The notes under the pieces: generated by a model
The model's input: the letters and a program-made list of their open reading frames with translations, nothing else
Databases searched by the model: none
Told to the model about the DNA's origin: nothing
Made by a program: the position numbers and the translations under genes
NCBI GenBank assembly: GCA_025560025.1
Contig: CP048487.1
Location: 186,001 to 250,000, forward strand
DNA from: Agrobacterium tumefaciens
GTDB lineage: Bacteria; Pseudomonadota; Alphaproteobacteria; Rhizobiales; Rhizobiaceae
Length of the DNA: 64,000 nucleotides
Reading direction: 5' to 3'
Shown here: one piece after another, positions 1 through 64,000 of the stretch
How the letters are laid out: each line of letters starts with the position of its first letter
Numbering within the stretch: position 1 is the stretch's first letter

Positions 1-320
1 GTGTCATCTCGATGACCCGTGCGCTGGCGGCCGAAGGTGCAAGCCATGGCGTGCGGGCTAACAGCATCTCTCCGGGTTTCATCAGCACCCCGGCCACCGA
101 CAAGGCCGTCGATCCGGAAGGCAAAGCCTGGCAGGTCGGCAATGCGCTGATCCGCCGTCCCGGACGTGCCGAAGACATCGCCTATACCGCTCTATACCTG
201 GCCTCTGACGAGGCAAGTTGGGTGACAGGCCAGAATTTCGTTGTCGACGGCGGTGCCACGGCCGGTTGGCGCGATGACGCGGAGACGGCCCGGCTGGCCG
301 CCAAAACCAAAAAAGCCTGA
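1..320 (+). CDS. SDR family oxidoreductase, C-terminal part
   Basis: The reading frame is open from the window edge and ends at 318-320, so only about the last 105 residues are present. The fragment reads VISMTRALAAEG, then VRANSISPGF and a C-terminal GQNFVVDGG, the pattern following the catalytic helix in classical NAD(P)-dependent short-chain dehydrogenases. The TGxxxGxG cofactor motif and the YxxxK catalytic pair lie outside the window. The substrate cannot be told. A second SDR, broken, begins about 140 bases downstream on the same strand, so the two may have shared a transcript. Confidence 0.85.
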   Translation, partial: VISMTRALAAEGASHGVRANSISPGFISTPATDKAVDPEGKAWQVGNALIRRPGRAEDIAYTALYLASDEASWVTGQNFVVDGGATAGWRDDAETARLAAKTKKA

Positions 321-462
321 TACGTTGATCCGAAGCGGCCAGTTCGATCGTGGCCGGTGCGGCTGGCGAGACGCTTGAATGCGCGCCGCGCCGTACCCGG
401 TAACGTCCGCGACGCCGCCCAAGGCTACAGCCCAGTTACCAATTACGCTCAAGGAGGAGCAT

Positions 463-1270
463 ATGACTTATATCGATGTTTCTACCAAATCCATTAGCGA
501 CCTTATTTCCCTTCGCGGCCGTACCGCCGTGGTGACGGGAGGTGCTGCGGGCATTGGCAAAGCCATCAGCAAGAGGCTGGCCGAGGCCGGCGCGAACCTC
601 ATCATCGGCGATCTTGACGAAGCGAAGGCAAAGGAGACCGTAGAAGAATTTGCATCATTCGGCGGCAAGCATGTCAGCGCGAAGCTGGACGTCAACGATC
701 ATGCCTCCGTTACGGAACTTGCGGACAAAGCGGTCAATGAAACCGGAAGTCTGGATATCTGGGTCAACAATGCCGGGATCTATCCTTCGTGTTCGCTGCT
801 CGACATCACGGATGTCGAGTGGGAGCGTGTGATCGATCTCAACCTTCGCGGCACATTCTTCGGCGCGCGGGAGGCGGCACTCCGCATGAGGCCCAATCGC
901 GGCGTTATCGTGAACATCGTCTCCACCGCAGCCTACAACGCCAGCAACGGTGCCAATCCGGCTCACTACGTCGGCTCCAAGCACGCGGTCGCCCGGGCTG
1001 ACGAAGAGCCTTGCAGTCGAGCTTGGATCGAAGGGAATCAGAGCCGTCGGCGTTGCCCCGACCCTGACAGAAACGCCCGGCGCCGAGAGCAAGCGCGCTG
1101 AGGGTGATGCCGTCCGTGAAGCGCTCGTCAAATACGGCCAGGCATTGCCTCTTGGCCGGCTGGGCCTGCCGGACTACATCGCTCGCGTGGTCCTGTTCGC
1201 AGCGTCAGACTTCGCCGCGTTCGTCACCGGCAGTGTGATCTCTGTCGATGGCGGCGACCTCGCCCGATAA
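463..1270 (+). pseudogene. SDR family oxidoreductase, frameshifted
   Basis: A strong AAGGAGG ribosome site at 451-457 precedes ATG 463. The N-terminal frame has the cofactor motif TGGAAGIG at residues 25-32, NNAG at 102-105 and the catalytic Tyr169/Lys173 pair. Just after SKHAVA the frame is lost: one extra C in the run at 992-994 shifts translation, and the rest of the protein (LTKSLAVEL to VISVDGGDLAR) continues in the neighbouring frame to 1270. The intact paralogue at 10973-11776 reads through the same place without a shift, which shows what the ancestral sequence was. Unless this is a sequencing error, no full enzyme is made. A pirin gene follows 23 bases downstream. Confidence 0.85.
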
Positions 1271-1293
1271 CGCGGCAACCAAAAGGAAAGACT

Positions 1294-2028
1294 ATGCTCC
1301 AGATCCTACGCTCCTCGGAATCGAGCTCTTTCGCGCAAGGCCCATTCAAGATCAGGCGCATCCGGCCGGGGGCAATCCTCGGACAAAACGCCGGTCCCGC
1401 ATTCGGACCGTTCAGCGTGATGGACCATGCCAACCTTGACGTCGGCACCGTGGTTTCCATGCACGAGCACAAGAACGACGAGATCCTCAGCTATATGTGG
1501 CGAGGCTCGATGGTTCACGAGGATTCAGCTGGTCATCGCATTGCAATTTCTCCGACCAAGCTCATGATGATGAATGCCGGTCGCAGCTTCTGGCACGAGG
1601 AATCGACACCCGACGTGCCCGTGGAAATGCTTCAGATCTTCATCCGTCCGGCTCAAGCTGATCTCGATGGAACCGTGAACTTTTTCGATCGGCCGAACGA
1701 CTTTCTGAACGGCGACTGGAATCTGATCGCCGCTCCCGAGGAAGGTACGGCTCCACTGAGAATCCGCCAGGCCGTAACGTTTTACGACGCCCATCTGCTC
1801 TCAGGCGATGAGATTGTTGCGCCGTCAGCACCTAGCCTGACACCATGGCTTTACGTCATGGATGGGGTAGTCAGTCTCGGAGACGAGTTTCTCGGCAAGG
1901 GTGATGCGGTCACGGACCTTGAGAGTGCCTTGCCTGCAATCAAAGCTGAAGCCCCCTCCACACTCGTCCTGTTCCTGGTCAATAGACAGGCCACCGGATC
2001 GATGGCCGGCACCATCAGCGGTCGGTAG
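1294..2028 (+). CDS. Pirin family protein
   Basis: This 244-residue bicupin carries the pirin metal site: His57, His59, His101 and Glu103, almost the same numbering as in human pirin. Bacterial pirins include quercetinase-like dioxygenases and redox sensors; the actual role here is unknown. ATG 1294 is preceded by AAGGAAAG at suitable spacing. The gene lies directly behind the frameshifted SDR, and the same SDR/pirin pairing recurs at 10973-12762, so the two proteins probably act in one process such as response to electrophiles or quinones. The protein appears complete. Confidence 0.85.
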   Translation: MLQILRSSESSSFAQGPFKIRRIRPGAILGQNAGPAFGPFSVMDHANLDVGTVVSMHEHKNDEILSYMWRGSMVHEDSAGHRIAISPTKLMMMNAGRSFWHEESTPDVPVEMLQIFIRPAQADLDGTVNFFDRPNDFLNGDWNLIAAPEEGTAPLRIRQAVTFYDAHLLSGDEIVAPSAPSLTPWLYVMDGVVSLGDEFLGKGDAVTDLESALPAIKAEAPSTLVLFLVNRQATGSMAGTISGR

Positions 2029-2518
2029 CTCGATCTCAAAGATCACAAATTGCGCAGCCTCATCGACTACCGTGATGCATGATCTGAATTTGAATTCAGG
2101 GGCAGATCGGGAGACTTTCGCAATCCCCTCATATGATAGCTGAAACCCTTGACGGACGAGCGATGCCAAACGGCGGCGCTTATTCAGCCTAGGCGTTTAG
2201 TCCCACGGTATTATAGCGTATCATTGTCACGTTCACAGAGGGAACTCTAACCTTGGTTAGCGCGTAGGGCTCCGCGTTTTTGCGAACTAAAGTTCAGGGC
2301 GGCAAGGCCAACCGCTTTGCACTACTGCGGTATTGCACTACCAAGATGACAAACGAGGCGGGAGCATCGCCGCAGATGCTCCCGCCTCTCAATATAGAAT
2401 AACCGCGTAGCAGGGCCCGCACAACCACGTCAACCTTTCTCACCTAAGCTAAATGCATCTGCGATCGATCTGCGGTAATTCTAGTCAGCGCACAAGCAGA
2501 CATACAATCTGCCATTGA
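2029..2518. other. Convergent intergenic region without a gene
   Basis: This stretch separates the rightward pirin gene from the leftward FMN reductase gene. No frame with a convincing ribosome site or recognisable protein was seen. Its only clear structure is the long hairpin at 2355-2388. Confidence 0.6.
2355..2388. terminator. Perfect 14-bp hairpin between convergent genes
   Basis: GAGGCGGGAGCATC and its exact reverse complement are separated by the six bases GCCGCA. The site lies between two convergent genes, which suggests a two-way transcription terminator. There is no long T tract on either side, so a role in RNA stability is also possible. Confidence 0.6.
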
Positions 2519-3112
2519 TTAAGTGTCAGCCGCCTTGGCTGCCATCGTGGCATTCGCCCACCAGACCAGCTCGTCCAGCGCCGCTTTCGCCGACGGCAGC
2601 AGGTTTGCCTCGATGTCTTTGACATCTTTGTTACCGCCTCTTGGCATAATGGCCATGAAATCCCCGCCGCCGATATGGACTGCAGACCGTGTGGAAACCA
2701 TCTGCAGTTCGGTCCCGATCGCCCGCAGGTGCTCGACGGCGCGAGATGCTCCAACACCACCATAACCGATGGCCGTGAATGGCTTCCGGTTCCATTCCTT
2801 GTAGGCCTGGTCGAGAGCGTTCTTCAGCACGCCCGTGATGGAATGATTGTACTCCGCGACGACAAAAATGTATCCATCGAAGCGGCCGATGGTCTCCTGC
2901 CAGCGCACAGCTTCAAGGTCCTGGCTAGGCATCCAGAGATTTGATGCAGCTTCGTCGAAGAAACGAAGAGCATGGTCGCGAAGGTCCACGATCTCGACAT
3001 CGATGTCTCCTCTGGCCTGCGCCTGTTTGAGTATCCACTGCGCGGGCTTGTCGGCAAGTCGTGTGGGACGGGTGGAGCCGATGATGACTGCGATCTTTGG
3101 TCTGGAAGACAT
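2519..3112 (-). CDS. NADPH-dependent FMN reductase family protein
   Basis: A 197-residue flavodoxin-fold protein. The N-terminal phosphate-binding loop reads IIGSTRPTRLADKPA (residues about 10-24), and EYNHSITGVLKNALDQAYKEW around residues 87-107 is the usual flavin-contacting loop of the ArsH/chromate reductase/NAD(P)H:FMN reductase family. Such enzymes reduce FMN, quinones or chromate with NAD(P)H in the cytoplasm. It is the last gene of a leftward run that starts with the efflux pump at 7819 and lies 47 bases behind the alpha/beta hydrolase. The hairpin at 2355-2388 follows it. The physiological substrate is unknown. Confidence 0.85.
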   Translation of the reverse strand: MSSRPKIAVIIGSTRPTRLADKPAQWILKQAQARGDIDVEIVDLRDHALRFFDEAASNLWMPSQDLEAVRWQETIGRFDGYIFVVAEYNHSITGVLKNALDQAYKEWNRKPFTAIGYGGVGASRAVEHLRAIGTELQMVSTRSAVHIGGGDFMAIMPRGGNKDVKDIEANLLPSAKAALDELVWWANATMAAKAADT

Positions 3113-3159
3113 GGAGATTCCTTTTGTTCATTCAGTAGGATTTTCGATATAGCAGTCAA

Positions 3160-4095
3160 TTAGTGGCCGACAGGTCTCAGGAAATTCGACAGGGCCTTCA
3201 GGAGCGCTTCGGGTTGTTCCTCGGCCGGGTAGTGACCGCAGTCGGGGATGATAACGGAGTCCACATTGCTCGCGACCGTCCGCAACTCGTTCTCGACCAT
3301 CGGCCCGCATGCGAGAGCGCCGGAAAATGCAAGAACCGGGATCTCGATCATGGTTTCCTTGCGGCGACGATACTGTGGGATCGACTGATCGATCGCCCGG
3401 TAGTAGTCGAAGCTGGCCTTGAGCGCGCCCGGAACCCGACGCAGGGTTTCGATGTAGAATTCCTTGCCATATGTGGGATACTTCTCTGCAGAACCCGACT
3501 TCGTGTCAAACTGGTAGCCGAAGTAGAGATCCTCGCGGCCTTCGACGAGCCGTTCGTTGACACCGAGCGCACGATTGAAATTGAAGTGCCAGAGAAAGTC
3601 GCTGACCCAGCGGTCGTCGCTGAGCAATGGCGGAGAAGGCGAAAGGCCGGGGACGATAGCTTCGCCAAGCGCGATCCGCTCGATGCGATCAGGGCGGTCG
3701 GCGGCCATCACGTAACCGATCCACAGGCCGACATCATGCCCGACCATCGAGAATTTCTCGTGCCCCAGTGCGTCCATTAGGGCGAACATATCGGCCGACA
3801 GCGTATCGGCATCGTAACCTTCGGACGGCTTCTCGGACAGCCCAACACCACGTGGATCCACGGCGATGACCGTAAAATACTGGCTGAGCGGGAGCATTAC
3901 ATAACGCCACGCGAACCAGTTCTGCGGCCAGCCGCCGAGTAGCAGGAGTGCAGGCCCTTTCCCGCCGATGACCGCATGGAGGCCGAGGCCGTTGGCATCA
4001 ACACGATGGCTGCTGAACACGTCGCGGAAGCCCTCGGGAAGCTTCGGCACCCCGGTTACAGAACCGAAGCCGTCCAGTGGTCTTGTCTTGGTCAT
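3160..4095 (-). CDS. Alpha/beta hydrolase, epoxide hydrolase/dehalogenase-like
   Basis: The start at 4095 (MTKTRPLDGF) is preferred because GAGAG lies at ribosome-site distance; upstream in-frame codons lack one. The 311-residue product has the nucleophile elbow GHDVG with Asp121, typical of epoxide hydrolases and haloalkane or haloacetate dehalogenases rather than Ser esterases, and a late catalytic His in DCGHYPAEEQPE. The usual oxyanion motif HGxP near residue 54 is GGWP, so the normal His is missing. The gene belongs to the leftward efflux/cupin/FMN-reductase series. An epoxide, halide or ester substrate cannot be chosen from sequence. Confidence 0.8.
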   Translation of the reverse strand: MTKTRPLDGFGSVTGVPKLPEGFRDVFSSHRVDANGLGLHAVIGGKGPALLLLGGWPQNWFAWRYVMLPLSQYFTVIAVDPRGVGLSEKPSEGYDADTLSADMFALMDALGHEKFSMVGHDVGLWIGYVMAADRPDRIERIALGEAIVPGLSPSPPLLSDDRWVSDFLWHFNFNRALGVNERLVEGREDLYFGYQFDTKSGSAEKYPTYGKEFYIETLRRVPGALKASFDYYRAIDQSIPQYRRRKETMIEIPVLAFSGALACGPMVENELRTVASNVDSVIIPDCGHYPAEEQPEALLKALSNFLRPVGH

Positions 4096-4206
4096 GGATA
4101 TCACTCTCTTTGATACGCGCGTCGAAACTCTTGGCCTTTCGGTCGGGTTCAAGACTTCGGCGATGGACGGGTAGATCGACAGGCCCGTCGCGGACCTGCC
4201 GGGCGA

Positions 4207-4755
4207 TTATTTGGCCGTGAGAAACTCGGTGCGGTACCTGGGGGCCAGGGATTCCGCGAGCTGCTTCTTTTCGGTCTGCGTAGCAGCGTCGGGCTTGGGA
4301 GCCGGAGACTGACGATCAGGAATGCGGTCGGCGATCGAAAGGAAGAATTCTTCCTGTCCCGCAGGTGTGCACATGCAGAGCATATGCGCCATCTTTCCGG
4401 ATCGGTTGGCGAAACGGTGCGGGGCATTGGCTGGAATGTTCACAGTGGCTGGCGCGCGAACGATCTGCGTCTCGCCGCGGAAAGTGAATTCAAGTTCGCC
4501 TTCGAGCAGAGTGAACATCTCTTCGAAGTCATGCCTGTGCGGGGGCGGTCCGCCGCCATCAGGAACGAGCATATCGATCAAGGTGTAGCGTCCTTCCGTC
4601 TGCTCGCCGGATACCAGGATGGTGTAGACGTTCCCTGCCTGCGAGATGTGAGGGATCGATGGGTCGTCCGGCAACACGACTGTCAGAGAACGGTTCAGAT
4701 CGTCTGCCGGGAGCGGCGTATCTGCCGGGATGGTCGTGATCGAATGGTCGGTCAT
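4207..4755 (-). CDS. Cupin domain protein
   Basis: A 182-residue single-cupin protein. Motif 1 reads GGGPPPHRHDFEEMFTLLEGE with metal-binding His73, His75 and Glu79; motif 2 supplies His113 in IPANAPHRFANRSG. The fold is well supported but the reaction is not: related proteins include dioxygenases, isomerases and small-molecule binders. It sits between the hydrolase and the small 71-residue gene in the leftward series, with gaps of about 110 bases on both sides, so it may also have its own promoter (see the inverted repeat at 4832-4851). Confidence 0.8.
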   Translation of the reverse strand: MTDHSITTIPADTPLPADDLNRSLTVVLPDDPSIPHISQAGNVYTILVSGEQTEGRYTLIDMLVPDGGGPPPHRHDFEEMFTLLEGELEFTFRGETQIVRAPATVNIPANAPHRFANRSGKMAHMLCMCTPAGQEEFFLSIADRIPDRQSPAPKPDAATQTEKKQLAESLAPRYRTEFLTAK

Positions 4756-4831
4756 GGTTTTCGTCCGGTTGTTTCGAATATCAATGTACCGTTGGCTTGA
4801 TAAAACTCAAGATTCGAAATCCGCCGTTCTC

Positions 4832-4851
4832 GTGTTCCGGAATTGGAACAC
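4832..4851. promoter_or_regulatory. Inverted repeat upstream of the cupin gene
   Basis: GTGTTCC and GGAACAC flank the six bases GGAATT, in the gap between the 71-residue gene and the cupin start. It could be an operator for the cupin gene or a weak terminator of the upstream gene. No T tract follows. The assignment is only suggestive. Confidence 0.3.
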
Positions 4852-4863
4852 CGTCTCCCGCGA

Positions 4864-5079
4864 TCATGGATTTCTTTGCGAGTGACTGAACCATTCCTCG
4901 ACCTTCTGCCGCATCGCCATCGGCTCCTCCCGTTCGGATACGGCAAGGCCGATGAGAATCCTCGCGGCTTCTATGGCCGTCCTGTCAGATATCGCCATCC
5001 TGTGTTCCTCGCAGAAATCATCAAGGATTTGGCGGACAAGCATCAGCGACGCGCCATGCAATCCCTCTCTCTGAGTCAT
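4864..5079 (-). CDS. Small hypothetical protein, 71 residues
   Basis: The start at 5079 (MTQREGLHG) is chosen because GGAGGA lies directly upstream; in-frame codons at 5091 and 5106 lack such a site. The product has no signal peptide or membrane segment and appears largely helical and charged (LVRQILDDFCEEHRMAISDRTAIEAARILIGLA). It begins about 40 bases after the end of the EmrB-like pump gene (12 bases by the longest frame), so it is probably co-transcribed with the pump. The family was not recognised and no function is proposed. Confidence 0.6.
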   Translation of the reverse strand: MTQREGLHGASLMLVRQILDDFCEEHRMAISDRTAIEAARILIGLAVSEREEPMAMRQKVEEWFSHSQRNP

Positions 5080-5118
5080 ATCTTCCTCCATACGTGCCTT
5101 TCGCACGAAGAATCTGTA

Positions 5119-6693
5119 TTAGGCGGTCAAGGGACCCTTCGGTGCCTTGGTGACGAAGGCGAGAATGACGAGGCCTCCGACAGCGCAGAAGAAGGTCAGC
5201 CAGAATGCGTCGATGTAGGACAGCACGTTCGCCTGCTTCTGCACCTGTTGCGACAGGACCGCCGTTGCGCGGCTCTGGGACAGCGCCGCTCCCGCGCCCG
5301 CCATCTTGTGGGCCAGCGCCGCGAGTGCCGAGACCGAAGCCTCCGAACCCCGTTCCACGTTGAGTCCTGTCAGATAGGAATGGAGCTGCTCTCCCTTACG
5401 GAGATAGGTCGTCATCAGCGCCTGCGCGGTCTGCGTCCCTAGCAGCCTGATGACCTGGATATAGGCGGCGACCGCGATCGCCTTCTTGGGGTCGCCATTG
5501 GCGACGGTGAGCACGATGATGGGCAGGAAGGTGAGGATGTGTCCCGCACCCTGAAGCACGCACATCGTACGGAAGCTATCGCCGTTCCAGTCGGGCGACA
5601 GGCCGGTGCCGATAAGCGACGCGCCAGCGAAGCAGCACAGCCCCGTGAAGAGCAGAAAGCGTCCATCGGTCCGATGCATTGCCCAGACAGCGATCGGTGT
5701 CATGAGCATGAGCGGAACGCAGACCCAGGTGACCAGTGTGGCGCCGATCTGCTCCGGACGAAGCCCGGCGACGGCAGTCAGATAGTTCGGGATCAGAGCC
5801 GAATTCGACATGCTGCTCATCAGATAGAAGAGAGCCACGGACAGGAGGAGGACGACATTGCGCGCGCCGATGGCACCAAGATGCGCCCATGGCCGTTCGA
5901 CCAGCATCTCGTTCACGAAGAAGGCCGCGATTAGCACCAGACCGCCTGCGAACGTCGAGAGTACGATCCCGTTTTCGAACCAGTCGAGACGATTGCCCTG
6001 GTCCACCGCGACAAACAGCATCGCCATGCCCATGCCGAGAAACAGCATGCCGCCCCAGTCCGCATGACGGACGAGGTCCATGTTCACGTTTTCCCGCGGC
6101 GCGCCCTTGTACGCGAGGAAGGCAAGAAGCGGAGCGAGGACGACATCCTGCCAGTAGAGATATTCCCAGCCGAAGCGCTGGACATAGAAGTCGAGGAGCG
6201 CGGTCCCGGAATTCACGGTGAAGGCGCCTCGAAAGGCATAGATCGCAATCGCGGTGATCCACCACTTCATCGGCAGGTTCCGGAAGATGATCATCAGGGT
6301 CGCCGGAACGAAGACCCCAAGAAGCGATCCGTGGATGACATGCAGGACGGCGAGCGTTGTGAAGTCCCGCGTGAATGGGATCATCAAAGAGATCACAGCA
6401 TAGATCAGTGCGGGGCCGACCATGACGCGCCGGATCCCGAACGCGGCCGCCAGCCATGCCACAGCGGGGGCGAACACCATCTGGGGAGCTGTCGCCAGCG
6501 TGCTCAACCAGGAACCTTCGTCGAACCCGAGACCAAAGGCACCGCGCAGGTCTACGAGACCGATCCCGAACAGGCGGCTGTGGAAGCCGACCATGAACGG
6601 ACCGAGCAGGACGGCACAGACGGCAAGGATCGGGTGGTGGGTTTCCCGCCCTGTGCTGCGGAACGGGAGGACCAGCTTCAGAATTTCGCCCAT
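5119..6693 (-). CDS. DHA2-type MFS efflux transporter, EmrB-like
   Basis: This 524-residue inner-membrane protein has about 14 hydrophobic segments, as expected for the drug:H+ antiporter-2 group. Examples are HPILAVCAVLLGPFMVGFHS near the N-terminus and DAFWLTFFCAVGGLVILAFV at the C-terminus. The start ATG at 6693 lies 5 bases past the stop of the membrane-fusion gene and has GGAAGG upstream. Together with the EmrA-like protein it would form the inner-membrane part of an export system for lipophilic or aromatic compounds. Longer upstream in-frame starts overlap the neighbouring gene and are rejected. The exported substrate is unknown. Confidence 0.88.
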   Translation of the reverse strand: MGEILKLVLPFRSTGRETHHPILAVCAVLLGPFMVGFHSRLFGIGLVDLRGAFGLGFDEGSWLSTLATAPQMVFAPAVAWLAAAFGIRRVMVGPALIYAVISLMIPFTRDFTTLAVLHVIHGSLLGVFVPATLMIIFRNLPMKWWITAIAIYAFRGAFTVNSGTALLDFYVQRFGWEYLYWQDVVLAPLLAFLAYKGAPRENVNMDLVRHADWGGMLFLGMGMAMLFVAVDQGNRLDWFENGIVLSTFAGGLVLIAAFFVNEMLVERPWAHLGAIGARNVVLLLSVALFYLMSSMSNSALIPNYLTAVAGLRPEQIGATLVTWVCVPLMLMTPIAVWAMHRTDGRFLLFTGLCCFAGASLIGTGLSPDWNGDSFRTMCVLQGAGHILTFLPIIVLTVANGDPKKAIAVAAYIQVIRLLGTQTAQALMTTYLRKGEQLHSYLTGLNVERGSEASVSALAALAHKMAGAGAALSQSRATAVLSQQVQKQANVLSYIDAFWLTFFCAVGGLVILAFVTKAPKGPLTA

Positions 6694-6697
6694 GACA

Positions 6698-7819
6698 TCA
6701 ACGGCCTTCCGAGCCGACCGAAATCGTGACCTCGGCCGACATGCCGGATCGCAGGTGTTCGAGCGTCGGCGAAGCCTCAAAATCGATCCTGACAGGAACG
6801 CGCTGGACCACTTTGGTGAAGTTGCCGGTGGCGTTGTCCGCGGGAAGCAGCGCGAACTGGGACCCGGAGGCTGGCGACAGACGTGTGACGTGACCTTTGA
6901 AGGTTTCGCCAGGCAGTGCATCAACTGTCACGGTCGCCACCTGACCTTCCTTCATCCTGGAAAGCTGGGTCTCCTTGAAGTTGGCGATCATGTAGACATC
7001 AGGCAGCGGGACGATCGAGATCGAGTTGGTCCCGACCGTCACATAGTCGCCGACATGGACCTGGCGTTCGCTGACCACACCATCGAAAGGCGCAATGATC
7101 CTGGTGTAGGACACCGAGAGATCGGCAGTCTTGAGGGCCGCTCTTGCAGCTTCCACGTTGGCTGAAAGCTGATCTGCCTGACCGCCGATATATTCGAGCT
7201 GTGCCCGTGCCGATGCAACAGATGCCTCGGCGGCCAGTGCTGATGCTATCGTGGTTTGCACGGCGGCCTGTGCCTGTTCATTCTTCTGCTGCGTACCAAT
7301 TCCCTTGCCGGCGAGCGTGACCTGTCTTTCAGCCTCTGTCTTCGCAAGATCGGCATTGGCCTTCGCGACTGCTGACTGTGCTTCCGCCTGCGAGATTGCG
7401 GCCTTCTGGAGGGTCTTCTGGTTTTCCAGATTGGCAAGCTGTCCGATCGCTGCGTCAAGAGCCGCCTTGGCCTGCGCCTGCTTGGCGAGATAATCGGCAG
7501 GATCGATCTCGACCAGGACATCTCCAGCCTTCACGTGATCGAAGTCGCCGACGTTGATGGCGCTGACATTTCCGGAAACGCGTGCACTCAGGCGGCTCAA
7601 CTCAGCACGGATATAGGCGTTGTCAGTGGTCTGTGTGTCGGCTCCCGCCATCCACCTATCCCAGCGCTGTGAACTCACGCCGACGAGCACCAGAACGGCA
7701 CCTACAACAGAAAGCGGTATCAGAAGCTTCGTGTAATCGCGGGCGGGCTTTGCGTGCGCGGTATCTTGCTGTGGGACGGCAACGGCGGCCGGTCCTTTAT
7801 TCGGAGACTGCTGGATCAT
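6698..7819 (-). CDS. HlyD/EmrA-family membrane fusion protein
   Basis: The start at 7819 (MIQQSPNKG) is preceded by AGGA; the longer frame to 7897 is rejected. The 373-residue product has one N-terminal membrane anchor (KLLIPLSVVGAVLVLVGVSS, residues 31-50), a biotinyl-lipoyl-like half (AELSRLSARVSGNVSAINVGD), a long Ala/Gln-rich coiled-coil hairpin (about residues 115-215) and the second lipoyl half IAPFDGVVSERQVHVGD. It should link the EmrB-like pump to an outer-membrane channel not encoded here. It is the first gene of the leftward series and is divergent from a LysR regulator that probably controls it. Confidence 0.88.
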   Translation of the reverse strand: MIQQSPNKGPAAVAVPQQDTAHAKPARDYTKLLIPLSVVGAVLVLVGVSSQRWDRWMAGADTQTTDNAYIRAELSRLSARVSGNVSAINVGDFDHVKAGDVLVEIDPADYLAKQAQAKAALDAAIGQLANLENQKTLQKAAISQAEAQSAVAKANADLAKTEAERQVTLAGKGIGTQQKNEQAQAAVQTTIASALAAEASVASARAQLEYIGGQADQLSANVEAARAALKTADLSVSYTRIIAPFDGVVSERQVHVGDYVTVGTNSISIVPLPDVYMIANFKETQLSRMKEGQVATVTVDALPGETFKGHVTRLSPASGSQFALLPADNATGNFTKVVQRVPVRIDFEASPTLEHLRSGMSAEVTISVGSEGR

Positions 7820-7912
7820 GGTTCTATCCTTTTTAGCAGGACAGAAAGCACATTTCAGGCTATCACTTCCAATAGCTTTTTGATCACGATTAATCATCAG
7901 GAGTCATTACAG

Positions 7913-8815
7913 TTGGAATCTGAAGTCACTCGTCACCCCGGCATCGAACTCCGGCATCTCAGGTACTTCATCGCCGTGGCCGAGGAACTGCATTTCGGGC
8001 GCGCGGCAGCGCGGCTGAACATCGTGCAACCTGCTCTGACCGCGCAGATCAAATCCCTGGAGAAAGTCTTTGGAATCGAACTGCTTGAGCGCACCAAGCG
8101 GAATGTCCAACTGACCGAGGCAGGTCGTGAATTTCTCCGGGAGAGTTACGCGGCCTTGGCGCGGGTTGGATCTGCGATTGATACCGTCAGGGATTTTGCC
8201 CGGGGCAAGACCGGGACATTGAGACTGGGCTACGGAGCGAATGCGGCTATCGTTGGCTTGATCTCGTCGTCGATCAGACGCTTCACGTCGGAGTGGCCGA
8301 ACGTCAACGTGACCCTCAAGGAAATGCCAAGCAGCGAAGTCTCCGATGCCTTGCTTCGTGATGACATCGATGTGGGATATGCCGCAACGACCGGGAAGGA
8401 ACCGAAGGGTGTTACTTCGAGCAAGGTAGGATCGTGGCCTTGGCTGCTGGCTGTGGCAGACAACCATCGACTGGCGGAGCGCGGGCATGCGAAGGTGGCC
8501 GATGTTTCCGGCGAAAACCTTGCCGTCTATGCGGAACCCGACGGCCGCTCGAATATCGCAGGCGTGATGAGTTCCTTCCCGGATTTGGCACCCCAGCATG
8601 TCTACAGGACCAGCCACATCATGAGCCTGATGACCTACGTGTCTTCTGGTCTCGGTGTCGCGTTCGTTCCCTCGCCCATGCAGTCCTTGAACTTTAGAGG
8701 CGTGGTCTATCTCGAAGTGACCGACCCCTTGCCGCAGATGGAGATGAAGCTTCTGTGGCGGACGGAAAGCGCGAGAGCGACAATCAGCAATTACATTGAG
8801 TGCGTTAAACTCTGA
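7913..8815 (+). CDS. LysR-type regulator divergent from the efflux operon
   Basis: TTG 7913 is chosen as start: AGGAG at 7899-7903 sits nine bases upstream, and the resulting 300 residues match normal LysR size. The longer frame from 7754 runs into the emrA-like gene. The N-terminal winged helix-turn-helix is clear (LRYFIAVAEELHFGRAAARLNIVQPALTAQIKSLEKVFGIELL), followed by the periplasmic-binding-like effector domain (TLRLGYGANAAIVGLISSSIRRF). The shared 93-base gap with the efflux operon at 7819 makes that operon the likely target, induced by an aromatic or lipophilic ligand. The ligand cannot be named. Confidence 0.88.
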   Translation: MESEVTRHPGIELRHLRYFIAVAEELHFGRAAARLNIVQPALTAQIKSLEKVFGIELLERTKRNVQLTEAGREFLRESYAALARVGSAIDTVRDFARGKTGTLRLGYGANAAIVGLISSSIRRFTSEWPNVNVTLKEMPSSEVSDALLRDDIDVGYAATTGKEPKGVTSSKVGSWPWLLAVADNHRLAERGHAKVADVSGENLAVYAEPDGRSNIAGVMSSFPDLAPQHVYRTSHIMSLMTYVSSGLGVAFVPSPMQSLNFRGVVYLEVTDPLPQMEMKLLWRTESARATISNYIECVKL

Positions 8816-8864
8816 TTGGAACGCTGGCGCTCTACGCAATAAATACCGAGCGCCAGCGAAAGCG

Positions 8865-9941
8865 TCACACGAGTTCAGCTACTTTCACGATCGGATAGTC
8901 CGTGTATCCCTTCTCGTCACCACCATAGTAGGTCGACCTGTCAGGCGCATTGAATTCCGCGCCCTGCTGGAAACGCTGTGGCAAATCGGGATTTGCCAGA
9001 AACAACTCACCAAACACCACAGCATCCGCCTTGTCCGCAACGATTGCGGCCTCCGCCGTGTCCTTGGTCAGCCCCGCACCCATCAGGTAAGGCCCTTTGA
9101 AACGCGGGCGAAGCAGTGCGTGATAGTCCATATGTGGCGTACCTTGCCGGATTAGATGCAGGTACGCGAGACTGAACTGGTTTAGCTCCTCGACCAGTTC
9201 CCAGTAGAGCGCCTGCGGGTTGTCATCGGTTACGTCGTTGAAGTTCATTTCAGGGGAGATCTTAATACCGACCCGGTCTCCACCCGCTACCTCGATCATA
9301 GCCGCCAATACCTCGAGGACGAAGCGAATGCGGTTACGGATAGTGCCGCCGTATTCGTCGCCTCGCTTGTTGGTGCCGTTGGACATAAACTGTTCAGGAA
9401 GATATCCGGACGCGGCATGTAGCTCGACACCATCAAATCCGGCTTCGAGCGCCCGACGGGTGGCCGTCCTGTAGTCGGCGACAACGTCCTGGATTTCCGA
9501 GACGGTCAACGCGTGAGGGGTCAGGAACTCCTGCTGACCTGTCGAAGTCCAAGTCTCGCCCGCCGGCTTGATTGCTGAAGGAGCGACGGGGAGCGCGTTG
9601 TCCGGCTGCATCGACGGATGCGAGATACGGCCGCAATGCATGACCTGGATGAAGATGTGGGACCCCTTGGCGTGAACGGCATCCGTCACCTTTCTCCAGG
9701 CCTCGACCTGAGCGTCGGTTTCGATACCGGGAGTGCTGACGTATCCCTTGCCACTGGCCGACGGATAGACACCTTCGCTGATGATAAGTCCCGCGCCTGA
9801 CCGCTGGCCGTAGTAGTCTGCGACATATCCGGCGATGACACCATCGTCATCACCTGCCCGAGATCGGGTCATCGGTGCCATGACAAGGCGATTGGAAAGA
9901 TCGTAGCGCCCGACGCGCACAGGGGTGAAGATTTGGCCCAT
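8865..9941 (-). CDS. Old Yellow Enzyme family alkene reductase, NemA-like
   Basis: The 358-residue product starts at 9941 with AGGAA upstream. It has the FMN site MAPMTRSRA (Thr25), GYLPEQF and the phosphate-binding region of OYE enzymes, which reduce activated C=C bonds (enones, N-ethylmaleimide, nitro compounds) with NAD(P)H. The active-site motif reads HAASGY: His175 and Tyr180 are kept, but the second substrate-hydrogen-bonding residue, normally Asn or His, is Ser178. The gene is divergent from the LysR gene at 10043. Its neighbours point to electrophile detoxification. Confidence 0.88.
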   Translation of the reverse strand: MGQIFTPVRVGRYDLSNRLVMAPMTRSRAGDDDGVIAGYVADYYGQRSGAGLIISEGVYPSASGKGYVSTPGIETDAQVEAWRKVTDAVHAKGSHIFIQVMHCGRISHPSMQPDNALPVAPSAIKPAGETWTSTGQQEFLTPHALTVSEIQDVVADYRTATRRALEAGFDGVELHAASGYLPEQFMSNGTNKRGDEYGGTIRNRIRFVLEVLAAMIEVAGGDRVGIKISPEMNFNDVTDDNPQALYWELVEELNQFSLAYLHLIRQGTPHMDYHALLRPRFKGPYLMGAGLTKDTAEAAIVADKADAVVFGELFLANPDLPQRFQQGAEFNAPDRSTYYGGDEKGYTDYPIVKVAELV

Positions 9942-10042
9942 GGGAGAAGTTCCTGAATATTGCAATTCCCACCAAATGGCCGCTCCACATATCGAATATA
10001 ATAGGCCACATTGGAACTCATTGATCCACTGATGAGGCAATT

Positions 10043-10912
10043 ATGGAATTGTTGAATGACATGGCCCTCTTTGTCGAAGTGGCCAAGGCCAGGAGCTTTC
10101 GGGGAGCGGCCGAGATCATCGGCGTTCCGAATTCAACACTCTCTCGCCGGGTTGCCCATTTGGAGAGAACAATCGGTCTCCGCCTGCTCCACCGAACGAC
10201 GAGACGAATCGAACTAACGGAAGCCGGGCTGATCTACTTCGAGCGATGCAGGCGGATCGTCGACGAGGCGAGGCTCGCGCACGAGCAGCTGGGCGGGATG
10301 CTGGAACAGCCGAGTGGTCTCCTGAGGGTCTCATTCCCTGCGGAATTCGCAACGGGTTATCTGCTCCCAATCATCTCGGACTTTGCGGAAGCATACCCAG
10401 GGATCACGTTCGATTTCGAGCTGACAGAACGCCCAATCGATCCGGTATCCGAGCCGTTCGACGTGGTCATCCAACTCGGAGAACCCGCAATCTCACACTT
10501 GATAGCGCGGCCACTCGCGCGCCTGCAGCCATATCTCTATTCATCACCAGGTTATCTGGAGGCCCGTGAAGTCCTCAAGCATCCGTCAGACCTGGTCCGA
10601 CATGCCTGCCTCTACTGGATGAAGGACAACGTCTTGAAGCTCGGCAACGGTACCGAGGCTGCCGAGATTTCAGTCACCGGACGGTTTCGCCTCAATAACG
10701 TCGCCATGATCCGCGGACTAGCTGCCCGCAACAAGGGGATTGCGCTCCTTCCAGAGGAAGTCGTAGCTGACGAAGTGTCTCAGGGCAAGCTAGTGCGGGT
10801 CCTTCCACAATGGAGCGGCGCGCCCATGCCGTTCTTCGCCGTCACCGAGACACGGCTCCTGCCTGCCAAGACGCAGCGCTTCATCGAGTTCCTGAAATCG
10901 CGCCTGAAATAG
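10043..10912 (+). CDS. LysR-type regulator divergent from the alkene reductase
   Basis: A complete 289-residue LysR protein with N-terminal winged helix (MALFVEVAKARSFRGAAEIIGVPNSTLSRRVAHLERTIGLRLL) and a C-terminal effector domain of the CrgA/DsdC-like type (LRVSFPAEFATGYLLPIISDF). ATG 10043 has GAGG at correct distance. The 101-base gap to the alkene reductase start contains the divergent promoters, including TGGCC and GGCCA half-sites around 9978-10012, which could be part of the operator. The usual arrangement predicts ligand-dependent control of the reductase gene. Confidence 0.87.
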   Translation: MELLNDMALFVEVAKARSFRGAAEIIGVPNSTLSRRVAHLERTIGLRLLHRTTRRIELTEAGLIYFERCRRIVDEARLAHEQLGGMLEQPSGLLRVSFPAEFATGYLLPIISDFAEAYPGITFDFELTERPIDPVSEPFDVVIQLGEPAISHLIARPLARLQPYLYSSPGYLEAREVLKHPSDLVRHACLYWMKDNVLKLGNGTEAAEISVTGRFRLNNVAMIRGLAARNKGIALLPEEVVADEVSQGKLVRVLPQWSGAPMPFFAVTETRLLPAKTQRFIEFLKSRLK

Positions 10913-10914
10913 AA

Positions 10915-10945
10915 GACCCCGCCTGCCGCTTGAGTAGACGGGGTC
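10915..10945. terminator. Weak hairpin between convergent genes
   Basis: GACCCCG and CGGGGTC are separated by 17 bases between the stop of the LysR gene and the stop of the leftward SDR gene. The position fits a terminator, but the stem is short and the loop long. Confidence 0.35.
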
Positions 10946-10972
10946 CATGGTTATGAAGACTGGAGGCGGCCG

Positions 10973-11776
10973 TTATCGGGCAAGGTCACCGCCGTCCGCG
11001 GCGATGATGCTCCCGGTCACGAACCCGGCGAAATCCGAGGCCGCGAACAGGACCGCGCGCGCGATGTCGTCCGGTTGACCCAGCCGACCGAGCGGAAGCG
11101 ACTGGCCGTACCTTACCAACGCATCAGCGACGGCGGGATCGATCCGCTTGGTGGCGACACCGGGCGTTTCTGTCAGCGTCGGCGCAACGGCCACGGCGCG
11201 CAATCCCCTCGGTCCCAGTTCGACTGCCAGGCTTTTCGTCAAGCCAGCGACAGCGTGCTTGGACGCGACGTAATGGGCCGGGTTGGCCCCATTGCTGGAG
11301 TTGAATGCGGCGGTCGAGACGATATTGACGATCACGCCCTTGTTGTCTTCCATGCGCAGGGCGGCTTCCCGTGCACCGTTGAATGTGCCGCGAACGTTGA
11401 TGTCGAAGACGCGATCCCATTCGTCATCCGGGATCTGAAGAACGGGATTCGACGGGTAGATGCCCGCACTGTTGACCCAGATGTTCAGTCGACCCGTCTT
11501 GGCCACGGCGAGATCTGCGAGTGCGGTGATGGACGCATGGTCACCGACATTAAGCTTCGCGCCAATGTGCGTGCCGCCGAAAGCAGAAAGCTCGGCAGCG
11601 GTCTCGATAGCCTTGGCTTCGTCCAGATCGCCGATCACCAGGTCGGCCCCCGCCTCGGCAAGACGCTTGGAGATCGCCCGCCCGATGCCCGCGGCTCCGC
11701 CGGTCACAACAGCCGTGCGTCCTTTCAGGGAAATCAGGTCAGCCAGTGTGGCGTTGGTGTGATCGGTGTAGGGCAT
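10973..11776 (-). CDS. SDR family oxidoreductase, intact paralogue
   Basis: A complete 267-residue classical SDR: TGGAAGIG at 25-32 binds NAD(P), NSAG at about 102-105 replaces the usual NNAG, and Tyr169/Lys173 (HYVASKHAVAG) are the catalytic pair. It ends in GSIIAADGGDLAR. It is closely similar along its whole length to the frameshifted SDR at 463-1270, and like it is paired with a pirin gene (11998-12762, upstream on the same strand). The substrate is unknown; by context an aldehyde, ketone or quinone-derived compound is likely. Confidence 0.88.
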   Translation of the reverse strand: MPYTDHTNATLADLISLKGRTAVVTGGAAGIGRAISKRLAEAGADLVIGDLDEAKAIETAAELSAFGGTHIGAKLNVGDHASITALADLAVAKTGRLNIWVNSAGIYPSNPVLQIPDDEWDRVFDINVRGTFNGAREAALRMEDNKGVIVNIVSTAAFNSSNGANPAHYVASKHAVAGLTKSLAVELGPRGLRAVAVAPTLTETPGVATKRIDPAVADALVRYGQSLPLGRLGQPDDIARAVLFAASDFAGFVTGSIIAADGGDLAR

Positions 11777-11997
11777 GGAATGTCTCCTCTTGGATTTGTT
11801 ATCGAGTAGATCGCGGACGGACTTAGCCGATACCGCGCGTTGAGGCCGTACACCTAGTCATCGCCGAGGCGATCGGCGTGCACGATCAAGGTGAACTTCC
11901 CCGCAATCCTACTGAAGATCGGGTGCTGCGAGGACGTTATAAAGCCTCCGGAAATGGGAATGACTGCTGCATTGCTGGAGCAATCATTCCTGTTCAT

Positions 11998-12762
11998 TCA
12001 GCCGCTCATGGTGCCGTCACGGGAGTACTGGGCGGTCCTGTCGACGAGGAAGGCAACGACATCGGCATCTGTCAACGCCGTGATCCTGGCGTTCTCCTTG
12101 CCACCGCCGACCATCAGCGCAGTGTACTTTGCGACATGCATCTCGTCAGCCGACACGACACCGTCGAAGACGTAGAACCACCGATCGAATCCATCACGCG
12201 ATGGGAGGTCGATCGTCTCTCCGGCGGCGAGATGTGCATCGTAGAGATAGACTTGCTGGCGAACGAACGTCGGCGCCTCCGATCCCGCAGGCCCCGTCAG
12301 AAGCCGCCATTTGCCGTCCCGTTCCGCTTCATCCAGTTCCACGAACTGGACTTCCGGTGTCATCTCCGAAAGCTGAGGGCGGACGAAGATCTGGAGCATC
12401 TCGATCTGGTCGCGGCCAACGACTTCTTCCTCGTGCGAGAAGCCATGTCCTGCATTCATCACCATGAGCCGCCCGGACGAGAGGACTTCGCTGTGACCGG
12501 CGGAGTCGGTGTGGCGCATCTGGCCGGCGCGCATGTAGCTGATGATCTCATCGTTGCGATGCTCGTGCATGCGCACGACAAGGCCAGGCTGAAGCTTGGC
12601 GTGATCGATGGTTCCGAGCCCGCCGAAACCGGGATCACCTGACTGTCCGAGCGTGATGCCCGGACGGATGCGGCGGAGCTGGAAGGGACCATGCGCCCGC
12701 TGCTGATGGGTCTCGGGCGGCACGATCCCTGTTCCGGTGATCGAAGGTACCCTGATGTTCAT
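11998..12762 (-). CDS. Pirin family protein, second copy
   Basis: ATG 12762 has AAGGAGAAACG upstream, giving a 254-residue bicupin; the open frame further upstream to 13044 overlaps the hydrolase gene and has no pirin similarity. Metal ligands are His66, His68, His110 and Glu112 (MHEHRNDEIISYM and NAGHGFSHEEE). The protein is a paralogue of the pirin at 1294-2028. It lies between the cysteine hydrolase and the SDR on the same strand, about 220 bases before the SDR, so the three may be co-regulated by the LysR at 13504. Confidence 0.85.
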   Translation of the reverse strand: MNIRVPSITGTGIVPPETHQQRAHGPFQLRRIRPGITLGQSGDPGFGGLGTIDHAKLQPGLVVRMHEHRNDEIISYMRAGQMRHTDSAGHSEVLSSGRLMVMNAGHGFSHEEEVVGRDQIEMLQIFVRPQLSEMTPEVQFVELDEAERDGKWRLLTGPAGSEAPTFVRQQVYLYDAHLAAGETIDLPSRDGFDRWFYVFDGVVSADEMHVAKYTALMVGGGKENARITALTDADVVAFLVDRTAQYSRDGTMSG

Positions 12763-12797
12763 TTCGTTTCTCCTTATCTGCAGCGGGCGCATTTTGA

Positions 12798-13391
12798 TTA
12801 GTCGCCGATTGGCGGGAGCACTTCTGTAAACAGGAGCTGGATCAGCTTCTGGCCATTTTCGGAGCCCCAGTTCTGCGCGAGTTCCGCGATCATGGTGTTG
12901 GTAGCGGTCAGGATCACACCTGCGTCCTGCATGCGGCGGCGTGACATGTCTTCCGACAGCTCGTACGGCGAACCGGAAGCATCCATGACGGCCTGCACGT
13001 TGTAGCCTTCGCCGACGGCATCGATCGCCGGGAACACGAGGCACACGTCGGTGGTGACACCAGCCATGATCAGGTTCTTGCGACCAGTGGCTTCGACAGC
13101 GGCCTTGAAGTTGGCATCCGTCCAGGCGTTGACAATGCCTTCGCGCTTGACCCGGTTCTCGAATTCGACCGGAAGGATTTCTTGGAGTTCAGGCAGAAGA
13201 GGTCCCTGCAGGCGATCTTCCTGGCTGGATGTCAGGATGGTCGGGATGCCGAGAATGCTTGCGGCCTTGGCCAGTGCCAGCGACATGCGCTTGGCCTGGG
13301 CGACATCGATGTTCTTGATGAGCTGCATCGTGCCGACCTGATGGTCGATGAGCAGAAGAGCGGAATTTTCGGCGGTGAAGAGCTTGGACAT
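12798..13391 (-). CDS. Isochorismatase-like cysteine hydrolase, YcaC-type
   Basis: A complete 197-residue protein with the catalytic triad of the isochorismatase-like family: Asp16 (LLLIDHQVG), a basic residue in RVKREGIVNAW (about residue 82) and Cys117 in GVTTDVCLVFPAI. YcaC-group members hydrolyse amides or related C-N bonds, but many have no known substrate. The gene is divergent from the LysR gene at 13504 with a 112-base promoter region, and is probably the first gene of a leftward unit including the pirin and SDR. Confidence 0.85.
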   Translation of the reverse strand: MSKLFTAENSALLLIDHQVGTMQLIKNIDVAQAKRMSLALAKAASILGIPTILTSSQEDRLQGPLLPELQEILPVEFENRVKREGIVNAWTDANFKAAVEATGRKNLIMAGVTTDVCLVFPAIDAVGEGYNVQAVMDASGSPYELSEDMSRRRMQDAGVILTATNTMIAELAQNWGSENGQKLIQLLFTEVLPPIGD

Positions 13392-13484
13392 GACGTGATC
13401 TCCAGGAAATCGTTAAGCGTGATTGCTTGAAACAGAAGATATTCCTGAAACACCCGTCCCGGCAGACTTGAAAAATGTCAACTT

Positions 13485-13506
13485 CATGTTCCATAAATGA
13501 AACATG
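13485..13506. promoter_or_regulatory. Palindrome overlapping the LysR start codon
   Basis: CATGTTCCAT and ATGAAACATG form a 10-bp inverted repeat with one mismatch and a two-base spacer. The right arm covers the ATG at 13504. A protein bound here would block the LysR gene itself, consistent with autorepression, and could also affect the divergent hydrolase promoter. Confidence 0.45.
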
Positions 13507-14391
13507 AAAACATTCGGAGATTTTGACGGCCTCGCGCTGTTTGTACACGTCGCTCAATCTGGGGGGCTTGCGGCAGCAGAGCGCGCAACCGGCATATCGA
13601 AAGCTACCTTATCCCGCCGCCTGTCAGCTCTGGAGGACACGCTAAGTGTCCGTCTAGTGAGAAGAACGAAAAAGGGTATTGTCCTAACCGATCACGGACA
13701 GCAACTGTTTGACCGAAGTCGAGACGCGTTTGCGATAGCCGAGGAAGCCATCGCGACGGTGCAAAATGAGAAAGTTGTCTTCTCGGGCACGGTCAGGCTG
13801 TCGCTGCCGCCGGATATCGCAACTGAGGTTCTCGCCCCGGCACTTATTCGGTTCAAACTGCGCTATCCTGAGGTCGTGGTTGACATGACACTAGCGGATC
13901 GCCGTGTGTCGCTAATTGAAGAGGGCTACGACCTCGCCGTGCGCATGGGGGCTCTTTCTGACTCCGAGCTTATGTCAAAGAAGATCGCAAGCCTGCCAAG
14001 AACTCTGGTTGCCAGTCCAAAGTTTGTCTGTGAACATCCAGACATAGCGAGCCCTGATGACCTGAATGGTGTGGCCGCAGTTGCTATTAGACGTGACCTC
14101 GTGGAGTGGGACCTACGTGGTTCTGACGGAAACTTTGCCAAAGTCCGCCCGAAGATCGGGTTCGCGGCCAATCGGCAGACGATCCTGATTGACGCTGTAC
14201 GTTCCGGCTTCGGCGTTGCAAATCTGCCAACATTCATGGTCGATGCTGAACTGCAAGCCGGACAGTTCGTGCGCGTCCTACCGGATTGGGAGCCAACGCC
14301 GGTAGAGGTGACTGCTCTGTGGCAAAAGGACAAGATAGCCGGCCGGCTGATCAAGGCGATCGTTGCCGAATTTGAGCAAGCGTTACGGTAG
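13504..14391 (+). CDS. LysR-type regulator divergent from the hydrolase
   Basis: A complete 295-residue LysR protein: winged helix DGLALFVHVAQSGGLAAAERATGISKATLSRRLSALEDTL at the N-terminus and a CrgA-like effector domain (VRLSLPPDIATEVLAPALIRF). It is divergent from the isochorismatase-like gene and probably controls it and the pirin/SDR genes behind it. A near-perfect palindrome covers its start codon. No strong ribosome site is visible upstream, because the AT-rich palindrome occupies that position; expression may be low or translationally controlled. Confidence 0.85.
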   Translation: MKTFGDFDGLALFVHVAQSGGLAAAERATGISKATLSRRLSALEDTLSVRLVRRTKKGIVLTDHGQQLFDRSRDAFAIAEEAIATVQNEKVVFSGTVRLSLPPDIATEVLAPALIRFKLRYPEVVVDMTLADRRVSLIEEGYDLAVRMGALSDSELMSKKIASLPRTLVASPKFVCEHPDIASPDDLNGVAAVAIRRDLVEWDLRGSDGNFAKVRPKIGFAANRQTILIDAVRSGFGVANLPTFMVDAELQAGQFVRVLPDWEPTPVEVTALWQKDKIAGRLIKAIVAEFEQALR

Positions 14392-14430
14392 GCCAGACAC
14401 AATCAGCGACTGGCTTGCAGTGAATGACTG

Positions 14431-14613
14431 CATACGGTCAAGGTCATGTGTAAGCGGACCAGTATCCCAAATGCCATCGGAGGTGAAATGATGCAGACGG
14501 TCGTATTGATCGGGCGCGAGGCGCTCCGCCATCGGCTCGATACGCTTGCGATCGCCACGCCCGATCAGGCCAGAAATATACACCGGACACATCTGTCGCC
14601 GCTTCTTGTGGTC
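14431..14613 (-). pseudogene. IS701-type transposase fragment
   Basis: About 60 residues (HKKRRQMCPVYISGL, GRGDRKRIEPMAERLAP, YDRLHHFTSDGIWD) match the N-terminal part of DDE transposases of the IS701 family. Before and after this stretch the frame becomes unrelated sequence, so it is a small remnant with no catalytic residues. It marks an old insertion or deletion point between the hydrolase/LysR region and the PadR region. Confidence 0.65.
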
Positions 14614-15184
14614 AAGCTTTACCCCTCGTTCCTCTTGGCACAAAACCTTTGATCCGTTCCCATTGATCATCCCTAAGGGCATCACAATCCATCACCGACC
14701 TCCAAAAGTCAGTGTTGAATCTGATTTGCTTGCTCTTGGGAATCTGGAGGGTTATGCGAGGTCGGTTCTGCTGGTTCGGCTGTCTGTGTCCGACCTCATA
14801 TAAGCCGGATTGAACGAAGCCGCAGGCTGTTTGGCGCTGCTATGGGAATAGTAGAACGCAGGGCATCGCCATCGCGGCGATCAATCTGGACCCGGCGGAT
14901 TGACGTTCATGGCCTTTCCGGCGGGCATTTTGGCCGGAATGTCTGCTGCATGGACAGCGGTGGCCGCCCATTCGGCACGGATGGACGGGTGATATCGAGC
15001 GCTGAGTGAACGCTCTGGCCTTCCGTGGCATTTTTGGAAGTACCGCGTGTTGGGCATCATGACGTGTCGCACCGGAAAAATGCGGGTCGAGGCGGAGCAA
15101 CCGGCGGAATGTTGATACCTGTCCTGCACATGGGAAAGCCGACGTATCTTCAGAATTGTCTCCACAACAAGCATCCAAATAAAA

Positions 15185-15207
15185 AGCCTCCGATGAAACC
15201 GGAGGCT
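15185..15207 (-). terminator. Rho-independent terminator, minus strand
   Basis: An 8-bp perfect stem (AGCCTCCG and CGGAGGCT, seven-base loop) is followed on the minus strand by TTTTTATTT, a classical intrinsic terminator. No leftward gene was found to use it. Any transcript leaving the PadR operator leftward would be only about 250 bases long. Confidence 0.65.
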
Positions 15208-15214
15208 GTTGTAA

Positions 15215-15267
15215 CCCCATCGCAGATGGGGGTCCCGTTTTGACGCCGATCACCCCATTTGCGGGGT
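15215..15267. terminator. Two further hairpins beside the terminator
   Basis: CCCCATC and GATGGGG (15215-15231) form a 7-bp stem with a three-base loop. ACCCC and GGGGT (15252-15267) form a 5-bp stem with a six-base loop. With the hairpin at 15185 they make three stem-loops within 85 bases. Their role is unknown; the cluster may isolate transcription units. Confidence 0.35.
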
Positions 15268-15444
15268 CCTTATTCCATGCCTAATCACAGATCGAGCGCG
15301 CAGGTCCGATGGATAGTCCCTGCAAGCTCGCGAGCGATGCGCCGAACCCGCGGAAGGTCCGCCTTCCGGATCACTGATGAAGAAGGCGCGGCGGCTCGCA
15401 TAAGCCGGTTGTGGAGCGCTGGCGTGTGAATTGGTGTTTCAGGC

Positions 15445-15483
15445 AGTTCTCGATATATCTTGATTTGCGATATATCGAGAACT
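15445..15483. promoter_or_regulatory. Perfect 15-bp inverted repeat, probable PadR operator
   Basis: AGTTCTCGATATATC is repeated exactly in inverse orientation (GATATATCGAGAACT) after nine bases. The repeat lies immediately before the PadR ribosome site (AGGA near 15488) and start codon 15495. PadR regulators bind AT-rich dyads and repress their own genes, so this is the likely autoregulatory operator, and it could also control a divergent leftward transcript. Confidence 0.75.
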
Positions 15484-15494
15484 ATATAGGACGC

Positions 15495-16055
15495 ATGAAA
15501 AAACGACACACAGGCGGACCGGACCGCCATTTCCTTCACCCGGACCACCCGGAAGGCCATCAAGGCAAACACCGCCGGCACGGTCGCCACGGCGGACGGC
15601 GTCTTTTCGACTATGGCGAACTGCGGCTCCTGCTTCTGGCGATGATCGCCGAGCGGCCTCGCCACGGCTATGAGCTGATCAAGGAGATCGAGGAGCGCTT
15701 TGGCGGTGCCTACAGCCCAAGCCCCGGCGTAATCTATCCGACGCTCTCCTGGCTCGACGATATGGGCTATGCCGCGATCGAGCCCGAAGCCTCGGGCAGA
15801 AAGCTCTATCGTATCACCTCCGAGGGAGAAGCCTTCCTCGTCGCCAACCGCACGGCGGCCGACGAACTCCTGTCACGCATGGCTGCGGCAGCTGAACGCG
15901 CGGAGGAGCCCCTGCCGGAGATGGTCGCTGACGCCATAAGGACCTTCAAGCTCGCCCTGCGGCTTCGGCTGAAGCGCGGATCGCTCGACGACGAGGCGGC
16001 CGGCAAGATCGCCGCCGCGCTCCTCCAGGCGGCACAGACAGTGGAGCAAAGCTGA
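15495..16055 (+). CDS. PadR-family regulator, YqjI-like, with His-rich N-terminus
   Basis: The start MKKRHTGGPD at 15495 has AGGA upstream and follows the operator. Residues 1-36 are rich in His and Arg (RHFLHPDHPEGH, HRRHGRHGG), and residues 38-110 form the PadR winged helix (FDYGELRLLLLAMIAERPRHGYELIKEIEERFGG, then YSPSPGVIYPTLSWLDDMGY). This layout matches E. coli YqjI, a nickel/iron-responsive repressor whose His-rich head binds metal. The C-terminal helices complete a 186-residue protein. Its stop overlaps the next start (TGATG), so the two genes are translationally coupled. Confidence 0.85.
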   Translation: MKKRHTGGPDRHFLHPDHPEGHQGKHRRHGRHGGRRLFDYGELRLLLLAMIAERPRHGYELIKEIEERFGGAYSPSPGVIYPTLSWLDDMGYAAIEPEASGRKLYRITSEGEAFLVANRTAADELLSRMAAAAERAEEPLPEMVADAIRTFKLALRLRLKRGSLDDEAAGKIAAALLQAAQTVEQS

Positions 16056-16996
16056 TGAACGCACGATCCCCCATACCTTCCGCCGTGCAGCGCATCGCCG
16101 CAATCAGTACACCCCACGCCAGCCGCTACCTTCAGCAGCTCTGCAAGCATTTCGCGCACAAGATTCCCGTCACGTTCGACGAGCGGTCCGGACAGATCAC
16201 CTTCTCCATCGGGGAATGCCGTCTTTCGGCTCGCGACGGATTGCTGCGCCTGTCTCTCACAGCCGAGGACGACGAGAAGGCGGCGCAGCTTCAGGACATT
16301 GTAGCGCGCCATCTCGTCCGCTTCGCCTTCCGCGAGGAACTCGCGATTACATGGCGCGCACCGTCCTTCGGCGAACATGTGCTGGATGAGAGGGTGAGCG
16401 CCGTCCTCGACGCCTATCACACACGGATGCGCGAGGAGCGTGCCGGCCCGCGCGTCGAACCGCCCGGCGGCCGCGACGGCGGACAGGACCAGCGCATGCG
16501 CGCCATCGGGCCGGACACGGGTCGCCTCCTGAACATATTGGCTCGAAGCCTCACCGCGCCGACCATTCTGGAGATAGGCACGTCCTTCGGCTATTCCGGC
16601 ATCTGGCTGGCGGAGGCTGCGCGGGTGACCGGCGGCCGGCTCATTACCATGGAACTGCACGGCTACAAGTCGGCCCATGCGCAGGAAATGGCGCAGAAGG
16701 CCGGCCTTGCCGATCATGTCGACTTCAAGGTTGGCGACGCCGTCGCGATGATCGGCGAACTGCCGGGCAAGGTCGACTTCGTCTTCCTCGATCTCTGGAA
16801 GGATCTCTACGTTCCTTGCCTAGAGGCCTTCTATCCGAAGCTCAATCCCGGCGCGATCATCGTCGCCGACAACATGCTGGGTCCGGACCCCGCCGTGAAG
16901 GATTACGGCAAGGCCGCGCGCGCCGCACCAGGCATCACCAGCGTCCTCCTGCCAGTCGGCTCGGGCATCGAGGTCAGCCGGTACGAACCGGCCTGA
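16055..16996 (+). CDS. DUF2218 domain fused to an O-methyltransferase
   Basis: The 313-residue product has two parts. Residues about 8-103 (TPHASRYLQQLCKHFAHKIPV to HLVRFAFREELAITW) match DUF2218, a domain seen with siderophore-interacting ferric reductases. Residues about 110-313 are a class I SAM methyltransferase of the catechol/caffeoyl-CoA O-methyltransferase type: motif I LEIGTSFGYSG (172-182), acidic Glu200 at the end of the second strand, VGDAVAMI, and FLDLWKDLY with Asp246. The start overlaps the PadR stop by one base. The pairing suggests methylation of a catechol-type, possibly iron-binding, molecule under metal control; that is inference. Confidence 0.8.
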   Translation: MNARSPIPSAVQRIAAISTPHASRYLQQLCKHFAHKIPVTFDERSGQITFSIGECRLSARDGLLRLSLTAEDDEKAAQLQDIVARHLVRFAFREELAITWRAPSFGEHVLDERVSAVLDAYHTRMREERAGPRVEPPGGRDGGQDQRMRAIGPDTGRLLNILARSLTAPTILEIGTSFGYSGIWLAEAARVTGGRLITMELHGYKSAHAQEMAQKAGLADHVDFKVGDAVAMIGELPGKVDFVFLDLWKDLYVPCLEAFYPKLNPGAIIVADNMLGPDPAVKDYGKAARAAPGITSVLLPVGSGIEVSRYEPA

Positions 16997-17053
16997 GACG
17001 GATCGTATAAAAACGGGCAACGAGAAGGGCAGATCATCCATGCAGGAAACGTC

Positions 17054-18352
17054 ATGACGGAGCATCGATATCCATCGTCGGCCAGCCGGCGGCGGGGCGG
17101 CCCGGCGCGATGGTGTGTCCTTTCCGCGTCCGCTCTCGCCCTGACCCTGACTGCGGCCGTCTGGTCGCCGACTGACGGGCGGGCGCAATCGAACCCGAAC
17201 AGTGTGATGCAGGATATGGCTTCGACCCGTACAAAAACCATCGTGGATGCCGCAAACGCCTTTCTGGAGACGCTCGACCCAGAGCGGCGGGAAAAGATAC
17301 TGCTTCCCTTCGATCCGGTTGCCAAACCCGTCGCCGCTGAATTCGCGCGGCAGCGAGGGCCTGGCGGCGCGGGCGGGCGTCCGCCCCGAGGCGAGCGCCC
17401 CGCCGATGCTGGCAGCCCCGAGGCGGGAGCCGGGAAAGGCGGGCGCCGGAGCGGTGGGTCTGGCGGCAGCAGAGCCATGCCCGGCTTCGTGGGTGAGCAA
17501 TATGGCGCGGCGGTCTGGTCCAACTACCCGGCCAGTGACGTGCCGCGGCCCGGTCTTCCGCTGGGCGAGATGACCGAAGACCAGCGCGCCGCCGCGCTGC
17601 ATCTTCTGGAAACGGTGCTCAGCCCCGAAGGCTACCGGAAGGTGCTGGAGATCATGGGCTCCGATCAGGTTCTGCACGAGGGCGGCACCAACTACGCCTC
17701 GGGCACCGATAACTACACGCTCGGCCTTTTCGGCACGCCCAGCGCGACCGATGCGTGGATGCTGTAATTCGGAGCACATCACCTCGGCCTGAACGTGGTC
17801 GTCAGGGGCGCGCAGGGCGTGGCTACGCCGACGCTGACCGGTGCGCAGCCCGCCGTCTATACCAATCCGGCGGGCGAAACGGTGCGGGTGCTGGCGGGTG
17901 AGAACGACAAGGCTTTCGCGCTGCTCGATGCATTGGACGAGGCGCAGCGCGGCAGGGCGATCCTCGACTATAGCGTCGGCGATCTGGTTTTAGGTCCCGG
18001 CCGCAGCGGCGAGACCATCGTGCCCGAGGGGCTGCGGGCTTCGCAGATGACGCAAGCGCAGCGGGCGCTGCTGCTCGACGTGATCTCGGAATGGGCCGGC
18101 ATCGTCAACGAGGACTATGCCGCGCCGCGCATGGCCGAGATCGAGGCCGGGCTGGACGAGACCTGGTTCGCATGGAGTGGCCCGACCACGCATGAGCCCG
18201 GACGGAACGGCTCGTCCTACTACCGCATCCAGGGGCCGAAGCTGATCATCGAATTCTCGCCGCAGGGCGTGGGCGGCGATCCGACCATGCATGTCCACAC
18301 GGTCTACCGCGATCCGACGAACGATTACGGCAAAGGGTTCACGGCGCCATGA
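17054..18352 (+). pseudogene. DUF3500 family secreted protein, in-frame stop
   Basis: A signal peptide (CVLSASALALTLTAAV, then a likely cleavage after GRAQ) leads a DUF3500-type protein with a Gly/Arg-rich low-complexity insert at residues about 100-140. At codon 238 a TAA (17765-17767) interrupts the frame; sequence continues without shift as FGAHHLGLNVVVRG, TLTGAQPAVY, WFAWSGPT and HTVYRDPTNDYG to 18352. The family normally reads LQFGGHHLA at that place, so a single CAA-to-TAA change explains it. The stop at 18350-18352 overlaps the next start (ATGA), showing the original operon structure. Confidence 0.8.
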
Positions 18353-18917
18353 GCGTGCGGGGGATCATGCTCGCCGCGGCCTTGCTCGGGCTGGCCGCCC
18401 CGGCCTCGGCACATCGGCTGGACGAATATCTGCAAGCCGCCACCATCGCCGTGGCTTCGGACCGGGTGGAACTGCACCTGCGCCTGACGCCCGGTGCGGA
18501 GGTGGCCGACATGTTCGTCGCCGGGATCGACCGAGACGGCGACGGAGTCCTATCGCGGGCCGAATGGGAGGATTATGCGACGGAAGTGCAGCGGAACCTG
18601 TCGCTGGAGGCCGACGGCACGGCACTGTCGTTGCGGCTGACCGGCGCCAGCTTTGCCGATGTCGATCAGGTGAAGCAGGGCGAAGCCGCGATCCTGCTGG
18701 ATTTCGCGGCGGACCTGCCCACCGCCAACGGTCCCCGCAGTCTCACGTTCGAGAGCCGGCACCGGAGCGATATCGCCGTTTATCTCGTCAATGCCCTTGC
18801 ACCGCGCGACCCGCCGTGAGCATCCTCGGCCAGCACCGCAGCCCTGACCAGTCCTCGTGGCGCCTGGATTTCTCAGTAAGGCGCGTGATCACATCTGCCG
18901 ATGAAACGCGACAGTGA
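18349..18917 (+). pseudogene. Secreted EF-hand protein of HupE N-terminal type, frameshifted
   Basis: The first frame encodes a signal peptide (MLAAALLGLAAPASA), then HRLDEYLQAATIAV and a canonical EF-hand loop DRDGDGVLSRAE (Asp61, Asp63, Asp65, Glu72). It ends prematurely at 18819 after LAPRDPP. In the adjacent frame the sequence continues as AVSILGQHRSPDQSSWRLDFSV, the kind of C-terminal strand this family has, to 18917. One base appears to be lost near 18810-18816. The corrected frame would overlap the next start codon (GTGA at 18914), again indicating a former operon. Confidence 0.65.
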
Positions 18918-20048
18918 CGGGCGAGAAGGAAACGGAACTGCAGACACGCCGTGACTTTGTAGTGATGGGGCTAATGGCGAGCGCGGCGGTGGCGCTCCGC
19001 CCGACTATATCATACGCCAATGCGGCATCGACCTCGTTTTCGGCGGGAGCCGGGCGAGCGGATGTCGTTCTCGCCGACAGCCTGTTTCCGCTCGATGGTT
19101 TCGCCGGAGAACACGATCCGTTGGCTGTCCGTGTTCTGCTGCTGGACGATACTGTGATCCGGGTGGCGATCGCCGTGGTGGACCTGACCTCGATCTCCGA
19201 GGCGGTGATCACGCGGTTCAACGCCATCCTGAGCGAGGTTGCGGGCGTCGACAGCGACAAAACCATCGTCAGCGCCAGCCACACCTTTTCCACGCCGCAT
19301 GTCTTCGCGCCGGGACAGGTGCCGGGCGGCAGCGACACGGCTTCCAACGATGCCGCCTTGCAGGCGTTCGAAATGGCAGTGCGGGCGGCCGCGGCGCAAG
19401 CAGCCTCGGCCTTGCAGCCGGCCAGGCTGGGGTTCGGACAGGGCACCGCCTATGTGAACGTCAATCGCGACGTGGAAACGCCAGATGGCTGGTGGCTCGG
19501 CGCCGACGATGCCGGCTTCGCCGATCACGCGCTCTTAGTCCTGCGCGTCGATGGCCTCGATGGTCGCCCGCTGGCGTTCCTAATGAGCTTCGCCGTGCAA
19601 TCCTCGATCATGGACGGATCGGAGCGCGCCGAAGGCAGCAGGCTGATCAGCGCCGATGCTCGACGTAAGGCGGGAAAGCGTGGAGGTCGCATCGCAGGTC
19701 TTCTCCCCGCGCAATGCCCCAAAGGGGCCGGTCAAGTCCTTCGACTATGCGCCGGGCGGCACGGTCGAGGTTCCGGTGGTGCTGATCCGACTTGGCGACA
19801 TGGTGCTGGCGGGTGTGCAGCCGGAGCTTTCCGCCAGCATAGGCGCGCGGATCAAAGCCGGTTCGCCGTTTGCGGGCACCGTGGTTGCAACGATGATCGA
19901 CGGTTCCGCCAAATATATGCCCGATGCGACAAGCTACGATCGTTTCACTTACGAGGCGCGCAGTTCGCCATTCGCCAAAGGTGCTGCAGAGGCCGCGGCC
20001 TCGGGGATCATCGAGCATATCAAACGGATGAAAGACGCCGGGAATTAA
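18914..20048 (+). pseudogene. Neutral ceramidase-like protein, internally deleted
   Basis: A Tat-type leader (TRRDFVVMGLMASAAVALRP) is followed by GAGRADVVLADSLFPLDGF, VRVLLLDDTVIRVAIAVVDLT and SASHTFSTPHVF, matching the N-terminal domain of neutral/alkaline ceramidase-like hydrolases. Around 19650 the sequence jumps from MDGSERAEGSRLISAD to LDVRRESVEVASQVF in another frame, skipping roughly 70-80 residues usually present there, and then runs to 20048. The gene therefore carries an internal deletion plus a frame change and cannot yield the normal enzyme. The lipid or other amide substrate is unknown. Confidence 0.65.
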
Positions 20049-20061
20049 GGAGAACACCGTC

Positions 20062-21414
20062 ATGCACTCCCGCAGGGATTTTCTGATCATGGGCGTAAGC
20101 GCCGGAACATTGCTGGCGGTGGGCGTGCCTGCTTTCGCCCATGACGGCTCCGGCCATGCGAAAGCCGCCACGGCGGTCACGCAGGTCTTCGGCGAGGGCG
20201 TCAAACTGACGGCCGTGGCGGTCGAATATGACGCTCCCGTCAAAGGCGGCGATTTGTCCGCCGACAGCTTCGCGGTCGAGGGGCGGACCGTCACGCAAGT
20301 CTTCGCCAGCACCACCGCCGATCCGGCGGGCAGGTCGGAAGAAGGCGCCTTCGTCATCGTCGCCCTGTCGCCCGAGGATGCGAATGCCGCGCTGGCCGAG
20401 AAGATCGGACAGCAGGGCGGCAACGGCGGTGGTCCCGGTGGCGACGGTGGCCGTGGCGGCCCTGGCAAGGCGGGGGACATCCCTACCTACGATACGATCT
20501 ATCCGCCCGCCAGCGCGGCGGTCCTGCAATCCGGCCCGGTGACGCTGGCCGATGGACATGTCGCAGCAGCCCGCGACAGTGCCATCGAGACGACGAAAGT
20601 GGCGAACCTGATCGTCGACGACTTCCGGCAACTCGAATTCAACGATCCCAAAACCGGCAAGCTGCTGCGCTACAATCTCTTCGTGCCGAAGGACTACGAT
20701 CCGAAGCAAAGCTATCCGCTGGTGCTGTTCATGCACGATGCCGGCGCCACCAGCGACGTGGCGCGCACGACCCTGTTCCAGGGCCTGGGCGCGGTCGTCT
20801 GGGCGAGCCCTGAGGATCAGGCGAAGCGCCCGGCCTTTGTGCTCGCGCCGCAATTCGCCGAGATCATCGCCGACGACGGTTCCAAAACATCGGACGCGCT
20901 CGACGCCACGATCAACCTGATCAAGGCGCTGGCTGGACAATACAGCATCGACATGAAGCGGCTCTACACGACGGGCCAGTCGGGCGGCTGCATGATGTCG
21001 ATCGCCATGAACATCAAATATCCCGATTTCTTCGCCGCCTCCTTCCTCGTCGCCGGGCAATGGGACCCCGAACTCGTTCGCCCCATGGCGGGCAACAAGC
21101 TGTGGATTCTGGTCTCTCAAGACGACGACAAGGCCTTCCCCGGCCAGAACGCCATCACCGCCGTGCTGGAGACCGAGGGCGCGAAGATCAGCCGCGCCAC
21201 CTGGGATGCGAGGTGGACGGCCGAACAGTACCGCGCCGCTTTCGACGCGATCGACGCCGAGGGCAGCCCGATCAACTATGTGACCTTCGCGCCGGGCACC
21301 GTCATTCCCGAAGGCGGCTCCACCGCCGGCGCCAGCGGCCACCGCAATACATGGCGCGTGGCCTATGCGATCGAGCCCATCCGTGAATGGATCTTCCGGC
21401 AATCGAAGGCTTGA
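20062..21414 (+). CDS. Tat-exported alpha/beta hydrolase (esterase/depolymerase-like)
   Basis: The 450-residue protein starts at 20062 with AAGGAG upstream. It has a twin-arginine leader (SRRDFLIMGVSAGTLLAVGVPAFA), a strand-rich N-terminal region, a Gly-rich linker (residues 117-137) and a carboxylesterase domain: YPLVLFMHDAG at about 218-228 and the nucleophile elbow GQSGG with Ser307. The late His is probably in TAGASGHRNTW. It resembles polyhydroxybutyrate-depolymerase/feruloyl-esterase-type hydrolases with an added N-terminal domain. It is the only intact gene in this four-gene group. The substrate is unknown. Confidence 0.8.
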   Translation: MHSRRDFLIMGVSAGTLLAVGVPAFAHDGSGHAKAATAVTQVFGEGVKLTAVAVEYDAPVKGGDLSADSFAVEGRTVTQVFASTTADPAGRSEEGAFVIVALSPEDANAALAEKIGQQGGNGGGPGGDGGRGGPGKAGDIPTYDTIYPPASAAVLQSGPVTLADGHVAAARDSAIETTKVANLIVDDFRQLEFNDPKTGKLLRYNLFVPKDYDPKQSYPLVLFMHDAGATSDVARTTLFQGLGAVVWASPEDQAKRPAFVLAPQFAEIIADDGSKTSDALDATINLIKALAGQYSIDMKRLYTTGQSGGCMMSIAMNIKYPDFFAASFLVAGQWDPELVRPMAGNKLWILVSQDDDKAFPGQNAITAVLETEGAKISRATWDARWTAEQYRAAFDAIDAEGSPINYVTFAPGTVIPEGGSTAGASGHRNTWRVAYAIEPIREWIFRQSKA

Positions 21415-21848
21415 ACCTCGGCGGCGTGCCGATGATGACCGCCGCTGCTACCGCCCTTCGGCCTTGAAGCGCAGACCAACCGTTAGGTGTTGGCCGGAGG
21501 CATTTCCCACCGTTTTTACCACTTGGGGGGAGCCTTAGCGCAGCTCAGAGGGCCACTCCACCTGTATCGAGGGAAACCTATCCTAACGCGCGGTTTTTAC
21601 CACAAAATTGGATAGAAATTCAATGGAAGTGAAGGTGGCCCAAGCCGTCAATGGTTGACAGATCCTCGTGCGACTCTAATTCAACACTGCCACGTTTAGA
21701 GTTTGGCTGAAGGCTTGCGCCCTGGCGGATCGGCGCAAGCCTTCTTTGCGTTTGCGTCACAGGGCAACCAGACACTCAAAAATCATATGTTATAGTTTGC
21801 GAACGGAGCCAGTAAAATCCACGGTTGTAGCTACCGGCGTAAGCGATT
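21415..21848. other. Intergenic region before the IS3 remnant
   Basis: No gene is supported. It contains the strong hairpin at 21709-21744. A short stretch TTTTTACCAC is repeated at about 21511 and 21594, which may be debris of earlier insertions. Confidence 0.5.
21709..21744 (+). terminator. Strong 13-bp terminator hairpin
   Basis: GAAGGCTTGCGCC and GGCGCAAGCCTTC pair perfectly around a 10-base loop and are followed by TTTG. It lies 300 bases past the esterase and may be the terminator of a gene now lost, or the distal terminator of the esterase transcript. Confidence 0.6.
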
Positions 21849-21898
21849 TGAACCGCCCCGGATTTACCGGAGACCCCAACTCGTGAGAAGTAGGGTCT

Positions 21899-22228
21899 AT
21901 GACAAGCAAGACGACGAACAAATTCTCCCCTGAAGTCCGCGCCCGTGCCGTGCGTATGGTGACGGAGCATGAAGCCGAACATCCCTCCCGCTGGGCAGCG
22001 GTATCATCGATAGCGTCCAAGATCGGTTGCTCGGCGCATACCCTCCATGAATGGGTGAAGAAGGCCGAGGTCGACAGCGGCAAGCGGGCTGGCCTGCCGA
22101 GCGACGTGGCCGAGAAGATGAAGGCACTGGAGCGGGAGAACCGGGAGCTTCGTCAGGCGAACGAGATTTTGCGCAAAGCCTCGGCATATTTTGCCCAGGC
22201 GGAGCTCGACCGCCCACTGAAGCGATGA
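21899..22228 (+). CDS. IS3 transposase OrfA
   Basis: The 109-residue protein has a helix-turn-helix ([20 protein letters not shown], then [18 protein letters not shown]) and a C-terminal leucine-zipper-like helix ([34 protein letters not shown]), the layout of IS3 OrfA DNA-binding subunits. In intact elements a -1 frameshift near its end fuses it to OrfB. It is complete here but its partner is truncated. Confidence 0.85.
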
Positions 22229-22700
22229 TTTCCTTCATCGACGAACACCGCACGGTGCTCGGGGTCGAGCCGATCTGCAGGCTGCTGCCGATTGCCCCGT
22301 CCACCTACTATGAGGTCGTTGCCAAGCGCACGGACGTGGACCGCCTGTCGGCCCGCGCCCGTCGCGACATGGCGATGAAGGTCGAGATACGCCGGGTGTT
22401 CAACGAGAACTTCCAGGTCTATGGCGTGCGGAAGGTCTGGCGACAGTTGCAGCGAGAGGGTCACGACATCGCCCGCTGCACCGTCGCTCGGCTCATGAGA
22501 ATGATGGGTCTTCAAGGCATCATTCGCGGCAAGCCCGTCAAAACCACCGTGTCGGACAAGGCCGCTCCATGCCCGCTCGACCGCGTGAACCGGCAGTTCC
22601 GTGCTCCCGCACCGAACATGCTGTGGCTCTCCGATTTCACCTATGTCGCGACCTGGCAGGGCTTCGTCTACGTGGCCTTCGTGATCGATGCTTTCGCCCG
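22225..22700 (+). pseudogene. IS3 transposase OrfB, 3' truncated
   Basis: Reading from [21 protein letters not shown] at 22225, the frame has the HTH_21-like region (VFNENFQVYGVRKVWRQLQREG) and the start of the rve integrase core: first Asp in LWLSDFTYVATWQG and second Asp in VAFVIDAFARR. After DAFARR the sequence switches to the LuxR-type gene, so the catalytic Glu and about 90 residues are lost. The transposase cannot be active. Confidence 0.8.
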
Positions 22701-25282
22701 GCGCCCCGCCCGGCTTCGGCAAGACCGCCTTGATGAAAGCGGCCTATGAGCGTCTTGTGGACGGCACCCTCACTTTGCCGGGCATGCGCGACACGGCAGT
22801 TTCCCATTGTTCCTGGTTCAACGCATCCGACCTTGCATCGCCCGAACGTTTCGTCGGTGAACTGCGTCAGTCGCTAGGTCTTGCCGTTATGGCGGACACA
22901 CAGAATGCCATGACGGACGCCATGGAAGCTGTGGCGCGGCGTGAGGGTCTGACCATTCTTTTCATCGACAATGTCAACGAAATCGATACCGGCAGCCGAT
23001 ACCGGTTTCTGGAACAACTCATCCTTTCCGCGCCCGATACGCTTCGCATCGCCTGCTCGTCCTGTTCTCCTGCGCAATTGCAGCTTTCCCGGCTGAAGGC
23101 TCGCGGAGTATTGACGGAGTTGGCGGCGAGGGAACTCGAATTCGGGCGATCCGACCTGCGGCGGCTGCTGGCCCGAGGCGCTATGTCGGCGCTTGTCGAT
23201 CCCCTGATGGAAATTACCCGTGGCTGGCCCGCGCTGGCGCAACTCGCCACCGGCATCGTGACCGGAGGCCCGACGGAAGAAGAACGCCGCCTGTTGCTCG
23301 CCGGGACCCATGCCGATCTGATGGACTACACGCGCGAAACCGTCATCAACCGGCTTTCTCCGGCGCTCCTGTCCACCCTGCGCCGATTGTCGCCTTTCTC
23401 GGAATTTCGTCTTGATCTCGCCTCCGACCTCGGTTTGCCCGGCTTGACGGAAGACGATCTGGTCATGCTGGAGGCCTTGCATCCCATTATAGAAAACGGG
23501 CCGAATGGCTGGCTCTCCCTGCACCCCGTGCTTCGCACCTGCCTCGAACGGGACACCGCCTTCGTTTCGGAAACGGAAAAGAAGGCGCTGCATCGCCAGG
23601 CCGCCATCTGGTTTGCAACCCGCGCTCATCTGGAACGCGCCGTTTCCCACGCCGCCCAGAGCGGCGATTTCCATATGGCGGAAGAAATCATCGGAAAAGC
23701 TGGCGGCGTCGATATTTTTCTGCGGGCCGGGCATCAGGTGCTGGAGCACCTCATCGATAATTTTCCGCCGGAAATCCTGCATGCATCGCCTGGCCTCATG
23801 GTCTGTTATGCCGTGGTGCTCTCCAAGCGCGGCAATGCGGCAGCCGGGCGCGAGCGGCTCGATATTCTGAAAGAAAACGGCAAATGGTCCGCTGCCGCAA
23901 TTGCCGCCGTCGACCGTAGCGTCCTCGACCATATCGACAGCCTGATCGATGTTTATGAAGACCGCCGCATGAGCGCTACCGAGGCGCAACGGCTGGAACG
24001 GGCCGCCGCCGCCCTGCCGCCGCATGCCACGTGGGAACTGGCGTGGCTCTTTAACCACCTCTGTATTATTTACACCCGGACCGGCGAGCTTGAGGAGGCG
24101 CGGCGCGCGGCGCTGAAAGCGCTCGGATATTATCGCGAGGAGAAAACGCCCTATGCCCAGGTCTTCATGCTCATCCATCTCGGCCTCGTCAGTACGCTGA
24201 CCGGTGAATTTTCCGCCGCCCTGCAATTCTGCCGGGAGGCGGAGGAACTGGTGGAACGGGTGCACTGGACAGACAGGAATCTGCTGGCCATCGTTCGCCT
24301 TGCAACAGCCGACGTGCTTTATCAGCAGGGTGAGGTGCTTCAAGTCGAGCAGACCCTGACCGAATGCGTGGAGCCGCTGATCCGGGGGGAAGGCTGGGTG
24401 GACCTGTTCATGCGGCTGTTCTGGCTTCTGGCCCGCAGTCGCCTGCAGGTGAGCGGCTTCGATGCCGCGGCTGCCGCAATCGACAAGGCGGAGGAAGTGG
24501 CAGTGGAGCGTAACCTGCCCCGCCTGAAGACCGCGGCTGCGATCATGCGTGTCGATCTGCTCGTCAGGGCCGGCATGATTGAATCTGCAACGCAAGCGGT
24601 GGAACGGGTAGAAACCCTGAAGCAGGCGGGCGGCCCCGACAACTGGACCTGGCGGGAAGTCTATGATTACGACGTCGCCGCCGCCCGGCTGGCGCTTGCA
24701 CAGGGACAGGCGCCGCAGGCGCTACAAATACTCGAAGCCCTGATCTTTTCGGCCAAGACCGCAGGCCGCGCTTATCACCGCATGTTGGCCGAAGTCATGG
24801 CGGTGCAGGCGTCCTGGAAGGCCGGCCGACAACATCAGTCCCTTGCCTATCTGCAATCAGCCATCGCCCTTGCCCGCGCTCACGAAGCGACGCAACTCTT
24901 TACGGATGAAGGGCATGATTTTGCCACCACGTTGCGCGCTATCGTGCGCCGTTTCGGGCTGAAGGTCTTTAGCCCCAACGCCGTGGAATTCATGAGCCGC
25001 ATTGTTGGACATGGCTTCGGTCGCAAGCCTCACATGATAGTTTCCGCACAACAGAAGCATGACGGCGTAGTACCAGCGTCCGGGTTGCTGAGCAGTCGCG
25101 AACTCACAGTCCTCAAGCTTCTTTCCGAAGGCCGCAGCAATAAGGAAATCGCCCGCGAGCTAGGGCTTTCGGAGGCCACGGTCAAGTTCCACCTGAAAAA
25201 TATTTATGCCAAGCTCGGCGTCAGCCGACGTGGCATGGCCGTTTCCGTCAGCAAGCACCTTAAGCTGACTGAGCCTGAATAA
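22688..25282 (+). pseudogene. LuxR-family MalT/LAL-type regulator, 5' truncated
   Basis: From about 22700 the frame begins inside the P-loop (APPGFGKTAL) of a large ATP-dependent regulator: NTPase region with FIDNVNEID, a long TPR-like helical central part (about residues 290-770) and a C-terminal LuxR helix-turn-helix (LLSSRELTVLKLLSEG, then NKEIARELGLSEATVKFHLKNIYAKLG). The normal N-terminus (about 40 residues) and promoter were removed when the IS3 remnant was joined. The ATG at 22688 lies in IS sequence and has no ribosome site, so the long open frame (864 codons) is probably not expressed normally. Confidence 0.75.
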
Positions 25283-25709
25283 CGTCTTTTATTCACCAGC
25301 GTCGGTAGCTGTGTTGGTTTCGAGTTGGCCAAAAGGATAAGCCGGAGCTAAGGTCCGAGGCTCCCACGCCATAAAATAAATGAAACCGGCGGCCGATGAG
25401 CAGATAGCTCAAGCATCTGAAAAAGAAGCACTTCGAGGCAGAAGGCTGACATACGTATCACTTGCGTCAATCGCGCTTTGGAAAGAACGGGCCGCCTTAG
25501 GATGGGGATTTTTCACGATTGGGATTGGAGCCGGCGACCCACACAGGCAGATTTCCGAACCGCATTTCGACGGCCGCCAGTGTGCCATCGATGTCATTGG
25601 TATTCTCTTCCTGCGCGCCAAAGGCGGCGGCGTGGGCCCCCGGAATATTCTCGCATGCCGCGCGAGCGTCCGTCTTGACGGTCGGTCGCCAACCTTGTTC
25701 ACTCGGCCA
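25283..25709. other. Region before the pRiA4b ORF-3 homologue
   Basis: The plus-strand frame of the next gene stays open back to 25380, but the residues encoded there (for example GWGFFTIGIGAGDPHRQ) look unlike the family and no ribosome site was found. I see no independent gene. A minus-strand frame is also open but unrecognised. Confidence 0.4.
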
Positions 25710-26333
25710 ATGTTCAAAGCTGCAAATGCTGTACAGATCAGAGTAACTATCGACGCAATCGAGCCGGGCATCTGGCGCCGTCTGGTTCTGCCGGTCCATT
25801 GGAACTTGGAGCATCTGCATCTCGGAATTCAGGCCGCATTCAACTGGTGGAACTATCATCTCTATGAGTTCCGCATAGGTGGTCTTCGGTACGGGGACGT
25901 TGAGATCCTCACGGAGGATGCGACCTACGACGATCCTCGGGTCTTTGATCAAAAGGAGGTTCGCTTGATGGACTTCGAGCAAGGTTTTGTCTTCGGCTAC
26001 CACTATGATTTTGGGGATGGCTGGCGGCACACCGTCATAGTCGAGGAGTTCTTGACTCTCGCTGCTACGCCAAAAAACGGGACCTGCCTCGCCGGCGAAA
26101 GAGCGAGACCACCCGAGGATGTTGGGGGAGTTTCTGGTTATGAGCGGTTCCGGGAGATCATCGCCGATCGGGACGATCCGGAATATGCCGAAACCATTCG
26201 TTGGTGCGGTGGCTACTTTGATCCGGAATGGTTCGACCGGTCGGTGGTGGACAAGGACGTCCGCAATGCTTTGCGGTCGAACGTCAAACGGCGCCTATAT
26301 CAGCCGAAGCCGAAATCTGTCCCAAAGAAATGA
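25710..26333 (+). CDS. Plasmid pRiA4b ORF-3 family protein
   Basis: The 207 residues from MFKAANAVQIRVTIDAIEPGIWRRLVLPVHW match the pRiA4b ORF-3 family (named from an Agrobacterium rhizogenes plasmid). Conserved features are ANWWNYHLYEFRIGG-type sequence, the Asp-rich region FGYHYDFGDGWRHTVIVEE and the Gly/Pro segment PPEDVGGVSGYERF. Function of the family is unknown; members are frequent on plasmids and near mobile elements. The start is uncertain because neither ATG 25710 nor the more upstream 25380 has a clear ribosome site; 25710 is chosen because similarity begins there. Confidence 0.75.
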   Translation: MFKAANAVQIRVTIDAIEPGIWRRLVLPVHWNLEHLHLGIQAAFNWWNYHLYEFRIGGLRYGDVEILTEDATYDDPRVFDQKEVRLMDFEQGFVFGYHYDFGDGWRHTVIVEEFLTLAATPKNGTCLAGERARPPEDVGGVSGYERFREIIADRDDPEYAETIRWCGGYFDPEWFDRSVVDKDVRNALRSNVKRRLYQPKPKSVPKK

Positions 26334-26430
26334 GTTAGCTGAGGTTGCAGGGTGAACGCCTTGATGGGTATCGAACCTGAGACTAACAAATCCCGTGGCA
26401 GCCGCTCTCAGCCGTTGTTTCTGTTTCCGC

Positions 26431-28749
26431 TCAGCGCCACTGCTTTTCCTCCAACGTCCAGTTCGATCCCGGTAGTTTTCCAGTTTTGGAGAAGGTCGTG
26501 AGGATATTTCCGAGCAGCTTGGAGATATTGTTGTCGAAATTATTGTAAGGAAGTGACTGACTGAAGGCGATCGAGCCGGTGGAGAACACCGCGCCGTTCT
26601 CCGGCGTGGTAAAATAGACCAAGTCAGCGCGTATTCTGTAATCATAGGACCCCATCAGCCCAGGATAGGGGTATAGGACCTCCTCGACCACGGTCTGATA
26701 GTTGTCGCTATGCCCACCGGAAGAGGCGACAATCAGGGCATGCGGCGGGGTTCCAAGCGTGAGGTCGTACCGGTCGATTTCGAGACCGGCCGCGCCATGA
26801 TGCGCCAGACCGAAATCACCGAGGATTTCACCTTCTATCCCTTCGAACATCCATTCGGCGCGGCGGTGCCAGCTATCCGGCATGCGTCGGTAGGGCCGCG
26901 CGGAATCGAAGCCTTCGGAGATGAAGCCGACACCGAGCAGTTTCTGCGGCGGGCGGCCGAGATCTTTCCAGATGCCGCTTTTCTGTCCCGAGGTGGCTAG
27001 ATAATATTCGCCCGGCCTTGCTTGCCAGGCGCGCATGCCCGAGTTGAGCTTGCGCACTTCGACACACCAGGGTTCGTCCTGTCGGTAGGAAACGTTCCAG
27101 TAGTAGCCGTTACCCCCGAGATAGATCAGACGTCCACCGGCGGCCGCATAGTCTTCCGTTGCGTCCATCAGCTCTTCGGAAACATATTCCGGATGGGTTC
27201 CCGTCAGGACAACCGTATAGGGTTTCAAAGCTGCGATGCCCTCGCGCTGGACGTCCTCGTCGGTGATCACCTCATAGTCGTAGTCCATGTGGTCAAGCCA
27301 GGCGATAACGGAAAGGTCGGCCGGGAATTGCCAGGTGACACCCATCGACGACATACGCGCCTTCGGCCGCATGTTGAGGATCGGCCTGAGATAGGACGAG
27401 TAGCACACCCCTGCCCCATCGGAATGATGGTCGTAAAGCGACAGGCCGAATTCCTTCGTCTGGTACAATTCGATGTCGATCTCGGAAATGATCGGCGACT
27501 GGCCGGCCAGCGGCTGCATGATTTCGGCGTCGAAGGTCAGATGCTCGTTGGCATAGGCGAGATAGCTGCTGGTCGGAATGAGGAAGCAGATTGGCGCCTT
27601 CGGCGTCTTGGCGCGCACGAAGAAGGGGATGTATTCCTCGCGCAGGCCCTTGCCGTCGCCGACGCGCAGGCGAAAGGCATAGGCGCCTGAGCGAACATCC
27701 GGCACGGTAAAGGATGCGGTCTTTTCCCAGCGGCAATCGATGATCGCATCGTCGTGGAATTCAACGCCGCCATATTCGCCGGGCGCAAGCCGATAGCAAT
27801 CGTTGCGGCCCGCCCAGTTGAAGCCGGTCTGCCCGCGAACCGGCCGGTTATAACCTTCGGCATGCAGCGCGTAAGGTCCCGTATCGATCACGCGGTCGCC
27901 GATACCCTTGTCCGTATAACCGATTGACGTATCCCAGGCGGCGAGACATCCATTGGATGGCGGTTTGCCTGACGTGCGGAACGCATCCAGTTCCTCGCGC
28001 GACAGAACCCGGTCGAAGACTGCCGGACGATCCAGCTTGCCATTATAACACTGGGTCTTGAAGGTTCCGCGCAGACTGTGCCAGTCTTGCGCCGCAGCCA
28101 GAAGAAACGGAACTTCGGGCGGATTGAGCGGCTTGAAGCGCAGCGTTTCTCGCACATGGGAGCGGAAATCGATACCGGCGACCTTTCCGACCAGGCTGTT
28201 GTAGCGTGTGCTGGCACTCTCCTGATAGAGCGTCGCATTGCCGGTGGACGCATCGTAGGTCGCGGCAACGAAGTACCACTGGCTTTTCATCAACGGCACC
28301 TCGGCATCGACATAGTCGACCTCGCGGCCGTCGCCATAACCGAATTCCAGGAGACCGGCCGGATTGATCCAGAGCCCGTAGCCACGGTTGTTGTAGGCGT
28401 CCCAGCGTCCCATCAGGCATTGACGTTCGCCCCCGCCCGGCTTGTTGGGGTAGATAAAGGCTGCAAGTGTGAAGCTGCCCTTCGGCGCCAGACGCCCCTC
28501 CGGATCATCGACCGTCAGGAAGGAGCCGACCTGCGTGAACTGCTTGCGTACGGTCCAGCTGCCATTCTGCGGGTTTGCGATCTCCTCTTCCTTATAGCCG
28601 GGACCGGCCGGATGGATGTCGCCATGGATCAGGCGAACGAGTTGCGCCTCGACGCTCGTCGTTCCATCCGCATGCACGAAAAAGCCGATTTCATCGCCCG
28701 GCCGTACCGAGATCCTGTCTGCGTAACCAAAGATTTTCTGTTCGGCCAT
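26431..28749 (-). CDS. N,N-dimethylformamidase large (beta) subunit-like amidohydrolase
   Basis: The start MAEQKIFGYADRIS at 28749 has GGAG upstream. The 772-residue protein has a beta N-terminal domain, a LamG-like domain (about residues 85-255, FTLAAFIYPNKPGGGERQCLMGRWDAY) and a C-terminal amidohydrolase/glutamine-amidotransferase-like domain. Known dimethylformamidase uses a mononuclear iron held by two Tyr and one Glu, recalled as Tyr399, Tyr440 and Glu521 with His519 and Glu657 nearby. Here Tyr399, His519, Glu521 and Glu657 occur at identical numbers and Tyr439 one off (SYLAYANE, SLYDHHSDG, THPEYVS, LEIDRYD). It is the last gene of the ABC transporter operon, 52 bases behind the permease fusion. 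Confidence 0.85.
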   Translation of the reverse strand: MAEQKIFGYADRISVRPGDEIGFFVHADGTTSVEAQLVRLIHGDIHPAGPGYKEEEIANPQNGSWTVRKQFTQVGSFLTVDDPEGRLAPKGSFTLAAFIYPNKPGGGERQCLMGRWDAYNNRGYGLWINPAGLLEFGYGDGREVDYVDAEVPLMKSQWYFVAATYDASTGNATLYQESASTRYNSLVGKVAGIDFRSHVRETLRFKPLNPPEVPFLLAAAQDWHSLRGTFKTQCYNGKLDRPAVFDRVLSREELDAFRTSGKPPSNGCLAAWDTSIGYTDKGIGDRVIDTGPYALHAEGYNRPVRGQTGFNWAGRNDCYRLAPGEYGGVEFHDDAIIDCRWEKTASFTVPDVRSGAYAFRLRVGDGKGLREEYIPFFVRAKTPKAPICFLIPTSSYLAYANEHLTFDAEIMQPLAGQSPIISEIDIELYQTKEFGLSLYDHHSDGAGVCYSSYLRPILNMRPKARMSSMGVTWQFPADLSVIAWLDHMDYDYEVITDEDVQREGIAALKPYTVVLTGTHPEYVSEELMDATEDYAAAGGRLIYLGGNGYYWNVSYRQDEPWCVEVRKLNSGMRAWQARPGEYYLATSGQKSGIWKDLGRPPQKLLGVGFISEGFDSARPYRRMPDSWHRRAEWMFEGIEGEILGDFGLAHHGAAGLEIDRYDLTLGTPPHALIVASSGGHSDNYQTVVEEVLYPYPGLMGSYDYRIRADLVYFTTPENGAVFSTGSIAFSQSLPYNNFDNNISKLLGNILTTFSKTGKLPGSNWTLEEKQWR

Positions 28750-28801
28750 GGACCGGCACTCCATTCAAAAAGTCTGCGTCATAACGTCGGTGATTGTCAG
28801 T

Positions 28802-30457
28802 TCAGGTTTCGAGCAGGTCCTGCACACGGCGCAGGAAAAGCGCGTGATAGGCCTCGTCCGGCGTCGCGTATGTCTGGTCCTCGACGAGGCGCGGAGCCGT
28901 GCCGCGATGGCCGGCCAGCGCCACGATACGGTAGGCCTTGAATTCCTCGATCACCATGATCGCGTATTTGTCGATCTGCCCCTGCCTGCGGAAATAGTTG
29001 AGCAGCCGCTCCAGCGCTTCCGAGTGCTGGCCGAGCGGACGCGTGCGGTGTTCCTCGATCACGGCGTCGGAGATCAGGCGCTTCAGAAAATCACGCTGCA
29101 TCTTGTCGAACCGGCGGAAATAGATCTGGTCCTTATCGTGGATTTCGGTGGCTTCCTCGGGGAGCATTTCTCCGCCTTTCTCCGCGCGCGTCGCGCGGCG
29201 TTCACTGCGTTTCTTGGCGCGCCAAGTACGGAACTGGTCCTTCATCCCGAACAGCCCGCCGCGCAGGAACAGGACCACCATCAGCATGATGGCGCCGATC
29301 AGCATGAAGCGCAGCGGCCCAAGATCGATCAGCACCCGGTCGATAAAAACGACGATGATCGTTCCGACGACTGCGCCTTCCGAGCGGCCGATGCCACCAA
29401 TCACCAGCATGGCGAGCGAGAGCAGCAAGGTGTCGAACGAGAAGAGATTGGGCGAGGCACCGCCGAAATGGATGGCGTAGAATCCGCCGATGAAGCCGAG
29501 TGCCGCAGACGAGATCAGGAACACCCAGACGCGGGCGCGCAGATAATCGACGCCAACGGCCTGCGCGAAGGCCTCCTTCTTTTCCGGCGCCATCCGCAAC
29601 ACCCGGCCGAGCCGCTTGCCGTTGACAAAACGATAGACGAACAAGGCCGCGAGCAGGAGCGCCAGACAGGCATAGTAGCCGAGAAGCAGCTGACCTTCCT
29701 GTCCCAGACCGATAGGCAGGTAGCTGGGGGCACCATAGAGGCCGCCCGTCGCCGAACCTAGTTGGCGCGACTGCACGACATAGACGCGGCAGAGTTCGAC
29801 GACACCAAGGGTCAGCAGCGCATAATAGAAGCCATCCAGCCGCATGGCGGGAAAGGCGATGACGGCACCGAAGGCAAGGCCGATCGCGGTCCCCATCAGT
29901 GGCAACGTCCAGAAGGGCAGCCCCAGTTGTATCGCAGCATAGGCCGAGCCGTACGCCGCCGCGCCGACCACGGAATAAGTGGCGAGCGAAAAGATGCCGG
30001 CAGTTCCGATGACCAGCATCCAGCAGAGGTTGATCGCGCCGTAGATACCCATCACGGACATGGCCGTCATGACCGTGTTCCACGAGCCTGCCGGCACCAG
30101 GAAAGGCATCATAAGAAACAGCACGAAGGCCATCGACCACCAGATCGGCCGCTTGTCCAGAATGGTTTTCTCGCGGCGCATGGTCTTGGCGTTGTAGCCG
30201 CCGGAAATGTTGAGCATGCGCCGGCGCGTCGGCCAGTAACGGGTGCGGTGCCAGAGGCGCTCGCCATGGCCCGGCCATTTGTAGAAGAAATTGAAGCGAC
30301 CGACCTTGTGCATCTCCGGCTTGAAAGAGGTCGTCTCGTTCCAGGTCGACTGGTGGGACTGCCAGGAGTTGGTTTCGACCTGACGTGTTTCCTTCTCTGG
30401 GTCGAAACAGCCAAGCGGATCGATCCAGACAGGTGGCTGTGTGCTGTTCGCGTTCAT
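28802..30457 (-). CDS. LivM-type ABC permease with C-terminal amidase small-subunit-like domain
   Basis: The 551-residue protein has three parts: a hydrophilic N-terminal extension (residues 1-103); a branched-chain amino acid type permease (about 104-405) with several membrane segments, including IWWSMAFVLFLMMPFLV and FMLIGAIMLMVVLFLRGG; and a cytoplasmic tail (about 438-551). The tail reads HDKDQIYFRRFDKMQRDFLKRLI, LLNYFRRQGQIDKYAIMVIEEFKAYRIVAL and YATPDEAYHALFLRRVQDLL. This resembles the small (alpha) subunit of N,N-dimethylformamidase as I remember it. Normal LivM proteins are 300-420 residues and lack this. Its partner subunit is encoded directly downstream. LivH ends three bases upstream. 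Confidence 0.8.
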   Translation of the reverse strand: MNANSTQPPVWIDPLGCFDPEKETRQVETNSWQSHQSTWNETTSFKPEMHKVGRFNFFYKWPGHGERLWHRTRYWPTRRRMLNISGGYNAKTMRREKTILDKRPIWWSMAFVLFLMMPFLVPAGSWNTVMTAMSVMGIYGAINLCWMLVIGTAGIFSLATYSVVGAAAYGSAYAAIQLGLPFWTLPLMGTAIGLAFGAVIAFPAMRLDGFYYALLTLGVVELCRVYVVQSRQLGSATGGLYGAPSYLPIGLGQEGQLLLGYYACLALLLAALFVYRFVNGKRLGRVLRMAPEKKEAFAQAVGVDYLRARVWVFLISSAALGFIGGFYAIHFGGASPNLFSFDTLLLSLAMLVIGGIGRSEGAVVGTIIVVFIDRVLIDLGPLRFMLIGAIMLMVVLFLRGGLFGMKDQFRTWRAKKRSERRATRAEKGGEMLPEEATEIHDKDQIYFRRFDKMQRDFLKRLISDAVIEEHRTRPLGQHSEALERLLNYFRRQGQIDKYAIMVIEEFKAYRIVALAGHRGTAPRLVEDQTYATPDEAYHALFLRRVQDLLET

Positions 30458-30460
30458 GGC

Positions 30461-31345
30461 TCAGGCCTCCCTTGCTTTGTCGAGGATCCCGGCGATGCCG
30501 CGCGGCCTGAACAGAAGAATGACGATGATCAGCAGGAACTGGGTGATCAGGACATATTGCCCGCCGAGCAGCGATGACGTCAGAGCCTCGTTGAACCCGA
30601 GCAGAACTGCGCCAATCACAGCGCCGGGCACACTGCCCAACCCGCCGACGAGGGCAATGCTCAGACCTTTCACCATCGGGGTGATGCCGCTGAACGGTGC
30701 CACGTAATAGGTTTGCGCCAACAGCACGGCGGCGAGGCCGGCGAGCGCCCCCGTCAATGCCATGACCGAAATCGCAGTGCGGCGCACGCCGATGCCGACG
30801 ATGGCGGCGGCATGCGGATTCATCATCATGGCGCGGATTTCCAGCCCGCGTCGGCTGGAGCGCATCCACATCAGTATCAGGGACAGAAGAACAATCGCGG
30901 ACAAGGATGCGCCGATCTTGTCGGCGGTCAGAACCACGCCGAAGAGATCGACCTTCCCGCGTCCGAACAGTTGTGGCAGCGATTTGGCCCGCGGACCAAA
31001 CATCCAGAGCAGGACCTGATTGCCGGCAAGACTGATCGCAAGGGTCGCAATCAGGGCGCGGATCGGAAAATTCGGTTTGTCATGGACGGGAATGAACGCA
31101 ACCAGGCAGACGAACACGCCGCCGACTGCGCCTGTGAGGATACCGGCTGCCATGACCAGAGGCGGGAACGGCGCAAGATAGACGCTTGCGAGCCACGCCC
31201 CATAGCCCGAAAGCGCGAAGATGAAACCGTAGGCCATATTGACGAGGCCGAGGCTCGACCAGGTCAGCGATATGCCGATGGCGATTGTGCCGTAGATGCA
31301 GGCGAGGGTCAGAGCGTTGGAAACGATGAAACCGAGATCCATCAA
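30461..31345 (-). CDS. LivH-type ABC transporter permease
   Basis: A complete 294-residue integral membrane protein of the branched-chain amino acid/amide permease family, with about eight hydrophobic segments and the family signatures GISLTWSSLGLVNMAYGFIFALSGYGAW near the N-terminus and VKGLSIALVGGLGSVPGAVIGAVLLGF late in the chain. It would pair with the LivM-type fusion as the membrane channel. Its start overlaps the end of the LivF gene by four bases (ATGA), indicating translational coupling. The rare substrate class (amides or amino-acid-like compounds) is inferred from the amidase gene in the operon. Confidence 0.9.
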   Translation of the reverse strand: MMDLGFIVSNALTLACIYGTIAIGISLTWSSLGLVNMAYGFIFALSGYGAWLASVYLAPFPPLVMAAGILTGAVGGVFVCLVAFIPVHDKPNFPIRALIATLAISLAGNQVLLWMFGPRAKSLPQLFGRGKVDLFGVVLTADKIGASLSAIVLLSLILMWMRSSRRGLEIRAMMMNPHAAAIVGIGVRRTAISVMALTGALAGLAAVLLAQTYYVAPFSGITPMVKGLSIALVGGLGSVPGAVIGAVLLGFNEALTSSLLGGQYVLITQFLLIIVILLFRPRGIAGILDKAREA

Positions 31346-32091
31346 TGCGCTCCATGTCGGGTGAGACTCTTCATGATCGATGCCTCGCCTTTGAGTTTGC
31401 CGGCATGCATGCCGATGATCCGATCGACCTTGCCCTCCAGCAGTGCGACGTTCTGCTCTGCGATCACCATGGCGCTGTCGCCAAGTTCGACTGCCATCAG
31501 CGCCTCGATCACCGACTTGCCAATCTTCGGGGCCAAGCCCAGCGACGGCTCGTCGACCAGAAAGAGCATCGCATCCGCCATCAGGCCACGACCGATCGAA
31601 ACCATGCGCCGCTCGCCACCCGACAGCCGCCCGACCGGCGTCGCCATCAGCTTCTCCAGCGGCGGGAAGATCTGGAGGATGCCCTGCTTTCGCGTCTTGC
31701 GCTCCGACCAGGCGCGCGGCGTGAATGCGCCGCTGTCGAGATGTTCCTCGACAGTCAGCCCGTGGAAAATCTCGTCACCCTGCGGGATCAGCGCCAGCCC
31801 ACGCCGCACGATATGGTGCGTGTAGCGTCCCGGCCCCTGGCTTCGGGTTCGGCCGACCTCATGCCCGTCCAGAAGAATAGAGCCGCGCTGCCAGCCAGTC
31901 AGTCCGGCGATTGCCTGGAAAAGGGTCGATTTGCCATGACCGTTCAGGCCGACGAGACCAACGCGTTCTCCTGCATAGACCTTCAGATCGAGGTCGTGGA
32001 TAACACGCATCGGCCCCCATCCGGCCGAAAGCCCGCCAACATTCAGAATTTCACGATGAGCACTGTGTGGCGCTGCGATTGTCGACGTCAT
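31342..32091 (-). CDS. LivF-type ABC transporter ATPase
   Basis: The 249-residue ATPase has Walker A GLNGHGKST, the signature LSGGERRMVSIGRGLM, Walker B AMLFLVDEPSLGLAP and the switch His region replaced by AEQN (VIAEQNVALLEG), as usual for LivF proteins. With LivG it powers the LivH/LivM transporter at the cytoplasmic face. It overlaps both neighbours by four bases. A short N-terminal tail before ILNVGGLSAGWG is slightly longer than usual. The protein appears complete. Confidence 0.9.
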   Translation of the reverse strand: MTSTIAAPHSAHREILNVGGLSAGWGPMRVIHDLDLKVYAGERVGLVGLNGHGKSTLFQAIAGLTGWQRGSILLDGHEVGRTRSQGPGRYTHHIVRRGLALIPQGDEIFHGLTVEEHLDSGAFTPRAWSERKTRKQGILQIFPPLEKLMATPVGRLSGGERRMVSIGRGLMADAMLFLVDEPSLGLAPKIGKSVIEALMAVELGDSAMVIAEQNVALLEGKVDRIIGMHAGKLKGEASIMKSLTRHGAH

Positions 32092-32837
32092 GCTGCGGCC
32101 TCATCTCTGACAGTCTCGAAATAGGCCTCGTTAACCCTGGGATCGGCGAGCACCTCTGCCAGCGAGCCCTGCGAGATCACGTCGCCTGCATCCATCACCA
32201 TCACGCGGTCGGCGATGGTTTCCAGAAGCTCAATCCGATGCTCGACGATGATGATGGCGATGCCCAGTTCCTTGGCCAGAACCCGCATGATCTCGTCCAG
32301 CTCGTCGATCTCGGAATTGATCAGACCCGCCGCTGGCTCGTCCATCAGCAGCAGCTTTGGTCTTCGCATCAGCAGGCATGCCATCAGCAGTTTACGCCGG
32401 TTGAGCGTGTCGAGGCGTTCGGCGATCGTGTTTCCGGGCTCATGGAAGCCAACCAGCTCGGCTCCCCACTCGGCATCGTCGGGCGTCAGATACGGCTCGA
32501 AGGCCTGTCGGGCCGCTTTGAACACTTCGGCGACCGTCAGTTCCTCTGGAACGACGGGCGTCTGGAACGTCCGTCCCAGCCCTAGCCTTGCGCGCTTCTG
32601 CAACGGCAGGGATGTGACATCCTTGCCATCGAAGATCACTCGCCCTGATTTTGGCTGCATGCGTCCTGAGAGGACCTCGAACAGGCTGGTCTTTCCGGCG
32701 CCGTTCGGGCCGATGATCCCGAGAACTTCAGCGGGATTGACATGGAGGGAGACGCCGTTGAGGATCTGGCGTCCCCCGAGTTCGAGTGTGATGTTCTCGC
32801 AGGCGAAAAGGGTGCCCTTGGGGGTGTTCAAGGCCAT
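32088..32837 (-). CDS. LivG-type ABC transporter ATPase
   Basis: The 249-residue ATPase has Walker A GPNGAGKT, Walker B PKLLLMDEPAAGL and the H-loop IIIVEHRIELL. The region before Walker B reads LNRRKLLMACLLMRRP, where the canonical LSGGQ-like signature is changed to LNRRK, an unusual but LivG-compatible variant (many LivG have LSYGQQR; here the Gly is absent). ATG 32837 lies 16 bases after the binding-protein stop with a G-rich site upstream; GTG 32843 is an alternative. The frame stays open well upstream but that part overlaps the binding-protein gene. Confidence 0.87.
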   Translation of the reverse strand: MALNTPKGTLFACENITLELGGRQILNGVSLHVNPAEVLGIIGPNGAGKTSLFEVLSGRMQPKSGRVIFDGKDVTSLPLQKRARLGLGRTFQTPVVPEELTVAEVFKAARQAFEPYLTPDDAEWGAELVGFHEPGNTIAERLDTLNRRKLLMACLLMRRPKLLLMDEPAAGLINSEIDELDEIMRVLAKELGIAIIIVEHRIELLETIADRVMVMDAGDVISQGSLAEVLADPRVNEAYFETVRDEAAA

Positions 32838-32853
32838 GCTCACCACCCCCTGA

Positions 32854-34140
32854 TCACCACCATGGCGCGGCACGCAGTTCGGTTTCCTGCAGCGCGTCGG
32901 GATAGATGATCTTGTGCTCGCCGTCCTGCACCTGGAAGAACAGCTGGGCCATACCCTTTTCGAGATCCGTCGCGGTGACATCGTAGCCGTTGTCAGGGTA
33001 GTGGGCGCATTCCTGGAAGGCATTGCCCATGCTCGTGTAGCCGCAGACGCCACGATAGGGATTGGTGCGGATCCAGTCGGCGACCGCCTCGAATTTTGAG
33101 GGATCGCCGACCGCTTCCCAGGCCGCCTTGAGGTAGTAGGTCGTGTCGTAACCATTGCCGGTGTAGCAAAGACCCATGATGCCGGGAAACCGCTTCTGGT
33201 ACTTCTCTCGGAACGCCTTGCCCTTCTCGTCGGCATATACGCCGAGCACAGTGCTCCAGACGAAGCCTTCTGCCGCGGGACCGGACAGTTCGAGAAATTC
33301 AGGCTGGGAAGGTCCGTACTGGAGATAGACGAGTGTGCCTTCCAGCGGATCGGCCTGATACTGCTTGACGAAGGCTGCATATTCGGCGGCGACCCAGTGG
33401 TCGATCATCACGGCGCCAGCGCCGATCTTCTTGATGTCCTGGATGACCGGTCCCCAGTCCTGCACAGGGTACTGGATATCGGTGATGCCCGCGAGCTCGA
33501 ACTTACTCTTCGGCAGCGCCTCCTGCAGGCATTTCGAGATAGTCTGATTGTAGGCGATCTGCTCCTGGACAATGTGAACGCCATTGTTCTTGGGTTTCCA
33601 GACACCCTTGTCCTGCATGGTCTGCAGGAACATCGGGAATGTGTACCCGTAATGGACCTCGGACGGGTCCGTCTGAAAGATGTGGCGGTATTTTTCCGGG
33701 TTCTTGACCAGCGCATCGGTCATGGCGCGTTGCGTCAGGCCCCACAGCAATGGTGCCTTATAGCTGGCGGAAGCATCGGCCAGCGGGATCGGGGTGAAGG
33801 TGAACGCCGTGGATATGGCATGCACCTTGGCATCGACGAGGCTGTTGATTGCGACACGCCCGCTTTCGGGCGACAGGACATCGAAATCAACAATGACGGG
33901 CTTGATCTCGCGGCCGAGAACGCCGCCAGCTGCGTTGATCTCCTCAAGTGCAAGGGTCGTACCGTTCAAGTAATCCTGATGGTCGGCGACACCGGCCATC
34001 GCAGTCTGCGAGATGGGCAAGCCCAGCAAGATTGGATCCGACGCAAAACTGCGGCGCACGAAGGGTGATGGAAAGGTCGAGGCGGCAACGCCGGCCGACA
34101 GCGTTTTCAGGACGGTGCGGCGCGAAATATCCTTCAGCAT
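32854..34140 (-). CDS. ABC transporter substrate-binding protein, Tat leader
   Basis: The 428-residue precursor starts at 34140 (MLKDISRRTVLKTLSAGVAASTFPSPFV), a twin-arginine leader. The mature part is a periplasmic binding protein type 1 of the Leu/Ile/Val/amide (FmdD/UrtA) group: LLGLPISQTAMAGVADHQDYLNGTTLALEEINAAGGVLGREI, then SRALTFTP-like and YTGNGYDTTYYLKAAWEAVGDP. As first gene of the operon it defines the imported substrate, probably an amide or amino-acid-like compound hydrolysed later by the encoded amidase. Open sequence upstream to 34281 is rejected because the leader starts at 34140. Confidence 0.9.
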   Translation of the reverse strand: MLKDISRRTVLKTLSAGVAASTFPSPFVRRSFASDPILLGLPISQTAMAGVADHQDYLNGTTLALEEINAAGGVLGREIKPVIVDFDVLSPESGRVAINSLVDAKVHAISTAFTFTPIPLADASASYKAPLLWGLTQRAMTDALVKNPEKYRHIFQTDPSEVHYGYTFPMFLQTMQDKGVWKPKNNGVHIVQEQIAYNQTISKCLQEALPKSKFELAGITDIQYPVQDWGPVIQDIKKIGAGAVMIDHWVAAEYAAFVKQYQADPLEGTLVYLQYGPSQPEFLELSGPAAEGFVWSTVLGVYADEKGKAFREKYQKRFPGIMGLCYTGNGYDTTYYLKAAWEAVGDPSKFEAVADWIRTNPYRGVCGYTSMGNAFQECAHYPDNGYDVTATDLEKGMAQLFFQVQDGEHKIIYPDALQETELRAAPWW

Positions 34141-34375
34141 GATGATAGTCCCCCGATTTTTTGCCGCTGACCCACCTTGGAGCCCGCGCTGCATTTTTGC
34201 AGTGGAGGGAACGTTATCGCGGCAACGCGGCTGCGTATTGTCTGAGACAGACCGCACTTTGTCCCGAGAGTGAACGATCAAGGCTCATGTCGGATGACTT
34301 TGGGAAGCGGCATGTTCCTTGCGTGTAAATTGAGACATACTGCGACTGTTCATGGTTTCAGGCGAGGTGCCTATC
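34141..34375. promoter_or_regulatory. Divergent promoter region, transporter operon and AraC gene
   Basis: A 235-base gap separates the leftward transporter/amidase operon from the rightward AraC gene. A small dyad TGTCT-G-AGACA lies at 34239-34249, and a related TTTGTCCC occurs shortly after. These are plausible but unproven binding sites for the AraC protein. No coding sequence is seen. Confidence 0.45.
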
Positions 34376-35323
34376 ATGCCAATTGTCCACCACTACAACA
34401 CTGAACAACTTCAGCGCGCAAATAAGCTCAGCGCCTGGCAGGAATACATGTCGTCCGTGTATTATGACTTGGATATTGTCCCATTGTCGGCAGACAAAGT
34501 CCGGGGCGAACTTTATGAAGTGCAATTTCCATCGATTGGTCTGTCGCAATTTAAAGCAGATGCTCAAAAAGTGGTTCGGCACAAGTCGGCGGCACAGCGT
34601 GATAAGTCAGAGAACTTCGTGTTCCTTTTCCCCACACGTCAGCGAATGGCGTTCGAGCAAAACGGACGAGCAGGCGTCGTGCTGCCTGGAAGCGTTTTCC
34701 TTCTGAATTCTGCCGAAGCGTACAGGATCGATGTGCCTGACCAATCCGAAAACGTGACCCTCAAGATCTCCTGTGCTGCCTTGCGATCACGCGTGAACAA
34801 GATCGACGATATCTGCGGCACCAAAAACTTTGCCAACCCGTTCCTTGTGCCCGTAGTCGCGCAAATGGGCGCACAGTTGCTGAAGTTCGACGGCGGCGGC
34901 GACAGCATGAAGCTGGAACAAACGCTGACCGATCTCATCTGTCTGATGATAGAGACGCGTTCCGAGGACGATCTGATGATGAGAGATCGTCAATCGTTGG
35001 TCTCGGTCATGTACGATCGGCTCATGTCCTACACCCGCGCCCATTTTCGCGATCCGGGCCTCAGTCCAAACACCGTTGCGGGAGCACATCGAATATCGGC
35101 CGGATATCTACATCGCGTCTTCCATCGGCATGGCACGAAATTCGGCGAAGTGCTGATGGAAACGAGACTGATGGCGGCCTGCCAGATGCTGCAAAATGCG
35201 AAGGCCTCAAACCAGCCTATAAACTTTGGCGAGATTGGGTACAGCTGTGGCTTTGTCAGCCAGGCGCATTTCTCATCTCGGTTCAGGGAACGCTTCGGTG
35301 TGAGTCCCCGGAACTTTGAATAG
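34376..35323 (+). CDS. AraC-family regulator of the amide operon
   Basis: The start MPIVHHYNTEQ at 34376 has GAGG upstream. The 315-residue protein has an AraC-binding-like N-terminal half (VRGELYEVQFPSIGLSQFKADAQKVVRHK, then NFVFLFPTRQRMAFEQNGR) of the type found in nitrilase/amide regulators, and a C-terminal double helix-turn-helix (DPGLSPNTVAGAHRISAGYLHRVFHRHGTKFGEVL, then EIGYSCGFVSQAHFSSRFRERFGVSPRNF). It is divergent from the substrate-binding-protein gene and is the obvious activator of the transport/amidase operon. The inducer is unknown. Confidence 0.88.
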   Translation: MPIVHHYNTEQLQRANKLSAWQEYMSSVYYDLDIVPLSADKVRGELYEVQFPSIGLSQFKADAQKVVRHKSAAQRDKSENFVFLFPTRQRMAFEQNGRAGVVLPGSVFLLNSAEAYRIDVPDQSENVTLKISCAALRSRVNKIDDICGTKNFANPFLVPVVAQMGAQLLKFDGGGDSMKLEQTLTDLICLMIETRSEDDLMMRDRQSLVSVMYDRLMSYTRAHFRDPGLSPNTVAGAHRISAGYLHRVFHRHGTKFGEVLMETRLMAACQMLQNAKASNQPINFGEIGYSCGFVSQAHFSSRFRERFGVSPRNFE

Positions 35324-35481
35324 CAGGCACTTGGCCAATACGGACAGCATTTGCTTCAATCGGATCTCGATTTCATACGACATGACTATCCAATTAGGTT
35401 GCCTTGAGATCCCATCAGGGGTGAGTAGCGGCCTGCACCATGGCAGAGTGAGGTCGCTTGAAAACTCTCTGGAGGCCAATC

Positions 35482-36647
35482 ATGCCGATAACAGCAGATC
35501 AAACTCAATCGCAGATCACTACTCCCGTCGATCTTGGCGCAATATTCGTCTCGTTGGAATTGAGTAAATCGACCTGGCTGGTGACAACTCTGTCCCCTGG
35601 CAGCGAGAAGATGTCTCGCCACTCCGTTACTGGAGGGGATATTGTCGGCTTGTTCGCATGCTTTGCAGCGCTTCGTCAGAAAGCCACTCGGCGAAAGAAC
35701 ATAGTTTACCCACTGGTGGTGATCCAGGAGGCCGGGCTGGATGGCTTCTGGCTGGGACGAGTGCTCAGCAAGGAGGCTTGGATCGAGAGCCACATTGTAG
35801 AAGCCGCATCAATTGCCATGCCGCGCCGGCATCGCCGGGCGAAGACCGACCGTATCGACGGCGAAACGCTGATCCGCGCATTGATGGCATGGAAACGTGG
35901 CGAACCTCGCGCGTGCTCAATGGTCAAACTTCTCTCACCCGAGGAAGACGACAATCGACGGATTGGACGGGAGCGGAAAACTCTGATTGCGGAACGTGTC
36001 TTCCACGTCAACCGCATAAAGGGGCTGCTGTTCACGCAAGGAATTCGGGATTACCAACCTGTCAATCGAGATCGCCGCCAACGCCTGGAAGAACTTCGGA
36101 CTGGCGATGGTCGGCCACTCTCAAAGCATTTGAAAGGGGAAATCTGCAGAGAACTCGATCGCCTCGAATTGTTGCTCACACAAATCAAGGCTGTTGAAGC
36201 CGAGCGAGATGCCTTGATTGTTCAGGAGACGCCGGAAACGCCGAAAGAGGCGGCCGCGCTTTTAGGCATTAAAGGAATAGGCCCAGAGTTCGCTACGATA
36301 CTTTACACGGAAGGCTTGTTCCGACACTTCGACAATCGGCGGCAAATCGCATCCTATGCGGGCCTTGCGCCCTCCCCTTGGCAAAGCGGCAACGTCAATC
36401 GTGAACAAGGGGTCTCGAAAGCGGGAAATCCGCGTTTACGAGCACTATGGTAGAGCTCGCTTGGCTATGGTTGCGGCATCAACCGAAATCGACGCTGACA
36501 CTATGGTTCAAAGAGCGCATCGCTCGGAACGCCGGCCGTCTAAAGACGCCGATGATCGTGGCGCTTGCGCGCAAGCTCCTTGTCGCTCTGTGGAAGTATG
36601 TGAGCTCCGGCGTCGTGATCGAAGGTGCGATCATGAAAACCGCCTGA
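35482..36647 (+). pseudogene. IS110-family transposase, copy A, frameshifted
   Basis: Start ATG 35482 follows TGGAGG. The N-terminal DEDD recombinase domain (FVSLELSKSTWLVTTLSPG, YPLVVIQEAGLDGFWLGRVL, RRAKTDRIDGETLIRALMAW) and C-terminal IS116-type domain (LLGIKGIGPEFATILYTEGLF, IASYAGLAPSPWQSG) are present. At 36451 a stop interrupts the frame; the remainder (MVELAWLWLRHQPKSTLTLWF, MIVALARKLLVALWKYV) continues in another frame from about 36447 to 36647, so one base is missing near 36445-36447. Unless recoded, the protein lacks its last 65 residues. Confidence 0.8.
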
Positions 36648-36689
36648 AGTCGGAAATGCCTGTGATACGAAAATTCGAATCCTCAGGGC

Positions 36690-37985
36690 CTGATCAGTCC
36701 TGACGGATCCAGGTGAACGGACCGGGAATCCTTTTGGCTTTCAATGCCGACCTTGAGTTTGGTCCCGTTCTCCTGAGCCCGTGCCCGTCGAATGCGGGAT
36801 AATGGTGCAGCCGCGTGAGAGCGGCGACCGGATGTGATGAGGTGGAACGGCCCGCTCCGACAGCATCTAGTGCTAAAACGTGGTCGTTGCTCGAACGCCA
36901 CAAAGGAGGGACCGTTCCATGAAGCAAGTTAGCACAATCGGGCTGGATTTAGCCAAACACGTCTTCCAAGTTCACGGCGCCGACAATGAAGGTTCGGCCC
37001 TGTTCAATCGGAAACTGCGGCGCACCGAGGTGCTGCGCTTCTTCGAAAGACTGCCACCGTGCCTGGTTGGCATGGAGGCATGTGGTGGCGCGCACTATTG
37101 GGCGCGGGAGATTGCTCAATTCGGCCATGATGTGCGTCTCATTCCGCCGGCTTACGTCAAACCTTTCGTCAAGCGCGGCAAGACGGACGCGGCCGATGCG
37201 GAAGCCATCAGCGAAGCGGTGATCCGCAAGACCATGCGCTTCGTCCCCATCAAGACCGCCGAGCAGCAAGCGGATGCGATGGTCCTGAAGACCCGTGCTC
37301 TTCTGGTGCAGCAGAGAACGCAATCGGTTAATGCCCTACGAGCACATCTGGCCGAACTGGGCATCATCGCGGCCGGTGGCCTTGCCAACGTAGCGGCACT
37401 GATGACCATCGTTCGGGAAGCTGAAGATACCCGACTACCCACAGCGGCACGATTCGCCCTCACAGCTATTGTCGATCAGATCGACGCCTTGGCCATTCAG
37501 ATCGGCGTGCTCGAGCATACAATCGTTACGGAATCGAAGCGCGATGAGAGCATGCGTCGACTGACAACGATCCCCGGGGTTGGTGCCATAACCGCAGCGA
37601 CGATCAAAGCCTTGGTTCCGGATCCCGGCGGGTTTAAGTCCGGGCGGCACTTCGCCGCTTGGGTGGGACTGACCCCCAGGCCTCATTCCAGCGGAGGCAA
37701 AGAGCGATTGGGTAGAATCTCGAAAATGGGGAATCCCGAACTCCGTGTTCTCCTGGTCCTCGGAGCGACAGCCGTTCTGCGGATTGCCCGGAACAATGAA
37801 AAAGACACGACCTTGGTTAAAAGCACTGCTTGCCAGACGTCCATTCAAGGTGGCCGCTGTCGCGTTGGCCAACAAAATGGCTCGCATCATCTGGGCCCTC
37901 TTGAATAAGGGCGGATTTTACGATCCTCCGGAACCATCCCCAAATTTAGCGACAATCTGAAGAGTATCAGGACTTACAACTGATC
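36690..37985 (+). mobile_element. Nested IS110/IS1111-type element
   Basis: This second, different IS110-family element lies within copy A of the first. It comprises about 230 bases of left non-coding sequence, a transposase gene with a strong AAAGGAGGG ribosome site and a short right end. CTGATCAG-like sequence occurs near both borders (about 36691 and 37980). Exact ends cannot be fixed by eye. Confidence 0.55.
36919..37960 (+). pseudogene. IS110/IS1111-type transposase, frameshifted near the end
   Basis: From ATG 36919 the protein shows the RuvC-like start TIGLDLAKHVFQVHG with the first catalytic Asp, GMEACGGAHYWARE, KTDAADAEAISEAV and the C-terminal IS116 motif TIPGVGAITAATIKALV, GRHFAAWVGLTPRPHSSGG and LGRISKMGNPELRVLLVLGA. 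A run of five A at 37799-37803 appears to carry one extra A: the true ending (TRPWLKALLARRPFKVAAVALANKMARIIWALL) lies in the adjacent frame to 37960. The last 50 residues are therefore lost in the primary frame. Confidence 0.8.
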
Positions 37986-38700
37986 TGACCGGCGTCGGCC
38001 GACAGATGCAAGGTGCAACAGCAAACGATGAAGCCATGGGACGAAATTCCGGAACGAGCGAAGCCGCCAACCTCAGTGCACTCCAAAGTGCGTGGATGTG
38101 ATTCAGCTCCTCGTTTCGCGGATCTCATCGAGGCCAGCGGTCATGCACCGCCCTCACAGGCCGTACATATGAACGCACCGTCCTCGTGGGTGAAATCAAC
38201 TGGAAGCCTCTTGCACCGCGGGCCGTTCCACATATGAGGTTGTATAGGCCCGAGAACCGGGCCGGTAATTGCTATGGGCTCAGACCGTGGATCCGCCTAC
38301 GAAGGAGAAATTCGATGCCACTCGAATGAACAATTGACAAAAATCCTGATGTGAAAGGATTCGAACCACCGACCCGCGCCTTGGTTCGCTAAGCAATTGA
38401 AAACCCAATAGCTTGATTTAAGCTGAGCGTTGACTACGACATAACCCTCCAATATGGAACTTCCGGCCCATTCCGCGTCTGGTGCGATACATAGGGAGCC
38501 GCTAGTGACGCCTAGGTTGCCCATGAGTTAGAGCGCCACTGCTGCCGCTGAACGGCGACGGTAAAAAGGAAATCGGCGCTACACTACTCTTGTGGGTTCA
38601 CCACAGACGATAAAACGGATCTCAGCGTGCTCAATCGCCATGAAGAGTATGGCCAATTCCCAACTCCAGCAATTAACAACTCGCGATTAGATCAGGACGG
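37986..38700. other. IS right-end sequence and unexplained DNA
   Basis: The first part (to about 38350) is best explained as the non-coding right portion of IS110 copy A. From 38357 to 38700 no gene, IS end or clear hairpin could be supported; it separates the IS from the stop codon of the CARF-like protein gene. The minus-strand T-arm-like sequence at 38353-38372 has no complete tRNA around it. Confidence 0.5.
38274..38356. repeat. Right-end repeat shared with 49128-49215
   Basis: About 85 bases are shared, in inverse orientation and with roughly 8% differences, with the segment at 49128-49215. Both contain ATGGGCTCAGACCG, GGAGAAATTCGATGC and AATTGACAAAAATCCTGATG. Each is followed by a T-arm-like sequence (GATTCGAACC here, AATCGAACC there). 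It is interpreted as the right end of the IS110 copies. Confidence 0.65.
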
Positions 38701-39756
38701 CTACCACGTATCGAGCAGACTACAAGCTGGCGAGGTTAAATCTACCAAGCGAAACAGGTGGTAGCTGCCATTTTGCTGCACGTCTCTTCGCGCGTAACCC
38801 TTAGGAATCCGAGCTTTGACCTGAACCCTTCGATCAGCGCAAGCAAAAAGGGCCGCAGCTATAGCCTGAACTTTGGGTCCACCCGCGAATACGCTAATAA
38901 CAGCCCGCTCGCCGACTTTCATTGCGTGCTCCTCGAAGGCTTTGAGGTATGCATCGATTGAGAAGGACCCGATTCTGCGAACTTCCTCGTCGCCCAGTCG
39001 GTACATTTCCGTAATTTTTGCAACCTGCTGGTTAAGAAGGGAATCGAGGTGTGCGTGACGGCTGCTCTGGGGGACAAGGACCGCTATTCTCTCGGGGCTA
39101 AATTCGTCCACCAGACCATAAAACATGTCGGCGTCGCCACCGATCCCCACAATGAGAAATTTCTCCTCTCCCATGCCGCCGCTACCATTGAGCAATGGAA
39201 CTGTTTCGTATCGGTCAACGGCACTGGAAAACTCTTCCGATCCGGACGGAGGTGGATAGGAACCCTCGGCATATCCGAAATCCACTGCGGGAAATGCGCC
39301 GATGCTTCCAAATCCGAATGCAACTAACCACTGGATATACACACGCGGCATTGTGGAACACTCCACGAATACCCGTCTCAAACTTCCATGGTAGGATCCG
39401 ATTTGCCTAGCGAGTTCGGTGAGGGTGTGGCCAAGCGTGTTGATGTTTTTCAGGAACTCCGTCGACGGAGCCAGCTTTAACTCGGTAATCGCGACGTCCC
39501 ATTTCCTCGCGAGATCGACAAGCTTTGTGCGGTTGGCTTCAATAGCATCATCGCCTGTACTCGCAAGCTCAAAATCCAGAAGCAGAATTTGCTTGGCACC
39601 TAGCGCAACATGGGATTCCAGCGCCGAGAAACGCGACTCCCATCCGAGCGTAAATATGGCAATGTCCGCTGCTACTTTTTCGAGGTCATCGCCATCCTTC
39701 AGCAGTTTATGACCGACCGCCACATTGCCGCAAACGCTATACTCATCGGTCATCAT
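38701..39756 (-). CDS. Protein with CARF-like C-terminal half, cassette gene 3
   Basis: The family was not recognised with certainty. The 351-residue cytoplasmic protein appears to have two Rossmann-like halves. The first has IFTLGWESRFSALES (residues 34-48) and VFVECSTMPRVYIQWL (129-144). The second has a strand/loop FLIVGIGGDADMFYGLVDEFSPERIAVLVPQ (200-230) and VISVFAGGPKVQAIAAALFA (286-305), close in shape to the nucleotide-binding start and the TGGTK-like motif of CARF domains that sense cyclic oligoadenylates. This ligand-binding role is inference. The gene overlaps the ATPase gene by four bases and is the last of the cassette. Confidence 0.75.
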   Translation of the reverse strand: MMTDEYSVCGNVAVGHKLLKDGDDLEKVAADIAIFTLGWESRFSALESHVALGAKQILLLDFELASTGDDAIEANRTKLVDLARKWDVAITELKLAPSTEFLKNINTLGHTLTELARQIGSYHGSLRRVFVECSTMPRVYIQWLVAFGFGSIGAFPAVDFGYAEGSYPPPSGSEEFSSAVDRYETVPLLNGSGGMGEEKFLIVGIGGDADMFYGLVDEFSPERIAVLVPQSSRHAHLDSLLNQQVAKITEMYRLGDEEVRRIGSFSIDAYLKAFEEHAMKVGERAVISVFAGGPKVQAIAAALFACADRRVQVKARIPKGYARRDVQQNGSYHLFRLVDLTSPACSLLDTW

Positions 39757-41816
39757 CGGTCTCTTACCTCAAACAGCGAACCTTGACGCAAACCTAGGTC
39801 ATCCGCGGGCGGGAAAAGCTCATCTAGAACGCTGTCTGCCCACTCTTCCGCGGTTTGGCTTCGATTGAGCAACAGCTCGACGACCCTCCCAGCAGGCAAG
39901 ACGTTCACCACATAAGGACCGCGATAGGAAAACTGGAAGTGTGGTGCGAACCGTCGGTGAAGGCGGACGGTGATCTCGTTTGCTTCGGGGTTGTGCTCGG
40001 CGGCCTCGAGCTTCCCTTTCTCGGACACCTCTCGAATAAAGCCGTCCTTCTCCGCTCGCCTTAGGATTTCATCGATTTTCGTTCCCATCGGGTCGAGACC
40101 GGTAGCCAGTGCACGCATCTCCGCCCGGTTGATACGAAAGAGGCCGCGCTCGGTCGTAGTCGCGGCCTGTCGCTCTATGACATCGGTTTGAAGGCGAGAA
40201 GTCAGTCGGCCTAGAGCGCGAACCATCCTCACGCTCTCCTCTTCGAAGGGCTGGGAAAGCGACTCAAGTCCTTGCAGCTTCTTCTCGGACGCAGCAGTCA
40301 CCGCACTTCGTTGTTTCTCTATATTCACCGGATGGTCCGAATTGATAAAGTCCAAGAGACGCTTAGGTGATGCCCCGGAGACCTCCTCCGAATAGATCGC
40401 GCCCATGATGTCTAGAAAGTCGCGAATGCAGAGATCGCTGAGCTGGATAATCATCTGGTGGCCGACATACGGGTATTCATGGAGGCGGAGTATCCTACAT
40501 GCCTCTAGAAACGCCCATCCCTGCTTTCTTGCAATTACGCGTTTCAGCAACACCGTATCGACGCCACGTTCCGGCTTTGTCCGAACATCTTCAGATAGCT
40601 GAGCGAGAGCTAGTCCCTCAACATATGGTCTGGCCTTGGAGTTGAGCGGAAATTGCTCCCTCTCGGCTTTAGTTGCATGCAATTCAAAGAAATGCCGCGC
40701 TTCCTCGGCTATCCTGATCAACCGTTGCCTGCCTTCTGAGGTGCCCGATTCGATCACCCGCTCGATAATTTGATTGACGGACATCTTCCCAAGGCGGTTT
40801 TTAAGGGAAAACGCCGTCAAGGGATCTTTACGTCGGAGTTCGTCCTTTAGAGGCTCCGGGAGCGCATAAAAGAGCCGGAGCGATGCTACATTCTGACATA
40901 GAGCGGCGAACTCGCTGTCCGTGGCGGAGTCCAAGTTCTCGACGTCCCGATCAGCGCTTGATAGCGACTGCCCCGGAATTACCGTTCTGATCGTGTCGTA
41001 TATCCCGCCGATGAAGGCGAGTACCCATTTGACCTCACCCCTTGTCTTGCGGACGATCGTGTTGAGAAACTGTTGCTGTTGTGGGGTCAATGCCTCGCAG
41101 TCATCAATCATGATCTTGAACTGCAGAGGCTGGTCGCTTGCGAACGCCGGTCCGGATATCAACGGAGAAATCGTCTTCACGACCTTGTTGATCAACGATC
41201 CTGGGTCAGTGGCGAAAAACATTTCGCGTGCTTTGTCGCTCCCGACGAAAAAAGCGTTGAAGCAGTTATCTATGTAGCGGGAAACCAATTGCCTGAGATC
41301 GCCAAGCCCAAAGAAATCCTGACGCCCTGCAATCTCCAGGAAGTGTAACGCCTCCCGATGTATTTCCAACGCGGCGTCGCGATCGTCTGTACCGGTGTAG
41401 GCAAGGCTACCTTCTTCTCTGAGCGCGGACACCGTTTCCAGAAGCCGCTCGATTACCTTCAACTCGAGATAGTGCGAGAAAATAACGAACTGCCGATTTT
41501 TAACCGCCTCGGGATCGAGTCTGATAGGGCCGGGAATCAGCGTCAGTGCGGCGTTGTCGATCAGAGGGGAAAAGGTCTCGTTGAGTTGGAAGAATACGCC
41601 ATACCAAGGCAAGACGCCGACTTGCTTGGCAAGATTGGGATCTTCCAGGATATGGATCGTGGACAACGATCTGAGAATACTTGTCTTGCCGCTGCCCCGC
41701 GTGCCTGAGACAAATACAGGCTTTTTCGCGATAGATATCTCGCGCGATTTTTGACTGAACCACAAGACAGGGCGACTCTCGTATTCGATGCGATTAGGGC
41801 CGAATGGATTTTGCAT
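39753..41816 (-). CDS. P-loop ATPase, ORC/STAND-like, cassette gene 2
   Basis: The 687-residue protein begins MQNPFGPNRIEYESRPVLWF. It has Walker A GTRGSGKT (residues 38-45) and Walker B-like FKIMIDDCEAL (233-243), followed by RKTRGEVKWVLAFIGG, which resembles sensor-1 of ORC/Cdc6-like or STAND ATPases. Residues after about 400 are helical, with a probable winged-helix region (RAEMRALATGLDPMGTKIDEILRRAEKDGFI) and a final beta region. It starts one base after the phosphoesterase stop and overlaps the downstream gene, so the three proteins are made together. A switch or motor role is likely; the exact family is not named. Confidence 0.8.
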   Translation of the reverse strand: MQNPFGPNRIEYESRPVLWFSQKSREISIAKKPVFVSGTRGSGKTSILRSLSTIHILEDPNLAKQVGVLPWYGVFFQLNETFSPLIDNAALTLIPGPIRLDPEAVKNRQFVIFSHYLELKVIERLLETVSALREEGSLAYTGTDDRDAALEIHREALHFLEIAGRQDFFGLGDLRQLVSRYIDNCFNAFFVGSDKAREMFFATDPGSLINKVVKTISPLISGPAFASDQPLQFKIMIDDCEALTPQQQQFLNTIVRKTRGEVKWVLAFIGGIYDTIRTVIPGQSLSSADRDVENLDSATDSEFAALCQNVASLRLFYALPEPLKDELRRKDPLTAFSLKNRLGKMSVNQIIERVIESGTSEGRQRLIRIAEEARHFFELHATKAEREQFPLNSKARPYVEGLALAQLSEDVRTKPERGVDTVLLKRVIARKQGWAFLEACRILRLHEYPYVGHQMIIQLSDLCIRDFLDIMGAIYSEEVSGASPKRLLDFINSDHPVNIEKQRSAVTAASEKKLQGLESLSQPFEEESVRMVRALGRLTSRLQTDVIERQAATTTERGLFRINRAEMRALATGLDPMGTKIDEILRRAEKDGFIREVSEKGKLEAAEHNPEANEITVRLHRRFAPHFQFSYRGPYVVNVLPAGRVVELLLNRSQTAEEWADSVLDELFPPADDLGLRQGSLFEVRDR

Positions 41817-41817
41817 T

Positions 41818-43149
41818 TTATTTGCCCTTCAGCTGAATACGCCAACTTTTGTTCGGCTTGTTTAGGTCATCGATTTCAATCAAATGCGACGCGTGTAACA
41901 TGATGAGGGCGTCTTCCAGCGCCTCGCCCTCGAAGTCAGTGCCAGCCAAATGCTGGACTTCGTTCCAGAACATCAAGTCTCCGCTCCGCTCTTCCTTATG
42001 CTTTGTAAGCCGACGAAATAAATCGAAAGTCCTGCTATCGATAATTGCTCGCGAGGGCGATAGCGTTGAAATGAAACAATGCGCAGCCTCCACTAGGGTA
42101 CCATCCTCAGATCTGGCACGATGGGGTATCAGACGTATACCAACAAGGTCGTCTTGTTCACTTATATAGAATACGATCTCATTGAAGCCATCCTTGATCT
42201 CCGGGGCCGAGATGAGGATAAGTTTGCTGTCTGGAAGTCGAGGATCGCTTAAGACTTCCACAGGGTCCTGGTGAATGTGGCCGTGGAGATATACGATCGG
42301 TCGATTGAGGCTGAGCATCTGGCTTCTGACAAAGCCCGCGTTCAGCATTTCCCCATAAGGCGAAATGCGCGGTATTTTTTGCGGAAGCAGATTGTGGTGT
42401 CCGACAATTATACCGAACGTAGCATTTACCTCATCCAATGTTCTTTGCACGGCGTCTAGCATTTGCGGCATTACATATGGCGTGTCGAGCTGACCGTAGT
42501 ACTGCTCCACGAGTTTGGCAGGGGCCGCCTCGTGAGCTCCCTTAGGGTCGACTTCCGCTCCCGGGAAACTGCCAAGGTCAACTGCCGCGGTATGCGTGTC
42601 GGCCGCCTGAAGTTTGTCACGTAAAAACTCTGGCAGGTTGTGCAGTTCCCAACTCCCAACCGAGGTGTTCATAAGTGTCAAACTAAGGGTGCAGCCCTTT
42701 CCAATCAGTTTGACTTGGACCGGCTGTTCGGAGGGCACCTTCTCCCAGTTATATTTTGCGGCGAGTTGGGTCATGGCGCGAAATTTCTCCAGGCGGCCCA
42801 GGTCCCGGGCGTCTGCTCTGTTGACGTCATGATTTCCCGGTACAAACAGAAGTGGTGTCCCGGATTTCTCCCCGTTGCGCCGGCACAGCAACGTAAAATG
42901 GCGAAATACCCCTTCCAGGTATTCTGATCGCCCGGCCGTCGTGAAATCGCCGACAAAGACGACGCCATGACAGCTTGGCGCTGTCGCCAATTGGCCGATC
43001 TTTCGAAGAATCGCCGGAAACGATGAACGACGAAGACCGTCCGTTATCGCGGGTGCGAACTGGCTATCTTTCGCGTCAAGATTACTTGGGTGCAACCGCC
43101 AATCTGGATAGTGGATGTCACCAATTTGAAGGATTCGAATTCGCCGCAT
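41818..43149 (-). CDS. Calcineurin-like metallophosphoesterase, cassette gene 1
   Basis: ATG 43149 has GAGAGGGG upstream; the TTG frame to 43173 is less likely. The 443-residue protein has all five metal-binding motifs of the family: GDIH (10-13), GDF (67-69), GNHD (105-108), GHH (250-252) and GHIH (290-293). Residues after about 320 form an extra C-terminal region (LVEAAHCFISTLSPSRAIIDSRTFDLFRRL, LAGTDFEGEALEDALIMLHASHLIEIDD) that looks like a winged helix. It could cleave nucleic acid, a cyclic nucleotide or a phosphodiester second messenger; the target is unknown. It is first in the three-gene cassette. Confidence 0.85.
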   Translation of the reverse strand: MRRIRILQIGDIHYPDWRLHPSNLDAKDSQFAPAITDGLRRSSFPAILRKIGQLATAPSCHGVVFVGDFTTAGRSEYLEGVFRHFTLLCRRNGEKSGTPLLFVPGNHDVNRADARDLGRLEKFRAMTQLAAKYNWEKVPSEQPVQVKLIGKGCTLSLTLMNTSVGSWELHNLPEFLRDKLQAADTHTAAVDLGSFPGAEVDPKGAHEAAPAKLVEQYYGQLDTPYVMPQMLDAVQRTLDEVNATFGIIVGHHNLLPQKIPRISPYGEMLNAGFVRSQMLSLNRPIVYLHGHIHQDPVEVLSDPRLPDSKLILISAPEIKDGFNEIVFYISEQDDLVGIRLIPHRARSEDGTLVEAAHCFISTLSPSRAIIDSRTFDLFRRLTKHKEERSGDLMFWNEVQHLAGTDFEGEALEDALIMLHASHLIEIDDLNKPNKSWRIQLKGK

Positions 43150-43620
43150 CAAGCGCCCCTCTCGTAATCTCAACGATTACAACGGCCCGTTGAAGTTTGC
43201 GAGACGTCGCCGGAGATTTCAACGAGATAAGTAGCACGCTGGAATGTTTTCAAACGCGCTGCAGCCTGCCTTAGCCGGTCGCTCTCCCGACGTTGTCCTC
43301 ACTGCCGCATCGTCAGGCTTTAGCTGATGCCAGATGAGGCCATCCGCAAACAGGCCTTTGCTGCAATCTGCAACGCCATGAAGTTCCGAAAGGAGCCTCA
43401 CGACGGAGGAATCGTAGTCTTGACGCTGTGGGAGCCGGGAGCTGGAGGCAGACGATCGAACCTTGCGCATTCGATTCTTGGCATCCAGCCGGGCGATACT
43501 GTTGACTACCGTAGCCGCACGTCATTGCAGGACAGCCTACCCGTGGGCGCACCCACGCCAAGGACATCGGTTTTGTCAAGCTTAAGCAGAGCACTAGCTC
43601 GCATGGAAGCCCGCCTGTTT
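43150..43620. other. Gap between MBL gene and cassette
   Basis: It should hold the cassette promoter, reading leftward. CAACG and CGTTG half-sites lie at about 43171-43192 next to the phosphoesterase start. A plus-strand frame from 43327 is open but runs into the MBL gene from the wrong side and is unrecognised, so no gene is called. Confidence 0.4.
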
Positions 43621-44700
43621 TCAAAGTTCTATTTCGAGCATTCCTGCTTCCACGGCATCAGGAAAAACCGCCCGATACTTCCATTTCGCCTCGAGCAGTC
43701 CGTTCTTCCGCACTTTGGCATGGGGTCCGAGATAATTGAAATACAGTGACTTTTGACGATATGGATCGTTGACCAGAATGCGGGCGACAGTTTCGGGGTG
43801 CGGGTGCCCGTGGCTTCTCGATCCGTCCGTCGAGAAGGCAAAGCTCCGGCAGTCAATCATCTTAAAGAAGTTGGGAGATGTATTCTTTCTCGAGCCGTGG
43901 TGAGACACTTTGAGCAGATCTACTTTAAACCGGCCGCCTTCGGCCTCTGCGAAGGGTCGTAATCGGCGTTCGATGACCTCGGAATTCGCATCTGCCGTCA
44001 ACATCACGCGCTTGCCGTGAAATTCGACGACAAAGGCGATGGAGGTGAGATTCGCCTCCTTGTCGTCGGGCTGGAAAGGAACAGCCGCCAGTGCGTCTAC
44101 ATCGGGGGTGGCCCCGAAAACCTCGAACGCCCCGTCGCCTTCGTCGGCATCACTGTCGGGATCAGATGGTCGCAGGCCCGCCTCCTCGAGGGCCGCCTCC
44201 CACACTGGATACATCTTTGCCAAGCCTTCATCGTCAGGCGACAGAAGCAGTAACTTCAATCCTCCACCCAGTTCCATCCAACCAGAGGCCTCGGGGCTGT
44301 CAGTCGAGACCACCCGACTTTCAAACTCGGCGTTACGTGGCCATTTGAAATCGGAGATTCCTTTGGAAAGCTTTTCTCCCTCGACCGGGCTAAAGGGCTC
44401 GAATTTGCCGCGGTTCATCGCCCTTTCCAGTTGTTGATGGGCATTGAACCAGACGCGGCGGGGCTGGAACGGTGGTTTCGCCTCGCGTACCATTTTCACC
44501 GCACCCGCGATGTGATCGGAATCGACGTGACTGATCGTCAGCAGCTCGATGTTGTCGAGGCCGCTGAAAACCTGTCGTACCGCCTTCCATGTAGGACCCC
44601 GTCCGAGATCGATGACGGCATTCCATTGTGCCCGCTGGTCTCCCCAAGTCAGCAGAAGGCAGTCACCATCGGTCGCGGGATACATCGTCAGTTTTAGCAT
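43621..44700 (-). CDS. MBL-fold hydrolase, ComEC/Rec2-related
   Basis: A complete 359-residue protein with the metallo-beta-lactamase motif HVDSDH (residues 58-63), a conserved metal Asp in MLTADANSEV and the late His motif VSHHGSRKN, plus PHPETVARIL near the end. These are features of soluble ComEC/Rec2-type MBL proteins, which often accompany caspase-, trypsin- or CHAT-like partners in predicted conflict systems. ATG 44700 has GAGGGG upstream. It is transcribed from the truncated gene at 44728-45166, 27 bases away. Substrate could be nucleic acid or a phosphorylated small molecule. Confidence 0.82.
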   Translation of the reverse strand: MLKLTMYPATDGDCLLLTWGDQRAQWNAVIDLGRGPTWKAVRQVFSGLDNIELLTISHVDSDHIAGAVKMVREAKPPFQPRRVWFNAHQQLERAMNRGKFEPFSPVEGEKLSKGISDFKWPRNAEFESRVVSTDSPEASGWMELGGGLKLLLLSPDDEGLAKMYPVWEAALEEAGLRPSDPDSDADEGDGAFEVFGATPDVDALAAVPFQPDDKEANLTSIAFVVEFHGKRVMLTADANSEVIERRLRPFAEAEGGRFKVDLLKVSHHGSRKNTSPNFFKMIDCRSFAFSTDGSRSHGHPHPETVARILVNDPYRQKSLYFNYLGPHAKVRKNGLLEAKWKYRAVFPDAVEAGMLEIEL

Positions 44701-44727
44701 TTCGAGGCCCCTCTGTGTTCGCTTGTT

Positions 44728-45166
44728 TCAGAATTGGTCAGCCCAGGGCACGTGAATCACTGTGAAAGGCTGGGTTACATCCACGGCGGTGGCGGCGGGA
44801 GATATCAAATCGAGCGCTTCGCGATCTCCTAACTGCGAGAGACTCAAGGTCAAAAGGCGGAATGTCGCGGTAAAGTACGGAAGTCCCTGATCGATCGAAC
44901 GCCTCAGCCAATGGCCTGCGGCGTCGCCTTGCCCCTTCTGAAGGCATCGATAGCCGTAGATGGCCGCCGCGTCGGGCAAATTCGGAAACCAGTTGGCAAG
45001 ATTTCCCAGCCAGGTATCCCAGCGTTCGTCACGACGCTCTGCGACATTGGAGACGAGAATGATGCCTCCGAGCACAGCTACAAGCGGATCCTGCAGCTTG
45101 CCCTGCAATGCGTACTCCGGTAGGCTTTTGGGAAATCCAATGCTATCGTTTTGCATGAAGCTATCT
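44728..45166 (-). pseudogene. C-terminal fragment of an unknown partner gene
   Basis: The frame (DSFMQNDSIGFPKSLPEYALQGKLQDPLVAVLGGIILVSN, then LGNLANWFPNLPDAAAIYGYRCLQKGQGDAAGHWLRRSIDQGLPYFTATFRLL) is open right up to the end of the Tn3-type element at 45167, so its beginning was probably cut off. The remaining 142 residues after the first Met look like the helical C-terminal region of a larger protein, possibly of the caspase/CHAT class that sits beside MBL proteins; this is a guess from context. It precedes the MBL gene by 27 bases. Confidence 0.55.
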
Positions 45167-45204
45167 GGGGTCGGAACAAGAGCAGTGCAAAATCGTACGC
45201 TAAG
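45167..45204 (+). repeat. Tn3-type terminal inverted repeat, left
   Basis: A 38-bp inverted repeat starting GGGGTCGGAAC, abutting the truncated partner gene. Confidence 0.85.
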
Positions 45205-45222
45205 GGCGAACGGAATGAGAAC

Positions 45223-48200
45223 TTATGCGACCCGCCGTAGCCCGACTGGCAGACGGAGCGGTCGAAATCCGTTGGGCATCTGATGTTCGGCATCCCAGGT
45301 GTAGATGCCGGTAAGGTTGATATGTTCCCAACTCAGCGGCGAGATGTGCTTCAAAAGAGTATCAGGAATGTCTCGTCCCGCTCGTTTCAGCTGTGTGACC
45401 GCGCGATTAAGATAGACCGTATTCCAGTGCACGATTGCACTGACGACGAGATTGAGCCCTGAAGCGCGGAATGCCTGGCTCTCGAACGACCGATCACGGA
45501 TCTCGCCTCGCTCGTGAAAAAAGACAGCGCGCTTCAACTTATGAGCGGCCTCGCCCTTGTTGAGACCGGCTTGGCATCTCCGCCGTAGTGCCGGACTTGA
45601 GAACCATTCGATCATGAAGAGCGAACGCTCAATCCGACCGAGTTCGCGGAGCGCCTTCGCGAGATGGCTTTGCTTCGGAGACGCAGAAAGCTTCTTCAAG
45701 ATCGTAGACGGCACCACAGACCGCGTCGTAATCGACGCTGCAAGATGGAGCAGATCGTCCCAATGATCGAGGATCAGACTGGTATTGATCGGCGCGCCGA
45801 TGTGGTTCGACAGTGCCGGATATGCACCGCTCTTTTCTAGCGTGTGGAACTTCCGGTCTTTGAGATTGCGCAGTCGCGGCGAGAACCGCTTTCCGATCAA
45901 AGCGAAGAGCCCGAAGATATGATCACTTGCGCCGCCTGTGTCGGTAAAGTGTTCATGGATGTCGAGGACAGTGTCCTGATCGAATAGCCCATCGAGCACA
46001 TAGGCCGCCTCGCTCTCGGTGGGACTGATGGGCAAAATGCTGAAGTAGCCCCGTATTGATCTGACAGATGGCTATAGAATTTCGATCCGGGCTCGCTACC
46101 GTAATGCAAATTGATGTCGCCGCGCTTTGCAGCCCGGTCGCTCGTACGGAAGAATTGGCCATCGGACGATGACGTTGTGCCATTGCCCCAAAGGCGCGAA
46201 TGCGGATGCTGGGTGTGGGCATCGGTGATGCACGCTTGAGCCGTGCGGTATGTCTCCGATCGCGCGTGGAATGTGCGCATCCACCCAATCTGGTGAGCGC
46301 TAATCCCTTTGGAAGCGCCCGCCATTCGTTCGGGGCCAAGGTTCGTAGCATCGGCCAATACACCAGCAAGCATGGCAGAAACATTTTTTGGGACGTCGCC
46401 GGTGCGAACATGCGTGAATAAATCTGCAAAGCCAGTCCATTCATGCACTTCCCTTAACAGGTCGGGAACCTCGACCAACGGATACATATCGCTGATCTCG
46501 GCATTCAGTGCCTCGGCGGCCACAGGGATTTCGCTGGCAGTTGGTGTGATGATCAACGTTCCGGCCTCAAGACGAACTCCTTCGAGCTTTCCGGATCGTG
46601 CCCTGTGCGCCAGACGCTGCAGGTTGAACTCGAGCATCTGACTCGCTTCGGCAAGCCACTGCGCGCCGTCGCTCTGGACCCCCAAACCGAGACGATCTTC
46701 TTCCTTCATCGTGATGAATGTTGTTCGCGGCATCAGATGCTCATCAATGGGCCGGAAAGATCGGCTGCCATCGACCCAGATCTCCGCAGATCGAAGCCGG
46801 TCTCGCAAAGAAGCGAGCGTTGCGATCTCGTAGAGACGGCGATCGGGTTTTTCCCGTTCGAAGATGAGCCGTCGATCAGTTTGGCTGAGGTGGGTGAGCG
46901 GGACGCGATCGGGGAGTGGCCGCCGCTTTTCGGCATAAAGCCGTTTAAGCAGTCCAATTGCCGCTAAAAGTGGATCGTGGCGACGCGCCGACCGGAATGT
47001 GAAGGCCTGAAGGAACGCACCAGTGTATTTGTGGACGGTCGCATATTGCTCGGCTGCTACGATCAACGACGGCGCCTCGTTGTCGTCGACCATCGACTCG
47101 AGCTCAGGCTTCATCCGAAGCAGTCGATCCCAGCCAACTCTTTGGTCGAGAACATCCATTGCATTCCGACCATTGTTGTTGGCGGACTGCAGCGCGGTGA
47201 TCGTATCGAGAAACATGCGCAGCGCTTTGGCGGTGTTCGCTCTGCAGTCCATCTGTCGCTGCTTCTTTCGGTTGTTGGCTTGCGAGAACAACTTACCCAT
47301 CAGCTTGATGAACATCGTCACCGCATCGTCCGTGAGCTTCTGGCAAAGCTTGATGACTTGAGCCACAATCAGAGCGTGGCGACGGCTGGCATTGAAGTCG
47401 TTGGCAAGCCAGGCCGGGGTTGCGTTACCCTCCCGGATCATCTGGCCCCACCGTCCTGCTGATATGCGCGCCTGTAACGTCGGATCGATCTCCAGCTGCC
47501 GCAGAAAGGCTATCCGCTCTGTCAGCCCGACCAGATTCGACGCACCTGGCGCTTCTGGCGCCGAGCGTAGCCAATGGAAGCGCGTCTGGCCGATCGACGG
47601 GTCCACTTCTAACAGCCGGTCCAATGATCGGAGCGTATCGAGCGGGATGTCTTTAATCAGCGTTGTCTCTGCCCAACGGCGGGCTATCGCACGGCCGGCA
47701 AGGCCAATCCGTTCGATCGTGTCGATCGCCGGTAGAAGAGCGCCGCGTTCACGAAACGCGACGACAATCGAACTGACTATCGCAGCACCGTCGTCGGACG
47801 TCGCCGCCGCCTGAATTGCAGACAATAGCGCGGCGCGGCGATCTTGCAGCGTCGCGCTTCTCGTATCCAGATACATCATTAGCCGTGCTGTGTGATCCCG
47901 ACGGGTTTCTTCACGGCGTGCATAGAGCGAAAATGCTTCCGGGGCGGCGCCGATCTGATCAGCAACATATTTAAGCATGGCGCGTGGCGGAATTTCTTCT
48001 GCCCCCACCACTCGACCCGGGTATCGCATCAGACATAAATGAATGGCAAAGCCAAGCCGGTTGTGATTACGTCTGCGCAGTTCGATCTCCAGGCGATCGG
48101 CCGATGACAATGAGTAGTGTCGGATTAAGCTGTCCTCGTCGACAGGGATATCGACAAGCTTTCGGCGATCTTGATCTTTGAGAAGCTTGCGCTTTGCCAT
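45223..48200 (-). pseudogene. Tn3-family transposase TnpA, frameshifted
   Basis: The N-terminal part from 48200 ([32 protein letters not shown]) to about 46050 and the C-terminal part ([18 protein letters not shown] to 45223) together equal a full-length TnpA of about 990 residues. The catalytic core is visible: [26 protein letters not shown] with an Asp, [10 protein letters not shown] with the second Asp and [19 protein letters not shown]. The frame breaks right after SDQYG in a run of four C on the plus strand (46049-46052). As read, the enzyme lacks its C-terminal 270 residues including the catalytic Glu, so the element is probably inactive. Confidence 0.85.
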
Positions 48201-48346
48201 AGCCCGACTCCATTCATAACCAATCTGCGCTTAGCGTTGTCGAGTCGCGCCGGACAGAGAAATCAAAACCAGCGAATATCGATGGCAATCCACAGAGATC
48301 GAACGTCCAAAATCCGAACTGCGGCATTGTTCATGCTTCGTTCAGC

Positions 48347-48384
48347 CTTAGCGTACGATTTCGGACTGCTCTTGTTCTGACCCC
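48347..48384 (-). repeat. Tn3-type terminal inverted repeat, right
   Basis: Reverse copy of the left 38-bp repeat with three differences, abutting the truncated SDR gene. Confidence 0.85.
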
Positions 48385-49065
48385 TTTGCTGCGGAAGGTG
48401 CCAAGGTGATCGTCACCGACATGAACGGCGAAGGCGCCGAGGTGACCGTAGCCCAGATCACCGGCAAGGGAGGAACTGCTCGTGCATTGGCGAGCGACAT
48501 CTCCGTAGCTCAAGGCTGCCGTGCCGTGATTGAGAATGTCATGGCGCATGAGGGCCGGATCGATGTGCCGTGCAACAATGCCGGCATCAACCGTCGTGGC
48601 AATCTCCTGTCGCTGACGCCGGAAGACTGGCGACTGAGCTTTGCCGTCAATATCGATGCCATGTTCCATCTGTGCCAGGCGGCTCTTCCGCACATGATCG
48701 AGGCTGGCGGCGGTGCGATCGTCAACACCGCGTCGCAATGGGGCCTTTATCCGGCGCCGAACCACGTCGCCTATAATGTAACAAAGGCGGCAGTTGCGAG
48801 CTTCACGCAGAATCTCGCCCGAGACTACGCTCCGAACAAAATCCGCGTCAACGCTGTCTGCCCCGGCGAAATCCACACGCCAATGCTGGAAGCGGGCGTG
48901 AAGCGCTCCGGCCGCACGATCGCTGATCTCGACAAGCTCGTGCCCTTCGGCCGGATCGGAAAACCGGAAGAGGTCGCAGCCCTCGTCGCGTTCCTCGCAT
49001 CGGATGAGGCTGCCTTCATGTGCGGGTCACTGGTAGAAATTACCGGCGCGCAGGCAGTCGCCTGA
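48385..49065 (+). pseudogene. SDR family oxidoreductase, N-terminus removed by Tn3 element
   Basis: The frame is open from the transposon end: FAAEGAKVIVTDMNGEGAEV is the second beta strand of a classical SDR, so the first strand with the TGxxxGxG cofactor motif (about 30 residues) is missing. The rest is well kept: NNAGINRRGNLLSLTPEDW, NTASQWGLYPAPNHVAYNVTKAAV with the catalytic Tyr/Lys, and a C-terminus related to GGSLVEITGAQAV. GTG or ATG codons inside could start a shorter protein but it could not bind cofactor normally. No function is expected. Confidence 0.8.
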
Positions 49066-49127
49066 CCAAAATATAAATAGACTGCAGTGCTTGCCAGAAA
49101 TTCGAGGCAAACTTTGGAAACTAGAGG

Positions 49128-49215
49128 TTCGATTCCTTCACATCAGGATTTTTGTCAATTGTTTATTCGAGTAGCATCGAATTTCTCCTTTGTAGGCGGA
49201 TCCGCGGTCTGAGCC
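49128..49215. repeat. Right-end repeat of IS110 copy B
   Basis: Inverse copy of 38274-38356 with a few substitutions. In this copy it is joined directly to the interrupted transposase gene after ERVFHVK, which shows an internal deletion of the element. A T-arm-like GGTTCGATTCC lies just outside, at about 49126-49136. Confidence 0.65.
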
Positions 49216-49834
49216 CATCGCTTTGACGTGGAAGACACGTTCCGCAATCAGAGTTTTCCGCTCCCGCCCGATACGACGGTTGTCGTCCTCCTCGGGTGTA
49301 AGAAGTTTGACCATCGAGCACGCGCGGGGCTCGCCACGTTTCCATGCCATCAACGTGCGGATCAGCGTTTCACCGTCGATGCGATCGGTCTTCGCCCGGC
49401 GATGCCGGCGCGGCATGGCAATCGATGCGGCCTCTACAATGTGGCTCTCTATCCAAGGTTCCTTGCTGAGCACTCGTCCTAGCCAGAAGCCATCAAGTCC
49501 GGCCTCCTGGATCACCACCAGCGGATAAAGCTTGTCCTTACGCCGCGTGGCCTTCTGGCGAAGTGCGGCGAAACACCAGAATAGTCCGGCGGTGTCGCCT
49601 CCAGTGATAGTATGGCGAGACATCTTTTCGCTTCCTGGCGATAAAGCCGTTACGAGCCATGTCGCTTTGCTCAATTCCAACGAGACGAAAATTGCGCCAG
49701 GATCGATGGGGGTAGCGGTCTGTGCTTTAGCTTGATATGCTGTCATCGGCATGATTGGCCTCCAGAAAGTTTTCGAGCGACCTCACTCTGCCACAGTGCT
49801 GGCCGCTGCTCACCGCTGATGGGATATCAAGGCG
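49132..49834 (-). mobile_element. IS110-family element, copy B, internally deleted
   Basis: The left end (near 49834, CGCCTTGATATCCCATCAG read on the minus strand), leader and first half of the transposase match copy A at about 90%. The second half of the gene and most of the right non-coding region are absent, leaving the terminal 85 bases. The element is about 700 bases and cannot move by itself, though both ends are still present. Confidence 0.7.
49138..49752 (-). pseudogene. IS110-family transposase, copy B, truncated
   Basis: Residues 1-178 (MPMTAYQAKAQTATPIDPGAIFVSLELSKATWL to RKTLIAERVFHV) are the N-terminal DEDD domain, nearly identical to copy A. After FHVK the frame enters the right-end repeat (AMGSDRGSAYKGEIRC) and stops at 49138. 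The C-terminal domain needed for recombination is missing. TGGAGG upstream of ATG 49752 is conserved. Confidence 0.8.
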
Positions 49835-50139
49835 ATTGCGCTCTGATTTTTCCAACGGGCGGCGACACTGCCTTATCAATGTAGCCCGCGCTCGGGGAAG
49901 GATCGTCGAATGATGTCGTGGATATCGGAAACCCTACGGCTCGTTGTCCGCGGGGGCCTCCACGGTCGCGATCGGTGAAGTTATGACGGCGCAAATTCTA
50001 GCGGCACTAGGTTAAAGTCTTGTCGCTCACCGTGGTTCCACCTCAGGCGTTCACTCCCCGGGCATGGTTTATCGTTTTTGGGCATCGCGACGACGGAAAA
50101 TTCTAAATGACGAACTCGGGTTGCGGGGCGTCTCGACCG
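49835..50139. other. Intergenic region, nothing recognised
   Basis: About 305 bases between the IS110 copy B left end and the isomerase stop. No gene, hairpin with T tract or repeat was found. Confidence 0.5.
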
Positions 50140-50508
50140 TCAGGGAAGGCTGCTCGTGTGGATGGCAAACTCGGGATCCGACTCGATCAGGTCCGCACGA
50201 ACAGCACAACGACCTTGTTTGAGCGCCGGCCGGGCAACATTCTCCGCAGCGTCGTAGACTGTCTTTAAAATTCTCTTCTTGTCTTCGGTCGAACGTCCCG
50301 GCGCGATGCGCAATATGATCTGAACAAACTGGTTGTCGGGGTCTTCATCAGCCACCAATGAATATGTTGATTCCCGCGCGAACGTACGCACCGCATTCGG
50401 TTTCACCATCCCGCTTTCCCGAACACTTCGATGAACCGCTCTGACCAGATCGGGCATGTTGATGCGACCGACAGCACCTTCGCTGTATTCGATCACGATA
50501 TGTGGCAT
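50140..50508 (-). CDS. hpaF: 5-carboxymethyl-2-hydroxymuconate isomerase-like protein
   Basis: A 122-residue protein beginning MPHIVIEYSEG, whose Pro after the removed Met is the general base of the tautomerase superfamily. The middle (HPDNQFV-like DPDNQFVQIILRIAPGRSTEDKKRILKTVYDA) and end (DLIESDPEFAIHTSSL) match HpaF, which converts the muconate formed in homoprotocatechuate degradation. No HpaD or HpaE is seen nearby, so it may act on a related ring-cleavage product. It lies about 150 bases downstream of the GntR gene on the same strand. Confidence 0.8.
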   Translation of the reverse strand: MPHIVIEYSEGAVGRINMPDLVRAVHRSVRESGMVKPNAVRTFARESTYSLVADEDPDNQFVQIILRIAPGRSTEDKKRILKTVYDAAENVARPALKQGRCAVRADLIESDPEFAIHTSSLP

Positions 50509-50657
50509 GCCTTAGTCCCCTCATCAAAGCTATGGGAACCTCCCAATTCCAGACCCCGAATTTAGGCGCCGGTTCTGGTACGGGGTTCCGCAGTTGAAAT
50601 CGCGCTGAATATATTAGGCGGCATCGGTGTCTTGGACACCTGAACATGGTGTCATCC

Positions 50658-51392
50658 TCAGACGATGCCTTTTTCTGACAAATGCTGTCGCAAATTGCTT
50701 CCCGTCCGATGGATGTGAAGTCGCAGTCTCTCACACGCATAATCGGAATCGCGCGCGACAGCGCCTTGCGCAATTTCGCTGTGCTCAGTGTTCACGTTGC
50801 GGTCGCCTGAAGTTCGCCTCAGGAATATTCGCCGATACCTGTCGTTCAGATTTAAGAGGAGCGTGCAAAAATTCAGCAACAGAGGCTTTTTGCATCCGGA
50901 GATCAAGGTGAGGTGAAATTCACGATGTGCGGTCTCCCACTGCTCGAAGGTTTCCGGTCTGGCTGCGTCGCGTTCGATTCGGTTGAGACGATGCAGCGCC
51001 CTCATGACGTGGCCCTCCCAATCAGCCCCTCCCACCCGTATCGATTCCCGCAGAGCATGTGTCTCGACCTCTTCGCGCAGGCTGGTGATTTCCTCGAGAT
51101 TGTCGAGCGAAACTGGCGAGACGCGATAGCCCCTGTTATCTTCAAATTGAACCAACCCGTCCGAGATAAGCCGGGCCAATCCTTCGCGAAGAGGGCTCAG
51201 GCTCACGTTGAAATGTTGTCTTGCCCTATCCAGGTTGATCTTGCTGCCTGCTTTCATCTCGCCCGAAATGATTGCTTCGCGCAGTCGCGTAGCCAGTTGG
51301 CTGCCCATCGTGTTCTTGCCATTGTCCGTGAACGACGCGATGGCCTGATCTTCCGTGTAGAGCGGCTCGTCAAGGTCCGCATTCAACTTCAT
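50658..51392 (-). CDS. GntR-family regulator, FCD type
   Basis: The 244-residue protein has a winged helix (QLATRLREAIISGEMKAGSKINLDRARQHFNVSLSPLREGLARLISDGLVQFEDNRGYRV) and an FCD ligand domain (LREEVETHALRESI, AHREFHLTLISGCKKPLLL, TEHSEIAQGAVARDSDYACERLRLHIHRTGSNL) with the metal-binding Asp/His pattern of the group. It is divergent from the intradiol dioxygenase operon and upstream of hpaF. Two copies of an ATAATCGAT dyad in the shared gap are likely binding sites, so it probably represses both directions until an aromatic acid or ring-cleavage product binds. Confidence 0.87.
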   Translation of the reverse strand: MKLNADLDEPLYTEDQAIASFTDNGKNTMGSQLATRLREAIISGEMKAGSKINLDRARQHFNVSLSPLREGLARLISDGLVQFEDNRGYRVSPVSLDNLEEITSLREEVETHALRESIRVGGADWEGHVMRALHRLNRIERDAARPETFEQWETAHREFHLTLISGCKKPLLLNFCTLLLNLNDRYRRIFLRRTSGDRNVNTEHSEIAQGAVARDSDYACERLRLHIHRTGSNLRQHLSEKGIV

Positions 51393-51561
51393 CGGGGTCT
51401 CCGCAGTCTGAATTCATCCAGCAGTGTGCACGGGCAGTGACAATGACGCCAGGTACAGGTCTTCTTTTGCGCCAACGTTGACCCCGAGCCTGCCTCATCC
51501 GGTCTGTTGCGCGCGTCCTTGGAATTCGATGCTCCCGACCGGCACCTGATTTCTCTCTCTT

Positions 51562-51573
51562 ATAATCGATAAT
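51562..51573. promoter_or_regulatory. Candidate GntR operator 1
   Basis: ATAATCGATAAT, an imperfect copy of the perfect palindrome at 51668-51679. The centres are 106 bases apart, about ten helical turns, which would allow looping. Confidence 0.5.
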
Positions 51574-51660
51574 AATGTCAAGGGAAATGAGGCAATAGGG
51601 TTCTGAACCATTGTTTTTCCCTTTTTTTCCAGCTTCATGCAAAAGTTATCACTAATCCCG

Positions 51661-51689
51661 TTGACAGATAATCGATTATTCTTGTATTT
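51661..51689 (+). promoter_or_regulatory. Dioxygenase promoter with operator 2 in its spacer
   Basis: TTGACA (51661-51666) is followed 17 bases later by GTATTT as a weak -10 element. The perfect 12-bp palindrome ATAATCGATTAT (51668-51679) fills the spacer, so a bound GntR protein would exclude RNA polymerase from the operon beginning at 51717. Confidence 0.6.
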
Positions 51690-51716
51690 CTGTTGCAACG
51701 AGACGGGAGAGAGGTC

Positions 51717-52610
51717 ATGGTTATCAGAACACAGGAGGACGTTACCGACGCCGTCCTAGGGGTGATGCAGCAAACGCAGGACGAGCGATTGCGCGAGATT
51801 ATGGTTGCTCTGATCAAGCATCTCCACGCGTTTGTCCGAGACGTAAAGCTGACCGAGGTCGAGTTTCGCAACGCGACGGCCATCCTGAACGAGATCGGCC
51901 AGTTGCAGACGGATAGCCACAACGAGTTCGTGCTGATGTCGGGGTCCCTCGGGGTTTCGTCATTGGTCTGCCTGCTGAACAACGGTGCCGACGGACAAAC
52001 GGAAACTTCGCAGTCCTTGCTAGGCCCTTTCTGGCGGCTTAACTCGCCACGTGTGGAGAATGGCGGAACGATCATTCGCTCCGATACTCCAGGCGAGCCG
52101 CTTTTCGTCCGCGGGCGCGTCATCGATCAGGAAGGCGCACCGGTCGCGGGCGCCGAAGTGGATGTCTGGCACGCATCTCCCGTCGGTCTATATGAAAACC
52201 AGGACCCCGATCAGGCGGAGATGAACTTGAGAGGCAAGTTCACGACCGACGCAGATGGCAGGTTCTGGTTCAGAACCGTCAAGATGGTTGGCTACCCCAT
52301 TCCAGTGGGCGGCGTTGTCGGCCGATTGCTGGAAGCACAGGGACGTCATCCTTTTCGCCCGGCGCATCTCCACGCCCTAATCTTCAAGCCAGGCTTCAAA
52401 ACATTGATTTCGCAAGTTTTCGACCCCACGGATCCATACATCGACACCGATGTTCAATTCGGGGTTACGGCAGCGTTGACTGGTGATTTCGTCCAGCATG
52501 ACGAGCCGCATTCGAATGAGCCGGAGGTCGGCACACCGTGGCTATCGCTCGACTACACCTATGTCATGGTCCCTGGCGAGGCAGTGCTGCCACGCGCACC
52601 AATCAAGTAA
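51717..52610 (+). CDS. Intradiol ring-cleavage dioxygenase (catechol/hydroxyquinol type)
   Basis: ATG 51717 follows GGGAGAGAGG. The 297-residue product has the N-terminal helical domain of catechol/hydroxyquinol 1,2-dioxygenases (residues 1-100) and the non-haem iron site: Tyr159 (PVGLYENQD), Tyr193 (VGYPIP), His217 and His219 (RPAHLHALIF). It would open an ortho-dihydroxylated ring between the hydroxyls. Length and the TSQSLLGPFWRLNSP segment resemble hydroxyquinol 1,2-dioxygenase, but substrate choice is uncertain. It is the first gene of a rightward operon with HpaH- and HpaI-like genes. Confidence 0.87.
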   Translation: MVIRTQEDVTDAVLGVMQQTQDERLREIMVALIKHLHAFVRDVKLTEVEFRNATAILNEIGQLQTDSHNEFVLMSGSLGVSSLVCLLNNGADGQTETSQSLLGPFWRLNSPRVENGGTIIRSDTPGEPLFVRGRVIDQEGAPVAGAEVDVWHASPVGLYENQDPDQAEMNLRGKFTTDADGRFWFRTVKMVGYPIPVGGVVGRLLEAQGRHPFRPAHLHALIFKPGFKTLISQVFDPTDPYIDTDVQFGVTAALTGDFVQHDEPHSNEPEVGTPWLSLDYTYVMVPGEAVLPRAPIK

Positions 52611-52629
52611 TACGAAAGGATGTAGCGCG

Positions 52630-53412
52630 ATGTTGACCGACGACCAACACCAAGAAGCAGCGCAGAGTCTTCTCGATGCGGAAACGAGCCGCAAGCCGAT
52701 AGCGCAACTGAGCAAGACCTATCCGGATATGGAAATCGCTGATGCCTATCGCGTCCAGCACTTGTGGGCACAGGCGCGTATAGCCAAGGGTGCTCGCGTT
52801 GCGGGACACAAGATCGGCTTGACCTCGCGCGCCATGCAGATGGCGTCGAAAATGACGGAGCCGGACTACGGATGCATCCTCGACGATGCTCTTTATAACG
52901 ACGGCGCGCAAATCCGCGCAGATCTGTTTATCAAGCCGCGCCTCGAAGTTGAGCTTGCCTTTATCATGGGTGAGGATCTTAGAGGACCTGCAGCGCAGGT
53001 TTATGATGTGATGCGCGCGGCGGAATTTGTCGTTCCAGCTCTGGAAATCATCGATTATCGGACCGAGGTGCCGCGCGCGATCACCGACACCATCGCCGAT
53101 AATGCCGCTTTCGGTGCGATCGTCGTCGGTGGTCGTCTGATTCGGCCGATGGATGTCGATATTCGCTGGATCGGCGCGACTTTGTCGAAGAATGGGATCA
53201 TCGAGGAATCCGGTGTTTCGGCCGCGGTGATGGGCCATCCGGCGGCCGGCGTGGCCTGGCTGGTGCGCAAGCTTCATGCCGTCGGTACTGGGCTCGAAAA
53301 GGGCCAGATCGTGCTGGCCGGTTCGTTCACACGGCCGGTCGATATCACCGCCGGCGATGTCATTCATGCCGATTATGGCCCGCTCGGTGCCATCGGCTTG
53401 TCGTTTTTGTGA
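52630..53412 (+). CDS. hpaH: 2-oxo-hepta-4-ene-1,7-dioate hydratase-like protein
   Basis: The 260-residue protein matches the hydratase/decarboxylase family (HpaH, MhpD, DmpE): [33 protein letters not shown], the metal-ligand stretch [16 protein letters not shown], and [12 protein letters not shown]. In meta pathways it adds water to a 2-hydroxy-diene carboxylate. ATG 52630 has AAGGA upstream, 19 bases after the dioxygenase stop. Its presence next to an intradiol enzyme is unusual, because intradiol products are not normally processed by this hydratase. HpaH is the best match but MhpD-type specificity cannot be excluded. Confidence 0.85.
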
Positions 53413-53422
53413 GGGGGATGCG

Positions 53423-54208
53423 ATGGATATGCCGATAAACACGTTCAAACAGCGCCTGATGCAGGGCCAGCAGCAGATCGGCCTGTGGTGCAGCCTGCCT
53501 GGTAGCTATGCCGCCGAGATCGTGGCCCCGTCCGGCTTCGACTGGCTGTTGTTCGATACCGAGCATTCGCCCGGAGACGTACTGACGGTTCTTCCGCAGT
53601 TACAGACCGTAGTGGCTTATGAGACAAGCGCGGTGGTGCGCCCGGCAAGCAACGATGCCGTACTGATCAAACGCTTCCTCGACGTCGGGGTGCAGACGCT
53701 GCTGATCCCCTTCGTCCAGAATGCCGAAGAGGCCCGGTCCGCGGTAAATGCGATGCGTTATCCGCCTGCCGGCATCCGGGGTGTTTCGGGGCTCACCCGC
53801 GCCACCAGATTCGGCCGCATTCCAGGCTACGCGAAGCGGGCGGAAGAGAACTTGTGCCTGCTGGTCCAGCTGGAGACACGCGAGGCGCTTGGCGAACTGG
53901 AGGCGATCGCTGCCGTGGACGGTGTCGATGGCATCTTTATTGGACCCGCTGATCTTGCAGCCAGTCTCGGCCATCTCGGTGAACCCGGTCATCCGGAGGT
54001 TGTGGCGGCCGTTGAGGATGCGATCCGTCGCATCGTGGCTTGCGGCAAGCCCGCGGGAATTCTGACGCCGGACCTTGTGTTTGCAAAGCGCTGTATCGCC
54101 CTTGGCACTACATTCACAGCCGTTGGTATCGATGTCGGTGTGCTTGCGCGCGGGTGTGAAGCGCTCGCCGGAACCATCCGGCAGTCCATACCGGGAGTGG
54201 GAACATGA
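53423..54208 (+). CDS. hpaI: HpaI/HpcH-type class II aldolase
   Basis: A complete 261-residue protein of the 4-hydroxy-2-oxo-heptane-1,7-dioate aldolase family. [11 protein letters not shown] (about 43-53) holds the catalytic His48, VVRPASND supplies the substrate-binding Arg, and [10 protein letters not shown] and [15 protein letters not shown] supply the metal-binding Glu and Asp. It would split a hydroxy-oxo acid to pyruvate and an aldehyde. The start ATG 53423 follows GAGGGGGATG. It overlaps the next gene by four bases. With the hydratase it forms the lower half of a meta-type pathway. Confidence 0.87.
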
Positions 54209-54945
54209 CGATCGCACCGGAACGACTGCTAAGCGCTTCAACGTCCCGCACATCGTTGCGTGTCGCCGTCAATTTCGGAAATGTCGCCCTTGCACGGAAA
54301 GACGCCGAGAGTGGAAAACTCGAAGGTGTGAGTATCGAGCTTGCAAAGGCGCTGTCGAGCCATGTGAACCTGCCCTTGGACTATGTCGCCTATCCGTCGG
54401 CCGGAAAAGTGGTAGATGCGGCCGAACACGACGAATGGGACATCGCCTTCCTGGCGTTTGACCTGTCGCGACAGGACCATCTGACGTTCTCCCCGCCTTA
54501 TGCATTCCTGGAGGCAACGTTCGTGGTCTGCGACACTGACCCTTACCAGTCGTCGGCAGAGCTCGACGTCCCCGGCGTCAAGCTTTCCGTGACGCGAAAC
54601 GCGGCCTATGAACTTTACCTTCGGGACCGTTTCCAGCGGGCGGAAATGCTGCATGCCGCAACGCCCGCAGAATCACTCGATCGCTTTGTCAATGAGGATC
54701 TCCATGCCGCTGCCGGTATCAGACAGGCGTTGGACAAGTTCGCGGCGACCAGCCCCAAATTCCGGGTTCTTTCGGACTCATTTCTCTCCATCAGACAGTG
54801 CATCGCTACGCGCAAACACACCCCAGATGTCGGATCGCTGGTCGCCGATTTTATGGACGCGCTTAAAAGCCGCGGGCTTCCCAAAACCATGTTCGATGAA
54901 GCCCGACGGTCCGGCGTGAAGTTGAGCTTTATGAATTCGTCGTGA
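54205..54945 (+). CDS. Substrate-binding-protein-like protein without signal peptide
   Basis: The 246-residue product is a type 2 periplasmic binding protein fold (SBP_bac_3): [34 protein letters not shown], then [33 protein letters not shown] and a second lobe with [13 protein letters not shown]. It lacks any recognisable leader, so it would stay in the cytoplasm unless exported unusually. Its ATG overlaps the HpaI stop (ATGA), so it is made with the pathway enzymes. It may bind a pathway acid, act as a sensor, or be a dehydratase-like relative (cyclohexadienyl dehydratase uses this fold). No permease is nearby. Confidence 0.75.
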
Positions 54946-55025
54946 GTGACAAGATTTTTGTTGAGTCGAGGGTCGAAGCATCAAAACCGCTCACGGCTGA
55001 GTGGACAACCAAAATCCCGCAATAG

Positions 55026-56465
<1,440 letters not shown>

Positions 56466-56498
56466 TCGACCGTCACAGCCTCTATAGCGGAGATCACT

Positions 56499-57398
56499 AT
56501 GTTCAATACCGAAGAGACACTGGGCGCCCGGATGCCTGAGACAGACGATGGCCCAGATTCGTCCGCGAAGCAGGCATTGATGGCGCGATACTCTATCGAG
56601 ATCACGCCAAAGGATCTGCCCGCGCTGCATGAGGTGAAGTCCGATCTCCCGCCAGGCACGGCCGTGTCGGTCACGTTTCTGGCGGGGGACGGCCTCGACT
56701 GCCGTCTCAACGCTGCGGTTGATGCAAGACGGCTGGGATTTGTGCCGGTGCCACATTTGTCTGCGCGGCGGTTGCGCTCAGCCTTCGAGCTTGAAGAGTA
56801 CCTGTCGAAACTCGCAGCGCAGGCGAGGATCGACCAGGTCTTCGTCGTTGCAGGCGATGCAGCGCAGCCGGCCGGGCCGTTCAAGGATGCCGCTGCCATT
56901 ATCGGAAGCGGACTGCTCGGCAAATATGGCGTGCGGACCATCGGAATTGCCGGATATCCAGAGGGGCATCCGGACTTCCTGGCGGAGGTGCTCTGGCAGG
57001 CGATGGCGCAAAAGCATGCTCTCATCGCCGACCTTGGACACTCCTGCGAGATCACCACGCAATTCGGTTTCAATGCCGATCCGGTCCTCGCCTGGCTGCG
57101 GGACCTGCGGGAGAGGGGCTTTTCGTCGCCGGTCCGGCTTGGCGTTCCCGGTCCGGCTAGCGTCAAAACCTTGCTGCGGTTCGCGACGCGGTGCGGTGTC
57201 GGCGCGAGTACAAAAGTACTAGCGAAATACGGCATGTCGATCACCCGCTTGCTTTCGACCGTTGGACCCGATGCCATTGTGACGGAATTCGTCGACAGAC
57301 TGGACCCGAAAGTCCACGGAGAGGTGCGGCTGCATCTCTATCCATTTGGCGGGCTGCGCCACACGGTTGATTGGAGCCGGCGGTTCGCGACTGTCTGA
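56499..57398 (+). CDS. metF: Methylenetetrahydrofolate reductase-like protein
   Basis: The 299-residue TIM-barrel flavoprotein belongs to the MetF family: YSIEITPKDLPALHEV near residue 31, VSVTFLAGDGLDCRLNAAVDARRLGFVPVPHLSARRL, VFVVAGDAAQPAGPFKDAAAII and IGIAGYPEGHPDF. Here it would run in the oxidative direction, turning 5-methyl-THF from the demethylase into methylene-THF, as in LigM/MetF/LigH units of sphingomonads. It lies 33 bases after the demethylase with GGAG before its ATG. The N-terminus differs from housekeeping MetF, suggesting a specialised paralogue. Confidence 0.85.
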   Translation: MFNTEETLGARMPETDDGPDSSAKQALMARYSIEITPKDLPALHEVKSDLPPGTAVSVTFLAGDGLDCRLNAAVDARRLGFVPVPHLSARRLRSAFELEEYLSKLAAQARIDQVFVVAGDAAQPAGPFKDAAAIIGSGLLGKYGVRTIGIAGYPEGHPDFLAEVLWQAMAQKHALIADLGHSCEITTQFGFNADPVLAWLRDLRERGFSSPVRLGVPGPASVKTLLRFATRCGVGASTKVLAKYGMSITRLLSTVGPDAIVTEFVDRLDPKVHGEVRLHLYPFGGLRHTVDWSRRFATV

Positions 57399-57479
57399 TC
57401 TCGAAGACACCCGAGCCGGAAAATCAGTCCGAGCCGGTTCGAGTGACCAACAACTGCTTGCGGAGGAGGCGAGCAATTC

Positions 57480-58328
57480 ATGCCACCGAATTTCATTCTG
57501 ACGCTTTCATGCGAAGACAAGCCGGGGATCGTTGCGACAGTCACGACCGCCCTTGCGAACCTCGGCGCCAACATCATTGAATCGAACCAGTTTTGGGACA
57601 GAGCCTCAAACCGCTTTTTCATGCGGGTAGCGTTTGCCGGGACCGAAGATCTGTTGGAGGAGCATATCCAGCCGGCACTCGCTCCGGCCGTCGAACGTTT
57701 CTCGATGGCAATCAGCCTTTTCAATGCGGACCGCAGACCTAAGATCATCGTGATGGTCTCGAAGCACGATCACGCCCTGCTGCATCTTCTCTATCAAATC
57801 CGCGTCAACTGGCTGAAGGCTGAGGTCGTCGCAATCGTATCCAATCATGAAGATGCCAGCCTCATCGCCGAAAGAAACAACATTCGTTTCCATCATCTGC
57901 CCGTGCAAAAGGACAACAAGGTGGAGCAGGAGGAAAAGCTCCTGCGGATCGTTGAAAACACACAGGCTGACCTCGTCGTTCTGGCGCGGTACATGCAGGT
58001 TCTGTCGGACAATCTTTCGAAGCGTTTGTTTGGACGCGTGATCAACATCCACCATTCCTTTCTCCCAAGCTTCAAGGGCGCGAAACCCTACCACCAGGCG
58101 CATGAGCGGGGTGTGAAACTGATCGGCGCAACCGCGCATTACGTCACGCCCGAACTCGATGAGGGGCCGATCATTGAGCAGGAAACCGAAAGAGTGACGC
58201 ATTCGATGACGTCAGACGACTTCATTGCAACGGGTCGCGACATCGAGAGCCGTGTTCTTGCACGCGCGGTGAAATCGCATCTGGAAGCAAGGGTTGTTGT
58301 GAACGGACACAAGACCGTCGTGTTCTGA
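57480..58328 (+). CDS. purU: Formyltetrahydrofolate deformylase
   Basis: The 282-residue protein has an N-terminal ACT domain (FILTLSCEDKPGIVATVTTALANLGANIIESNQF) and a C-terminal formyltransferase-like domain with VINIHHSFLPSFKGAKPYHQAHERGVKLIGATAHYVTPELDEGPIIEQ, containing the catalytic Asn, His and Asp. It hydrolyses 10-formyl-THF to THF and formate. Behind a demethylase and MetF it would regenerate free THF and drain C1 units, so the demethylase does not run out of acceptor. GGAGGAGG precedes ATG 57480. Confidence 0.9.
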   Translation: MPPNFILTLSCEDKPGIVATVTTALANLGANIIESNQFWDRASNRFFMRVAFAGTEDLLEEHIQPALAPAVERFSMAISLFNADRRPKIIVMVSKHDHALLHLLYQIRVNWLKAEVVAIVSNHEDASLIAERNNIRFHHLPVQKDNKVEQEEKLLRIVENTQADLVVLARYMQVLSDNLSKRLFGRVINIHHSFLPSFKGAKPYHQAHERGVKLIGATAHYVTPELDEGPIIEQETERVTHSMTSDDFIATGRDIESRVLARAVKSHLEARVVVNGHKTVVF

Positions 58329-58487
58329 ACGTGTTGAAGGGTTTGGCCGATGACCGCATATTGCTACACGACCAGCAAAAATCCTGGTGTTTATCGGTCG
58401 GCCGCTGTCATCGATAAACGAGGCGACTGTTTTGCCAGCACAGGACCACGAGGCGCCAAGGTCGTCGCAGACCTTGGATACTCGAAT

Positions 58488-59048
58488 TCAGGTGCTGCGA
58501 CGTTGCCTCCCACGGCGTTTTCCATTCAAACCCTCAGGCGCAACGATGGCTTTTCGGCCCTCGCCGAGATTGACGTTCATCCGGTTCAGCAGCGAAATCA
58601 GCTGAGCGCGTTCCTTGCCAGAAAGACTCGCCGTATACAGCTCGTCCAGGTCGAGAACGCGTTGGTCCACCGAGGCAAGAAAAGCATCACCGTTGTCTGT
58701 CAGCCGCAAAGAGACAGAGCGTTTGTCATCAGGATGGCTTTCACGAACGATCAGCCCGCGCGCCTCCAACTCGGCGACCAATTTGGTCATGTTCGGGTCG
58801 AGAATATGCAAGGTCGCGGCAATGACGCCCTGACGGATGCCGGGGGATCGGCGGATCATGGAGAGCGTTGCCTGTGTAGCGGGGGACAGGCCGTCGCTAC
58901 CGAACTCGTCGAAGAACGCTTCGAAAATCCGGATCTGCACCGCGCGTACCAGATAACCTACAGATGCCAGCAGATCCTTGTCCGGCGCATCGCTCGGGGA
59001 TTGCCTGGGAGGATCGTCACCCTCTCGATGACGTCCGTCGTCGATCAT
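58488..59048 (-). CDS. MarR-family regulator
   Basis: The 186-residue protein has the MarR winged helix (LSPATQATLSMIRRSPGIRQGVIAATLHILDPNMTKLVAELEARGLIVRESHPDDKRSVSLRLTDNGDAFL) flanked by dimerisation helices. It is divergent from the dehydrogenase-led operon at 59261 that includes hydroxycinnamoyl-CoA hydratase/lyase and synthetase genes. FerR/FerC-type MarR proteins repress ferulate genes and are released by feruloyl- or p-coumaroyl-CoA, so that role is likely by context. The C-terminal tail (EGLNGKRRGRQRRST) is basic and longer than usual. Confidence 0.87.
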   Translation of the reverse strand: MIDDGRHREGDDPPRQSPSDAPDKDLLASVGYLVRAVQIRIFEAFFDEFGSDGLSPATQATLSMIRRSPGIRQGVIAATLHILDPNMTKLVAELEARGLIVRESHPDDKRSVSLRLTDNGDAFLASVDQRVLDLDELYTASLSGKERAQLISLLNRMNVNLGEGRKAIVAPEGLNGKRRGRQRRST

Positions 59049-59190
59049 TCACTCACCTCTTGTTTGCTGTTCGTCGCATACAACACCCGGGCCGCAAAAG
59101 CCAGCGCTATGGCTGGGCATGATGCTGGAACATTCAAGAAAATCAATGGAAAGTGCGTTCAACGCACCTCTGAAATACGGATCTATTCGA

Positions 59191-59226
59191 TTGACATCAG
59201 TGGAGTTTATTCTTATATTAAATAAG
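59191..59226 (+). promoter_or_regulatory. Promoter of the ferulate-type operon with overlapping dyad
   Basis: TTGACA (59191-59196), 17 bases, then TATATT (59214-59219) form a near-consensus promoter. The dyad CTTAT-N5-ATAAG (59212-59226) covers the -10 element and is a plausible MarR operator. Transcription would begin around 59227, giving a short leader before ATG 59261. Confidence 0.6.
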
Positions 59227-59260
59227 CAATTTAGCTGGACTACGGTTTGGGAGGATCGTC

Positions 59261-60445
59261 ATGTCGTATGGAGGAAGCGTCCCCGGTGGCGCGCTTAAAG
59301 TAGCCAACCCATCAAACGTTGCCGTCGCGGATGCGCCCGTTATGATGCGCGCTGCGCGAATGCACAAAGTCGGGCAACCCCTGTCTATCGACTGGGTGGA
59401 GAAGCCAAGACCTCGGCCCACGGACGTGCTCGTCGAAGTAAAGGCATGCGGCATCGTGCCCAATCTCGGCAATGTGCTCAATCACCTCAAGGAATGGTTT
59501 CTGCATCTCTACGTTCCCAATCTGCCGGCGATCTACGGCCTCGATGCAACGGGTATCGTCGTCGAGAAAGGTGAGCAGGTGCATGGCATTGATCTGGGTA
59601 CGCGCGTCTACGTCAACCCGGCCCGCTACTGCGGCGGTTGTCGAGACTGCCGGATGGGAAAAACGACCTCCTGCCGGTCCTTTACCTTCAACGGATATTT
59701 CGGCTTCAGCCCTGCTTCCCAGCAGATCTTCGAAGACTACCCCTATGGCGGTCTGGCCGAATACATGACGGCGCCGCAATACAGCATCGTTCCGCTTCCG
59801 GACAATGTTCCTTTCGAGATGGCTGCACGCTGGGGCTATCTTGGAACCGGCTACCAAGCGTTGCAGCGCGCCGATGTCCGCGTCGGCACTACGGTTCTGA
59901 TCAACGGCATCAGCGGGACACTCGGTCTCGGCGTCGCACTGTTTGCTTTGGCCCTTGGTGCATCGAAGGTTTTAGGGACTGGTCGCGAGCATGCGCTCCT
60001 GCAGAAGGTCAAATCGATCGCCCCTGATCGTATCGAGGTTCACGCGCTGGACGAAGAGGTCTCGGTTGGAGAATGGGCGCATGCGGTCACCTCTGGAAGA
60101 GGTGTCGATGTCGTGATCGATACGCTGGGGCCGGGCGCCCCTCAGTCTTCCATGCTGGCTGCCCTTGAGGCGCTTGGGCGTGGCGGGCGCCATGTCAATA
60201 TCGGCGCGGTTGCAGGCGATATACCGGTCAATCTCCACAAGAACATGGACAACAACCAGGACATGCTCGGCTCTCTCTGGTTCACGCCCGCCCAAGGCCA
60301 GGAAATGGCAGATCTCGCGGCCATCGGCGCTGTCCGGTTGGATGTTTTCGAGCACGAGTTCTTCAAGCTCGAAGATGTGAACACGGCTTTAACCGTTCTG
60401 AAGAACCGCCACGGCGGCTTCAGCAACTATGTGATCTGCCCCTGA
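59261..60445 (+). CDS. Zinc-type medium-chain alcohol dehydrogenase
   Basis: The 394-residue MDR protein has a GroES-like N-terminal domain, the structural-zinc Cys cluster in ARYCGGCRDCRMGKTTSCRSF, and a Rossmann domain with VLINGISGTLGLGVALFALALGA and VIDTLGPGA. The usual catalytic zinc Cys near residue 55 appears as ACGIVPNLGNVLNH, a divergent form. It is the first gene of the operon and may oxidise an alcohol or aldehyde such as a coniferyl- or vanillyl-type compound, but specificity cannot be read. GGAGG lies before ATG 59261. Confidence 0.83.
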   Translation: MSYGGSVPGGALKVANPSNVAVADAPVMMRAARMHKVGQPLSIDWVEKPRPRPTDVLVEVKACGIVPNLGNVLNHLKEWFLHLYVPNLPAIYGLDATGIVVEKGEQVHGIDLGTRVYVNPARYCGGCRDCRMGKTTSCRSFTFNGYFGFSPASQQIFEDYPYGGLAEYMTAPQYSIVPLPDNVPFEMAARWGYLGTGYQALQRADVRVGTTVLINGISGTLGLGVALFALALGASKVLGTGREHALLQKVKSIAPDRIEVHALDEEVSVGEWAHAVTSGRGVDVVIDTLGPGAPQSSMLAALEALGRGGRHVNIGAVAGDIPVNLHKNMDNNQDMLGSLWFTPAQGQEMADLAAIGAVRLDVFEHEFFKLEDVNTALTVLKNRHGGFSNYVICP

Positions 60446-60538
60446 GCACATCGGCTCACGGGTCACAGCTTTAAAGGCTTCAACAACTCACTGGAGCGAC
60501 GATGCCGGGGCGGAAGCGTTGGCGTTGCCGTCTGGCAA

Positions 60539-60563
60539 TGGACAGTGGACAGTGGACAGTGGA
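60539..60563 (+). repeat. Heptamer tandem repeat TGGACAG, 3.6 copies
   Basis: Three exact copies of TGGACAG plus TGGA lie directly before the ribosome site and ATG 60571 of the cupin gene. Seven is not a multiple of three, so copy-number changes would alter spacing, and the frame if translation began upstream at 60502. Confidence 0.75.
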
Positions 60564-60570
60564 GAACATC

Positions 60571-61122
60571 ATGCAGGTCAGACGAGTGGTCATTGGCGAA
60601 AATTCGCAAGGGAAATCCGTTTTCGTCGAGAGTGGCGCGGCGCCGCTTGCACATGAGTTTAAACATCTTCCAGGGCAGGGGCTGGCGCGTATCTGGATGA
60701 CAAACCCAGGCCAAAAGATCGGTCAGAACGCCGGATTACCTGATGGCGAACCGATGACGGCGACGGGGCCGATGCTACCGGCCGCCGGTGGCACGAGCTT
60801 CGTCATCGCGAAATACGCACCGGACAGCGTATTCCTTGCGCCGAATTTCAATGGACCGGCAGCAGGCGGCGAGTTTTATATCTACGCCCCTGACCTTGCC
60901 GCGACCATGGAACCCGACGCTCCGGGCATGCACAGGACCGACAGTATCGACTACGGCGTCGTACTCGACGGTGAGATCTGGCTGGAGGTCGATGATGGGC
61001 GGGAGGTGCAGTTGAAGGCAGGCGACACGATCGTTCAACTAGGCGGTCGGCACGCATGGCGAAACAAGTCCGATCGAACAACAACCGTTGCCTTTGTTCT
61101 GTGCGGTGCATCGCGAACCTGA
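60571..61122 (+). CDS. Cupin domain protein of the aromatic operon
   Basis: The start MQVRRVVIGENSQGKSVFVE at 60571 has GGAG upstream; a longer frame from 60502 would translate the heptamer repeat and is less likely. The 183-residue product has a C-terminal cupin with HRTDSIDYGVVLDGEIWLEVDDGREVQLKAGDTIVQLGGRHAWRNKSDRTTTVAFVL, containing His and Glu ligands in a shortened motif 1 and His in motif 2. Similar proteins occur in aromatic-degradation operons without a defined reaction. It lies between the dehydrogenase and acyl-CoA dehydrogenase genes. Confidence 0.8.
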   Translation: MQVRRVVIGENSQGKSVFVESGAAPLAHEFKHLPGQGLARIWMTNPGQKIGQNAGLPDGEPMTATGPMLPAAGGTSFVIAKYAPDSVFLAPNFNGPAAGGEFYIYAPDLAATMEPDAPGMHRTDSIDYGVVLDGEIWLEVDDGREVQLKAGDTIVQLGGRHAWRNKSDRTTTVAFVLCGASRT

Positions 61123-61200
61123 AAAGGCAGACGCGCTCTGCGCCAACAGCGACATCTGGCGCAATTGAAGATCATTGACGTTTTTGCAGAGGTTTTTCGC

Positions 61201-62943
61201 GTGAACGATACAGGCTACAGCGAACAGGCCGCCATTATCCTGCGCCAGATAGAAACGGTGCCGGGATATGCCGTGCTTCGCGAGCGTCTCGGAGAGGCCA
61301 CGGATATCTCGTGCGACGCCCTGGAGATGGTGCTCGGTGCTGCGGCGCGTTTTTCCGAGGAGATCCTGTACCCGGTCAATCGGGCAGGCGACATTCAAGG
61401 ATGCCGTTTGGAGAATGGCCGTGTACATACGCCTGACGGTTACCCCGACGTCTGGCGGAAGTTCGTCGCGGATGGCTGGAATGCAATCGACTATACGCAG
61501 GCTGAGGGTGGGCAAGGACTTCCCTTCTTTGTCAACGTCGCATGCCGGGAACTCTTCGACCGCGCGGGCATGGCCTTCGGGATGTTCGGTGCATCGTCGA
61601 GAGCTGGGTCGCAAGTCCTTGCCGCCTATGCCGAGCCTGCGTTGCGCGATGAATGGATCGCCAAATTCGCGGAGGGCCGATGGTCGGCGGCGATTGCCAT
61701 TTCGGAGGCCGATGCCGGCTCCGATGTCGGTCGCATCCGCACTCGCGCACTGCCGTCCGATGACGGGACCTGGCGCATCACCGGCGAAAAAATGTGGACG
61801 ACGTTTGGCGACAGCGACATGGTCGAGGGCATTGGCCATTTCCTCTTGGCACGAACGCCTGACGCGCCGCCCGGCACATCTGGGCTCAGTCTTTTCCTTG
61901 TCCCTAGCGTCGTGCCGGGGGATGGCGGCCTCGTATCGAACGGTGTTCATGTTCGGCGCATCGAGGAAAAGCTCGGCCTGCATGGTTCCCCGACCTGCGT
62001 CACCGGCTTCGAGGATGCGAAGGGTTGGTTGATTGGCAGCATCGGACGCGGCCTGCCGCAACTGTTCGTCATGCTGCAGACCATGCGTGTCATGGTGGGC
62101 GTCCAGGGGATCGGTGTGGCGTTCGGCGCCGCTCAAACCGCAACCCGATATGCCTCCGAGCGACGGCAGGGCGGTGATCCCGCAAAGCCGCCGACACCGA
62201 TCGCCAGCCATCCAGATGTTCAACGATTGCTGCTGGGGATGGCGTCAAGGGTCGAGGTTTTGCGTGGTCTTGCTCTCGAAATGGCCATTGGTCTCGACGC
62301 CTTGCCCCTTGAGCCAGATCAAACCGAACGCAAACGCGCCTCCGACGTCATTCAATGGTTGATGCCGATCCTCAAGGCAGCATGCTCGGAGGCCGCCTTC
62401 GATGTCTCGAGCGACGCGATCCAGGTCCTTGGTGGGGCGGGCTACACACGGGAATGGCCGGTGGAACAGTGGCTGCGCGACGCCCGCATGATGTCAATCG
62501 CGGAAGGGTCATCGGGCATCCAGGCGCTGGATCTCGTCTATCGTAAATTCTTGCGAGACGGCGGGGTCGGTCTTGGGCATTTCCTCTCTGTCGCCCGCAC
62601 GGAACTCGTCGGTGCTGAACCCAGCGTGCGCCGCGATGCATCCTCTGTCCTGGATCGTTTGGAGCGCTGCGCAGGAGCGTTGCTGGCATTAAAGAAATCA
62701 CCCGGTGAAGTTGAGGCTGGAGCCACCGCTTTTCTCCGGCTGGCAACGCTTGCCGCAACCGGCTGGATAGCTGCACGTCTTGCGTCTCTCGATCCGCAAC
62801 GCGACACCGTCAATCGCCGACTTATTGCCGCGGGCCGTTTCTGGTTGAGCGATCTCCATACCCGTGCCGCGTTCGAAGAGGCGCAAGCGCTTGCCGGATC
62901 TGAACGGCTTGCGTTGTTCGACGCCTTGTCACCGACGACATAA
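61201..62943 (+). CDS. Acyl-CoA dehydrogenase
   Basis: GTG 61201 is preferred (GAGG upstream); TTG 61165 would add 12 residues. The 580-residue flavoprotein is of the long DmdC/FadE5-like type: WSAAIAISEADAGSDVGRIRTRA (FAD/substrate loop), GEKMWTTFGD, a middle domain with GVGFGAAQTATRYASERRQGG-like sequence and AIQVLGGAGYTREWPVEQWLRDARMMSIAEGSSGIQALDLV, where the catalytic Glu is expected, plus an extra C-terminal helical domain. It could oxidise a hydroxycinnamoyl- or dihydro-phenylpropanoyl-CoA (beta-oxidation branch for phenylpropanoids). It sits upstream of the hydratase/lyase gene. Confidence 0.87.
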   Translation: MNDTGYSEQAAIILRQIETVPGYAVLRERLGEATDISCDALEMVLGAAARFSEEILYPVNRAGDIQGCRLENGRVHTPDGYPDVWRKFVADGWNAIDYTQAEGGQGLPFFVNVACRELFDRAGMAFGMFGASSRAGSQVLAAYAEPALRDEWIAKFAEGRWSAAIAISEADAGSDVGRIRTRALPSDDGTWRITGEKMWTTFGDSDMVEGIGHFLLARTPDAPPGTSGLSLFLVPSVVPGDGGLVSNGVHVRRIEEKLGLHGSPTCVTGFEDAKGWLIGSIGRGLPQLFVMLQTMRVMVGVQGIGVAFGAAQTATRYASERRQGGDPAKPPTPIASHPDVQRLLLGMASRVEVLRGLALEMAIGLDALPLEPDQTERKRASDVIQWLMPILKAACSEAAFDVSSDAIQVLGGAGYTREWPVEQWLRDARMMSIAEGSSGIQALDLVYRKFLRDGGVGLGHFLSVARTELVGAEPSVRRDASSVLDRLERCAGALLALKKSPGEVEAGATAFLRLATLAATGWIAARLASLDPQRDTVNRRLIAAGRFWLSDLHTRAAFEEAQALAGSERLALFDALSPTT

Positions 62944-62973
62944 GATTTTGCTTTCATCGAAAAGGAGTTCGCC

Positions 62974-63804
62974 ATGAGTGTTGAAGATCCGGTTTCCGTC
63001 CATATCGAAGACAGAATTGCATGGGTGCGTTTTGCGCGTCCGGAGAAACGCAACGCCATGAGCCCAGAGCTCAACCGGCGCATGATGGAAGTACTGACCG
63101 AGCTCGAGTTCCGGGACGATATCGGCGTTCTCGTCCTGGGTGGCGAGGGATCCGCGTGGTCGGCCGGCATGGATCTCAAGGAGTATTTCCGCGAGGCCGA
63201 AGCGAACGGGACCGGCGGCATCCGCAAGGCGCAGCGAGAGTCCTACGGCTGGTTCCGACGGCTGCGCTGGTACGAAAAGCCGACGATCGCCATGGTGCAT
63301 GGCTGGTGCTTCGGCGGCGCATTCGCCCCGTTGTTCGCCTGTGATCTTGCCGTCTGTGCCGACGAAGCGCAATTCGGTCTGTCCGAAGTCAACTGGGGAA
63401 TTATCCCCGGCGGTGGCGTGACCAAGGTGGTCTCTGAACTCATCCCGATGCGAGACGCCATGTATCTGACGCTGACTGGCGAAACGTTCGACGGCAAGAA
63501 GGCCGCAGCTTGGCGCCTCGTCAACGAGAGCGTTCCGCTTGAGCAGCTTGAAGCGCGCGTCCGGGAGATCGCCGATGTTCTACTCCAGAAGAATCCTGTG
63601 ACGTTGAAGGCCTGCAAGGACGCCTTACGCCGCATGCCGGACATGACCTATGACAACGCCGAGGATTACCTCGTGCGCGCGCAGGAATCCTTGAGCTTCC
63701 TCGACAAATCGGAGGGCCGCAAAGAGGGCATCCGCCAGTTCATTGACGAGAAGAGCTACAAGCCTGGGCTGGGTGCCTACGATCCAAACAAGAAGAGAGC
63801 GTGA
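62974..63804 (+). CDS. ech: p-Hydroxycinnamoyl-CoA hydratase/lyase
   Basis: The 276-residue crotonase-fold enzyme closely matches feruloyl/p-coumaroyl-CoA hydratase-lyase: VRFARPEKRNAMSPELNRRMMEVL, the oxyanion-hole segment WSAGMDLKEYFRE, GWCFGGAFAPLFACDLAVCADEAQFGLSEVNWGIIPGGGVTKVV with the catalytic Glu, and the typical ending FLDKSEGRKEGIRQFIDEKSYKPGLGAYD. It hydrates feruloyl-CoA and splits it to vanillin and acetyl-CoA. The start follows AAAGGAG. The next gene (synthetase) begins six bases after its stop. Confidence 0.92.
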   Translation: MSVEDPVSVHIEDRIAWVRFARPEKRNAMSPELNRRMMEVLTELEFRDDIGVLVLGGEGSAWSAGMDLKEYFREAEANGTGGIRKAQRESYGWFRRLRWYEKPTIAMVHGWCFGGAFAPLFACDLAVCADEAQFGLSEVNWGIIPGGGVTKVVSELIPMRDAMYLTLTGETFDGKKAAAWRLVNESVPLEQLEARVREIADVLLQKNPVTLKACKDALRRMPDMTYDNAEDYLVRAQESLSFLDKSEGRKEGIRQFIDEKSYKPGLGAYDPNKKRA

Positions 63805-63809
63805 GGGCC

Positions 63810-64000
63810 ATGTCGAGCGCATGCGATGACGTCGGACTTCAAGCGCGTCTCAATCCGGAGCGTCTGGCATTGGTCGACCTCACGACGAGCCGGCGCTGGA
63901 CCTATGCGGAACTGAACGGTTCAATCGGCCGCTGCGCAACCGTTCTGGCGAGTCTTGGTCTCACGGAAGGTCACCGGCTTGCGGCTTATGCCCGCAACCG
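63810..64000 (+). CDS. Acyl-CoA synthetase (feruloyl-CoA synthetase-type), N-terminal part
   Basis: The frame from ATG 63810 (MSSACDDVGLQARLNPERLALVD, then TSRRWTYAELNGSIGRCATVLASLGLTEGHRLAAYARN) is the start of an AMP-binding acyl-CoA synthetase; the gene runs past the window end. By position directly after hydroxycinnamoyl-CoA hydratase/lyase it is expected to activate ferulate, p-coumarate or caffeate with CoA and ATP. The start follows AGGG, six bases after the upstream stop. The AMP-binding signature itself is not in view. Confidence 0.8.
   Translation, partial: MSSACDDVGLQARLNPERLALVDLTTSRRWTYAELNGSIGRCATVLASLGLTEGHRLAAYARN

What the first reader, a model, noticed from the sequence alone, without database searches (positions are those of the whole stretch)
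28802..30457. ABC permease fused to an amidase small-subunit-like domain
The LivM-type permease has a 114-residue cytoplasmic tail (about 438-551) with NYFRRQGQIDKYAIMVIEEFKAYRI and ATPDEAYHALFLRRVQDL, resembling the small subunit of N,N-dimethylformamidase. No free small-subunit gene is present, while the large-subunit homologue lies directly downstream with its iron-site residues kept. If right, the amidase would be anchored on its own transporter, coupling uptake to hydrolysis. Seen: the extra tail and the gene order. Known: DMFase is an alpha/beta enzyme. Inferred: the tail replaces the alpha subunit.
Basis: partly seen in the sequence, partly recalled or inferred. Interest (0 to 1): 0.88.

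Follow-up and report, generated by a model that had tools for sequence, protein, structure and literature searches.

The report
Transporter gene hiding an enzyme subunit
A bacterial uptake pump carries, as its tail, the small subunit of the enzyme that probably digests what the pump imports, and the same gene appears to contain a second, hidden start that also makes this subunit on its own.

Summary
The LivM-type permease (28802-30457, minus) ends in a DMFase small-subunit (alpha) domain: sequence E=2e-12 to 6lvb_B, model TM 0.85/0.83. The large subunit (beta) starts 52 bases downstream, iron-site residues kept. The fusion is common: 78 of the 80 best related loci.
That the tail simply replaces alpha is incomplete. 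Met431, at the alpha border, follows AGAAAGG by 7 nt, a ribosome-binding-like site. Among 82 fused loci, those without a separate downstream alpha gene keep start codon plus AAAGG/GGAGG in 60 of 61, those with one in 2 of 21. Without a separate gene, Lys/Gly codons follow the ribosome site rather than codon usage and mRNA there is less structured, though not in the window itself. So free alpha seems always supplied, by nested start or own gene.
In 7 of 7 two-beta relatives one beta lost catalytic residues.
Best model: one tethered alpha docks the amidase on its importer; the second alpha is free. Product, complex and substrate are untested, and the separate-gene state arose only about twice on the tree.

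The parts
28802..30457 (-). LivM-type permease fused to a DMFase small-subunit (alpha) domain, 551 aa
30152..30457 (-). N-terminal extension of the permease (residues 1-102), strongly conserved, role unknown
   Evidence: invariant columns in a 54-sequence alignment; model confidence below 50 over residues 49-89 and 91-99
29273..30064 (-). permease core, Pfam BPD_transp_2 (residues 132-395)
28805..29146 (-). alpha-like tail, residues 438-551
   Evidence: E=2e-12 to 6lvb_B; TM 0.85/0.83 for the model
29168..29182 (-). junction codons for E-K-G-G-E (GAG AAA GGC GGA GAA)
29175..29181 (-). AGAAAGG, Shine-Dalgarno-like, 7-nt spacer to the internal ATG
   Evidence: best SD match of the in-frame starts scored in this gene (7, next best 4)
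28802..29167 (-). proposed nested in-frame gene for free alpha (Met431 to stop, 121 aa)
26431..28749 (-). DMFase-type large subunit (beta), 772 aa, iron-site residues kept
30461..31345 (-). second permease (LivH type)
31342..32091 (-). ABC ATPase (LivF type by position)
32088..32837 (-). ABC ATPase (LivG type by position)
32854..34281 (-). substrate-binding protein (Peripla_BP_6), with a weak twin-arginine signal match
34352..35323 (+). AraC-family regulator, divergently transcribed

Best explanation
One gene makes two proteins. Full-length translation gives a LivM-type permease with the DMFase-like alpha subunit as its cytoplasmic tail. Ribosomes that start at Met431 give the same alpha subunit free. 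Both alphas join beta, so a DMFase-type iron amidase is docked on the inner face of the importer that brings in its substrate. My preferred stoichiometry is asymmetric: a LivHM importer has one LivM (recalled), DMFase is alpha2-beta2, so one alpha of each enzyme is tethered and the other is free. Shown here by computation: the fusion, its predicted fold, the gene order, the conserved ribosome-like site plus start codon, and its complementarity with separate alpha genes. Inferred: that the internal start is used, that the tail binds beta, the stoichiometry, and that the substrate is a small N-alkyl amide.
For: Sequence and predicted fold. Beta is adjacent with intact iron site. In published parDMFase the large subunit alone was inactive, most small-subunit contacts are with domain III, which holds the active site, and the cavity to the active site lies between the two subunits (PMC7686228, parts 1-2 of 3 read). 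Nested start: start codon plus AAAGG or GGAGG in 60 of 61 loci without a separate downstream alpha gene and in 2 of 21 with one; one locus per 75%-identity cluster: 21 of 22 against 0 of 9. Codons: in GC>0.5 loci without a separate gene the Lys codon is AAA in 43 of 49 (8.9 expected from each locus's own usage) and a GGA is present in 42 of 52 (7.6 expected); with a separate gene 2 of 20 (3.8) and 1 of 20 (3.9). The junction is the single best in-frame start by SD match in 54 of 61, against 2 of 21. Junction mRNA is weaker than the gene average (-11.4 against -17.5 kcal/mol), the reverse with a separate gene (-21.1 against -17.1). In the 7 loci without a separate alpha gene whose first junction codon is no start codon, the next codon is ATG, GTG or TTG. 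In five genomes the fused copy is the only alpha match (G000, G001, G616, G561, G421; in all but G000 only 11 or 15 of the candidate stretches were scored). Asymmetry: in 7 of 7 two-beta loci exactly one beta lost an iron ligand (in three also the essential His), against 0 of the other 89 beta rows.
Against: No product was measured. The window's own junction is not less structured than the rest of the gene (-18.4 against -17.3). The peptide K-G-G is itself SD-like, so per-locus energy tests against synonymous codons are mostly not significant, the window's included (p 0.67, 0.44). On the permease tree the separate-alpha state needs only two changes, so only two independent comparisons exist; over 200 pairings 1.9 of 2 go the predicted way and none the other, which cannot reach significance. 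Exceptions: L109 has a start but no AAAGG/GGAGG; L084 and L090 have AAAGG and TTG yet also a separate alpha; L058 has a weak SD match; 8 of 21 loci with a separate alpha still have a start codon. Four of the 61 (L067, L088, L113, L160) show under 3.3 kb downstream, so a second alpha after beta could be missed there. SAR11 junction codons fit ordinary AT-rich usage and are uninformative. No complex of tail and beta could be modelled.
Confidence: 0.62

Rival explanations
1. Two pools: the fused alpha makes a membrane-bound amidase and the free alpha makes a separate soluble alpha2-beta2 amidase, with no mixed complex.
For: Both alpha forms are predicted; parDMFase was purified as alpha2-beta2 or a dimer of it (PMC7686228).
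Against: In two-beta loci one beta lacks catalytic residues: the one next to the fused alpha in L076/L078/L155, the second one in L077/L079/L104/L105. In separate pools one pool would be useless. Among 120 listed relatives of these betas, all 47 that lack a catalytic residue keep Tyr at position 693, where parDMFase's partner subunit reaches into the active site, while 12 of the 73 intact ones have His there.
Confidence: 0.2
2. One reading: the fused tail is the only alpha; the internal ribosome-like site is a by-product of the conserved E-K-G-G-E peptide.
For: The peptide is conserved even where the start codon is gone; per-locus energy tests are weak; the window's junction is not open.
Against: Codon choice follows the ribosome site only where no separate downstream alpha gene was found; complementarity with separate alpha genes; weak mRNA structure at the junction across those loci.
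Confidence: 0.08
3. The tail no longer joins the enzyme: free alpha alone completes beta and the fused copy is structural or regulatory for the permease.
For: This permease family carries another conserved extra part, its N-terminal extension; binding of the tail to beta is untested.
Against: The tail keeps residues invariant in 47 alpha-like sequences (L52, R54, L56, Y58, F59, R60, K67 counted from Met431), and beta follows it in the loci where beta is visible, directly or after a separate alpha (in L058 after another ORF).
Confidence: 0.07
4. The SD-like codons slow the ribosome at the membrane-domain/tail border to help folding, without initiation.
For: SD-like codons after the last membrane helix are at a plausible pause position (inference).
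Against: A pause needs no start codon, yet a start codon is kept in 61 of 61 loci without a separate alpha gene and in 8 of 21 with one.
Confidence: 0.03

Closest known systems
N,N-dimethylformamidase of Paracoccus (parDMFase, PDB 6lvb and relatives; PMC7686228)
   Same: Alpha sequence and predicted fold, beta over nearly full length, iron-site residues; an alpha next to a beta.
   Different: Alpha is fused to an ABC permease, the substrate is unknown, and alpha is apparently made in two forms. The paper parts read describe no importer in the enzyme.
Cas11 made by internal in-frame translation of cas8/cas10 (PMC11899642: abstract, section 4.1 and passages seen)
   Same: A small subunit comes from an internal start in the gene of a larger partner in some subtypes and from a separate gene in others.
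   Different: Here the larger product is a membrane transporter and the small subunit belongs to a metabolic enzyme; no product has been shown.
LIV/HAAT-type ABC importers (LivFGHM, UrtABCDE)
   Same: Binding protein, two ATPases and two BPD_transp_2 permeases in one operon.
   Different: Conserved N-terminal extension and an enzyme-subunit tail on the LivM-type permease; far below the NCBIfam cut-offs for LivM and UrtC.
Transport metabolons (carbonic anhydrase with transporters; search listing and abstract starts only)
   Same: Idea of an enzyme held at a transporter.
   Different: As far as I recall those are non-covalent pairings; here one enzyme subunit is covalently part of the permease.
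N-acetyl-(R)-beta-phenylalanine acylase (PDB 8huy)
   Same: Beta-like chain, E=3.3e-118 to the window's beta.
   Different: More distant than DMFase beta (399 against 598 bits); whether it uses an alpha subunit was not examined.

Membership tests
DMFase small subunit (alpha) | sequence and fold of 6lvb_B | tested here: met
   E=2e-12; model TM 0.85/0.83, rmsd 1.2
DMFase small subunit (alpha) | gene next to beta | tested here: met
   52 bases to the beta start; same order in relatives
DMFase small subunit (alpha) | independent polypeptide | tested here: inconclusive
   fused in the ORF; nested start predicted
DMFase small subunit (alpha) | binds beta | not testable with these tools
   no complex prediction available
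DMFase large subunit (beta) | full-length similarity and Tyr/Tyr/Glu iron site with catalytic His | tested here: met
   E=1.7e-178 over residues 5-760; Y399, Y439, H519, E521, N547
DMFase | hydrolysis of DMF | not testable with these tools
   no assay; residue 693 is Tyr, not Phe
LIV/HAAT ABC importer | binding protein, two ATPases, two BPD_transp_2 permeases in one operon | tested here: met
Small subunit made by an internal in-frame start (Cas11-like mode) | conserved in-frame start codon with ribosome-binding site at the domain border | tested here: met
   60 of 61 loci without a separate alpha gene; codon test
Small subunit made by an internal in-frame start (Cas11-like mode) | separate gene where the internal start is missing | tested here: met
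   19 of 21 loci with a separate alpha gene lack start plus SD, 1 of 61 without one does; only two changes on the tree
Small subunit made by an internal in-frame start (Cas11-like mode) | short product demonstrated | not testable with these tools
   needs protein or ribosome data

The most novel reading that the evidence does not exclude
A half-tethered enzyme: each importer carries one asymmetric DMFase-type alpha2-beta2 amidase, one alpha being the permease tail and the other made free from a start hidden in the same permease gene. In some relatives the two halves became separate genes (fused alpha, free alpha, active beta, dead beta), the dead beta keeping the residue that reaches into its partner's active site.
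Probability: 0.45. Interest if true: 0.9.

Novelty: new variant of a known kind. Interest (0 to 1): 0.8.

Why it matters
Importers usually release their cargo into the cytoplasm for separate enzymes (general knowledge). Here a subunit that the characterised enzyme needs for activity (PMC7686228) is part of the permease itself, in bacteria from Bradyrhizobium, Methylobacterium and Burkholderiales to marine SAR11. If right, it gives a genetically clean case of physical coupling between ABC import and catalysis, a metabolic example of two subunits from one gene, and a natural series (nested start, separate alpha, separate alpha plus dead beta) for testing how asymmetric enzymes evolve. It also shows how a nested gene can escape annotation. 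In 12 of 80 loci a neighbour looks like part of the methylamine-assimilating N-methylglutamate pathway, which would point to N-methylated amides as a nutrient.

Tried and rejected
Chance resemblance of the tail to DMFase alpha: rejected. A separate small-subunit gene in this genome: none found. Pfam family PF26354 could not be searched (not in the held library). A simple anti-SD energy test per locus was tried first (in 35 the loci were sorted into alphaproteobacteria and others by me from record titles) and was weak, because K-G-G is SD-like whatever the codons; codon counts, start-codon counts, rank among in-frame starts and mRNA structure followed. These tests and their thresholds were chosen after the junctions had been seen, so they are not blind. 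Independent-pairs sign test: only two pairs. Whole-protein model: mean pLDDT 75, not used for fold claims. A LivG-type ATPase fused to a dead beta (P0268) was not used as evidence, since it may be an assembly chimera.

Literature: 13 papers of the held open-access library contain the word dimethylformamidase. Of these I read parts 1-2 of 3 of PMC7686228 and passages of PMC10308929 and PMC4543880; PMC11801797 showed no occurrence in its main text; of the other nine I saw only the listing. The one paper with both DMFase and permease is PMC4543880, whose passages describe no fusion. One search (dmfA1/dmfA2) gave 6 papers, listing only apart from PMC4543880. One search is uninformative: none of its ten listed papers holds the word. 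Searches were seen as listings apart from PMC11899642. Subscription papers and preprints are not held.

Caps and dropped rows: one search kept the best 80 of 133 relatives; one search lists the best 120 of 1009 hits, 120 of 124, 120 of 1048, and searches scored only the roughly 8000 candidates sharing most words.

Full report
Observation. The minus-strand ORF at 28802-30457 encodes 551 residues. Residues 132-395 are a BPD_transp_2 permease. Residues 438-551 match the small subunit of N,N-dimethylformamidase, PDB 6lvb_B, at E=2e-12, the next of six PDB hits being at E=0.014. With the whole protein as query, 6lvb_B is the only PDB hit at E<=0.01. AlphaFold of the 121-residue form from Met431, with 47 aligned sequences, gave pLDDT 87.5; Foldseek against the PDB gave 6lvb_B at E=2.3e-8, TM 0.85/0.83, rmsd 1.2 over 115 columns, then two other DMFase small-subunit chains, and nothing else below E=1. 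The gene at 26431-28749 matches 6lvb_A at residues 5-760, E=1.7e-178; Y399, Y439 (Y440 in parDMFase), H519, E521 and N547 are kept. It starts 52 bases after the fused gene's stop. The genome has no other alpha-like match at E<=10. It has a second, distant beta (43% identity over residues 300-756) with no alpha in the 18 kb examined.

How common the fusion is. The best 120 of 1009 scored homologues of the fused protein all carry both PF26354 and PF02653 in precomputed Pfam; proteins of the tail's length carry PF26354 alone, so PF26354 is the alpha domain. A scan of one genome per species found 133 relatives and kept the best 80 loci; 78 of 80 have the alpha domain in one frame with the permease. 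L075 has a frame break before the junction and L112 begins near a contig end. The order binding protein, LivG, LivF, LivH, LivM-alpha, beta is conserved on one strand in the loci long enough to show it, in records titled Alpha-, Beta- and Gammaproteobacteria, SAR11 included. In an even draw of the window's class, 37 of 385 genomes have an alpha match and 2 of these have it fused to the permease; in its order, 40 of 297 have one and 15 have it fused (matches: where only 11 or 15 candidates per genome were scored; fusion, and for other long frames; matches in frames under 300 aa were taken as unfused). Every free-alpha locus fetched also has a beta in the short stretch held. In two unfused relatives, L164 and L165, a distant LivG/F/H set lies upstream and a permease-like reading frame ends close to or overlapping the alpha reading frame, a plausible picture of how fusion could arise by loss of a stop (inference).

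The nested start. The alpha domain begins at a strongly conserved junction, EKGGE-M-LPEEATE. In the window the DNA is GAG AAA GGC GGA GAA ATG, i.e. AGAAAGG, 7 nt, ATG. AGAAAGGAGG is the complement of the 16S rRNA 3' end of alphaproteobacteria (recalled, not from a call). In many relatives the junction reads GAGAAAGGAGGCGAG-ATG or close to it. I split 82 loci into those with no second alpha match within 6.5 kb downstream (61) and those with one (21). A start codon at the first or second junction position occurs in 61 of 61 and in 8 of 21; start codon plus AAAGG or GGAGG in 60 of 61 and in 2 of 21. The exceptions are L109 on one side, L084 and L090 on the other. With one locus per 75%-identity cluster the counts are 21 of 22 and 0 of 9. 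Of the 21 loci with a separate alpha gene, 12 read AAG GGC GGC; 15 have Ala or Leu in place of Met, one has Val and five keep Met. Where Met is replaced in loci without a separate gene, the next codon is GTG, ATG or TTG (L073, L074, L099, L102, L108-L110, L113, L157, L159, L160).

Controls. In loci with GC above 0.5 the junction Lys codon is AAA in 43 of 49 without a separate gene against 8.9 expected from their own codon usage, and in 2 of 20 with one against 3.8; at least one GGA among the two Gly codons occurs in 42 of 52 (7.6 expected) and 1 of 20 (3.9 expected). Clustered: AAA 17 of 19 (4.2 expected) and 2 of 9 (2.3); GGA 19 of 22 (4.5) and 0 of 9 (2.0). Of the in-frame start codons scored in each fused gene the junction has the single best SD match in 54 of 61 loci (5 ties, 2 below) and in 2 of 21 (6 ties, 13 below). 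A 60-nt window at the junction folds at -11.4 kcal/mol on average against -17.5 elsewhere in the gene without a separate alpha, and at -21.1 against -17.1 with one; clustered -12.6 against -17.9 and -20.0 against -16.9.

Results against. The window's own junction folds at -18.4 against -17.3, so it is not open, although its SD match is the best in its gene (7 against 4). Per-locus duplex energies against synonymous resampling are mostly not significant, the window's being p 0.67 and 0.44. SAR11 junctions are as expected from AT-rich codons. Four of the 61 loci show under 3.3 kb downstream (L067, L088, L113, L160). Alpha genes elsewhere in the genome were looked for only in the genomes. On a tree of the permease part the separate-alpha state needs two changes: a group of 14 loci, and a group of 7 (Bradyrhizobium, Rhodopseudomonas, G613). 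Only two independent pairs can be drawn; over 200 pairings 1.9 go the predicted way and none the other, which cannot be significant. Ten end branches of that tree are flagged long, the fragment L105 most. The tests were designed after the pattern had been seen.

Two-beta loci. In seven loci the order is fused alpha, beta, free alpha, beta (L076-L079, L104, L105, L155). In each, exactly one beta lacks catalytic residues: Y399F and H519R in the first beta of L076, L078, L155; Y439C in the second beta of L077, L079, L104, L105. None of the other 89 beta rows, which include some copies, lacks Y399, Y439, H519 or E521. In parDMFase Y440A, E521A and H519A were inactive, and F693 of the neighbouring large subunit forms part of the pocket (PMC7686228). 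Position 693 is Tyr in all seven dead copies and His in six of seven active partners. A profile search listing 120 of 1048 relatives gave 47 that lack at least one of the four residues, all with Tyr693, and 73 intact, 12 of them with His693. The 14 betas form one clade on the tree, so this is one duplication, though the inactivating changes differ. The simplest reading is an obligate beta/beta' heterodimer. It favours a mixed complex in which the two alphas need not be the same polypeptide.

Mechanism proposed. The tail lies in the cytoplasm if the usual rules hold: positively charged flanks and about ten predicted membrane helices (my count on the model and the sequence). Beta starts without an evident signal peptide (by eye). 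A LivHM importer has one LivM (recalled), while DMFase is alpha2-beta2 (PMC7686228). One tethered and one free alpha per beta dimer would satisfy both. [quoted passage not shown] A natural alpha-beta fusion, L144, supports alpha and beta as partners.

Likely substrate. In 12 of 80 loci (eight SAR11 loci, L064, L069, L077, L079) a neighbour belongs to a group whose representative has a Glu_synthase domain; in 9 there is also one like a GXGXG-domain protein, in 8 a glutamine-amidotransferase-like one, and in 7 one like a type III glutamate-ammonia ligase. Only four representatives, from L082, L083 and L093, were identified by families: the ligase scores 613 bits to TIGR03105 (cut-off 469.6), E=1.9e-169 to PDB 7cql and E=2.4e-99 to 9qur, named glutamate-methylamine ligase. 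NCBIfam gave no equivalog above cut-off for the other three; naming the set as N-methylglutamate-pathway genes is my recall. It points to an N-methyl amide that releases methylamine; parDMFase has its highest catalytic efficiency on N-methylformamide (PMC7686228). I did not search the window's genome for these genes.

Known or new. The domain fusion is visible in databases (PF26354 with PF02653; one UniRef name begins N,N-dimeth). Of the 13 held papers with the word dimethylformamidase and the one with DMFase and permease, none of the text I saw describes it; what was read of each is told under Tried and rejected. Making a small subunit from an internal start, or from a separate gene in other subtypes, is known for Cas11 (PMC11899642). 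I rate the whole as a new variant of a known kind.

Noticed in passing
L076:10442-12745; L078:10452-12758; L077:13192-15510; L079:13235-15553; L104:13127-15439; L105:3494-5806; L155: Large subunits lacking catalytic residues, paired with intact ones in two-beta operons; they keep Tyr693.
   Followed up: yes
L075, L082, L083, L089, L091-L093, L095 (SAR11) and L064, L069, L077, L079: Neighbouring genes resembling parts of the N-methylglutamate pathway (Glu_synthase-domain gene in all 12; a type III glutamate-ammonia ligase-like gene in 7).
   Followed up: partly
window 30152-30457: A roughly 100-residue N-terminal extension of the permease is strongly conserved (W11, W39, K60, H64, R73, R79 invariant in 54 sequences); its role is unknown.
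   Followed up: no
L144:2750-5326: Natural fusion of an alpha-like domain to the N-terminus of a beta-like chain in one frame.
   Followed up: no
protein P0268: LivG-type ATPase fused to a dead beta, 3 members on 2 contigs; possibly an assembly chimera.
   Followed up: no
G000:C2:1680917-1682290 (L161:8093-10294): A second, distant beta in the window's genome with no alpha in the 18 kb examined.
   Followed up: partly
mostly 6-9 kb upstream of the junction in L034-L107, minus strand: The regulators beside the operon differ between groups: an AraC-like gene in 13 loci (label by resemblance to the window's gene); a response regulator (14 loci), a histidine kinase (13) and a binding-protein-like gene (13) in others.
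   Followed up: no
window 21899-22749, 35458-36453, 36880-37908: ORFs that look like IS3- and IS110-type transposases flank the operon (recognised by eye, not searched), so the region may be mobile.
   Followed up: no
L075:1-700: Frame break in the permease gene just before the junction in a SAR11 assembly, near a homopolymer; probably a sequencing error.
   Followed up: no
PMC10308929 (passages): A paper on rhodopsin gene clusters of streamlined aquatic bacteria lists an N,N-dimethylformamidase among the neighbouring metabolic genes; its relation to the SAR11 loci here was not checked.
   Followed up: no
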